Shown here piece by piece: positions 1 through 41,208 of a stretch of DNA of 41,208 bases. The stretch spans positions 1 to 41,208 of the forward strand of contig NZ_FNWU01000014.1 in the NCBI RefSeq assembly GCF_900108505.1, given 5' to 3'. The notes beneath the pieces are model-generated. The model made no database searches and was not told where the DNA came from. It saw nothing but the letters and a program-made list of their open reading frames with translations. The position numbers and the translations under genes were made by a program. This DNA is from Halopenitus malekzadehii (GTDB lineage Archaea > Halobacteriota > Halobacteria > Halobacteriales > Haloferacaceae). Numbering within the stretch: the stretch's first letter is position 1; each line of letters starts with the position of its first letter.

Positions 1-1
1 C

Positions 2-325
2 GAGTTGTACGGCTGTCACGTTGTGCAGGTTGAAGCGGCAGGAACGACCAGAGAGTGTGCGTCGTGCGGTGTGGAGACAGCCAAGCCCATTTGGGTTCGA
101 GAACACTCCTGTCCAAGTTGTGGATTCGAGTGTGACCGTGACGCGAACGCAGCAATGAATGTGCTTCAACGCGGTTTTTCTGAATTAGGGCTGGAATGGC
201 CCGAAGACACGCCTGTGGAGACTGCGCTCCCTACGGACACTCATTCGGTGTCTGCAAAGCGCGTCATCGAAACAGGAAGCCCCTGCCTCAAGGAGCCGAC
301 GAAGGCAGCGACTAGGCAGGGGTAG
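2..325 (+). CDS. tnpB: TnpB (IS1341-type RNA-guided nuclease), C-terminal part
   Basis: This is the C-terminal end of an IS200/IS605-family TnpB; the reading frame is open to the left edge of the window, so the start lies outside. The visible part holds the four-cysteine zinc finger (CASC followed 18 residues later by CPSC) and, just after it, the DRDANAAMN stretch carrying the third RuvC catalytic aspartate. TnpB proteins are RNA-guided DNA nucleases whose guide RNA is made from the element's own 3' end. The stop codon lies inside the terminal hairpin at 280-322, as usual for haloarchaeal IS1341 elements. No tnpA transposase is visible in the window. Whether the full gene is intact cannot be judged. 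Confidence 0.9.
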   Translation, partial: ELYGCHVVQVEAAGTTRECASCGVETAKPIWVREHSCPSCGFECDRDANAAMNVLQRGFSELGLEWPEDTPVETALPTDTHSVSAKRVIETGSPCLKEPTKAATRQG

Positions 326-330
326 TTCAC
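240..330 (+). ncRNA. Probable TnpB guide RNA (omega RNA/reRNA) 3' scaffold and element right end
   Basis: Bases 280-288 (cccctgcct) and 314-322 (aggcagggg) form a perfect 9-bp stem that closes a GC-rich loop and overlaps the tnpB stop codon. The following gtagttcac (322-330) resembles the usual right end of haloarchaeal IS1341 elements. In this family the scaffold of the guide RNA overlaps the end of tnpB, and the guide is read from DNA directly after the right end, here from about 331. The 5' limit of the RNA is a guess. Confidence 0.5.
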
Positions 331-355
331 GTAAGCTGCGTGGTACCGTCCAGCA

Positions 356-1201
356 ATGTCCTCCACCGACCGCCTGACGCCGCAGCGTCGGGACGCGCTG
401 CGTGCCGTCATCGCGCTGGCGCTGCTCGCCGGGCCGCTGTGGATCCCCGCTCTCCACCTTGGTGACCCGACCTACCGGTACGAGCGGGCCCAGGTCACCG
501 ACGACGGCTCCGGTGTGGTCTTCGAGAACGAGTCGGCGGTTCCAGCCGGCACGATGCTGAGCGAGGAAATCGCCTGTGCAGGCACCGCCTCCCGTGCGTG
601 TGCGTTTGAGCGCCATCTGGCACGAAACAACACCGTTCTCACGCCGATCTACTCCAGTACGGCCGGCACGAGAACGAGCTCCTTCGCCGTCGCGCCCGAC
701 AGATACGACTACGTCCAGATCAACGGCACCATCTACGAAGCCACCACCGTCGCGAACCGTTCGCGCGTGTACGTCGTCGCAAACCGCACCGTCTACGAGA
801 AGGGGGAGGCCCCGGAAGATGCCGACACCAGCGGCGATCTGTACCGGGTGGAACTGTCACACCGACGGGTTCCACCCGCCGAGGTACTGTCCCGTGTGTC
901 CCGTGACGTCGACGCGGTTCCGTCTCCGATCGCGCAGGCGGCACGTACCGGTACCGGGGTGGCCCACCGCGACCTCGACGGTCCGGAGACGCCGATCCGA
1001 ACCGCGGACGACACCTACTACCGGGTCTTCCTCGCCAGACAGAACGAGACCGGCGGACACGCCTGGCTGGATACGACGCTGACCATCGGAACGCCGATAG
1101 CGGGCCTGATCATCCTTGTGCGCCTCCGGCGGCGCGTCGAAATCACTCACGTCGGCACCGCGGGTCCGGACGACCGGCACGATCAGGACGGCCCGTCCTG
1201 A
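356..1201 (+). CDS. Bitopic membrane protein with N-glycosylation-rich outer domain, function unknown
   Basis: A 281-residue protein that I do not assign to a named family. A hydrophobic segment at about residues 15-34 and another at about 240-257 suggest a membrane anchor at each end with an outer domain of about 200 residues between them. That domain is rich in N-x-S/T sequons (NES, NNT, NGT, NRS, NRT, NET), which fits AglB-type glycosylation on the cell surface. It also has two cysteines close together (about residues 73 and 81) that could form a disulfide. The start is the ATG at 356, 30 bases after the tnpB element end, so the element sits immediately upstream of this gene and may have displaced its promoter. 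Confidence 0.7.
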   Translation: MSSTDRLTPQRRDALRAVIALALLAGPLWIPALHLGDPTYRYERAQVTDDGSGVVFENESAVPAGTMLSEEIACAGTASRACAFERHLARNNTVLTPIYSSTAGTRTSSFAVAPDRYDYVQINGTIYEATTVANRSRVYVVANRTVYEKGEAPEDADTSGDLYRVELSHRRVPPAEVLSRVSRDVDAVPSPIAQAARTGTGVAHRDLDGPETPIRTADDTYYRVFLARQNETGGHAWLDTTLTIGTPIAGLIILVRLRRRVEITHVGTAGPDDRHDQDGPS

Positions 1202-1255
1202 TAGCCACGATATATAAATGAATCTCGCAGTCTTGCGATTCCACGTATACGGTGA

Positions 1256-1330
1256 TGGGCTGGCCAAGATTTGAACTTGGGGCCTGCTCCGTGTGAAGGA
1301 GCCGTCATAACCGGACTAGACCACCAGCCC
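1256..1330 (-). tRNA. tRNA-Val (anticodon CAC)
   Basis: Read on the minus strand, all arms fold. The acceptor stem GGGCTGG pairs with CCAGCCC, with discriminator A. The anticodon stem GCTCC/GGAGC encloses the loop TTCACAC, whose middle triplet is CAC and reads valine GTG codons. The T arm is CCAAG-TTCAAAT-CTTGG. The gene is 75 nt, has no intron and no encoded CCA. Confidence 0.97.
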
Positions 1331-1411
1331 GCTATCGCCCGCTAGCCGGCGTTCCGACTTAAGGATTGCCTTGTGGCGCGCCTCGTCGCTCCGAAAAACG
1401 GGTCCCGATCC

Positions 1412-1678
1412 CTATGCGGCGTCGCCGTCGCCGCGGGAGCCGCGAACCGTCTCCCGGAGGGACGCCGCCGCCTCGCGGGCCGTCTCCGCGGCGCGCTTGC
1501 CGGTCTCGACCAGGTCGGCTCGGATCGACTCGCGCCGTGAGGGGTCCGGCTCCTGCTCGACGCCCGCCAGCTCGCGGGCCCGTTCCGCGACCGGCTCGAG
1601 TTCCTCCTTCACGCCCGCCGTCGTGTGGTCGACCGCTCGTCCGAGGTAGTACCGTGCATCGTGGAAGTGCTTGCTCAT
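1412..1678 (-). CDS. Small charged helical protein (DUF7553-like), function unknown
   Basis: An 88-residue acidic protein that starts MSKHFHDARYYLGRA and is predicted to be almost entirely helical (long runs of Glu, Arg and Ala, as in a coiled coil). It looks like a short haloarchaeal family I know as DUF7553, but the family assignment is from memory. An in-frame TTG lies 9 bases upstream; the ATG at 1678 is preferred because the conserved-looking N-terminus begins there. No membrane segment or metal motif is visible. Confidence 0.65.
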   Translation of the reverse strand: MSKHFHDARYYLGRAVDHTTAGVKEELEPVAERARELAGVEQEPDPSRRESIRADLVETGKRAAETAREAAASLRETVRGSRGDGDAA

Positions 1679-1780
1679 ACCTCCCAATAGGGCGCCGACA
1701 GATATAGTCCTTGCGGCGGCAACAGAATTCTGATCGCGGGAGGGCGTCCACGATCGCGAGCGGACGTCGAAGAACGAGCC

Positions 1781-1826
1781 GGCGTCGACACCTCGACCAC
1801 CAACGGCGACGGCACCTCGACCACCA
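1781..1826. repeat. 24-bp direct repeat downstream of the cobalamin adenosyltransferase gene
   Basis: Two 22-base copies (1781-1802 and 1805-1826) match at 20 of 22 positions, with a period of 24 bp, and share the core cacctcgaccacca. They lie directly after the stop codon of the gene at 1831-2364. No hairpin or T-run is evident, so the role is unknown. Confidence 0.6.
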
Positions 1827-1830
1827 CGCG

Positions 1831-2364
1831 TCAGTACGTCGGCGACGCCTCGGGCTCGTCCTCGCGGGCGTTCACCACGCGCGCGAGCGTGAACAGCGCG
1901 TCGGAGAGGCGGTTCAGGTACGCCAGGACGGCCTCCTCGACCGGCTCCTCGCGGGCGAGCGCGACCGTGCGCCGCTCGGCCCGCCGAACCACGGCGCGGG
2001 CGTGGTGCAACCGCGATCCCGCCTCGCCGCCGCCCGGCAGGATGAACGACTGCAAGGGGGGCAACTCCTCGGAGAGGACGTCGATCCGGTCCTCCAGCGC
2101 CGCGACGTGCTCATCGGTCACGCGCGGGTCCTCCGCGTCGGGGTCGGGGTTCGCGAGGTCGGCCTGGACGACGTGGAGGTCGTTCTGGATCCCGGCGAGC
2201 GTCTCGTCGACGTCGGGGTATCCCGTCGGGCGAATCGTCCCGATCAGCGCGTTCGCCTCGTCAACCGTGCCGTAGGCCTCGATGCGGGGATCGGTCTTGG
2301 AGACGCGCTCCATCGTGCGGAGGTCGGTTTCCCCGGCGTCCCCGCGTCCGGTGTAGATCTTCAC
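1831..2364 (-). CDS. Cob(I)alamin adenosyltransferase, PduO type
   Basis: ATP:cob(I)alamin adenosyltransferase makes adenosylcobalamin, the last activation step for this B12 coenzyme, in the cytoplasm. The 177-residue length and the N-terminal KIYTGRGDAGETDL motif, which contributes to the ATP site, are typical of the PduO family. The conserved YGTVDEANA segment and the C-terminal LNRLSDALFTLAR motif are also present. The start overlaps the stop of the upstream glutaredoxin-like gene by 4 bases (2361-2364), so the two are probably translationally coupled. Together they trail the liv operon on the same strand. A link between the thiol protein and cobalt reduction is possible but is only inferred. 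Confidence 0.93.
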   Translation of the reverse strand: MKIYTGRGDAGETDLRTMERVSKTDPRIEAYGTVDEANALIGTIRPTGYPDVDETLAGIQNDLHVVQADLANPDPDAEDPRVTDEHVAALEDRIDVLSEELPPLQSFILPGGGEAGSRLHHARAVVRRAERRTVALAREEPVEEAVLAYLNRLSDALFTLARVVNAREDEPEASPTY

Positions 2365-2600
2365 GCGAGGGTCCGCTCCACGTACTCGAGGACGTTCGCG
2401 CTCTCGGCCATCGTTACGCCGTGCTCGTCGTCGACGAGCACCGGCACGGCCCGCTGGCCGCTCACGCGTTTCACCTCGTCGCGCGTCGAGTGGAGCCCCT
2501 CAACCCACTCGGTCCGATACTCCAGGTCCGCCGCCTGCAACGCGTCGTGGACCTTCTCACACCACGGACAGCCCTCGAGGGCGTACAGCGTCAGTGCCAT
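2361..2600 (-). CDS. Glutaredoxin-like protein with CPWC active site
   Basis: A 79-residue thioredoxin-fold protein. Residues 1-15 read as a beta strand followed by the redox motif CPWC (C11-x-x-C14). The cis-proline region RAVPVLVDD (around residue 53) and a helical C-terminus complete a minimal glutaredoxin fold. It probably reduces disulfides with a low-molecular-weight thiol; in haloarchaea that would be gamma-glutamylcysteine rather than glutathione. It overlaps the adenosyltransferase gene by 4 bp and lies 99 bp after livF on the same strand. Confidence 0.85.
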   Translation of the reverse strand: MALTLYALEGCPWCEKVHDALQAADLEYRTEWVEGLHSTRDEVKRVSGQRAVPVLVDDEHGVTMAESANVLEYVERTLA

Positions 2601-2699
2601 ACGCGCCGTTGGGCCCGCGGGCCCATCAAGCTCCCGCCGGCCGGTTCCGATCGTGCTTCCGTCGTGTCGACCGATAGCCCACCCGTCGTGTCGTTCGGA

Positions 2700-3410
2700 T
2701 CAGGCCCCGCCGAGATAGAGCTCCATCACCTCGTCGCTCTCGAGCAGCTCCGCGCCGGTCCCCTCGAAGCGGTTCTCGCCCATGTCCAGGACGTATCCCC
2801 GGTCGGAGACGCGCAGCGCCTGCTTGGCGTTCTGTTCGACCATCAGGATCGCGGTCTCGGTCCCGTCCCGGATGTCGACCAGCCGATCGAACATGTCGTC
2901 GACCAGGTCGGGCGCCAGTCCCGCGGAGGGCTCGTCGACGACCAGGAGGTCGGGATCGACCATCAGCGCCGAGGAGAGCGCGAGCATCTGCTGTTGGCCG
3001 CCACTCATTGATTCGGCTCGCTGGTGTTTCCGCTCCTCCAGGATCGGAAACCGGTCCCACACCTCCTGAAAGTCCGCCTCGGTCACCTCGTCCTTGATGT
3101 ACGCGCCCATCTCGAGGTTCTCCCGAACCGACAGCGTCGGGAAGACGTTACCCCGCTGGGGGACGTAACACATCCCGAGCTCGCTGACGGTGTCGGCCCG
3201 GCGGTCGGTGATGTCCTCGCCGTCGAACCGGACCGTCCCCTCCCAGCAGTCGATGAGCCCGTAGATCGCCTTGAGCAGCGTCGACTTGCCCGCGCCGTTG
3301 GGGCCGATGATCGTCACTATCTCCTCCTCGTTGGCGTCGAGGTCGACGCCGTGAAGGATCGTCGCGTCGCCGTATCCGGAAACCACGTCCCGGGCTTCGA
3401 GTAGTGCCAT
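2700..3410 (-). CDS. livF: Branched-chain amino-acid ABC transporter ATPase LivF
   Basis: The second nucleotide-binding subunit of a Liv-type (HAAT family) importer, acting on the cytoplasmic face of the membrane. In the 236-residue product the Walker A motif GPNGAGKS is at about 36-43, the Q-loop region YVPQ at 82-85, the ABC signature SGGQQ at 136-140, Walker B LLVVDEP at 155-161 and the switch region MVEQ near 190. The ATG at 3410 is chosen because the family N-terminus (ALLEARDVVSGYG) starts there; an in-frame extension to 3470 is unlikely. It is the last liv gene of the minus-strand operon, 74 bp after livG. The length is normal, in contrast to LivG, LivM and LivH. Confidence 0.95.
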   Translation of the reverse strand: MALLEARDVVSGYGDATILHGVDLDANEEEIVTIIGPNGAGKSTLLKAIYGLIDCWEGTVRFDGEDITDRRADTVSELGMCYVPQRGNVFPTLSVRENLEMGAYIKDEVTEADFQEVWDRFPILEERKHQRAESMSGGQQQMLALSSALMVDPDLLVVDEPSAGLAPDLVDDMFDRLVDIRDGTETAILMVEQNAKQALRVSDRGYVLDMGENRFEGTGAELLESDEVMELYLGGA

Positions 3411-3484
3411 ATGTGTGTCGTGTCGCGTCGTGTTGGTTACCTCTTCCCCCTGTGCGTCGGGTCGCCCCAAACGGGGCCGGCCGA

Positions 3485-4449
<965 letters not shown>

Positions 4450-4453
<4 letters not shown>

Positions 4454-6129
4454 GACTCACCCACCCCCGAGGAGTACTCCTCGCGACCAAGCAGCCCGTC
4501 CGGCATGTAGTACAACACGATCAGGAACAAGACCCCGACGACGACGAGCCTGAACGCGAGGACGTTCACCCGGAGGGCGGGCGGGAAGAACCCGGCCAGC
4601 TGCGTGGTGGCCTGCTGGAACGCCCAGTAGAGCACCGCCCCGAGCAGCACGCCCTTGTTGTTGCCGACGCCGCCCACGAAGACGATGAGCAGCGCGATGA
4701 AGGTCGTCTCGGGGGCGCCGGTCCGGAAGGTGAGCCCCTGGGAGTACATCGCCCACAGCCCCCCGGCGAAGCCGCCGAGCGCCGAGCCGATCACCATGCT
4801 CTGGACCTTGTAGACGAACGGGTCCTTCCCGAGCGACTTCACCACCGCCTCGTCGTTGCGGATCGCTCGCAGAACGCGTCCGAACGGCGACTGGACCGCG
4901 GCCTCCAATATCGCATACAGCGCGCCCAGCGACAGGAGGAACAACGCGAGCTGGAACCGGCTGTAATCCAGTTGGACGGTGACGTCCCCGATGACCGCGA
5001 TGGAGTAGCCGATCCCGGCGCTGCTGCCGAACTGGAGGAACCAGACCGCGTTCCGGAAGAGCGTGCCGAGCACGCCGGAGACGTCCCCGGATCCGAGCGG
5101 GCCGAGGATCGGCAACAGAACGTACCAGATCCCGACGAACCAGACGGCGCCGAGCCCGATGACGGCAAGTTTGACGTCCGCGACCCACTCGTAGGACGTG
5201 ATTGCGTGGTAGTAGGCGTACACGAGCGCGCCCAACAGCGCGAGCGTCCCGATGATCGAGACCGAGAGTCGATCGGTGAGCGGCAGCGGCAACAGCGCGA
5301 CGAGCAGTCCCGTCCCGAACCCGACGCCGAGGGCCAGCTCGCGGCGCTCGAGACCGGCGTAGTGCTGGCCGATCGCCACGAGCACCACGATCCAGCCGTA
5401 GACCGAGACCAGGACGCCGACGACCAACACGAGGGAGGCCGCAAGCAGGAGGCCCGCCGATATCACCGCCGCGATCAGCCCCGCGACGCCGGCCACCGCG
5501 AACCGGGAGCCGAGGACGCCCGTGGCACGCGTCCCGAGGCCGAACGTCGTGACCGCGTAGATCCGGTCGAGCGGCAGCCGGGAGTCGTTCTCGCGCTGCA
5601 CTGACAGCGCCGCCGTGGCGACCGCCCAGACGACGAACACCACGAGCGCGAACGCGACCGCACCCACGACGGTCCCCGGATCGATCGGGAAGAGCCCCTG
5701 GAACGGCGGGGAGTACCCCCGGAGCGCGTCCGGGCCGTTCGCCAGCCAGCTCTCCGACTGGACGACCCGCTGGAAGATGACCGAGATCCCCAACAGCGTG
5801 ATGGCGAGGTAGTCCTCGCGCAACCGTATCGTCGGCAGGGCCACGAGCCCGCCGATCACCCCCGTCAGTATCGTCGCGACGATGATCCCGAACACCCAGG
5901 TTCCCACGAGGGGGACGTCTCCGAGTCCGATGACGTAGTTGGTGAAGTCGGCCGGGTCGTCCGGCGGCAACACGAACAGCGCGGAGGTGTACGCGCCGAT
6001 CAGGAAGAACCCGACGTGGCCGAAGTCCAACAGCCCGGTGTGACCGAACTTGACGTTCAACCCGAGCGAGAGGATGCCGTAGATGGCCACGAGCAACGCG
6101 AACGAGACGACGACGTCGGAGACCGCCAT
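4450..6129 (-). CDS. livM: Branched-chain amino-acid ABC transporter permease LivM, enlarged
   Basis: A permease subunit of the Liv importer, 559 residues with many membrane segments. The N-terminal core (SLGLNVKFGHTGLLDFGHVGF, residues about 21-41) and the C-terminal coupling region (FGRVLRAIRNDEAVVKSLG, then GALGG-like helices and FVGGVGNNKGVLLGA) are typical of LivM. Usual LivM proteins have about 320-420 residues. Here extra hydrophobic segments occupy roughly residues 150-390 between the two halves of the core. The gene starts 1 base after livH ends and overlaps livG by 4 bases, so translation is tightly coupled. The enlargement parallels that of LivH and LivG. Confidence 0.93.
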
Positions 6130-6130
6130 C

Positions 6131-7558
6131 TCAGTTCCCCCCCACGATGCCTTCCGGTTTCACGAGCAACACCACGAGCAACACCATGAACGCGACCGGG
6201 ATGCGGTAGGTCGCGCTGAGTCCGGGGATGGCGAAGATGCCGACCTCCATCGCCAGCCCGACGACGTAGCTGCCGAGAATGGCGCCGTAAACGTTGATCC
6301 CGCCGAGGATGACGCCGGCGAACATGGGCAACAGCAGGTTGAATCCGAGGTTGATGGAGAGGTTCGAGAAGAGGAACCCCAACAGCACGCCCGCGAGCGA
6401 CCCGAACAGACCGGCGATGATCCAGACGGTCATCATCACGCGTCGAGTGTTGATCCCGCGCACCATCGCGAGATCGCGGTTGTCGCTGGTCGCCCGCATC
6501 GCCTTCCCCAACGTCGTGGCTCTGAGCAGGTAGTGTAGCAGCCCCATCATCGCGAGCGCGGTCAGAATGATGCCGACCCGGAGCGGGGACGCGCGAACGC
6601 GGGTGGCGTACCACGCCGTCTCGGGGATCGACCCGGGAGCGAGCGCCGTCCCGCCGACGATAACCGTCACGACGACGGCGAGCGCGGCCGCGAGCCGGCC
6701 GCCGATGACCCCCGCGGTGTCGGTCCGCCACCGGTAGGCCGCGACGGCGAGGACGGCCGCGACGGCGACGACCGCAACGACCTCGACCCACGAGTAGGAG
6801 AACGTCGCCAGCGGGATCTCGTTGCCCCCACGCGTCTCACGGATCGTGAGCGAGAACCCGTTACCGGCCACGAAGAAGTCGAAGAACTTCGCGAACGTGA
6901 TGTCGAGCTGGCCGCCCGCGAAGGGAATCGTCGTGTCGACCTCGTAGGACCGGATCTCCCCGCCGAAGATCGTCTGGACGCCGAACCGGACGATGAATGC
7001 CACCGCAAGCGACACGATGAGCAACATCGCAACCGAGGCGTCCTTCGCACGGAACTTCCGGAAGACGAGCGACTCCATCAACGGGACGAGTGCGCCCACG
7101 ACGACGACGGCGAACAGGAGCGCGGCGAGGAACGACGGCGTCCCGGTCACCACGAGGACACCGACGACGACCGCCGCGAGCACGTGCGTTCCGACGGCCA
7201 CCAATGGCGGGGCGTCGATCCCCCACCAGCCGCCCTTCAGCGCGCGTATCCCGCCGAGGTGATACACGATGCCCAACACGCCAACGAACGAGACCACGAA
7301 CAGGAACGCCAGTCCACCGATGCTGACCCCGCGCGTGTCCGTCGCGAGGGTACCGAACCCGGGAACCGTGCCGGGCCTGTTCACCAACAATGCCGTGTAG
7401 GCGCCGAGTGTCAGGAGATCGCCGTGAGCGAAGTTGGGCACGTCGCCGATGTCATACACCAACGCGAGTCCGATCGCGCCAAGCGCCACGATGCTCCCGG
7501 TCACGATCCCGTTCGATATCGCGTTCAACAACCCCGTTTCGACTGCCATGTATGTCAT
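6131..7558 (-). CDS. livH: Branched-chain amino-acid ABC transporter permease LivH, enlarged
   Basis: The other permease of the Liv importer, 475 residues against about 290 in most LivH proteins. The family core is visible at both ends: GSIVALGAIGLALVYDIGDVPNFAHGDL near the N-terminus (shown here as the segment around residues 21-46) and the TTLGKAMRATSDNRDLA coupling region plus the VILGGINVYGAILGS helix near the C-terminus. Between them are extra hydrophobic segments and a polar loop of about 60 residues. The ATG at 7558 is used; a second in-frame ATG at 7549 is equally possible. It is the first gene of the livHMGF operon and is divergent from livJ. Confidence 0.92.
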   Translation of the reverse strand: MTYMAVETGLLNAISNGIVTGSIVALGAIGLALVYDIGDVPNFAHGDLLTLGAYTALLVNRPGTVPGFGTLATDTRGVSIGGLAFLFVVSFVGVLGIVYHLGGIRALKGGWWGIDAPPLVAVGTHVLAAVVVGVLVVTGTPSFLAALLFAVVVVGALVPLMESLVFRKFRAKDASVAMLLIVSLAVAFIVRFGVQTIFGGEIRSYEVDTTIPFAGGQLDITFAKFFDFFVAGNGFSLTIRETRGGNEIPLATFSYSWVEVVAVVAVAAVLAVAAYRWRTDTAGVIGGRLAAALAVVVTVIVGGTALAPGSIPETAWYATRVRASPLRVGIILTALAMMGLLHYLLRATTLGKAMRATSDNRDLAMVRGINTRRVMMTVWIIAGLFGSLAGVLLGFLFSNLSINLGFNLLLPMFAGVILGGINVYGAILGSYVVGLAMEVGIFAIPGLSATYRIPVAFMVLLVVLLVKPEGIVGGN

Positions 7559-7821
7559 CTCATACCGCAGTACCTATACGATTATGGTATTTTTCAACTA
7601 TTCGACATAATATCGTATCGAAGAACGTTGGGACATCTCGGCTCACGGCCCCCAAATGGTGTAACGTGGGATAACCCATCGACCGGACCATCGACGAATC
7701 GGTCACGCTCTCCCGGATATCGTTCGTATCCACACGGTTATGCGCGAAAATCCGTTGCATACGAACCCCACAACGAGCACATAGTTTAATTACACAGAAG
7801 GCCGAAACCGTTGAATGGGCT
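7559..7821. promoter_or_regulatory. Divergent promoter region between livH and livJ
   Basis: This 263-bp gap separates two divergent genes of one transporter and is clearly richer in A+T than its surroundings. An A/T-rich TTTAATTA at about 7783-7790 is a plausible TATA box for livJ (start 7822). The stretch at about 7560-7620, with several TATA-like words, probably serves livH. No clear palindrome was found. A shared regulator is likely from the layout but is inferred. Confidence 0.45.
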
Positions 7822-9171
7822 ATGTCATCGTACAACAGACGAGAGACGCTCAAGCGACTCGGCGCCGCGGCCGGCACCGCCGGCGTCGTTTCGCTCGCCG
7901 GCTGTTCACAGCAGGACAGCGGCAACGGCAACGGCGGCGGTAACGGCAACGGCGGCGGTAACGGCAACGGCGGCGGTAACGGCAACGGCGGCGGTAACGG
8001 CGACGGTAACGGCGGCGGTGGCGGCGATCCCATCCAGTTCGGAACGCTGTTCCCGATCACCGGCACGAACAGCGCCTACGGCGGCGGCCATCAGCAGGCC
8101 GCGAACCTCGCGATCGAGGAGATCAACGCCGCGGGCGGCCCCCTCGACCGGCAGATCCAGGTCACCAACCGCGATACCGAGGGCGACCCCGCCCGGGCCG
8201 GCCAGAAGTTCCGGACGATGATCAACGAGCAGGGGATCGTCGGACTCATCGGGCCGTATTCGAGCGGCATCGGGACCACGCTGGCACCGATCGCCAGGGA
8301 CAATCGGGTGATGGAGGTCTCGAACGGCAACACCTCGCCGGCGCTGGCGACGGCCGGAACCAACGAGAGCAACGGCGTGAAGTATTACGGCCGAACCTCG
8401 CCGAACGACACCCAGCAGGGACTGGTCGTCGCCCGGATCATGAACCAGACGCTGGAGGCCGAGACCGCCGCGTTCCTCTACGTCGATAACCCCTACGGCG
8501 AGGGGCTCGCACAGGTCGCAAGCGAGAGCTTCGACGGCGAGACGCTCAACATGGTCGGCTACGCCCAGGAGGCCAGCGACTACACCTCGACGCTCGATTC
8601 GCTCTACGAGGGCGACCCGGACGTCGTCGGCGCCGTGATGTACCCGGGGAACGGCGAGACGATCCTCAACCAGTGGAACCAGGGCGGCTACGGCGGCCAG
8701 TGGGTCGCCGCCGAGGCGATCTGGTCCCCGGACCTGCTCTCGCGGCTGTCAGACATCGTCGAGGGGATGTACATCACCTCCCCGCAGACGGCCGACAGCG
8801 ACACGTTCCAGGAGAACATGGGCGGCCAGGACCAGATCACCCAGTTCGCGCCCCACGCCTACGACGCGACCTACCTCGAGGCGCTGGCGCTCCAGCGCGG
8901 CGGCGAGGCCAGCGGCACGGCGATCGCGGAGAACATCCGCGCCGTCTCGCGGCCGACGGATGGAGACACGAACGTCGGCATCGCCGGATTCGAGGCCGGC
9001 AAGGAGGCCCTCCAGAACGGCGAGGAGGTCAATTACGACGGCGCCTCCGGCAACGTCGACTTCAACGAGAACCTCGAGCCAGTCGTCCCCTACCGGATCC
9101 TGCAGGTCGAGGGTGGCGAGGCCGTGCTCCAGGAGGAGGTGCCCGTCTCCTACTTCGAGGGGAAGATCTGA
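7822..9171 (+). CDS. livJ: Branched-chain amino-acid-binding lipoprotein LivJ
   Basis: The substrate-binding protein of the Liv importer, 449 residues, anchored outside the cell. The N-terminus has a twin-arginine signal (NRRETLKRL, residues 5-13), a hydrophobic stretch and a lipobox LAGC with the lipidated cysteine at 28. A Gly/Asn linker follows (about 32-69), encoded by an 18-bp tandem repeat. The rest is a type I periplasmic-binding fold: the opening IQFGTLFPITG, then IGPYSSG with the usual ligand-contact region, and a domain with ALALQRGGEASG-type helices. Ligand specificity (Leu/Ile/Val or another amide or amino acid) cannot be read from the sequence. It is transcribed away from livHMGF. 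Confidence 0.93.
   Translation: MSSYNRRETLKRLGAAAGTAGVVSLAGCSQQDSGNGNGGGNGNGGGNGNGGGNGNGGGNGDGNGGGGGDPIQFGTLFPITGTNSAYGGGHQQAANLAIEEINAAGGPLDRQIQVTNRDTEGDPARAGQKFRTMINEQGIVGLIGPYSSGIGTTLAPIARDNRVMEVSNGNTSPALATAGTNESNGVKYYGRTSPNDTQQGLVVARIMNQTLEAETAAFLYVDNPYGEGLAQVASESFDGETLNMVGYAQEASDYTSTLDSLYEGDPDVVGAVMYPGNGETILNQWNQGGYGGQWVAAEAIWSPDLLSRLSDIVEGMYITSPQTADSDTFQENMGGQDQITQFAPHAYDATYLEALALQRGGEASGTAIAENIRAVSRPTDGDTNVGIAGFEAGKEALQNGEEVNYDGASGNVDFNENLEPVVPYRILQVEGGEAVLQEEVPVSYFEGKI
7927..7998 (+). repeat. Four perfect 18-bp tandem repeats in the livJ linker
   Basis: The unit ggcaacggcggcggtaac occurs four times without a mismatch and encodes GNGGGN each time. It forms the flexible tether between the lipid anchor and the binding domain. 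Nucleotide identity between copies suggests recent expansion by slippage. Confidence 0.9.
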
Positions 9172-9246
9172 GACGTCGGGGCGTATCGCCCCATATCCGG
9201 CCGATCCGGCCGGACCGATTTTAGGGCCCGACCGTGAATCGAGGGT

Positions 9247-10491
9247 ATGGTCGAGCTGGAAACGGAGTGGCACCCGTCGACGAAGCTGAACGTCATCGCC
9301 GGCGAGTTGGATTTCACGGTCGTGGACCCGATCCCGGACGGCGTGACGCGGGACGAGATCGAGGAGCACTGTTACGCGCTGCGGACGCTGTACGGCGAGT
9401 ACGTCGACGAGATCGTCGCGGGGACGACGCTGTCTCAGCGTGAGGCCCAGACCTGGGTGCTCACGCGGCTCGTCCACGAGGGCGCCGATCGGCTCTCCTA
9501 CGAGGCCGTCGGGCTCTACATCTGGGCGATCGGTCGGTCGACCGACGGCGACCCGCTCTCGCGGACGATCGTCACCGACTACGCCGACCGCGCCGCCGAG
9601 AAGGTCCACCGTGCCGAGGAGACCGTCAAGCGAACCGGCCCGCCGCCATATCCCGACGACTGTTACGAGGAGCCGGCGCTCGTGTGGGTCGAGGGATCGG
9701 TCGCCGATCGGCTCCGCCGCCGGGCCGGTCCCGAGGAGACGTACGGCGACCTCCTCGAGCGACTGCTCGAGGAGACGCTCGCGTCGATCCCGATGGCCGA
9801 TCTGGTCGCATCCTATCGCGAGGCCGCCGGCAGCGAGTACGTCGCCGTCGAGACCGTCTATCGGAACTGGGACGAGCACCTCCGGATCGTCGCGCACGCG
9901 CCCGAGAACGTCACGGTCGACGCGATCGCGAAGGCCGACGCAGTCACCGTCGACGGGACGCCGATCCCGTTCCGGGTCGAGGAGCGTGCCGAGCCCCGGC
10001 GCGAGCAGTCACACCTCTCCGTGTACGACGCGACCGAGGGGATCGATCCCGAAATCGGAAGCGACCGGCTCGGGGACGCCCTGGCCGCGGTCGAGGGGAC
10101 TCTCCCGGAGGTGGTCGATCGCGTCCGCGATGCGGGCGGCCACGCCCTCGCGGTCGCGACCGAGCCCGCGGGCGCGGGCGCCCACCTCCATCCGATCTTC
10201 CCGGATACCGGGACTGCCGACGTCCCGAGCGCGAGAAGCGCCGGCACCGATGGCGAGGCCGACCTACCTGAGAACGGCGGACTCGCACGACTGGAGCGGA
10301 TCGATCTCGACGATCGAACGCTCGCCGTCGGTCGCATCTCACCGACGACGGCCGACGAGTATCGGACGCTCGCGGCGGAGACGACGCTGCTGTGGGCGGC
10401 GCCCGACTTCGAGTCGGGACCGGTCGAGTTGCCGAACGATCCGGTTGAGCGCCGCGAACGGTTTCCCGCAACGGTGCTGCGAACCGCCTGA
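9247..10491 (+). CDS. Conserved-looking haloarchaeal protein, function unknown
   Basis: A 414-residue soluble acidic protein that I do not recognise. Two short regions suggest DNA binding. Residues about 61-98 (TLSQREAQTWVLTRL and onward) resemble the helix-turn-helix seen after LSxREAxVxxL motifs. Residues about 143-176 (around VADRLRRRAG and YGDLLERLL) resemble a ribbon-helix-helix of VapB-like antitoxins. Both similarities are weak. The C-terminal half is a mixed alpha/beta region with no motif I can name. The gene lies 75 bp downstream of livJ on the same strand and is convergent with the thioesterase gene. No signal peptide or membrane segment is visible. Confidence 0.75.
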   Translation: MVELETEWHPSTKLNVIAGELDFTVVDPIPDGVTRDEIEEHCYALRTLYGEYVDEIVAGTTLSQREAQTWVLTRLVHEGADRLSYEAVGLYIWAIGRSTDGDPLSRTIVTDYADRAAEKVHRAEETVKRTGPPPYPDDCYEEPALVWVEGSVADRLRRRAGPEETYGDLLERLLEETLASIPMADLVASYREAAGSEYVAVETVYRNWDEHLRIVAHAPENVTVDAIAKADAVTVDGTPIPFRVEERAEPRREQSHLSVYDATEGIDPEIGSDRLGDALAAVEGTLPEVVDRVRDAGGHALAVATEPAGAGAHLHPIFPDTGTADVPSARSAGTDGEADLPENGGLARLERIDLDDRTLAVGRISPTTADEYRTLAAETTLLWAAPDFESGPVELPNDPVERRERFPATVLRTA

Positions 10492-10551
10492 GCGTGGGCC
10501 GTGAGAACGGCGACGACGGAACGACGGGCCGCGAGGGCAGCGATGACGAAA

Positions 10552-10950
10552 CTACAGGTCGTGATACTCGCGGATCGTCGACCGCCAGTCCTCGGGAAGC
10601 ACCACGGGCTCGCCCGCCTCGGCGTCGTAGCTTACCTGCACCGACTCGGCCTCCGCGGCGACGCCCGAGTCGGTCTCGATCGTGTAGGTCATCGGAACGC
10701 TGGTGGTACCGATCTCGGGAACGTCGACCGTGACCGTCACGGCTTCGTCGTCGAGTCCGATCGGGGCACGGTAGTCGATCGAAAGGCTCGCGAGCACGGT
10801 CTCCACCGCCGAGAGGTCGCGGTCCAACACCCCCCGGAAGTAGGCGACCCGCGCCTGCTCGAGGTAGGTCGCGTAGACCGCGTTGTTGACGTGGCCCATC
10901 GAGTCGACGTCGCGGAACCGTACCGGAATCTCGGTCGTGAACGTGCTCAT
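10552..10950 (-). CDS. Acyl-CoA thioesterase, 4HBT hotdog family
   Basis: A 132-residue hotdog-fold thioesterase of the YbgC/4-hydroxybenzoyl-CoA type, hydrolysing a CoA thioester in the cytoplasm. The diagnostic segment is RFRDVDSMGHVNNAVYATYL (residues about 11-30): the Asp after R-x-R and the GHVNN-Y motif belong to the active-site helix. The ATG at 10950 is preferred since the hotdog begins right after it; longer in-frame extensions are antisense to neighbours. The substrate is unknown. It lies 83 bp downstream of the cupin gene pair on the same strand. Confidence 0.92.
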   Translation of the reverse strand: MSTFTTEIPVRFRDVDSMGHVNNAVYATYLEQARVAYFRGVLDRDLSAVETVLASLSIDYRAPIGLDDEAVTVTVDVPEIGTTSVPMTYTIETDSGVAAEAESVQVSYDAEAGEPVVLPEDWRSTIREYHDL

Positions 10951-11033
10951 AGCGGGCACTCGACGGGAACCGATATGTAGCCATCGGCCGACCGACGACG
11001 GCGCGAAGGAACGGCTGTCTCCGGGCCAGGACG

Positions 11034-11339
11034 TCAGTCCTCGGACCGCGGTGCCAACACGAGCAGCGCGGTGCTGTCGGCCCTGGCGACCGGCGAGATC
11101 TCCCGATCCCCGTCGAAGCGGGCGACATCGCCGGGTTCGAGCTCGTGGATCTCGCCGTCGAGGTGCAGATCGATCGCGCCCGACAGGAGATACGCCACGA
11201 TCTCCCGGTCGGGATGGCGGTGCGGATCCACGCGCTCGCCAGACTCGAGCTGCAGCCGGATCGTCTTCGGCTCGGCACTCGGGAAGGCGTTCGCGTGGGG
11301 AACGCCCTCGAGGTCTGCGAGGGACCGGACGGTGGCCAT
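11034..11339 (-). CDS. Small cupin-domain protein
   Basis: A 101-residue single-domain cupin. The first metal motif reads as DPHRHPDREIVAYLLSG (residues about 38-54), with H40, H42 and E46 as likely metal ligands. The second motif (LEPGDVARFDG) keeps the glycine-proline turn but has no clear third histidine. Together with the next upstream gene it forms a tandem cupin pair separated by 3 bases, so the two products may act together, for example as a heteromeric pirin-like or sensor protein. The function is unknown. Confidence 0.82.
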   Translation of the reverse strand: MATVRSLADLEGVPHANAFPSAEPKTIRLQLESGERVDPHRHPDREIVAYLLSGAIDLHLDGEIHELEPGDVARFDGDREISPVARADSTALLVLAPRSED

Positions 11340-11342
11340 CGG

Positions 11343-11762
11343 TCACCGCCCCCCGTCGGCGCCGCGATCCGCCGTGTCCGCATCCTCGCTGTCGGGGTCG
11401 AACTCGCCACGTTTGAGCCCGCGCCGAACCGGCTCGTGTTCCGCGTCGGTCGGCGGCGGCGCCGTCACCAACAGCGCCTCGAGACGACCGTCCTCGTCGG
11501 CACGGATCCCGCGGTCGACGTCCGCCTCGACCGCGACGACGTCGCCGGGCTCGACGCGATGCTCGCGGTCGCCCTCCCGAACGATCCCGGTCCCCGACCG
11601 AACCCGCACCACGAGATCGCTGCTCGGCGCGTGGACGGGGATGAACTGGCCGGGCTCGAAGAAGCCGCAGACGACCTTGACACGCTCCGTCCGGAACGCA
11701 CCCCGGGCGCTGAACCGCGACTCGTCGTACTCCCGTTCGGCGTCGAAGTCGATCGCCGGCAT
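11343..11762 (-). CDS. Cupin-like protein
   Basis: A 139-residue protein with a cupin core: FFEPGQFIPVHAPSSDLVVRV (residues about 34-54), then a second conserved turn VEPGDVVAVEADVDRGIRA. Of the usual histidine ligands only H44 is evident, so metal binding is doubtful. The C-terminal 35 residues are acidic and disordered. Start: ATG at 11762, where the family-like sequence begins; the reading frame is open further upstream, but there it covers the divergent promoter region. It is followed after 3 bases by the small cupin gene, so they form an operon. Confidence 0.78.
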   Translation of the reverse strand: MPAIDFDAEREYDESRFSARGAFRTERVKVVCGFFEPGQFIPVHAPSSDLVVRVRSGTGIVREGDREHRVEPGDVVAVEADVDRGIRADEDGRLEALLVTAPPPTDAEHEPVRRGLKRGEFDPDSEDADTADRGADGGR

Positions 11763-12003
11763 ACTCACCGCCCTCCGTCCGCATTGCCGACGCTCGATAC
11801 CCGATCCCGCCGATAGCCACGATCGATCGACACACATCCTGTCTGCATACGGTCGATCGAACGAACCGTGCTTGGGTGTGGGTTTACCCGAATATGTTTC
11901 GCCGTCGCCGCACGGGGCGTTTTGATATCGCGAGATACAATTTATCCTCGACGCTACGGGGAAACGAGCAACCATTAAGCGACACGAGTCACAACCGGCG
12001 CGT

Positions 12004-12168
12004 ATGGCGCTTGAACGATCGACGACGTGTCCGCGGTGTGAGGAGGAGCAGTCGTTCTATCGAACCGCGGCGACGACGCTTCACCTCGGTGAGAAGCAGA
12101 AGTGGCGGTGTCCGGAGTGCGAGTACGGCTTCATCGCGATCAACGGGATCGACACCCTTCCCGCCTAG
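12004..12168 (+). CDS. 54-residue zinc-ribbon protein
   Basis: A short gene encoding MALERSTTCPRC and onward, with two CxxC knuckles (CPRC at 9-12 and CPEC at 36-39) that form a zinc ribbon, and ending NGIDTLPA. I recognise the type as a small conserved haloarchaeal family (possibly DUF7838). The spacing of the cysteines, the clean start and stop and the A/T-rich promoter (ATTAAG at about 11975-11980, 25-29 bases before the ATG) support a real leaderless gene. The function is unknown; small zinc ribbons in haloarchaea often act in regulation or RNA binding. Confidence 0.85.
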   Translation: MALERSTTCPRCEEEQSFYRTAATTLHLGEKQKWRCPECEYGFIAINGIDTLPA

Positions 12169-12897
12169 TCGACGCGGGATCCCGGTCGGCGATCGGCGCC
12201 CGGGACACGAACGTGACCTCGACATCCGGATCGGCGGGCCGATTCTCCTAACCGCCGATTCAGCGACCCGGATCGATCGGACGGTGATCGATGGTCCGTG
12301 CTCCGAGGATCCCCTGACCGGCTGCTGTGTCGATCTCCGAAGCGACCGGTGCTTCGATCAGGATCCCTCCCGGCGACGGATCCCGGACGATGACGTCCAC
12401 GCCAACCCGACGCCGGATCCGGGACTGATTCGGTCTCCTCGCGCATACACGGGAACCACGTCACGAGTAGAGACACGGTACGAATCCCGGTACGAAGGAT
12501 ACCCACCGGTCGGGACCGACATCGCTGCCACCGACCGATCCCCAGCACTCCCGGCGGCGACGAGAACCGACACTCACAGTCTGGGTATCGACCGAGCCGC
12601 TCCCTGCTGAGTCGTGACGCACGATATCGGCGTTTGAACACCTTCATTTGAACCGAACGTGACCCACGCCGGCGGACCACCAGGGGAATCGGCATTCGTG
12701 GCCATATGGGGTGGGTATCTGGACACCAGTCGATGGCGGACGGATCTGGCGAGGACTCCGTTATAAATCATATATCGCGATAGTAAATCGCATCATCGTC
12801 CCCGATCGGAGCGAATCGACGCAACCGCCGATAGCGACGGTACCGGAACCGTCGGGTGTGACAAAGTCTCGATGAACGGTCCGATCCCGGCACATTC
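12169..12897. other. Gene-poor stretch of about 0.73 kb
   Basis: No convincing gene is seen. The open frames here have unbalanced composition and no recognisable motif. The A/T-rich stretch at about 12760-12790 contains ttataaatcatata and a perfect 10-bp palindrome tatcgcgata (12773-12782), and looks like a promoter or an A/T-rich insertion remnant. The base composition of the rest is slightly less GC-rich than the flanking genes. It could be a decayed gene or a long regulatory region. Confidence 0.5.
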
Positions 12898-12913
12898 TTT
12901 AGGCAGCCCTAAA
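12898..12913. promoter_or_regulatory. Palindrome TTTAGG-CAGC-CCTAAA, probable DtxR/IdeR-type metal operator
   Basis: A perfect inverted repeat with 6-base arms and a 4-base spacer, ending 13 bases before the RGP-family start codon. The half-sites TTAGG/CCTAA are those of DtxR/IdeR-family iron or manganese regulators. The same half-sites with the same spacing recur at 14125-14140. Binding is inferred. Confidence 0.7.
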
Positions 12914-12926
12914 GAGACGGGGATGA

Positions 12927-14105
12927 ATGACTCAGGACATCTGCGTCGTGGTCCCGACGATCCGGGAGTACGAGTGTATGCGGACGTACTTCGAGAACGC
13001 GCGCGACAACGGGTTCGACCTCTCGCGACTCCACGTCGTGCTCGTGACCGAGGACTTCTGTGAGACGGACGCGATGGCGTCGATGCTCGAGGACGAGGGC
13101 GTCTCCGGCGAGGTCTTCGACGGGACGCGTCGCCAGGAGTGGTACGAGGAGAACGGGATCGCCGAGTACGGCCACCTCGTGCCGGCTGCCAGCCACGCCG
13201 AGACGAGCTTCGGTCTGCTGTACATGTGGGCCCACGACCGCTTCGAGTACGGCTTCTTCATCGATGACGACACGCTGCCGGAGCCCGAAGACGACTTCTT
13301 CGGCCGCCACATGGAGAACCTCGCGTTCGAGGGCGAGGTGGAGTCGGTGTCCTCCTCGGAGGACTGGGTGAACGTGCTCCACCAGAACGCCGACGAACAC
13401 GGACTCTATCCGCGCGGGTACCCCTACGCGGCGATGGACGAGACGGTCGAGACGTCGACGGAGACGGTCGACGACGTGGTCGCGTCCCAGGGGCTGTGGA
13501 CCAACGTCCCCGACCTCGACGCGGTCCGGATCCTGATGGACGGCGACCTGCAAGGACAGGCGCAGACGCGAACGAGTCGGTCGGACTTCACCGGCGACTT
13601 CGTCGCGGCCGAGGGCAACTACCTCACCGTCTGTTCGATGAACCTCGCGTTCAAGCGGGAGGTCATCCCGGCGTTCTACCAGCTGCCGATGGACGACAAC
13701 GAGTGGGACGTCGGTCGATTCGACGACATCTGGAGCGGCGTGTTCCTCAAGCGAGCCTGCGACGTGCTCGGAACGACGATCTACAACGGCTACCCGTTGT
13801 GTGAACACAACAAGGCGCCGCGGTCGACCTTCGACGACCTGACGAACGAGGTCGCCGGTCTCGAGCTCAACGAACACCTCTACGAGATCATCGACGACGT
13901 CGGCGGCGACGCCGATACCTACGCGGACGTCTTCGCGGCGATGGGTCGGGAACTCGCCGAGGGCGACTACGAATCGTACAACAACGGCGCGTTCTTCAAC
14001 CACGTTGGCGAACATATGTGTGAGTGGCTCGACTGCCTCGAGACACTCAACGGCCTCGAGGGCGTGAGCCGGTCGCGGGACGCGCGGACGGCGGCGGGGA
14101 ACTGA
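12927..14105 (+). CDS. RGP-family (UDP-arabinopyranose mutase/glucan-protein synthase-like) protein
   Basis: A 392-residue soluble protein that resembles the reversibly glycosylated polypeptide family, best known from plants as UDP-arabinopyranose mutases and self-glycosylating glycosyltransferases. Support comes from the N-terminal CVVVPTIREYECM strand-loop, the nucleotide-sugar/metal motif FFIDDDTLPEPEDDFF (DDD at 113-115) and YPRGYPYA at about 161-168, which matches the family's arginine-containing active-site loop. The C-terminal KAPRSTFDDLTNE region is also consistent. The start codon lies 13 bases after the metal-operator palindrome. The gene ends 38 bases before the iron-binding lipoprotein gene. 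A role in sugar modification under metal control is inferred; the substrate is unknown. Confidence 0.82.
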   Translation: MTQDICVVVPTIREYECMRTYFENARDNGFDLSRLHVVLVTEDFCETDAMASMLEDEGVSGEVFDGTRRQEWYEENGIAEYGHLVPAASHAETSFGLLYMWAHDRFEYGFFIDDDTLPEPEDDFFGRHMENLAFEGEVESVSSSEDWVNVLHQNADEHGLYPRGYPYAAMDETVETSTETVDDVVASQGLWTNVPDLDAVRILMDGDLQGQAQTRTSRSDFTGDFVAAEGNYLTVCSMNLAFKREVIPAFYQLPMDDNEWDVGRFDDIWSGVFLKRACDVLGTTIYNGYPLCEHNKAPRSTFDDLTNEVAGLELNEHLYEIIDDVGGDADTYADVFAAMGRELAEGDYESYNNGAFFNHVGEHMCEWLDCLETLNGLEGVSRSRDARTAAGN

Positions 14106-14114
14106 ACCGACGGG

Positions 14115-14120
14115 TATATA
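14115..14120 (+). promoter_or_regulatory. TATA box of the iron-binding lipoprotein gene
   Basis: The sequence tatata lies 24-29 bases before the ATG at 14144, which fits a leaderless transcript starting at or next to the start codon. The metal operator fills the space between this box and the start. Confidence 0.75.
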
Positions 14121-14123
14121 TTG

Positions 14124-14141
14124 TTTTAGGTAAACCTAAAA
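14124..14141. promoter_or_regulatory. Palindrome TTTTAGG-TAAA-CCTAAAA, probable DtxR/IdeR-type metal operator
   Basis: An 18-bp perfect inverted repeat directly between the TATA box and the start codon, 2 bases before the ATG. A protein bound here would block transcription start, as expected for iron-dependent repression. The inner 16 bases share both half-sites and spacer length with the palindrome at 12898-12913. Confidence 0.8.
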
Positions 14142-14143
14142 AT

Positions 14144-15370
14144 ATGGCCGACGACTCCATCGACGGACGAGACGACGATCGACGGACCGCGACGGATTCA
14201 CAGCGATCGACGGATCGACGGCGGTTCCTCGCGAGCGCCGGCACGCTGGCCGCAGTCGGGATCGCCGGCTGTACGGGGAACGGCGGCGGCAACGGGAACG
14301 GAAACGGGAACGGAAACGGGAACGGCAATGGGAACGGCAACGGCGGCGGCAACGGCGACACCGATCCCGGCTCCGACGTCGGACAGATCGGATCCGGACG
14401 GGCGGGACGTGACGCACCCGGCGGCACGCCGATGGCGGAGATGCCCGATCTCGAGGGTGAACTCACCGTCTACTCCGGTCGTGGGGAGTTCCTCGTCGGG
14501 GAGATCGTGAGTTACATCGACGACCTGTACGACGACTTCGATCTGACCGTTCGGTACGGCGGATCGACCGACCTCGTCAACCAGATCGCCAACGAGGGCG
14601 CCGGGACGCCGGCCGACGTCTTCTACTCGGTCAACGCCGGGTCGCTCGGCGCGCTCGCGGACGCGGGCCACGCCGCGTCCCTCTCGAGCGATCTAACCGA
14701 CCTCGTGCGCGGCGAGTTCCACACGGAGAACTGGATCGGGACGTCCGGGCGCGCCCGAACGGTCCCGTACAACACGAACGCCCTCTCGGAGGGAGACCTC
14801 CCGGACGACATCATGGCGTATCCCGAGGAGTTCGACGGGGACCTCGGCTGGGCACCGCGGTACGGTTCCTGTCAGGCGTTCGTCACCGCGATGCGGATCA
14901 TCGAGGGCGAGGAGGCGACCCGCGAGTGGCTCCAGGGCGTCCTCGACGCCGGCATCCAGGAGTATCCCGACGAGTTCGCCGCCTGCCAGGCGATCGCCGA
15001 CGGCGAGATCGACGCCGCGTTCACGAACCACTACTACATCCAGCGCGTCCTCGACGGGAACCCCGGGGCGCCGATCGCGACCGCCTTCACCGAGGGCGAC
15101 GCGGGCGCCGTCTTCAACGTCGCCGGCGCGGCGGTCGTCGAGGCGACCGACGAGGCGACGCTGGCCGAGAACTTCATCCGCCACCTGCTGTCGGCGGAGG
15201 CACAGGACTACTTCGCACGGTCGACCTTCGAGTACCCGCTGATCCCGGACGTCGATCCGATCGGCGATCTGCCCACGATCGACGAACTCGACGTGCCGGA
15301 CATCGACCTCGCCCAGCTGTCGAACCTCGAAGAAACGGTCGACCTGATGCGCGACGTGGGCGCGCTCTAA
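14144..15370 (+). CDS. Iron(III)-binding ABC transporter lipoprotein (FbpA/FutA type)
   Basis: A 408-residue extracytoplasmic binding protein. It has a twin-arginine signal (RRRFLASAG, residues 25-33), a lipobox IAGC with the cysteine at 43, and a long (GN)n linker at about 45-70. The mature part is a type II binding fold beginning ELTVYSGRGEFLVG. The motif TNHYYIQR (Y297 and Y298) matches the tandem tyrosines that bind ferric iron in FbpA and FutA. No permease or ATPase gene is adjacent, so it must use components from elsewhere. The in-frame upstream sequence to 14024 lies inside the previous gene; the ATG at 14144 sits correctly behind the TATA box. Iron repression is inferred from the operator. 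Confidence 0.9.
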   Translation: MADDSIDGRDDDRRTATDSQRSTDRRRFLASAGTLAAVGIAGCTGNGGGNGNGNGNGNGNGNGNGNGGGNGDTDPGSDVGQIGSGRAGRDAPGGTPMAEMPDLEGELTVYSGRGEFLVGEIVSYIDDLYDDFDLTVRYGGSTDLVNQIANEGAGTPADVFYSVNAGSLGALADAGHAASLSSDLTDLVRGEFHTENWIGTSGRARTVPYNTNALSEGDLPDDIMAYPEEFDGDLGWAPRYGSCQAFVTAMRIIEGEEATREWLQGVLDAGIQEYPDEFAACQAIADGEIDAAFTNHYYIQRVLDGNPGAPIATAFTEGDAGAVFNVAGAAVVEATDEATLAENFIRHLLSAEAQDYFARSTFEYPLIPDVDPIGDLPTIDELDVPDIDLAQLSNLEETVDLMRDVGAL

Positions 15371-15385
15371 GGACGAACCGTCGCC

Positions 15386-17665
15386 GTGCCGGACCGGGTT
15401 CGCTCCGCGATCGGACGTGTTCGCCGCAGGGTCCAGCGGCGGCTCCGATCACGGATCCGCCGCACGCCCCCAGAAACCCTTGCGGCGCTCGGCGTCGCGG
15501 CGATCGCCGGGATCGCGGTGTTCGTCGTGGCGATGACCGTCTTCGCGTATCACTCGAGCAACCACGACGAGGGCGTCTACCTCCAACAGGCCGCGATGCT
15601 GCTCGAGGGGCAGCTCGCGCTGTATCCCGGCGAGTTGGCCGACGCGTTCCATCCATGGTTCTTCATCGAGGACGGCGACCGGCTCTACCCCAAATACACC
15701 CCGGTGCCGGCCGCGATGTACGCGGTCGCGATGGCGCTGGTCGGCGAGCCGCGGGTCACCCTCGCGGCCATCGCCGCGGCGAACGTCTTCCTCGTCTACC
15801 GACTCGGATCGATGGTCGCGGATCGCCGCGTCGGGCTCGTCGCGGCGGTCGCCTTCGCCGCGGCACCGATGGCGCTCGTGACGACTTCGGTCTTCCTCCC
15901 GTACGCGCCGACAGCGGCGTTGAACCTCCTGTTCATCGTCTCGTATCTGCGCGGCGTTCGGGACGGATCGCTCCGGTGGGCCGGCGTCGCCGGGCTCGCG
16001 ATCGGGCTCGCGTTCTTCGCGCGTCCCTATACGGCGGTGTCGGTTGCCGCACCGTTCGTTCTGCACGCACTGGTGACGACCCTTCGGGCGACCGGCCGGG
16101 GGACGCTGGCGACGGCGCGGTCGAACGTCGTCGATCTTCCCGATCCGATCCGACGGAACCTGCTCACCGGCGCGCTCGGGCTCCTGTTCGTCGGCGTCAC
16201 GCTCGCGTACAACCGGGTGCTGACCGGGTCGCCGCTCGTCTTCCCGTATCAGGTGTTCGCCCCGCTCGACGGTCCCGGGTTCGGACGCCGACGGATCCTC
16301 GGACACTCGATCGAGTACACGCCGGAGCTGGCGCTTGAAGCGAACCGGCACGTCGTCGAGTATCTGCTCACACGGTGGATGACCGCGGGCGGGATCGGGA
16401 GCGCGGCGGCGCTTGCGGGGGTCGCGATCGCGGCGCGCCGGTGGGTCGCTTCGACGTCCGGAGACGGAGTTCGCCGGACCGCGGGCGGCCTGCTGGCGGG
16501 CGTCCTCGTGACCGTCCCGCTCGCGAACCTCGCGTTCTGGGGGAACTACAACGTCCTCGGGGAGATGGGCGATCCGACGGAGGGACTGATCGCGGTGATC
16601 GGTCCCATCTACTACTTCGACCTCCTCGTGCCGCTGTCCGTCTTTGCGGCCCTCGCCGCCGTCGTCGGCTGGCGCCGACTGTCCGACCGGGCGGCCGCCC
16701 GAGCCGCACGGTTCGATCGTCGAGACGCGGACCGTGCAGCTCGCGCCGTCCGCGTGCTCGCGATCGGAGCGGCGGTGATCGGCCTGGTGCTTGCGGGCTC
16801 GGTCACGGCCTCGCTCGTGTCCGAACCGCTGGAGCGGAGCGCGACACAGACCGAGAAGTACGAGGCAGCCTACGAACCGATCGAGTCGACCACGTTCGAG
16901 GACGACCTCGTCTTCGTTCCGACGCCATACGGCGATTGGCAGAACCATCCCTTCCAGTATCTCCGGAACGACCCCGGCTTTGACGGGCCGGTGGTGTACG
17001 CACTCGATCGCGATCCGGTGGCGGACTTCACCGTGATCGACGCGTACCCGGACCGCGAGTACCACCGGTTCACCTACCAGGGCGAGTGGACCGCGGACCC
17101 CGATCAGCACGTGAGGCCGAAACTCGAGGCGCTCGACGTCCATCGCGGATCCACGCTCACGGCGCGGACGACCGTCGGCGTCCCCGACCGCGTCTCCCGG
17201 GCACGGGTTCGGCTCTCGAGCGAGACGGGAGAGTCGGCGTATCTCGGATACGGGATCGCCGATCCCGGGGAGTCGATGACGGTCAACTGGCGACTGACGC
17301 CTGAAGGGGTCGAACTCCCCGGTGCTGAAGCCGCCGGCGCCGAACCCACGGATTCCGGCTCGGAGATGATCCCGATCGGCGACGACGCCGAGTCGGTCGT
17401 GCTCACGATCACGCTGGTCCAACCCGACGGGGGCACACTCACGTACCGCCAGGAGGCGACGGTTCGTCCCGCCGAGGCCGGGACGGCCGGCGATGACGCC
17501 GGTGAGGAGACGACCGACGCCGCCGTCGAGGCGATCTGGCCGCCGGAACGGTCCGTCTGTACGCTCGTTCGGGAGTGCGGCACGGACGGGACGTACATCC
17601 CCGACGATCCGGACGCACACCTCGACGGTGTGAACTTCGAGACGACCGTCAGAGCCACCGAGTGA
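15386..17665 (+). CDS. GT-C-fold membrane glycosyltransferase (ArnT/PMT-like)
   Basis: A 759-residue polytopic protein. After a basic N-terminus the first membrane helix (about 31-53) leads into SSNHDEGVYLQQAA, where D61-E62 occupy the position of the catalytic acidic pair in the first outer loop of GT-C enzymes, which use lipid-linked sugars. About ten further hydrophobic segments follow to about residue 475. The last 280 residues form an outer domain with beta-rich segments. It starts with GTG only 15 bases after the iron-binding gene, so the two are probably co-transcribed. The acceptor may be a protein or lipid on the cell surface; nothing in the sequence says which. Confidence 0.85.
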   Translation: MPDRVRSAIGRVRRRVQRRLRSRIRRTPPETLAALGVAAIAGIAVFVVAMTVFAYHSSNHDEGVYLQQAAMLLEGQLALYPGELADAFHPWFFIEDGDRLYPKYTPVPAAMYAVAMALVGEPRVTLAAIAAANVFLVYRLGSMVADRRVGLVAAVAFAAAPMALVTTSVFLPYAPTAALNLLFIVSYLRGVRDGSLRWAGVAGLAIGLAFFARPYTAVSVAAPFVLHALVTTLRATGRGTLATARSNVVDLPDPIRRNLLTGALGLLFVGVTLAYNRVLTGSPLVFPYQVFAPLDGPGFGRRRILGHSIEYTPELALEANRHVVEYLLTRWMTAGGIGSAAALAGVAIAARRWVASTSGDGVRRTAGGLLAGVLVTVPLANLAFWGNYNVLGEMGDPTEGLIAVIGPIYYFDLLVPLSVFAALAAVVGWRRLSDRAAARAARFDRRDADRAARAVRVLAIGAAVIGLVLAGSVTASLVSEPLERSATQTEKYEAAYEPIESTTFEDDLVFVPTPYGDWQNHPFQYLRNDPGFDGPVVYALDRDPVADFTVIDAYPDREYHRFTYQGEWTADPDQHVRPKLEALDVHRGSTLTARTTVGVPDRVSRARVRLSSETGESAYLGYGIADPGESMTVNWRLTPEGVELPGAEAAGAEPTDSGSEMIPIGDDAESVVLTITLVQPDGGTLTYRQEATVRPAEAGTAGDDAGEETTDAAVEAIWPPERSVCTLVRECGTDGTYIPDDPDAHLDGVNFETTVRATE

Positions 17666-17674
17666 CCGGCGACG

Positions 17675-18877
17675 CTATAGCGCGGGCACAGCCCGAAAGA
17701 CGACGTAGGAGCCGATCGTCGCCGCCACGGGAACGGCGTTCTGCAGGAGAACGACGCGCGCGGTGGTCGTCGGTTTATACAGGTCGGCGATGCTGAGCGC
17801 GTCCGCCGGCGCCGCGTTCACGTCCACCGTCGAATCCTCAGTCACGTCTACGGTCGCGTCCACCGCCACCTCCTCAGTCGCGTCCGACTCCGTCTCCGGC
17901 GTCCCGGACTCCGTCGAGTGCGTGGACGGATCATCGGGACGCTCCTGGAGTCGGGTCGCCCGCCCCCACCCGAGTCCGACGATGCTCATCGTCGCAATTA
18001 CGACGAAGGAGGCGGGGATCCCGAGCGCGGAGAGCCCGACGACGAGCGCCGACGTGACGAGCGACACGACGAGCGCGGCGGTCAGAGGGAGTTCCGTGAG
18101 GTCGTTCCCCATCGTCTCAAGGGTACGTCGGCCCAGCGTGAACGCGCCGGCGCCCATCGCGAGGGCGGCAAGCAACACGCCGGCGTTCATCGAGAGATCA
18201 CCGCTCCCGACCAGCGGGGCAACTGCGTTTGCGACGTTGGAGGCGCCGGCCGAGAACGCATTGAGACACGCGATCGCAAGGACGACGACGGCGCCGATCA
18301 GCTCGCGTGTCGTCGCCGACGGCGCGGTTCGCACCGTCGGGACGCGCCCCGACCGATCGATCCGGGCCGGAAACCCGCCCGTGCGGTCGATCGAGAGGGT
18401 CGCTGCGAGCCGCTCGTACCAGTAGCGTCCGACGACGGCGCTGACCCAGAACCCGACGACGGGGGCGACGAGCCACCAGGCGACGATCTCGAGGGCGACC
18501 CCCTGGTTCAGCGTGCCGCGCGCGACCCCGAGTCCGGCGATCGCGCCGACCGCGGTCATCGACGTCGAGGCGGGGACGCCGAAGAGGTTCGAGACGAACA
18601 GCGCTCCGCCGACGAACAGGAGGACGACGATCGACGTCTCCAGGGTAAAGGGATTTCCGCGGAGCAGGCCGGCACCGAGGGTGTCGACGACGCGACGACC
18701 GATGGTCCAGCCGCCGCCGAGAACGAACACCGACATCAGTGCGCCCGCGCCGACCTTGGATATCAGGTCGCTGCCGACGGCCGGCCCGAACGCGACGCCG
18801 GTTCCGGAGCCGCCGATGTTGATCCCAACGAACGCGGCGACGACGATGCCGACGAGGAGGAGCAACGATTCCGACAC
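17675..18877 (-). CDS. pitA: PiT-family inorganic phosphate permease
   Basis: A 400-residue sodium- or proton-coupled phosphate transporter with the internal duplication of the PiT family. The first half shows GINIGGSGTGVAFGPAVGS near the N-terminus and FGVPASTSMTAVGAIAG. The second half shows FSAGASNVANAVAPLVGSG and LGIPASFVVIATMSIVG. In the second repeat the usual GANDxxN is replaced by GASNVAN, so the acidic residue is missing there. A hydrophilic acidic loop of about 55 residues near the C-terminus separates the last helix. The GTG at 18877 is chosen because a TATA box lies 22-29 bases upstream; the frame is open to 18985, but that part overlaps the promoter. It is divergent from the DUF5783 gene. 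Confidence 0.9.
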   Translation of the reverse strand: MSESLLLLVGIVVAAFVGINIGGSGTGVAFGPAVGSDLISKVGAGALMSVFVLGGGWTIGRRVVDTLGAGLLRGNPFTLETSIVVLLFVGGALFVSNLFGVPASTSMTAVGAIAGLGVARGTLNQGVALEIVAWWLVAPVVGFWVSAVVGRYWYERLAATLSIDRTGGFPARIDRSGRVPTVRTAPSATTRELIGAVVVLAIACLNAFSAGASNVANAVAPLVGSGDLSMNAGVLLAALAMGAGAFTLGRRTLETMGNDLTELPLTAALVVSLVTSALVVGLSALGIPASFVVIATMSIVGLGWGRATRLQERPDDPSTHSTESGTPETESDATEEVAVDATVDVTEDSTVDVNAAPADALSIADLYKPTTTARVVLLQNAVPVAATIGSYVVFRAVPAL

Positions 18878-18898
18878 GGACGTGACTATCGGATCACG

Positions 18899-18906
18899 AT
18901 ATATAA
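18899..18906 (-). promoter_or_regulatory. TATA box of the phosphate permease gene
   Basis: On the minus strand the sequence is TTATATAT, centred about 25 bases before the GTG at 18877. This supports a leaderless transcript and decides between the possible starts. Confidence 0.7.
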
Positions 18907-18993
18907 GTCGATCAGGTCGGCTCCAACCGGCGGAGGTCGACCGGCCGACGTCGGACCGGCCGACTTTTCCCCGATCGATGCCCACGACAGGGT

Positions 18994-19338
18994 ATGAGCG
19001 CCGACTTCGACCCCGAGAAGTTCGAGGATAAGTACGCCAACTACTTCACCGAACTGCAGCGCGCGTACAAGAACGCGTTCAACCATATGAACGAGCGGTA
19101 CGACTCACAGCTGATCCACGGGATCGACCAGACCGTGTTGAACGAGTCCGAACCGTTCTACGAGGACGGCGAGTTCGTCGTTGAACTCCCCGAGAACCCG
19201 CGTGAACGCTTCGAGGGTGCGCTCGTCGACGACGAGAAGTTCGCGGAGACCCTGGAGATCTACGTCGACCGCATCGAGTCGGAACTGTACCGCGTCTTCG
19301 GCGTCGACCGTCCCGACGACGAGGGATCAGTGGAGTGA
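18994..19338 (+). CDS. DUF5783 family protein
   Basis: A 114-residue acidic soluble protein beginning MSADFDPEKFEDKYANYF, which I recognise as the haloarchaeal DUF5783 family. It is mostly helical, with aromatic residues in the N-terminal helix and a C-terminal helix ending in a short acidic tail. It has no cysteines, membrane segment or catalytic motif. The biological role is not known. It lies 95 bp upstream of the Nfu gene on the same strand. Confidence 0.8.
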   Translation: MSADFDPEKFEDKYANYFTELQRAYKNAFNHMNERYDSQLIHGIDQTVLNESEPFYEDGEFVVELPENPRERFEGALVDDEKFAETLEIYVDRIESELYRVFGVDRPDDEGSVE

Positions 19339-19433
19339 GGTGAGGCGCTCCCGAACCCGACCCGAACCGGCTGACGGCGACGGATACCGGTCCGAACCAA
19401 AGGCATAAGCCGGTTCACCGCCAACCAGGCAGT

Positions 19434-19808
19434 ATGAGCACGGAAGCGGCGGACACCGACGATCTTCGCGACCGGATCACGAACTTCCTGCGGCGCAACT
19501 TCCCGCAGATTCAGATGCACGGCGGCGACGCCGCGATCAGCCATCTCGACCGAGAGAACGGCGAGGTCCACATCCAGCTCGGCGGCGCGTGTTCGGGCTG
19601 CGGCATCTCCCCAATGACGATCCAGGCGATCAAGTCCCGGATGGTCAAGGAGATCCCGGAGATCGAGACGGTTCACGCCGACACCGGGATGGGCTCGGGC
19701 GCGGACGGGGACCTCGGCGGCACGAGCAGCGGCGGGATGTCCCCCTCCTTCCCGGGCGAGACGAGCGACGACGGCGAGGACGACGAAGGGCCGCAGGCCC
19801 CGTTCTGA
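19434..19808 (+). CDS. nfuA: Nfu-type Fe-S cluster carrier (NifU C-terminal domain)
   Basis: A 124-residue protein that carries or transfers [4Fe-4S] clusters to apoproteins. The NifU C-terminal domain spans residues about 10-85: the NFLRRNFPQIQMHGGDAAI opening and the ligand motif GACSGCGIS with C53 and C56, which bridges a cluster between two subunits. The remaining 40 residues are a Gly/Ser-rich, acidic tail, probably disordered. It lies about 3 kb from sufS and sufU and is separated from them by the tungstate transporter genes. Confidence 0.93.
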   Translation: MSTEAADTDDLRDRITNFLRRNFPQIQMHGGDAAISHLDRENGEVHIQLGGACSGCGISPMTIQAIKSRMVKEIPEIETVHADTGMGSGADGDLGGTSSGGMSPSFPGETSDDGEDDEGPQAPF

Positions 19809-19950
19809 GGTCGACGCCGACCCTCGAGGAGTGAGTCGTTTTTCCGCCATCGTGGATCGACGAAGAGCGTGAGCCACGGTCGGATGGTCGCCGATCGACG
19901 ATCGATCGGACGGTTACGATCGCCGAGCCGCCGCGGAACCACCCGCCGGC

Positions 19951-20057
19951 GTCAGTATACGAGTTCGACGCCATCAGTACACGACCTCAACGGGCGTCAG
20001 TATACGAGTTCGACGCCATCAGTACACGACCTCAACGGGCGTCAGTACACGAGTTCG
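19951..20057. repeat. Tandem repeat built from the tail of the tungstate ATPase gene
   Basis: Two 45-bp units (19951-19995 and 19996-20040) are identical, followed by a partial third copy (20041-20057) that is the real end of the gene. Each unit holds two related sub-repeats of 22 and 23 bp. On the minus strand each sub-repeat reads GARSTCGTRTACTGA (R is A/G, S is C/G), encoding E-(L/V)-V-Y-stop. The ending therefore occurs five times in a row, including the true stop. Confidence 0.92.
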
Positions 20058-20809
20058 CCGGAGATAAACTGCCGGGTGCGGTCATCGTTCGGATCCTCGA
20101 AGACCCGATCGGTCGGACCGATCTCCGCGATCCCGTCGCCGAGCAGCACGGCCGCACGGTCCGCAACGCGTTCGGCCTGATGCATATCGTGAGTGGCGAG
20201 GACGACGCCGATCCCCCGGTCACGGGCCGCCGAGACCGCCTCCTCGATGAGGGCGGTGTTCCGCGGGTCGAGATCCGAGGTCGGCTCGTCGAGCAACAGG
20301 ACGTCGGGGTCGTACGCCAGGGCCCGCGCGAAGGAGACGCGCTGAGCCTCACCGCCCGAGAGGGATCCGGCCGGTTGGTCGCCACGATCGGCGAGTCCCA
20401 CGACCGAGAGGGCCTCCGTGACGGCGTCAGTGGGGGTAGACGGCCCGACGATCGAGGCGGCCCAGTCGCGGAGGCGGTCGCTCCAGAGCCGCCGGACGCG
20501 CAGCCCGTACTCGACGTTCCGCGCGACGGAGGCGTCGAAGAGGTTTGCCTCCTGAAAGACCATCCCGATCCGCCTGCGGAGTCGGAGCCGATCGCCGTTG
20601 TCGAGCGCCCAGGCGTCGGTGCCGTCGAGTTCGACCGTGCCATCGTCCGGGGTTTCGGCGAGCGCGAGCAGGCGCAACAAGGTCGATTTGCCGACCCCGG
20701 AGGGACCGATCACCGCGAGCACGTCGCCCGCCTCGACTCCGACCGAGAGCCCCTCGAGAACGGGTTCGTCCCCGTAGGAGACGGCGACATCGCGGGCGCG
20801 AAGCACCAT
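20042..20809 (-). CDS. tupC: Tungstate ABC transporter ATPase
   Basis: A 255-residue ATPase powering oxyanion import. Walker A GPSGVGKS is at residues 35-42, the Q-loop FQEANLFD at 85-92, the signature LSGGE at 150-154, Walker B VLLLDEP at 170-176 and the H-loop THDM at 206-209. The ATG at 20809 overlaps the permease stop by one base (TGATG). No C-terminal regulatory (Mop/TRAP) domain is present, as usual for TupC and unlike ModC. The end of the gene (GELVY-stop) has been copied in tandem downstream (19951-20057). Confidence 0.93.
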   Translation of the reverse strand: MVLRARDVAVSYGDEPVLEGLSVGVEAGDVLAVIGPSGVGKSTLLRLLALAETPDDGTVELDGTDAWALDNGDRLRLRRRIGMVFQEANLFDASVARNVEYGLRVRRLWSDRLRDWAASIVGPSTPTDAVTEALSVVGLADRGDQPAGSLSGGEAQRVSFARALAYDPDVLLLDEPTSDLDPRNTALIEEAVSAARDRGIGVVLATHDMHQAERVADRAAVLLGDGIAEIGPTDRVFEDPNDDRTRQFISGELVY

Positions 20810-21567
20810 CACCGGACCCCTCCGTCGCCGATCCGCACCACGATCCCGTTGACGAGTAACACGAGCACGACGAGGAGGATACCGAGCACCATCGCGGTCT
20901 CGTAGCGGCCCTGGCGGGCCTCGAGCTGGATCGCGGTCGTGAGCGTCCGCGTCTTGGAGACGCCGTCGACGCCCGCGATGTTGCCGCCGACGATGAGTAC
21001 CGACCCGACCTCGCTGATCGCGCGGCCGAACCCCGCAAGCACCGCTGTGGCGATCCCGTATCGAGCCTCCCGGAGCGTAACGAGTGCCACGTCGAGTCGC
21101 GTCCCGCCGAGCGCGCGTGCGGCGTCGCGGACACCCCCGTCGACGCCGTCGATCGCGGCCAGCGAGATCGCCGTGATCGGCGGCGTCGCGAGCACGAACT
21201 GCGAGAGGATCATCGCCTCGCGGGTGAACATCAGCTCGAGCTCGCCGAGCGGCCCCTGGCTGGAGACGGCGAACAACACCACGAGCCCGACGACGACGCT
21301 CGGGAACCCCATCCCGGTGTTGATCGCCGCGGTGAGAAGTCCCTTTCCGGGGAAGTCGTTGAACCCGACGAGCAACGCGACCGGAAGACTCACGAGAGTG
21401 CTCGCGAGGACCGCACACAGGCTGACGTACAACGAGACGGCGACGATGCTGCGGACGTAGACCGTCTCGAAGGGGAACGAGACGAGCGGCACGAGCGAGC
21501 GAGCGGGCGGTGCGATCGCCGGAGAAAGACCCCCGGAGACGAGCGATGCGATCGGTTCGAGGAACAC
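20809..21567 (-). CDS. tupB: Tungstate ABC transporter permease
   Basis: The membrane subunit of the tungstate importer, 252 residues with about five or six helices. The motif [48 protein letters not shown] region carries the EAA-type coupling loop that docks on the ATPase and closely resembles TupB (residues roughly 155-205). The GTG at 21567 lies 2 bases after the tupA stop; another GTG at 21597 in the same frame would overlap tupA by 28 bases. The shorter form is preferred, but the choice is not certain. Confidence 0.9.
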
Positions 21568-21569
21568 GG

Positions 21570-22484
21570 TTAGCTTTCGGAACCGCTCGCACTCCACCCT
21601 TCCGGAACGTACTGTTGGAAGTTCGGGTCCTCCGAGAGCGCGCGCGGGAAGAAGAGCTGCTCACCGTTCGCCTCGTAGCTGGCGATCAGATCCTGGGCTT
21701 CCGGGCTCGTGATGTAGCCGATGTAGGCCATCGCCAGGTCGTAGTTGACGTCCTCGTGGACCGCCGGGTTGACCGCCAGGATCCCGTAGGGGTTCGCGAG
21801 CAGCTCCGGGCCGCCCTCGATGGGGCCCTGCACGAGGATCGTGAGGTCGATCTCCGACTGCTGTGAGAGGTAAGTCCCCCGGTCGGAAAGCGTGTAGCCG
21901 CCCTGCTCGTTCGCGATGTTGAGCACCTCACCCATCCCCTGGCCGGTCTCCTGGTACCAGTCGCCGCCGGGCTCGGCGCCGGCGGCCTCCCAGATCGCGA
22001 GCTCCTTCGTGTGCGTCCCGGAGTTGTCCCCGCGGGAGATGAAGGGTGCGCCCGCCTCGGCGATCGCGGCGAACGCCTCGGTCGCCGAGCCCATCCCTTC
22101 GATGCCGGCCGGGTCGGCGGACGGGCCGACGATCACGAAGTCGTTGAACATCAGGTCGCGGCGGTTCACGCCGTACCCCTCGCGCATGAACTCGTCCTCG
22201 AGGGACCGCGCGTGGACCATCACCACGTCGGAGTCGCCGTTCCGGGCCGTCTCCAGGGCCGCGCCGGTCCCCTGGGCGACCGAGTCGACCGTGACGCCGT
22301 ACATGTCCTCGAAGGGCGCGTTGAGTTCGCTCAGGAGGCCGGTGTCGTAGGTGCTCGTGGTCGTCGTCAGCGTCAGCGTCTCGCCGGCGACACCCGCGGT
22401 CTGCTCGTCGGCGCCGCCGAGACAGCCGGCAACACCCAGCGACAGGCCACCGGCGGTCGCAGCGAGGAAATCTCGTCGTTGCAT
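21570..22484 (-). CDS. tupA: Tungstate-binding lipoprotein
   Basis: The extracytoplasmic binding protein of the tungstate importer, 304 residues. It has a twin-arginine signal ([10 protein letters not shown]), a lipobox VAGC with the cysteine at 21 and a short linker. The mature part begins [15 protein letters not shown], which carries the TTTS anion-binding motif typical of TupA (about 41-44). A second contact region, [13 protein letters not shown], is also characteristic. Tungstate is favoured over molybdate by these motifs, but the two are hard to separate. The ATG at 22484 starts the Tat signal; a second in-frame ATG at 22514 is less likely. A near-palindrome covers the start codon. Confidence 0.93.
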
Positions 22485-22500
22485 CGTTTGTGATACAACG
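22477..22500. promoter_or_regulatory. Inverted repeat across the tupA start codon, possible operator
   Basis: CGTTGCATC (22477-22485) and GATACAACG (22492-22500) pair with one mismatch around a 6-base spacer. The minus-strand ATG of tupA (22484-22482) lies in the left arm. A TATA-like atatat at 22531-22536 upstream could start transcription near 22507, so the repeat would sit in the leader and start region. A tungstate-responsive repressor is an inference. Confidence 0.45.
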
Positions 22501-22726
22501 GCTTTCGACAACATACTTAGTTCTTTCCGAATATATGATCCCAGATATCGTTACGTGACGGGTGATACGGGATCGGGGACGATCGAATCACCGGACCGAA
22601 CGGCGATCGAGGCGACTGCAGGCGAACCACGCGTGATCGAGCCGCCGGTGGCCGCCGAACCGACCCGCCGAACCGATCCACCGTGGACCGAAGGCGTGTT
22701 GGTGCTCGAGACCGAATGAGCGGGTA

Positions 22727-24004
22727 ATGGAGCGACAGGAAGGGTACGCCTTCGACGTCGAGTCGGTTCGAGCGGACTTCCCGATCCTGGACCGGCGGGT
22801 GGGCGGCGATCCCACGACGCCCGGCGAGGGACCGGAGGACGACACGCCGCTCGTCTACCTCGACAACGCGGCGACGACGCACACGCCGGACCCGGTGGTC
22901 GACGCGATCGCCGACTACTACCGCGGCTACAACGCGAACGTGCATCGGGGCATCCATCAGCTGAGCCAGGAGGCCTCCGTCGCCTACGAGGAGGCCCACG
23001 ACCGCGTCGCCGAGTTCATCGGCGCTGACGGCCGCGAGGAGATCGTGTTCACGAAGAACACGACCGAGGCGGAGAACCTCGTCGCACACGCCTGGGGACT
23101 CCGGGAGCTCGGCCCCGAGGACAGCGTCGTCCTCACCGAGATGGAACACCACTCCTCGCTCGTCACCTGGCAGCAGGTCGGCAAGCGGACCGGCGCCGAC
23201 GTCCGGTTCATCGCCGTCGAGGAGGACGGAACGCTCGATATGGACCACGCCGCCGAGTGCATCGACGACTCGACGGCGATGGTCTCGGCGGTCCACGTCT
23301 CGAACGCGCTCGGGACGATCAACCCGATCCGCGAGCTGGCCGACCTCGCCCACGACCACGACGCATACCTCTTCGTCGACGGTGCCCAGTCGGTGCCGAC
23401 GCGACCGGTCGACGTCGGGGATCTGGGCGCCGACTTCCTCGCGTTCTCGGCCCACAAGATGTGTGGCCCGACCGGGATCGGCGCGCTCTACGGTCGGAAG
23501 GAACTGCTCGACGCGATGGAGCCCTTCCTGTACGGCGGGGACATGATCCGCCGGGTGACCTACGAGGAGTCAACCTGGGAGGACCTCCCCTGGAAGTTCG
23601 AGGCGGGCACCCCGAGCATCGCCCAGGGGATCGCCTTCGCGGCCGCCGTCGACTACGTCGACGACATCGGGATGGAGCACGTCCGCGCCCACGAGGACCT
23701 GCTTGCGGCCTACGCTCACGAGCGTCTCAGCGAGCTCGACGACGTGACGGTTTACGGGCCGCCGGGCGACCGTCGGGGCGGGCTCGTCTCGTTCAACGTC
23801 GAGGGCGTCCACGCCCACGACCTCTCGAGCATCCTCAACGACTTCGGCGTCGCGATCCGGGCGGGCGACCACTGTACCCAGCCGCTCCACGATAAGTTGG
23901 GCGCGGCCGCAAGCGCCCGCGCGTCCTTTTACGTCTACAACACCGTCGAGGAGGTCGACGCGCTGATCGACGCCGTCGACGAGGCGCGCGAGCTGTTCGC
24001 CTGA
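22727..24004 (+). CDS. sufS: Cysteine desulfurase SufS (group II)
   Basis: A PLP-dependent enzyme, 425 residues, that takes sulfur from L-cysteine and passes it on for Fe-S cluster assembly. The PLP lysine is K244 in the motif AFSAHKMCGPTG. The active-site cysteine is C383 in RAGDHCTQPLH, the short group II loop. YLDNAATTHTP (44-54) and the MEHHSS motif (139-144) are also as expected. An acidic insertion near residues 27-40 lengthens the N-terminus slightly. It is followed by sufU after 98 bp on the same strand; SufU is the usual sulfur acceptor of such enzymes. Confidence 0.96.
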   Translation: MERQEGYAFDVESVRADFPILDRRVGGDPTTPGEGPEDDTPLVYLDNAATTHTPDPVVDAIADYYRGYNANVHRGIHQLSQEASVAYEEAHDRVAEFIGADGREEIVFTKNTTEAENLVAHAWGLRELGPEDSVVLTEMEHHSSLVTWQQVGKRTGADVRFIAVEEDGTLDMDHAAECIDDSTAMVSAVHVSNALGTINPIRELADLAHDHDAYLFVDGAQSVPTRPVDVGDLGADFLAFSAHKMCGPTGIGALYGRKELLDAMEPFLYGGDMIRRVTYEESTWEDLPWKFEAGTPSIAQGIAFAAAVDYVDDIGMEHVRAHEDLLAAYAHERLSELDDVTVYGPPGDRRGGLVSFNVEGVHAHDLSSILNDFGVAIRAGDHCTQPLHDKLGAAASARASFYVYNTVEEVDALIDAVDEARELFA

Positions 24005-24102
24005 GCGGGACGGGCCACTGGAAGCAGTCTCACGCCGATATGGCGCGGTGAACGCCCCGCTGCGGAACGCTTTTCCCGGCGAGCCGGCTACCCAGAAGCA
24101 GT

Positions 24103-24522
24103 ATGGGACTGGGCTCGGACATGTACAGACAGCAGATCCTCGATCACTACAAGAACCCCCGTAATTACGGGGAGATGGAGGATCCGGACGTCACGCACGT
24201 CGGCGAGAACCCCTCCTGCGGGGACACCATCCGGATGGACATCCGGCTCGCCGACGACGACGAGACGATCGAGGCCGTCGCCTTCACCGGCGACGGCTGT
24301 GCCATCTCGATGGCCTCGGCCAGCATGCTCTCCGAGCGGCTCGCCGGGATGACGATCGCGGAGCTCGAGGCGCTCGGTACCGACGACATCACCGAAATGC
24401 TCGGCGTCGACATCTCGCCGATGCGCGTGAAATGCGCCGTGCTGGGCCGGCAGGTCGCCCAGGACGGGGTGAAGATCGAGCGCGGCGAGATCGACGTGGA
24501 TCGGACGAAGACCGAGGATTGA
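24103..24522 (+). CDS. sufU: SufU-type sulfur acceptor/scaffold protein
   Basis: A 139-residue IscU-fold protein that accepts persulfide sulfur from SufS. The three conserved cysteines are in place: C39 in PSCGDT (with D41), C66 in GDGCAIS and C111 in RVKCAVL. It is typical of SufU in having an Arg/Lys rather than His next to the third cysteine. The N-terminus MYRQQILDHYKNPRNYG is strongly conserved. ATG at 24103; a second ATG at residue 7 is also possible. It follows sufS closely, so the pair forms a functional sulfur-transfer unit. Confidence 0.95.
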   Translation: MGLGSDMYRQQILDHYKNPRNYGEMEDPDVTHVGENPSCGDTIRMDIRLADDDETIEAVAFTGDGCAISMASASMLSERLAGMTIAELEALGTDDITEMLGVDISPMRVKCAVLGRQVAQDGVKIERGEIDVDRTKTED

Positions 24523-24615
24523 GCCGGCCCCGTCCCACCGACGGGACCGAACCACCCCTTCCGCCGAGCGGTCGAGCCCGCCGAACTTTTGCGGATCGAC
24601 GCCCTCTCACCAACC

Positions 24616-25449
24616 ATGAGCGACGAGTTCGACAAGGAGGCCGAACGCGAGAAGCTTCGGGAGAAGTTCGAGCGGGACCGCGAGAAGCGCGAACACACCC
24701 AGCACATGTCGGAGCTGCTGTTGAAGGGTGCAACGATGACCAACAGCCACTGTGACGCCTGCGGGGATCCGATCTTCAGACACAACGGCCAGGAGTTCTG
24801 CCCGACGTGCTCGCGTGAAGGGACCGCGAACGCGGCCGCTGCCGACGCGACCGGCGCTGATGCGGCCGATGCTGCGGCGGGTGATGCTGATGCGGCCGAT
24901 GCTGCGGCGGGTGATGCTGATGCGGCCGATGCTGCGGCGGGTGATGCTGATGCGGCCGACGCTGCGGCGATCGACCCGTCCGGCGGTCGATCACCCGACC
25001 GAACCGCTTCCGGGACGGAAACGGGGAACTCCCCGACCGAGATCGATATCGACGACGACGGAGCGACTGGAACCGCCGAACCGGCTGCCGAGAACGGAAC
25101 CGCCTCGGCCGGTGGGTCTGCAACCGGCGCGGGGAGCGAGATCGACGCCGCGGCGAGTGGTTCCACTTCCGCACCGACGGACGTCACGCCGACCGCCGGC
25201 ACGCCTGGGAACGTCGCGCCGAACGACTCGACACGGAACGCTGCGGCAGCGACCGCCGCGGACACGACATCGTCCACGGCGAGCGCCGACACGCCCACCG
25301 AGGACCTCCACGCGGCCCGCGAGTCGCTGGCCCGAACGGTGCGCCGGTTCGCCGAGGCCGCCGAGGGAACCGACGATCCCCGCCGTGCTCGCGAACGGCT
25401 GCAGGCGGTCCGTGAGGCCGCGGAGGCGCTCGACGCGCTGGATCGGTAG
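24616..25449 (+). CDS. SSSCA1/UPF0148 zinc protein with long Ala/Asp-rich linker
   Basis: A 277-residue protein. The N-terminal 70 residues are a long charged helix (EREKLREKFERDREKREHTQ, residues about 9-28) followed by a zinc ribbon CDACGDPIFRHNGQEFCPTC, with the MSELLLKGATM segment between them. This is the signature of the Sjogren's syndrome/scleroderma autoantigen 1 family (UPF0148), whose archaeal function is unknown. Residues about 73-225 are low-complexity, beginning with 3.8 copies of a 10-residue Ala/Asp repeat. The last 50 residues form a helical domain. The ATG at 24616 is used because the family begins there. Located 93 bp after sufU, possibly by chance. Confidence 0.85.
   Translation: MSDEFDKEAEREKLREKFERDREKREHTQHMSELLLKGATMTNSHCDACGDPIFRHNGQEFCPTCSREGTANAAAADATGADAADAAAGDADAADAAAGDADAADAAAGDADAADAAAIDPSGGRSPDRTASGTETGNSPTEIDIDDDGATGTAEPAAENGTASAGGSATGAGSEIDAAASGSTSAPTDVTPTAGTPGNVAPNDSTRNAAAATAADTTSSTASADTPTEDLHAARESLARTVRRFAEAAEGTDDPRRARERLQAVREAAEALDALDR
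24856..24969 (+). repeat. 30-bp tandem repeat, 3.8 copies
   Basis: The unit gctgatgcggccgatgctgc + ggcgggtgat is repeated at 24856, 24886, 24916 and 24946 (the last partial), with almost no change. It encodes ADAADAAAGD in the linker of the zinc protein. Exact identity at synonymous sites suggests recent slippage. Confidence 0.92.
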
Positions 25450-25538
25450 CGCCACCGACGTCGTCGGTCGGGAACAGGGCAGCATCCACGGCGAGGACGC
25501 CGCATACCTTTTAAGTCGATCCTGCGTCTCCCACGGGT

Positions 25539-26822
25539 ATGGAGCTGAGCCGCGAGTGGGTGACCGTGCGGGCGTCGATCGTGTTGACGTTCGCGGTCGC
25601 GGTGTTGTCGATCGTCGTCGGGCTGCTCCACATCTCGGGGGTGAGCGTCGCGGGACCGCTCTCCCCGTACATCCCCGACATCGTCCGGCAAACGGTCGGG
25701 TTCACCGGGACGCTCACCGGCTTCGCGATGTTGGCGAGCGGCTACGCGCTGAAACGCGGCTACCGGGTCGGCCTCTACTCGACCGCGATCCTGCTGCCGC
25801 TCACCGGGATCCAGGGCCTACTGCAGGTCTCGGTCGTCTCGCTCCCGCTCGTGGCCCTCTCGATCGTCTCCATCCCGGCGCTCGTCGTCAATCGTGATCG
25901 GTTCACGCGGACGTACCGCCCCTCGCCGACGCAGCTGGCGGCCGGGACGGCGCTCGTGACCGCGGTCGGCTACGGGACGTTCGGGTCGTTCGCGCTGCGC
26001 GAGGAGTTCACCGGGATCAACTCGATCGTCGATGCGTTCTACTACACGGTGGTGACCGCCTCCACGGTCGGTTACGGCGACGTGGCCCCGGCGAGCGCGA
26101 TCGGCCGGATGTTCGGGATCTCGGTGCTCGTGATCAACGTGGCCGCGTTCGCGGTCGCGCTCGGGGTCCTGTTGACGCCGGCGATCGAAGCGCAACTCTC
26201 GAAGGCACTCGGAAGAATGACACAACGACAGTTCGACCTCCTCGACGGCCACGTCCTCGTGTTAGGCTACGGGGACCTGACGGAACCGATCCTCGAAGAA
26301 CTCATCGAGCGCGACATCGAGTACGTCGTCGTCACCGACGACGACCGCCACGCGAGCCGGCTCGCCGACCGCGACGTCGCAGTGCTCGCGGCGGATCCCA
26401 GCGACGTCGGGCCCCTCGAGACGGCCCGGATCGGGGACGCCCGCGCGGTCGTGGTGGCCACCAATGACGACGCCGAGGACGCGTTGGCAATCCTCACCGC
26501 ACGCCAGCTCAATCCGGAGGTGCGGATCGTCGCCGGCGCGACCCAGCGCGAGAACGTCGACAAACTCCGGCGGGCCGGGGCCGACGACGTCATCTCGCCC
26601 GCGACGCTTGGTGGCCACCTCCTCGTCGACTCCGCGTTCGGCGCGGACTCGACGGCGGTCGCCGAGGAGATCATGGACGACGAGGGGCTCGGCGTCGAGT
26701 CCGCCGGCGGGGACGAAAGCGACGATCCGTCCGACGCCGTCGATCCGGACGAGGAACCGCCGGACGGGGAGTACCTCGACGATGAGTCACCCACCGGGAA
26801 CCGGGGTGAAAATCCGGACTGA
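25539..26822 (+). CDS. Potassium channel with RCK (TrkA-N) domain
   Basis: A 427-residue membrane protein. Four hydrophobic segments (about 12-33, 53-70, 78-117) precede a pore module: outer helix at 131-151, selectivity filter TVGYGD (176-181) and inner helix 190-213. The cytoplasmic part is a Rossmann-type RCK domain, opening HVLVLGYGDLTEP (238-250), which gates the channel by binding nucleotides or ions. The final 60 residues are very acidic and probably disordered. In haloarchaea such channels help manage molar internal potassium. It is a single gene, convergent with the uridine phosphorylase gene. Confidence 0.92.
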   Translation: MELSREWVTVRASIVLTFAVAVLSIVVGLLHISGVSVAGPLSPYIPDIVRQTVGFTGTLTGFAMLASGYALKRGYRVGLYSTAILLPLTGIQGLLQVSVVSLPLVALSIVSIPALVVNRDRFTRTYRPSPTQLAAGTALVTAVGYGTFGSFALREEFTGINSIVDAFYYTVVTASTVGYGDVAPASAIGRMFGISVLVINVAAFAVALGVLLTPAIEAQLSKALGRMTQRQFDLLDGHVLVLGYGDLTEPILEELIERDIEYVVVTDDDRHASRLADRDVAVLAADPSDVGPLETARIGDARAVVVATNDDAEDALAILTARQLNPEVRIVAGATQRENVDKLRRAGADDVISPATLGGHLLVDSAFGADSTAVAEEIMDDEGLGVESAGGDESDDPSDAVDPDEEPPDGEYLDDESPTGNRGENPD

Positions 26823-26914
26823 AGAGCTGTGGATATCCCGGGTGTGGACGGCAACGAGGCCGTGGATAGCCACGAAGTCGCCACCAGCGACGAGACCGTC
26901 GGCGTCGGAAGGGC

Positions 26915-27640
26915 TTATAAGGCCGCGACGGCCTCGAGCGTCAGCGTGATCGCCCGCTCGACGTTGTTCTTCGCCTTCGCGGGAAGCTCGTCGTCGGAGT
27001 CGGCACCCTTCTGTGTCCCCTCGACGAGGTTGCCGTCGACGGTACAGATCGCGCCGGCGCGGAGCCCCTTCCGGCGGGCGAGCGCGAACAGCGTCGCCGC
27101 CTCCATCTCGATCGCAAGCAGGTTCGCGGCCTCCCAGTCGGCGACGAAATCCTCGCTCTCGTTGTAGAAGGCGTCGTCGGAGACGATCGGCCCGACGTGG
27201 ACGGCCTCGTCGTTCGCCTCGGCGGCGTCGACCAGCGCCGACAGGGCTCCGTAGTCGGGCACCGCCGGATAGACGGCCGACTCGTAGCGCTTGGAGGTTC
27301 CCTCCTCCTTGGCGGCGCCGTTGGCGACGATCATGTCGCCGATCTCGATGTCCGACTGCAGCGCGCCGCAGGTGCCACAGCGCAGGACCGTCTCGACGCC
27401 GACGTTCGCCAGCTCCTCGAGCGCGATCGCGGCTGAGGGACCGCCGATCCCGGTCGAGCAGATCGTGAGCGGAACACCCTCGTAGGTGGCGTTGACGAGC
27501 TTGTACTCGCGGTTCTCGGAGACCGTCTCGACGTCGGTACACTGGTCTGCGATGCGGTCGACGCGACCCGGGTCGCCGGGAACGATCGCGATCGACTCGA
27601 CGTCGCCCTCCTCGACGAGCAGGTGCGGCTGTTTACCCAT
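26915..27640 (-). CDS. udp: Uridine phosphorylase-type nucleoside phosphorylase
   Basis: A 241-residue member of the PNP/UDP phosphorylase family 1, which splits nucleosides with phosphate into base and ribose-1-phosphate. The opening IVPGDPGRVDRIA (phosphate-site arginine), CSTGIGGPSAAIALEEL and EMEAATLFALA (ribose-site Glu region) closely resemble bacterial Udp. The usual RTGTTGA is RCGTCGA here, with two extra cysteines. Uridine is favoured over purine substrates by overall resemblance only. The ATG at 27640 begins the family sequence. A gap of 68 bp separates it from the peptidase gene upstream on the same strand. Confidence 0.92.
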   Translation of the reverse strand: MGKQPHLLVEEGDVESIAIVPGDPGRVDRIADQCTDVETVSENREYKLVNATYEGVPLTICSTGIGGPSAAIALEELANVGVETVLRCGTCGALQSDIEIGDMIVANGAAKEEGTSKRYESAVYPAVPDYGALSALVDAAEANDEAVHVGPIVSDDAFYNESEDFVADWEAANLLAIEMEAATLFALARRKGLRAGAICTVDGNLVEGTQKGADSDDELPAKAKNNVERAITLTLEAVAAL

Positions 27641-27708
27641 ATCAACCCGTCCGCGGGACGGAAGAAAAACGGTGCGGAAGTCGGACACCCGTCGACCGGC
27701 GCGCGGGC

Positions 27709-29505
27709 CTACAACTCCAACAGCGTCTCGATCTCGTCGAGGTAGCTCCGGTAGACGTCGATCGCCGACTCGATCGGTCCGGAATCGGCCATATCGATCC
27801 CGGCGAGGCGGACGACCTCGAGGGGGTAGTCCGAGCCGCCGGCAGCGAGCATATCTCGGTAGTCGGCCGCGGCGGGCTCGCCCGTTTCGAGGATCCGGTC
27901 GACGATGGCGGCGGCGGCCGCGATCCCGGTCGCGTACTGGTAGACGTAGAAGTCGTAGTAGAAGTGGGGAATGCGCTCCCACTCGCGCTCGATCCCGCCC
28001 TCGAGGGTCGCCGGCGCGTAGAACTCCCGTTTGAGGTCGCCGTAGGTCGCATCGAGGACGTCCGGCGTGAGTGCCTCGTCGTCCTCGATCCGGGAGTGGA
28101 TCCGGTGTTCGAAGTCCGCGAACATCGTCTGGCGGAACAGCGTGCTCCGGAAGCGCTCGAGGTACTCGTCGAGGACGTGCGTTCGCAGCTCGTCGTCCTC
28201 GAGCGTCTCGAGGAGGTGCTGGGTCAGCAGGGTCTCGTTGACCGTCGAGGCGATCTCCGCGACGAAGATGTCGTAGCTCGCGTCGTGCCACGGCTGGGCG
28301 TCGGCGGCCAGCTCGGAGTGCATCGAGTGGCCGAGCTCGTGGGCGAGGGTGAACAGCGAGGCGATGTCGTCCTGGTAGTTCATCAGGATGAACGGCTGGG
28401 TGTCGTAGGTCCCCGAGGAGAAAGCCCCCGATCGTTTCCCGTCGTTCTCGTAGACGTCGACCCAGCGGCTCTCGAGCCCCTCGGCCATTCGCTCCTGATA
28501 GGCGTCGCCGAGCGGGGCGACCGCCTCGGTCACCCATTCGACCGCCTGCTCGTACTCGACGTCGGGCCCCTCGTCGCCGGTGAGCGACATGTACAGGTCG
28601 TGGCTCCGGAGTTCGTCGACGCCCAGCGCCGATCGCTTCAGCTCGGCGTGACGGTGGAGCGCGTCGAGGTCTTCACGAACGGTATCCACGAGCGTGTCGT
28701 AAACCCCGGGCGGGACGTTCGACCCATCGAGTGCGGCCTCTCGGGCGGTGTCGTAGCCGCGGATCTCCGCGCTCGTCACGTGTTCGCGAACCGCCTTTTC
28801 GAGGGACGTACCGACCGTGTTGCGGACGTCCGCCCACTGGTCGTAGAAGGTCTCGTGAACGTCGCGTCTGAACTCGCGGTCGGGTTTGGTCTGCAGCTTC
28901 GTGAAGTTTGCTTGCGTGATCTCGACCGGCTCGCCGTCGGGGCTCTCGACGGTGCCGTACTCCATGTCGGCGTTCGTGAGCATCGAGTAGATCTCGGAGG
29001 GTGCGCCGGTAACCTCCGACAGATCCGCAAGTACCTCCTCGACCTCCGCGGACCGGGTGTGCGGTTTCATCCGGCGGACGTCCTCGAAGTAGTGTTCGTA
29101 GGCCTCCAGGGCGGGCTCGGCGTCGATGAACGCCTCGATCTCCGCGCTCGTCAGTTCCTGGAGCTCCGGTTCGAGGTAGGAGATCGCGCTCGAGGCCGTC
29201 GATCCGAGCGAGGACCCCCGGGCAGCCATCGCCTGGTAGGTCTGGTTCGTCGTGTCCTCCGCGCTGCGCAGCCGGGCATAAGTCGTCACCTTCGCGACCT
29301 CGCGCAGCACCGACTCCCGAAGCTCGAGCAGCTCGAGAAGCGTCCCAGGGTCCGCCGTGACTCGCCCCTCGTACTCGCCGAGTTCATCCACCCGGTCGGA
29401 CACCGACTCGTAGGCCGTCTCCCACGCCTCGTCGTCGGCGTAGATGTCCTCCAGATCCCATCGGTACTGCGCGTCGATCTCGCTCCGGTCGGGGACCGTA
29501 CTCAT
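27709..29505 (-). CDS. pepF: Oligoendopeptidase F (M3 metallopeptidase)
   Basis: A 598-residue zinc peptidase that degrades short peptides in the cytoplasm. The catalytic motif HELGHSMHSE lies at about 389-398 (zinc ligands H389 and H393, catalytic E390) and the third ligand is E416 in FVAEIAST. The substrate-binding region FYYDFYVYQYATGIAAA near residue 530 and the N-terminal helical domain (about 1-190) are as expected. No signal peptide. The ATG at 29505 is used because the family sequence (WDLEDIYADDEAW) begins just after it; the frame upstream to 29613 is probably untranslated leader. Confidence 0.95.
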   Translation of the reverse strand: MSTVPDRSEIDAQYRWDLEDIYADDEAWETAYESVSDRVDELGEYEGRVTADPGTLLELLELRESVLREVAKVTTYARLRSAEDTTNQTYQAMAARGSSLGSTASSAISYLEPELQELTSAEIEAFIDAEPALEAYEHYFEDVRRMKPHTRSAEVEEVLADLSEVTGAPSEIYSMLTNADMEYGTVESPDGEPVEITQANFTKLQTKPDREFRRDVHETFYDQWADVRNTVGTSLEKAVREHVTSAEIRGYDTAREAALDGSNVPPGVYDTLVDTVREDLDALHRHAELKRSALGVDELRSHDLYMSLTGDEGPDVEYEQAVEWVTEAVAPLGDAYQERMAEGLESRWVDVYENDGKRSGAFSSGTYDTQPFILMNYQDDIASLFTLAHELGHSMHSELAADAQPWHDASYDIFVAEIASTVNETLLTQHLLETLEDDELRTHVLDEYLERFRSTLFRQTMFADFEHRIHSRIEDDEALTPDVLDATYGDLKREFYAPATLEGGIEREWERIPHFYYDFYVYQYATGIAAAAAIVDRILETGEPAAADYRDMLAAGGSDYPLEVVRLAGIDMADSGPIESAIDVYRSYLDEIETLLEL

Positions 29506-29644
29506 AGCGAACGGGAGGGCGTGATCGACCCTAAAAGTTCCCACATTCGTTCCCCCGGCCGCATCGACCCCGTCATAACCGTGTCGTAACCGCGACGCCG
29601 ACGCGGTATTCACTCCCGTGTGGACGACCCGCCGTGCAGACCGG

Positions 29645-30163
29645 CTACGGCGGCGTCCAGTCCTCGAGGTCGAGCACCATCACGATCGCGTCCTCGCCGT
29701 CGTTGTAGTACCGCGAGACCCGGCGCATCGGCGTGAACCCGTGATCGCTGTACATCGACCGTGCTCGTCCGTTACCCGCCCGAACCTCGAGCTTGACGAC
29801 GGCGACGCCACGGAACCGGAGCCGGGCGAGCGCGGACCGAAGTAGCTGGCTGCCGATCCCGTTCCCCTGCACGTCCGGGTGGACGGCGATGTCCTTGATG
29901 TGTCCGATATCGCGTCCGAAATCGGGCGTCATATCGGCGACGACGTATCCGGCGATCGGCGCCTCGAAATCGATCGCATCCCGTCGATCGGAGTCGAACG
30001 TTGACGCATCCAACTCGGCGACGAGGAACGCCGGTGCATCGAGCAGCCGCTCGAAGGCGTCGTAGGGCCACGGATCCGAAAAGACCGCCCGTTCGATCCG
30101 AACCACCGATAGCAGGTCCGCTCGGGAGACCTCCCTGATCGTCGGATCGACGGAACGGGACAC
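29645..30163 (-). CDS. rimI: RimI-type N-acetyltransferase
   Basis: A 172-residue GNAT acetyltransferase, probably acetylating protein N-termini in the cytoplasm. The acetyl-CoA loop is VQGNGIGSQLL (about residues 98-108), preceded by IKDIAVHPD. The C-terminus holds the GHFTPM-like SDHGFTPMRRVSRYYNDGEDAIVM region, with RYY-N-GEDA matching RimI proteins. In archaea this enzyme performs much of the N-terminal acetylation, a common modification in haloarchaea. It is followed by the pepF gene after 139 bp on the same strand. Confidence 0.92.
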   Translation of the reverse strand: MSRSVDPTIREVSRADLLSVVRIERAVFSDPWPYDAFERLLDAPAFLVAELDASTFDSDRRDAIDFEAPIAGYVVADMTPDFGRDIGHIKDIAVHPDVQGNGIGSQLLRSALARLRFRGVAVVKLEVRAGNGRARSMYSDHGFTPMRRVSRYYNDGEDAIVMVLDLEDWTPP

Positions 30164-30310
30164 GCGATATCGTTACGCCTCGGGGCCGATAAGCGCGCCG
30201 ACCGACGCCGCGAGCGAGGGGGGACGACGCCGGCGGACGACGAGGACGATCTCGATCGCCGGCGTCTCGGGAGACGATCGTCAACATCTCGGAGGACGCT
30301 CGACGACGTC

Positions 30311-30919
30311 TCAGGTCCCGAACCGACGCTTCCGGTTCTGGTAGTCGAGTACCGCCCGGAGGTAATCGCGCTCGCGGAAATCACGCCAGTTGACGTCGGT
30401 GAAGTAGAGCTCGGAGTAGACCGACTGCCAGATGGCGAAATCCGACAGCCGCTCGGCCCCGGTCTTGATGAGCAGGTCCGGCTCGTCGGGGAACACGAGC
30501 CGCTCCGAGATCGTCGCCTCGTCGATCGCGTCGGGATCGAGATCGCCCGTCGCGACGTCGTCGGCGATCTCCCGGACGGCCTCGGCGAACTCGCGTTTGC
30601 CGCCGAGCCCGATGCTCACCTGGATCGGGGCGTCGGCCCGCTCGGTGTCTCCCGGGCCGCGAACGGCCACCGGGCGGGGTGCGTCGACGCGGCGGAGTTC
30701 ACGCTCGAGGGTCTCCACGACCGCCGCATCGAGGACCGACACGAGGACCGTCACGCGGTCGGCGCCGCGGCCGAACGCCCAGCCGAAGAACCGCTCGAGG
30801 GTGTCGTAGGCGCCCTGCTCGAGCAGGTCCCGCTCGGTGATCACGACCGCGACGTGGCCGGGCGGGTCCGCCTCGTGGATCCGGTGGCGGATCGCGAGAT
30901 ACGTATCGTACAGTCCCAC
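30311..30919 (-). CDS. Cis-prenyltransferase (UppS) homologue lacking the catalytic motif
   Basis: A 202-residue member of the undecaprenyl diphosphate synthase family. The C-terminal half is clear: SIGLGGKREFAEAVREIA (about 102-119), DLLIKTGAERLSDF (148-161, with R157 and S159 of the diphosphate site), WQSVYSELYFTDVNW and a terminal RRFG that fits the RxG motif. The N-terminal catalytic motif HVAxxMDGNRRWA is replaced by HVAVVITERDLLE, so the catalytic aspartate and the DGNRRWA loop are missing. It may therefore be a regulatory partner, like eukaryotic NgBR/Nus1, of an active synthase coded elsewhere. The GTG at 30919 (MGLYDTYLA) is chosen by resemblance to haloarchaeal relatives; an ATG at 30991 is possible. 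Divergent from the DUF92 gene. Confidence 0.82.
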   Translation of the reverse strand: MGLYDTYLAIRHRIHEADPPGHVAVVITERDLLEQGAYDTLERFFGWAFGRGADRVTVLVSVLDAAVVETLERELRRVDAPRPVAVRGPGDTERADAPIQVSIGLGGKREFAEAVREIADDVATGDLDPDAIDEATISERLVFPDEPDLLIKTGAERLSDFAIWQSVYSELYFTDVNWRDFRERDYLRAVLDYQNRKRRFGT

Positions 30920-31092
30920 AGTGGAGAGAACGCGGTCGATCGGCAAAAACCGACCGGGACACGGAGCGAACATGCCACGTCTCGACGACACCGCATTTCG
31001 AGGACGCCGCGCCTCGACGACGCCAGGTCCCGACTGCGGCGCCGCCCCCCGATGTCGGGAGGGTTAAGTGACCGTCGAGGGTATGCGCGGAC

Positions 31093-32406
31093 GTGCAGTC
31101 GAGGATCCGACGGGCGGGTGGGTTCGCCGCGGTGTCGCTGCTTGCGCTGGCCGCGCCGTGGACGGGCGCGGCCGTCGCAGTGCCGTTCGCCATCGTCGCT
31201 GGACTGGCGGCGTTCGTCGTCCGCGAGGGGCCCGTCTTCGAGCTGTTCGCGCGGCCGGGCGATCGCCGGGACCGCCGGTTGAACGGGCTTGCCGGATTCG
31301 CCCTCGCGGCCACGGGATTAGGCCTGTTTGCGACGCTCCCGCGTGTGACGATGCCGGTGCGTGTCTACGCGGCGGCGGTCATTCTCCTCGCGTTCGGAAA
31401 CCTCGGGACGCAGGCGGTTCGATCGATTACCGATGACGAGTTCGCCCACGCGACCGCGTTCGTCATCGTCGGATCCCTCGCGGGCGTCGGCGCGCAGGTC
31501 GCCGTGGCGGTCGCCAGCACAACCCCGATCGCCCCGCCCGGATTCGTGTTCATCGCCGCCGTCGGCGCGTTGGCCGCGGCGTTGCTCCGGTCGATGCTGC
31601 TCGAGCGTGACGACCCGCTCGTGATGATCGCGGTCGCGCTGTTGTCGTGGTTGTTCGTCGAGATCACCCCCGAGATGACCGTGGAGGGGATCGTCCTCGC
31701 GTTGGGCGTCACCATTGCGCTGGGCTACGTCTCCTACGCGCTCGGGACGGCCTCCGTGCCCGGGATGGTGACCGGCGTTCTGTTGGGACTGTTGACGATC
31801 GTTCTCGGCGGCGTCGGGTGGTTCGTCGTCCTGATCGCCTTCTACGCGATCGGCGGGCTCGCCTCCAAGTTCCGGTTCGAGGAGAAGACCACTCGGGGCG
31901 TCGCCCAGGAGAACGAGGGGGCTCGCGGAAGCGGCAACGTGCTCGCGAACTCGGCGGTCGCGCTCGCGGCGGTCGTGGGATACGCCGCGACCGGACACCT
32001 CTCCCTGCCGGGCGTCGTCTTCTCGGTCGCGTTCGCCGGCGCCGTCTCGACGGCGATGGCGGACACGCTCGCCTCGGAGATCGGCGGCCTGTACGACGAC
32101 CCGCGACTCATCACCACCCTGGAGCCGGTCGAGCCAGGGACCGACGGCGCGGTGACCCTTCATGGCGAACTCGCGGGCATCACGGGGGCCGGCCTCGTGG
32201 GCGTCCTCGCCGCGATCGGGATGCCGGTCGGCGACCCGGTCGCCGGCGGCGCACTCGTGCTGGCGGCGGGCGTCGTCGGGATGACCGCGGACAGTCTCCT
32301 CGGCGCGATCCTCGAGGGCGGACGGATCGGCAACCAGACGGTTAACTTCCTCGCGACCCTGACGGGCGCCCTCGCGGCCGCCGCGGGGAGCGTGTGGCTC
32401 CCGTGA
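31093..32406 (+). CDS. DUF92 membrane protein (VTE6/phytyl-phosphate kinase-like)
   Basis: A 437-residue polytopic membrane protein. The second half carries the DUF92 core: VSYALGTASVPGMVTGVLLG, then GLASKFRFEEKTTRG, and ANSAVALAAVV, FAGAVSTAMADTLASEIG, and HGELAGITGAG near the end. Plant and cyanobacterial members (VTE6) phosphorylate phytyl phosphate in isoprenoid salvage; archaeal members probably act on related isoprenyl phosphates, which is inferred. The N-terminal half adds about six helices. Start: GTG at 31093; an ATG at 31083 is in another frame. The next gene overlaps by one base (TGATG). It is divergent from the cis-prenyltransferase homologue, suggesting a joint role in polyprenyl metabolism. 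Confidence 0.87.
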   Translation: MQSRIRRAGGFAAVSLLALAAPWTGAAVAVPFAIVAGLAAFVVREGPVFELFARPGDRRDRRLNGLAGFALAATGLGLFATLPRVTMPVRVYAAAVILLAFGNLGTQAVRSITDDEFAHATAFVIVGSLAGVGAQVAVAVASTTPIAPPGFVFIAAVGALAAALLRSMLLERDDPLVMIAVALLSWLFVEITPEMTVEGIVLALGVTIALGYVSYALGTASVPGMVTGVLLGLLTIVLGGVGWFVVLIAFYAIGGLASKFRFEEKTTRGVAQENEGARGSGNVLANSAVALAAVVGYAATGHLSLPGVVFSVAFAGAVSTAMADTLASEIGGLYDDPRLITTLEPVEPGTDGAVTLHGELAGITGAGLVGVLAAIGMPVGDPVAGGALVLAAGVVGMTADSLLGAILEGGRIGNQTVNFLATLTGALAAAAGSVWLP

Positions 32407-32942
32407 TGGACCACGATCATCACCGCGGCAGCCCTCCCGGCCACGCCGACCGCAGCAGCCGCGTTCGACCCGCTCGTCCCGGCGATTCGCTCCCGCTACA
32501 CCGTCTACAGCGGTACCTCACCGACCCCTCGCCGGCGCTGTTGGAGTACGGGCTCACGGCGAGCGGCTCCGCCGGCGGAACCGTTCTCGTCTCGGCGGCG
32601 ATCGACGAGGACGGCGCCGAGTCGGTCGTCGGGTACGCCCTCCTCATCGACGCCCCCGAGACTCGACACCTCGCCGAGCTCGTCGTCGATCCCGCCGTCC
32701 GCCGGGAGGGACGTGCCCGTGAACTCCTGGCGGCGGCCCGGTTCGGAGTCGACACGCCGGTGACGCTGCTCGTGGCCGCCGGGAACGAGGCGGCGCGATC
32801 GCTGTATACGTCCTGCGGCTTCCGGCCGGTCGAACGGCTCCCGGAGGAGTACGGAGACCGCGATGCGATCCGCTATCGCGCCGATCCGGGCCGTGACGAC
32901 GCCGTCGGAGAAGGCGACTCGACCGCCAGCGACGATGGCTGA
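32406..32942 (+). CDS. GNAT-family N-acetyltransferase
   Basis: A 178-residue acetyltransferase. The acetyl-CoA loop is AVRREGRARELLAAARF (about 96-112), preceded by AELVVDP, and GNEAARSLYTSCGFRPVERLPEEY (about 123-146) is the conserved last helix and strand. The N-terminus and an acidic tail of about 20 residues are probably disordered. It starts within the stop codon of the DUF92 gene (TGATG), so both are translated together. The acceptor is unknown, and a link to lipid metabolism rests only on this coupling. Confidence 0.87.
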   Translation: MDHDHHRGSPPGHADRSSRVRPARPGDSLPLHRLQRYLTDPSPALLEYGLTASGSAGGTVLVSAAIDEDGAESVVGYALLIDAPETRHLAELVVDPAVRREGRARELLAAARFGVDTPVTLLVAAGNEAARSLYTSCGFRPVERLPEEYGDRDAIRYRADPGRDDAVGEGDSTASDDG

Positions 32943-32986
32943 ACGCGATCGATGCGGGGGGAAATCATCCCGCCTGCAGTCCCGAG

Positions 32987-34396
32987 TCAGGCCTCGACCG
33001 CCGCGTCCTCGACCGTGGTGACGCGGGTCCCGATGGGCTGTTTGACCACCGACCCGGTCGACCGACCGAAGACCTGGGAGACGCCCCGTTGTGCGGCGAT
33101 GTCGAGCAGCCGTTGGGAGATCTCCCCGTCCAGTACCACGGCGTGTGGGGGTGGATCGGCGTCCTCGAGGGCGTCGAAGGCGGCCGCAGCGTCGACTTCG
33201 GCGAGCACCTCACCGGACTGCCCGAGCAGCCTGGCGCGGCCGGTACCGGCGGCAACCACATCCGAAACGTGGTCGCGGACCGACTTCGTGTCGCCAGGTC
33301 CGGCGGCGGCGATGGCATCGTCATCTCCCTCGGTGGACACATCGACGTCGTCCGTCGTCTCGGCGGACGTCTCCACGCTGGCGTTCTCGTCATCGGACGT
33401 CCCACTGCGGGCGTCCGCCTCGGCGGATGCATCGACGTCGGCGTCCGCCTCGGCAGGCACGTCGACGTCGGCGTCCGTATCCGCATCCTCCTCCGTCGGG
33501 GACGGGTCTTCGGTCGCTCCGCCAGGGGTCGACGACTCAGTCGTCGGCGACCCCGACGGAGGGTCGCGAGCGACCTCCCGTGCGTTCGGCTCCTCCGCGA
33601 GCGTCTCGTAGGGGACCTTCCCGCGGAGCGCATCGAGCACCGCGCTGCGGTCGAGGTCCTCGACCGACTCGCCGGCGGGGGCGAAGGCGACGTAATCGAC
33701 GTCGCCGACCTGTCCGAGCTCCCGCAGGATGAGTTCGCCGCCGCGGTCGCCGTCGAGGAAGGCCGTGACGGTTCGGTCCTGGGAGAGGTCCGCGACCGCC
33801 TCGGGGACGTTCGTTCCCTCCACGGCGATGCCGTTTTTGATCCCGGCGTCGAGCAGCGTCAGGACGTCCGCGCGCCCCTCGACGACGATGATCGCGTCCG
33901 AGTCGCGGACGCGAGGGCCAGCCGGCAACCCCTCGTACTCCGCGATCCCCTCGATGCGGGCCGCGTCGCGGACCTCCTCGAGCACCTCGTCGCTCGAGAG
34001 GGCCGTTTCCTCGAACCCGCCGGCGAGCAGCTCCTTGGCCCGATCGACGACCTCGCGGCGCTTGGTGGCACGCACGTCCTCGATCTGGGTGACTTCGACG
34101 GAGGCCCGACAGGGGCCAACCCGGGTGATGGTTTCGAGGGCGGCGGCGAGGATCGCCGTCTCCACCTTGTCCAGGCTGGAGGCGACCGTCACCTCCCCGA
34201 ACGACTGTCCGTTCTCCGATTCGATCGAGACGTCGATGCGACCGACCTTCGAGGACTGCTGGAGGTCCCGGAGGTCGAGTTCCTCCCCGAGCAGTCCCTC
34301 CGTCTGCCCGAAGACCGCGCCGACGACGTCGGACCGCTCGACGACGCCGTCGGCGGCGATGGTCGCGTGAATGAGGTATTTCGCTGTGTCTTCCAT
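32987..34396 (-). CDS. dnaG: Archaeal DnaG primase-like protein
   Basis: A 469-residue DnaG of the archaeal type, which has a Toprim domain and in other archaea associates with the RNA exosome besides its primase fold. The N-terminal domain (1-165) begins MEDTAKYLIHATI. The Toprim domain has VVEGRADVL (171-179, E173) and FLDGDRGGE (213-221, D215 and D217). Residues about 272-375 are an acidic, Ala/Asp-rich low-complexity linker, and the last 94 residues are the family's C-terminal domain. The zinc-binding domain of bacterial DnaG is absent, as usual. A TATA box lies 18-25 bases before the ATG. Confidence 0.95.
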   Translation of the reverse strand: MEDTAKYLIHATIAADGVVERSDVVGAVFGQTEGLLGEELDLRDLQQSSKVGRIDVSIESENGQSFGEVTVASSLDKVETAILAAALETITRVGPCRASVEVTQIEDVRATKRREVVDRAKELLAGGFEETALSSDEVLEEVRDAARIEGIAEYEGLPAGPRVRDSDAIIVVEGRADVLTLLDAGIKNGIAVEGTNVPEAVADLSQDRTVTAFLDGDRGGELILRELGQVGDVDYVAFAPAGESVEDLDRSAVLDALRGKVPYETLAEEPNAREVARDPPSGSPTTESSTPGGATEDPSPTEEDADTDADVDVPAEADADVDASAEADARSGTSDDENASVETSAETTDDVDVSTEGDDDAIAAAGPGDTKSVRDHVSDVVAAGTGRARLLGQSGEVLAEVDAAAAFDALEDADPPPHAVVLDGEISQRLLDIAAQRGVSQVFGRSTGSVVKQPIGTRVTTVEDAAVEA

Positions 34397-34413
34397 ACGT
34401 GATCAGTGATGAT

Positions 34414-34421
34414 GATATAAA
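34414..34421 (-). promoter_or_regulatory. TATA box of dnaG
   Basis: Minus-strand TTTATATC centred about 22 bases before the dnaG ATG at 34396, consistent with a leaderless or nearly leaderless transcript. A second TATA-like word lies at 34446-34454 further upstream. Confidence 0.65.
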
Positions 34422-34445
34422 CGGCGACGCGCTGCCGCCAGTACG

Positions 34446-34454
34446 TTTATATAG
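34446..34454. promoter_or_regulatory. TATA-like element in the dnaG/DUF3311 gap
   Basis: The word tttatatag reads as a TATA box on either strand. On the plus strand it would start an RNA near 34475, giving the DUF3311-symporter pair a leader of about 195 nt that includes the 18-bp repeats. On the minus strand it would be an upstream promoter of dnaG. Confidence 0.4.
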
Positions 34455-34570
34455 GATCGTGTCGCGGAAATAGCTGTCGTACGGGGGACGAGCATCGAAC
34501 GTCCGTGAGCGTCGGGTTCGTGAGTAGATGCGTCGTCCTTCCGAAGCTACCGCCTATCGGGGGCACGCTC

Positions 34571-34642
34571 ATCTCGAGGGCAACGTCCATCTGGAGAGCA
34601 ACAACCATATCGAGGGCAACGACTGTCGGGAGGGACACCTTT
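34571..34642. repeat. Degenerate 18-bp tandem repeat upstream of the DUF3311 gene
   Basis: Units at 34571, 34589, 34607 and 34625. The first three share the pattern ATCTCGAGGGCAACGTCC with 4-6 changes per unit; the fourth is weaker. The repeat lies 28 bases before the ATG at 34670. In the frame of that gene it reads as hexapeptides such as ISRATS, but AGA/AGG-rich codon use argues against translation. Confidence 0.6.
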
Positions 34643-34669
34643 AGGCGTCCGAGGGAAAGAGCGCCGCAT

Positions 34670-34909
34670 ATGGATCGATCCAGACGAGATCTGACGTGGA
34701 TATTCACGTTCGTGATCCTCGTCGCGTTCGCCGTCCCGTGGTTCCTGTGGGGAACCGGGACGGTGATCGCCGGACTGCCGGTCTGGCTGTGGTGGCATAT
34801 CGGGTGGTTGGGGCTCTGCTCCGTGGTGTTTTACCTGTTCACCCGCACCGCGTGGAATCGCGGAATGGGCCTCGATCCCGGCCGTCAGGAGAACGGTGAT
34901 CGGCGGTGA
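34670..34909 (+). CDS. DUF3311 small membrane protein, partner of the symporter
   Basis: A 79-residue protein with two membrane helices (about 9-30 and 35-56) and a cytoplasmic tail. It belongs to DUF3311, a family usually encoded directly before SSF transporters, much like YhdT before PanF in bacteria. Its stop overlaps the symporter GTG by 4 bases (GTGA), so production is coupled. The ATG at 34670 matches the family length; the frame is open upstream to 34505 through the repeat region, but that extension has unusual codon use. Confidence 0.88.
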   Translation: MDRSRRDLTWIFTFVILVAFAVPWFLWGTGTVIAGLPVWLWWHIGWLGLCSVVFYLFTRTAWNRGMGLDPGRQENGDRR

Positions 34910-36402
34910 GCGCGACCCTCGAACTCGGGATCGTGATCGCGTATCTGGTGGTCGCGTTCGCGATCGGGGTGGTCGCCTACCGGGTGGCCGGGTCCGGTGC
35001 GGAGGACTACTACCTCGCGGGGCGCTCGATCGGCACCGTCGTGCTGTTGTTCACGACCTTCGCGACGCTGTTGTCCGCGTTCACCTTCTTCGGCGGTCCG
35101 AACCTCGCGTACGCGGCGGGGCCCGAATGGATCCTCGTGATGGGCGTGATGGACGGGATCATCTTCGCGATCCTCTGGTACGTCATCGGCTACAAACAGT
35201 GGCTCATCGGGCGAAAGCACGGCTATATGACGCTCGGTGAGATGTTCGGCGATCGGTTCGGATCGCCGGGACTGCGCGCGCTCGTTGCGGGCGTCAGCCT
35301 GCTGTGGCTGTTCCCGTACGTGATGTTACAGCAGATGGGCGCCGGCGAGGCGATCGTCGGACTCACCGGCGGAACGATCCCGTACTGGAGCGGGGCGGCG
35401 CTCATCACCGCCTTTATGATCGGCTACGTGGTCATCGCGGGAATGCGCGGCGTCGCCTGGACGGACACGGTCCAGGGGCTGTTCATGCTCTCGATCACGT
35501 GGATCGCCGTCGGCTGGGTCCTCTCGGCAATCGGTGGACTTTCGACGGCGACGACCGCTATGGTCGAGGCGAACCCCGAGTTCGCCGCGCTGGGCGGGGG
35601 CGTCTACACGCCGCAGTTCATCATCTCCTCGGCCGTGACCATCGCCTTCGGGGTGACGATGTTCCCGCAGATCAACCAGCGGTTCTTCGTCGCCGACTCC
35701 GAGCGCGTGCTCAAGCGGTCGTTCGCGCTCTGGCCCGTGCTCGTGCTCCTGTTGTTCGTTCCGGCGTTCCTGCTCGGATCGTGGGCGGCCGGCCTCCCGA
35801 TCGACGTCCCGGAGGGCGCGAACGTCCTCCCGGTGTTGCTCACCGAGTACACGCCGGTCTGGTTCGCCGCGCTCGTCGTCGCCGGCGCGATGGCCGCGAT
35901 GATGTCCTCCTCCGATTCGATGCTGCTGTCGGGGTCGTCGTATTTCACCCGCGATCTGTACCGCCCCTTCATCCGGCCGGACGCGACTGCGCGCCGGGAG
36001 GCGTGGGTCGCCCGCCTCGGCGTCACCGCCTTCGCGACGCTGGCGTTCCTCGCGAGTCTCACCCGTCCGGGAACTCTGATCGAGGTCGGCGACACCGCGT
36101 TCTCGGGATTCGCGTTGCTCACGCCGGTCGCGCTCGTCGCGCTCTACTGGGACGGCGCGACCCGAACCGGGATGGTCGCCTCGATCGTGATCCCGCAGGC
36201 CATCTACCTCGCACACGTCCTCCTCGAGTCCGTTCCGATCCCGTTCACGAACGCCCGGCGCACCCTGCCGCTGACCTACGCCGGCTGGGACGTCGCACTC
36301 GGGCTGATGGTCCTCGCGGGAGCCCTCGCCGTCGGCGTCTCGCTCGTCACCGACCACGTCCCCGACGAGGACGTCTCCCGATTCAGCGTGACGGCGGATT
36401 GA
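34906..36402 (+). CDS. Sodium:solute symporter (SSF family)
   Basis: A 498-residue transporter with about 13 helices, bringing in a small solute with sodium. The opening GAEDYYLAGRSIG (about 31-43) and TTFATLLSAFTFFGGPNLAYAAG are typical of the family. The SSF signature region lies around AMAAMMSSSDSMLLSGSSYF (about 327-346), with sodium-site serines. The organisation resembles PanF-like pantothenate or organic-acid carriers, but the substrate is not evident. GTG start overlaps the DUF3311 gene by 4 bases. The very acidic tail is short. Confidence 0.92.
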   Translation: MSATLELGIVIAYLVVAFAIGVVAYRVAGSGAEDYYLAGRSIGTVVLLFTTFATLLSAFTFFGGPNLAYAAGPEWILVMGVMDGIIFAILWYVIGYKQWLIGRKHGYMTLGEMFGDRFGSPGLRALVAGVSLLWLFPYVMLQQMGAGEAIVGLTGGTIPYWSGAALITAFMIGYVVIAGMRGVAWTDTVQGLFMLSITWIAVGWVLSAIGGLSTATTAMVEANPEFAALGGGVYTPQFIISSAVTIAFGVTMFPQINQRFFVADSERVLKRSFALWPVLVLLLFVPAFLLGSWAAGLPIDVPEGANVLPVLLTEYTPVWFAALVVAGAMAAMMSSSDSMLLSGSSYFTRDLYRPFIRPDATARREAWVARLGVTAFATLAFLASLTRPGTLIEVGDTAFSGFALLTPVALVALYWDGATRTGMVASIVIPQAIYLAHVLLESVPIPFTNARRTLPLTYAGWDVALGLMVLAGALAVGVSLVTDHVPDEDVSRFSVTAD

Positions 36403-36498
36403 TCGTCCACCGACGATTCACGCCACGGCGTGGTCGCGACTCCACAACACGACTGCGACTCCACAACGCACTTACCCCGCTCGCTCACACGGTTCAGT

Positions 36499-37923
<1,425 letters not shown>

Positions 37924-37964
37924 CGTCCGTCGCCCGACGTCGCCCGAGGCAGTTCCCCACCGCC

Positions 37965-38729
37965 CTAGAGTCCGGTCGGGTGTGAGACGTACGTCGTCTC
38001 CAGACCCCACTCCTCGAGCCGCTCTTGGACCGCCCGTACGCCGAACGTCTCGGTGGCGTAGTGGCCGGCCAGACAGACCGAAATCCCGGCCTCACGCGCC
38101 TCGTGATAGATCTGCTGTTTCCCTTCACCGGTGACGAGCACGTCCGCGCCACGATCGACGGCCTCATCGAGCCAGTCGGCGCCGGAACCGGTCACGATCG
38201 CGACGCGCTCGACCGCCTCGGGACCGAACGGGAGGACCTGCACGGGACGCTGACGCCCCTCGAACTCCTCGAGCCGCTCCGCTACCGTCCCGACGTCGAT
38301 TGGCTCCGGAAGCTCGCCGATCGTGCCGATCGTGACGGGACCGAGCTCGCCGAAGGGCTTCCGGTCGGCGACGCCGAGCGCCTCGGCCACCCCGGCCGCG
38401 TTGCCGAGCGCCGGATGCCCGTCCAGCGGGAGGTGTGAGACGTACAGTGCGACGTCATTCTCGACGAGCGCGGCGATCCGGTCGTAGGTCCGGCCGGTCA
38501 CGTGCTCGATACCGCCCCAGGAGATCCCGTGATGGGTCACGAGGACGTCGGCGCCGGCGTCGCCAGCCGTCTCGATCGTCGCGTCCGCGGCGTCGACGGC
38601 GACCGCGACGTGCTCGACGGACGACTCCTCGGGACCGACCTGGAGGCCGTTCGCGCTCGCGTCCACGTCGGCGTACGCCGCCGTCGAGAGCGTCTCGTCA
38701 AGCCTGTCGGCGAGCGTGGTGAGTTCCAT
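37965..38729 (-). CDS. Nif3-like dinuclear metal protein (YbgI/DUF34)
   Basis: A 254-residue member of the Nif3/DUF34 family, which forms hexamers with a two-metal site. Ligands visible are H66-H67 in VTHHGISW, D103-type SHLPLDGHP (about 97-105) and the C-terminal GHYATETFGV (about 221-230). Members have been linked to GTP cyclohydrolase or metal-insertion roles, but the reaction is unsettled. The ATG at 38729 is supported by a TATA box 24-32 bases upstream. It is 93 bp downstream of hemA on the same strand and could belong to the heme operon. Confidence 0.93.
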   Translation of the reverse strand: MELTTLADRLDETLSTAAYADVDASANGLQVGPEESSVEHVAVAVDAADATIETAGDAGADVLVTHHGISWGGIEHVTGRTYDRIAALVENDVALYVSHLPLDGHPALGNAAGVAEALGVADRKPFGELGPVTIGTIGELPEPIDVGTVAERLEEFEGRQRPVQVLPFGPEAVERVAIVTGSGADWLDEAVDRGADVLVTGEGKQQIYHEAREAGISVCLAGHYATETFGVRAVQERLEEWGLETTYVSHPTGL

Positions 38730-38752
38730 ATGTTCGGATCCGCAATACGGCG

Positions 38753-38761
38753 AATTAAAAA
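38753..38761 (-). promoter_or_regulatory. TATA box of the Nif3-like gene
   Basis: Minus-strand TTTTTAATT centred about 28 bases before the ATG at 38729. It supports an own leaderless promoter inside the hemA-nif3 gap. Confidence 0.6.
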
Positions 38762-38822
38762 CGGCGAAGGGAAACTCGACGCCGTCGAGGACGGCACGCC
38801 GAGGACGGAACACCGATGGTGG

Positions 38823-40172
38823 TCAGTCCGAGACCTCGTTGTGGACGCCGTCGGACCGCCCCTCGTGACTCCCACCTGCGTCCGGTGACTGGGTCCCGTT
38901 GCCCGTGGCGGCACCGTCTGACGGAGGCGCGTCGAACTCCGGATCGAACAGCTGCATCGCGGTCTGGATCGTCGTTAGGTCGTCCTCGCCTGCGGCCTCT
39001 CGCAACGACTTCGTCGGGGCGGCGAGCAGCTGGCCGACGAGCGCGTCCGCAAGCGCCTCGACCGTCTCGCGCTGCTCCGCGGTCAGCCCGCCCTGTGCGT
39101 CGAGCTTCGTGAGCGCCTTCTCGAGCTCGCGTGCCTTGACCCGGTCGGCGGACTCGTACATCGACGCGATCGCATCGTCGGCGCGGCGGCGCTTGAACGA
39201 CTCCAGCAACCGGTCGAGTTCCTCGTCGATCATCTCCTCGACCGCGCGCGCCTCGGCCTCCCGCTGCTCGCGGGTGCGGCTGGTGACCGACTCCAGCGCG
39301 TCGATGTCGTACAGCGTGACGGCGTCGACTGACTCGACCGCCGGATCGACGTCCCGTGGGCGAGCGATGTCGACACAGACCATCTCGCCGGCGTCCGTGA
39401 GGTCCGCGGGGTCGACGAGCGGCTCCGGGCTCCCGGTGGCCGTGACGAGGAGATCGGCCCGCGGAAGCACGCGGGCGAGGTCGGCGAGCGCGATCGCGGT
39501 CGCGTCCGTGTCGACCTCCGCCGCGACGTACTCGGCGTGAGGGATCGTCCGGTTTGCAACGTGGATCTGCGAGACGCCGGTGTCGTCGAGCGCCCTGGCG
39601 GCGAGGGTGCCCATCTCGCCGGCTCCGACGACCAGCGCGGTCGCGTCCGCCAGGTCCAGCCGGCGATCGGCCAGATCGACGGCGGCCGATCCCAGCGAGA
39701 CGACGCCCTCGTTGATCGCCGTCTCGGTGCGCGCGCGCTCGCCGACGTGGATCGCCTTCGTGATCGCGTCCTCGAGGACCGGGCCGATCCCCCCGGCCGC
39801 CCGCGCGGCCTCGAAGGACTCCCGAACCTGGCCGATGATCTGGTCCTCGCCGATCACGAGCGACTCGAGACCCGCCGCGACCCGCATCAGGTGGCGAAGG
39901 CTCTCCTCGTGGGCGAGTCGTTGGATCGCACCGTCACGGACGTCGGGCGCGAACGACTCGAGCGCGTCGTAGCCGTGGGCGACTCGATCGGTGACGACGT
40001 ACGCCTCGGACCGGTTGCACGTCCGTATCGCGAACGCCTCATCGACGCCCGGCCGCGCGAGGAGGTCGGAGACGGTTCCGCGAGCCGACTCCGCCCCGGC
40101 GGCGTTGATCTCGTCGATGCTTGCACTCGCGTGTGAAACGCTTATTCCGGTGAGTACTCCCGTCTGGTTCAT
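38823..40172 (-). CDS. hemA: Glutamyl-tRNA reductase
   Basis: The first enzyme of C5 tetrapyrrole synthesis: NADPH-dependent reduction of glutamyl-tRNA to glutamate-1-semialdehyde. The catalytic cysteine is C52 in RTCNRSEAY. ESLVIGEDQIIGQVR (103-117) is the family signature, and the NADPH site is VVGAGEMGTLAARAL (181-195). The dimerisation helices lie after residue 300. The last 45 residues are an acidic, Gly-rich tail. The start overlaps the sirC stop by 4 bases (ATGA). Length 449, within the family range. Confidence 0.96.
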   Translation of the reverse strand: MNQTGVLTGISVSHASASIDEINAAGAESARGTVSDLLARPGVDEAFAIRTCNRSEAYVVTDRVAHGYDALESFAPDVRDGAIQRLAHEESLRHLMRVAAGLESLVIGEDQIIGQVRESFEAARAAGGIGPVLEDAITKAIHVGERARTETAINEGVVSLGSAAVDLADRRLDLADATALVVGAGEMGTLAARALDDTGVSQIHVANRTIPHAEYVAAEVDTDATAIALADLARVLPRADLLVTATGSPEPLVDPADLTDAGEMVCVDIARPRDVDPAVESVDAVTLYDIDALESVTSRTREQREAEARAVEEMIDEELDRLLESFKRRRADDAIASMYESADRVKARELEKALTKLDAQGGLTAEQRETVEALADALVGQLLAAPTKSLREAAGEDDLTTIQTAMQLFDPEFDAPPSDGAATGNGTQSPDAGGSHEGRSDGVHNEVSD

Positions 40173-40906
40173 TGTCCCTCCGACGTGTCTCCGGGGTCGT
40201 CTGCGTGGTCCCGAACGCGTTCGACGATCCCGTCCGCCAGTTGTCGGGGGTTCGTCTCCCCCGTTTGTAAACCCTTCTGAACGGCCGGCGATCGGACGAC
40301 CGATCGGACGGCCTCACGACGGGTCTCGGGATCGACGTCCCGGTCGATCAGATCCATGCGAACGTCCCCGACGAGCCGTGCGAGGTCGCCGATGCCGTCG
40401 AATTCGGCCTCGATGCGCTCGCGGAGGTACCGCGACACCGCGGGGCTGGTTGCCCCCGTCGTGATCGCGAACGTCACCGGCCCGTCCTCGACCGTGGCCG
40501 GGACGACGACGCTTCCCGGATCGCGGCCGCCCGACACGTCCGTGCGATTGATCAGGACTCCGCGATCGCGCGCTGCCGCCTCCGTCGCGGCATTGATCGC
40601 CGGATCGTCCGTGGCAGCGACCACGAGTGCAGGTTCGGCGCGGTCGATCAATGCCGCGACGTCGTCGGGTTCGAGGCGCTGGCGAACCAGTTCGATCCGT
40701 CCGCCATCGGTTTCGGTCGTGGTTCCGGCATCCCGCCCGTCCTCAGTAGCCCGTCCGTCCGCCGACCGGAGCCGGTCGGTGAACGTCGGGCTTACGACGA
40801 TCACGGACGCTTCGGCCGCGAACCTCCGGGCCTTGCGAGTCGCGACGGCGCCGCCGCCGACGACGAGGACGGTCTCCCCGGCGAAGTCGTGAACGAGCGG
40901 GATCAC
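40169..40906 (-). CDS. sirC: Precorrin-2 dehydrogenase/sirohydrochlorin ferrochelatase-type (SirC/Met8)
   Basis: A 245-residue enzyme that oxidises precorrin-2 to sirohydrochlorin with NAD+, for siroheme. The NAD site VLVVGGGAVATRKAR lies at about 14-28, and the domain continues with LVVAATDDPAINA and the conserved NRTDV segment. TFAITTGATSPAVSRYLRERIE is the conserved CysG/Met8 dimer motif. A loop of about 25 extra residues (after SADGRATEDGR) is acidic and variable. The GTG at 40906 (MIPLVHDFAGE) overlaps the ahbB stop as GTGA and matches haloarchaeal relatives, so it is preferred over the ATG at 41002 inside ahbB. Confidence 0.93.
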   Translation of the reverse strand: MIPLVHDFAGETVLVVGGGAVATRKARRFAAEASVIVVSPTFTDRLRSADGRATEDGRDAGTTTETDGGRIELVRQRLEPDDVAALIDRAEPALVVAATDDPAINAATEAAARDRGVLINRTDVSGGRDPGSVVVPATVEDGPVTFAITTGATSPAVSRYLRERIEAEFDGIGDLARLVGDVRMDLIDRDVDPETRREAVRSVVRSPAVQKGLQTGETNPRQLADGIVERVRDHADDPGDTSEGQ

Positions 40907-41208
40907 GTCGACGAGCGTTGTGACGACGTGTTTCCGTCCGCACGTTCCGCGATCCGGATCCCCGTCTTCTTGAGGATACGCGTCGAGAACAGGGTGTCCC
41001 AATCGGACGGCTCGACGTCCCAGTACTCGTTCATCGTCTCGGCAACCTCGGCGATCCGGCGTTCGCTTTCCGCCTCGCTGCGCCCGTGAGTCATCGCAAA
41101 GAAGTTGTACTCCCAGACACCCTCGTGGCGCGGCCGTTCATAACAGTGCGTGACGAAGTCCATCCCGGCCACGGCCGGCCCGACCTCCGAGAGGACGTCC
41201 TCGGGAAC
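40903..41208 (-). CDS. ahbB: Siroheme decarboxylase subunit AhbB, C-terminal part
   Basis: The C-terminal 101 residues of an AhbB-like protein; the frame continues past the right edge of the window. Siroheme decarboxylase (AhbA/AhbB) removes two carboxyl groups to give 12,18-didecarboxysiroheme in the archaeal heme route. The motif VTHCYERPRHEGVWEYNFFAMTHG is diagnostic (shown by H-C-Y-E-R-P and the Y-N-F-F-A-M-T-H-G strand). The protein has an Lrp/AsnC-like fold. It overlaps sirC by 4 bases, and sirC overlaps hemA by 4 bases, so all three are translated as a unit. Confidence 0.93.
   Translation of the reverse strand, partial: VPEDVLSEVGPAVAGMDFVTHCYERPRHEGVWEYNFFAMTHGRSEAESERRIAEVAETMNEYWDVEPSDWDTLFSTRILKKTGIRIAERADGNTSSQRSST

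Follow-up and report, generated by a model that had tools for sequence, protein, structure and literature searches.

Haloarchaeal RGP-family sugar genes share a conserved operator-like palindrome with FbpABC-type iron import genes

Haloarchaeal DtxR-type iron regulons, FbpABC importers, GT75 mutases, and dolichyl-phosphate (DolP)-sugar pathways are all known. Idr1 and Idr2 are DtxR-family iron regulators of Halobacterium, and the 'ferR' signal of haloarchaeal DtxR-family regulons was reportedly described by Leyn and Rodionov in 2015. The AglD/AglR/AglS-type DolP-mannose route is part of N-glycosylation in Haloferax volcanii. To our knowledge, few organisms produce furanose sugars by a route that does not use an FAD mutase. 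The fhu genes of Hfx. volcanii have been reported to carry the 'ferR' iron-regulon signal (PMC11349517). GT75 enzymes are Mn2+ dependent; in the mutase MtdL, the counterpart of Arg163 is self-glycosylated, and Asp87 touches C4/C6 of the sugar and is needed for mutase activity (PMC9937993).

Here, we describe a locus in a stretch of 41,208 nucleotides from Halopenitus malekzadehii (contig NZ_FNWU01000014.1, positions 1 to 41,208 of the forward strand), the whole of which is referred to below as the window. DtxR-type regulators and a shared signal before siderophore transport genes are common to the Idr1/Idr2 and 'ferR' regulons and to the system described here, which adds to them a glycosylation trio (RGP, GT2, and GT39 with DUF7846) as a conserved member set. 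The YYxxR motif of FbpA, a BPD-type permease, and a TOBE ATPase are shared with the ferric ABC importers FbpABC/FutABC, but here the importer shares both its control and its location with a glycosylation pathway, and the genes for its three components are dispersed over the genome that contains the window. With the GT75 mutases MtdL (acting on GDP-sugars), Hyg20, and plant UAM/RGP, the RGP protein has in common the DDD motif, the self-glycosylated arginine position, and the Mn2+-binding histidine; it differs in its low identity (~25%), in a histidine (His90) that replaces Asp87 of MtdL in every haloarchaeal member, and in its genomic setting beside an iron importer rather than in antibiotic or cell-wall synthesis. 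The AglD/AglR/AglS route follows the same logic, in which a sugar is charged on DolP, flipped, and moved by a membrane GT-C enzyme, but other genes, iron-type control, and a probable furanose donor distinguish the present system. Within the literature covered, the conserved union of regulon, importer, GT75 enzyme, and DolP pathway appears to be new; searches for papers on haloarchaea that connect RGP with either iron or galactofuranose returned nothing relevant.

Palindromes in the window and in its genome

The RGP/GT75-family protein (392 aa, probable NDP-pyranose/furanose mutase) is encoded at 12927..14105 (+), and an FbpA-type ferric-iron-binding lipoprotein (408 aa) at 14144..15370 (+), with start codons at 12927 and 14144. 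Operator 1, TTTAGGcagcCCTAAA, is an exact match to TTTAGG-N4-CCTAAA at 12898..12913 (not assigned to a strand), 13 bases 5' of the RGP ATG. Operator 2, TTTAGGtaaaCCTAAA, also exact and without strand, occupies 14125..14140 between the lipoprotein ATG and the TATA box of this gene (TATATATT, 14115..14122, +), which stands directly 5' of it. Both operators lie no more than about 30 bases from the start codons, a placement suited to blocking the TATA box or the start of transcription. The original prediction had correctly recognized the half-sites TTTAGG/CCTAAA with a common 4-base spacer at both gene starts, the position of the second site between TATA box and ATG, and the identity of both genes, which is borne out by matches to PF03214 (E about 1e-18) and to a ferric-binding protein. 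Its coordinates for operator 1 stand, and the 14124-14141 given for the second site correspond to the core plus one T/A pair. The next gene, at 15386-17665, encodes a GT39 glycosyltransferase and is part of the same unit, which had been overlooked.

No further match to the palindrome was found in the window with up to three mismatches allowed. The base-composition model predicts 0.00025 exact sites for the window, where two were found, and 0.02 for the genome (3.14 Mb), where 11 were found as against 0 for a reversed control pattern. Across 20 genomes (the window's own and relatives), 129 exact palindromes were counted vs. 2 for the reversed control. In 1.0 Mb of orthologous loci, the spacer of 4 occurred in 217 sites, spacers of 0-3 and 5-9 in none, and the reversed-control motif was absent. 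A chance palindrome is ruled out by these genome, relatives, and spacer controls.

Regulon sites in the window's genome were taken as exact 16-mers or the 14-base core. The motif is present upstream of siderophore-binding protein genes (C24 and C27:889 kb, the latter with a FecCD-like permease and an ATPase), of the gene for FbpC, an iron-type ABC ATPase (C27:1039651), of the FbpB permease gene, which is divergent from a gluconate-2-DH3/GMC pair (C29:3435), and of the glycosyltransferase GT2 gene (site C29:5736; gene C29:5784-6659). On C6 it also precedes a DUF5059-plastocyanin lipoprotein gene, on C26 an HTH gene, and on C24 a gene that lies 39 bases 3' of the one for a 134-aa DtxR-like regulator (C24:5374-5778). 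FbpA (window), FbpB (C29), and FbpC (C27) are thus dispersed components of a single importer that share the operator. Iron is the likeliest signal, as the motif marks siderophore and FbpABC import genes. Judged from the sequences, the palindromes are very probably operators of a haloarchaeal DtxR-type iron regulon, for which regulator binding and a response to Fe2+ are predicted. The shared metal-type operator and its membership in a genome-wide iron-uptake regulon thus have strong comparative support (11 vs. 0; 129 vs. 2). As originally stated, the window contains no DtxR-like gene; candidates are located elsewhere in the genome, at C27:652473 and C27:453014, with a weaker match at C24:5557 flanked by operators. 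Genes resembling those for Fe-S cluster assembly (SufS/IscU-like) and for haem or sirohaem synthesis are present in the window at 22727-25449 and 36430-41172, without the operator.

In the proteome of iron-starved Hfx. volcanii, RGP, FbpA, and GT39 proteins are missing from Table 1, which covers proteins changed at least 10-fold (PMC11349517). The same proteome gives increases for HVO_1859 (UPF0104, 11.6-fold) and HVO_0655 (GalE family, 12.7-fold) (PMC11349517); neither could be assigned to the sugar module.

Conservation of sites, gene order, and gene content

A search of 84,980 genomes yielded 158 RGP relatives, of which the best 80, ranked by similarity to the query and spanning over 20 haloarchaeal genera, were analysed. 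Among these best 80 of 158, the palindrome 5' of RGP was exact in 72, had one mismatch in 7, and two mismatches in 1. It was exact 5' of 69 of 79 FbpA orthologues, with one mismatch in 2 more. A lack of conservation before the two genes had been named beforehand as an outcome that would refute the idea; sites with at most one mismatch were found at 79/80 RGP and 71/79 FbpA genes, so the idea withstood this check. At the same stringency, the palindrome preceded the GT2 gene in 28/29 cases and the upstream flippase-like gene (LPG_synthase_TM) in 36/39, and was absent before the operon-internal genes for GT39 (0/74) and FbpC (0/19). The RGP and GT2 sites of Haloferax read TTTTGG-N4-CCTAAA. As to gene order, in the same best 80 of 158 loci, fbpA was located directly 3' of RGP in 79 and GT39 within 6 kb in 74.

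On the Salarchaeum plasmid pJOR178 and on a Halobaculum plasmid, the genes run in the order RGP, binding protein, iron permease, ATPase, and a large protein, the last annotated as GT39 in Salarchaeum and as hypothetical in Halobaculum. Genes for gluconate-2-DH3 and GMC adjoin the RGP-importer cluster on both plasmids. Exact operators precede the RGP, binding protein, and dehydrogenase genes of pJOR178, and one-mismatch sites precede the RGP and dehydrogenase genes of the Halobaculum plasmid.

Presence was called in 242 haloarchaeal genomes with PF03214 for RGP, PF25230 for DUF7846, and E-value cut-offs of <=1e-60 for GT2, 1e-120 for GMC, and 1e-25 for FbpA. RGP, DUF7846, and GT2 were each found in 196 genomes, the same 196 for all three, and the same 46 genomes were without any of them. 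This argues that the sugar enzymes need each other, and the trio probably constitutes one pathway. The distribution of a secreted GMC sugar dehydrogenase almost coincides with that of the trio (190/196 trio genomes, 2/46 others). Relatives of FbpA occurred in 233 of the 242 genomes, so the importer does not depend on the sugar genes; the trio without importer was found in one exception at the FbpA cut-off of 1e-25, genome G182. Presence of the trio differs within genera g2, g4, g31, g39, and g42, which indicates that it was gained or lost jointly several times. Among 14 control genomes, only Hfx. volcanii holds RGP and DUF7846. The notion that RGP is a mere passenger of fbpA was rejected in view of its own conserved operator and its perfect co-occurrence with two other sugar enzymes. 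The suggestion that iron uptake involves surface-glycan chemistry is strengthened by the perfect co-occurrence, under iron-box control, of a GT75 mutase homologue with the DolP-hexose transferase and the GT39 enzyme.

A dedicated flippase-like (LPG_synthase_TM) partner was rejected for Haloferax, where only fused GT2+TM proteins matched, without operator; the flippase is thus not a universal member of the module. In one Natrinema-like locus (L027:3658-4587) and 14 similar ones, a gene for a GalE-like NDP-sugar epimerase is located 5' of the flippase-like and RGP genes and may point to the sugar made. A pair of cupin genes stands beside the RGP unit in the window (11034-11975 (-)). On C6, a close paralogue of one cupin (L012:4150-4551) is situated between two operators, directly before the gene for the DUF5059-plastocyanin lipoprotein (L012:4681-7170). 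This lipoprotein of 829 aa, with DUF5059 (E 1e-216), a plastocyanin-like domain, and the same operator, is a candidate redox or metal partner.

RGP and its partner proteins

RGP matches PF03214 with 67.8 bits (cut-off 23.8; E 1.2e-18), and members of this orphan family are annotated 'alpha-1,4-glucan-protein synthase' in most haloarchaea. Among proteins of solved structure, MtdL (E 3e-24) and rice UAM2 come closest to it. The AlphaFold model (mean pLDDT 82, pTM 0.86) superimposed on MtdL with Z 36 and rmsd 2.7 over 350 residues, and on UAM2 with Z 27 (Foldseek, VIA-align); further Foldseek matches were other GT-A glycosyltransferases with Z <=14.4. The DDD motif (D113-D115), R163, D196, and D267 are invariant in 81 RGP sequences, and R264 and H294 in alignment A1. 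RGP thereby keeps the MtdL residues shown to be important, namely those at the DDD, Arg163, Asp196, Arg264, Asp267, and His294 positions (PMC9937993). These include the nucleophilic Arg, an Asp that serves as general base, and the His that binds Mn. His90, His294, and the cysteines C6, C45, C236, and C292 are likewise invariant.

The sugar-contacting Asp87 of MtdL is absent from RGP, its position being taken by His90 in 81/81 sequences; Gln229 of MtdL corresponds to Met238. With these replacements, the reaction of RGP may differ from that of MtdL, and in view of His90 we do not claim an active mutase of the MtdL kind. One may speculate from the alignment that the change of charge at His90 points to another sugar, perhaps an acidic one. 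For the product itself, we lean slightly towards a furanose. Prediction of nucleotide specificity was dropped because the signature is mixed: the position of MtdL Thr13 is apparently Pro10 (plant-like), and Ser86 corresponds to Ser89 (MtdL-like). As no signal peptide is evident, RGP is probably cytoplasmic. One haloarchaeon (L103, G010:C2:1525556-1526527) has a second RGP that closely resembles the plant type, which scores 452 bits vs. ~60-70 for the iron-linked subfamily and adjoins other glycosyltransferase-like genes; it is a possible archaeal UDP-arabinopyranose mutase.

The lipoprotein resembles the ferric-binding protein 7w3w (E 3e-57), and both its lipobox and its NxYYxxR motif are conserved in 78/79 orthologues. 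Fifteen bases 3' of its stop codon begins the gene for a GT39/PMT-type membrane glycosyltransferase of 759 aa (15386..17665, +) with a C-terminal DUF7846 domain (PF25230, E 6e-48); the match of its PMT_2 core to PF13231 is marginal (27.9 bits vs. cut-off 26.1). The GT2 partner passes NCBIfam NF041391 (dolichyl-phosphate hexose transferase) with 408 bits at a cut-off of 375. It thus belongs with the NF041391/HVO_1613-type DolP hexose transferases, from which it differs in its control by the iron box and its association with GT75 and GT39 partners. HVO_1613, described as a DolP glycosyltransferase outside N-glycosylation (PMC9943897), is related to it and likely its orthologue. The gluconate-2-DH3/GMC dehydrogenase pair (L018:3456-5710, on C29) has its own operator and might act either in oxidation of the glycan or as a reductase of Fe(III).

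Proposed pathway and rival explanations

Operators, site conservation, gene order, co-occurrence, and enzyme families form the basis of our model; from them we infer the identity of the repressor, the iron signal, the furanose product, the lipid-linked route, the acceptor, and the benefit. On balance, we favor a lipid-linked, probably furanose-based glycosylation pathway that would be repressed by iron and serve FbpABC iron uptake. Against this reading count the missing RGP, FbpA, and GT39 entries in Table 1 of PMC11349517, the wider spread of FbpA relatives (233 of 242 genomes), and the His90 and Met238 replacements in RGP. In the presence of iron, the small DtxR-like repressor would sit on the operators, cover the TATA/start region, and block transcription start; in its absence, the FbpABC importer and the sugar pathway would be made together. 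RGP would convert an NDP-pyranose to an NDP-furanose, GT2 (C29:5784-6659) would load the sugar on dolichyl phosphate, and the flippase-like protein, in species having that gene, would turn the DolP-sugar outward. GT39-DUF7846 (15386-17665) would then transfer the sugar to an outside acceptor, which may be a glycan of the surface or else FbpA or further proteins exposed there, and the exported GMC/gluconate-dehydrogenase-type enzyme may oxidise the glycosylation product. The product could help to capture Fe(III) or to pass it on, or could shield the exposed importer. A direct contribution of the sugar pathway to iron capture is proposed tentatively. We are more doubtful of a siderophore-like route, in which a lipid-linked furanose glycan induced by iron starvation, possibly acidic or oxidised and made by a new GT75 subfamily marked by His90, would capture Fe(III) and feed FbpABC.

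The trio might instead belong to a general low-iron response of the envelope, for instance one that remodels the S-layer or exopolysaccharide or leads to biofilms, and share the regulon without a direct role in uptake. FbpA is found without the trio (233 vs. 196 genomes), the genes for GT2 and the dehydrogenase are not neighbours of fbpA in the window's genome, and the description of HVO_1613 as outside N-glycosylation (PMC9943897) leaves room for other surface products. The position of RGP directly 5' of fbpA in 79 of the best 80 of 158 loci, with GT39 within 6 kb in 74, and the single Salarchaeum pJOR178 cluster, where genes for the importer are intermingled with those for trio members and the dehydrogenase, speak against such a response, which we hold to be unlikely, if a little less so than the siderophore-like route.

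The two remaining explanations concern the metal. Manganese, sensed by an MntR-like regulator, could be the signal, given that RGP-type enzymes need Mn2+, as GT75 enzymes do (PMC9937993), and that the small DtxR-like protein matches MntR models, albeit weakly and far under their cut-offs. But the genes of the regulon in the window's genome are those for ferric binding and for siderophore-type and FbpBC transport, FbpA is homologous to ferric-binding proteins, and the 'ferR' signal at the Hfx. volcanii fhu genes is reported as one of an iron regulon (PMC11349517), which together make manganese improbable. Less probable still is the original suggestion of a role for RGP itself in binding or storing ferric iron. 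Iron-type control and the invariant His90, His294, C6, C45, C236, and C292 would suit such a function; yet in its predicted fold and in the residues of its metal site RGP corresponds to the Mn2+/NDP-sugar mutase MtdL, its partners in the trio act on sugars, and the protein is probably cytoplasmic, so that this suggestion is not supported.

The favored reading, iron-repressed glycosylation serving FbpABC, yields predictions that are directly testable in Haloferax volcanii, which has genetic tools and holds RGP and DUF7846. Iron-regulated furanose-making outside plants and antibiotic producers would apparently be new. If true, the RGP orphan family, the DUF7846 glycosyltransferases, and a DolP-hexose transferase with an unexplained product would acquire a role, and archaeal surface glycosylation would be linked to metal nutrition. 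These data suggest that cell-surface sugar chemistry helps haloarchaea when iron is scarce.
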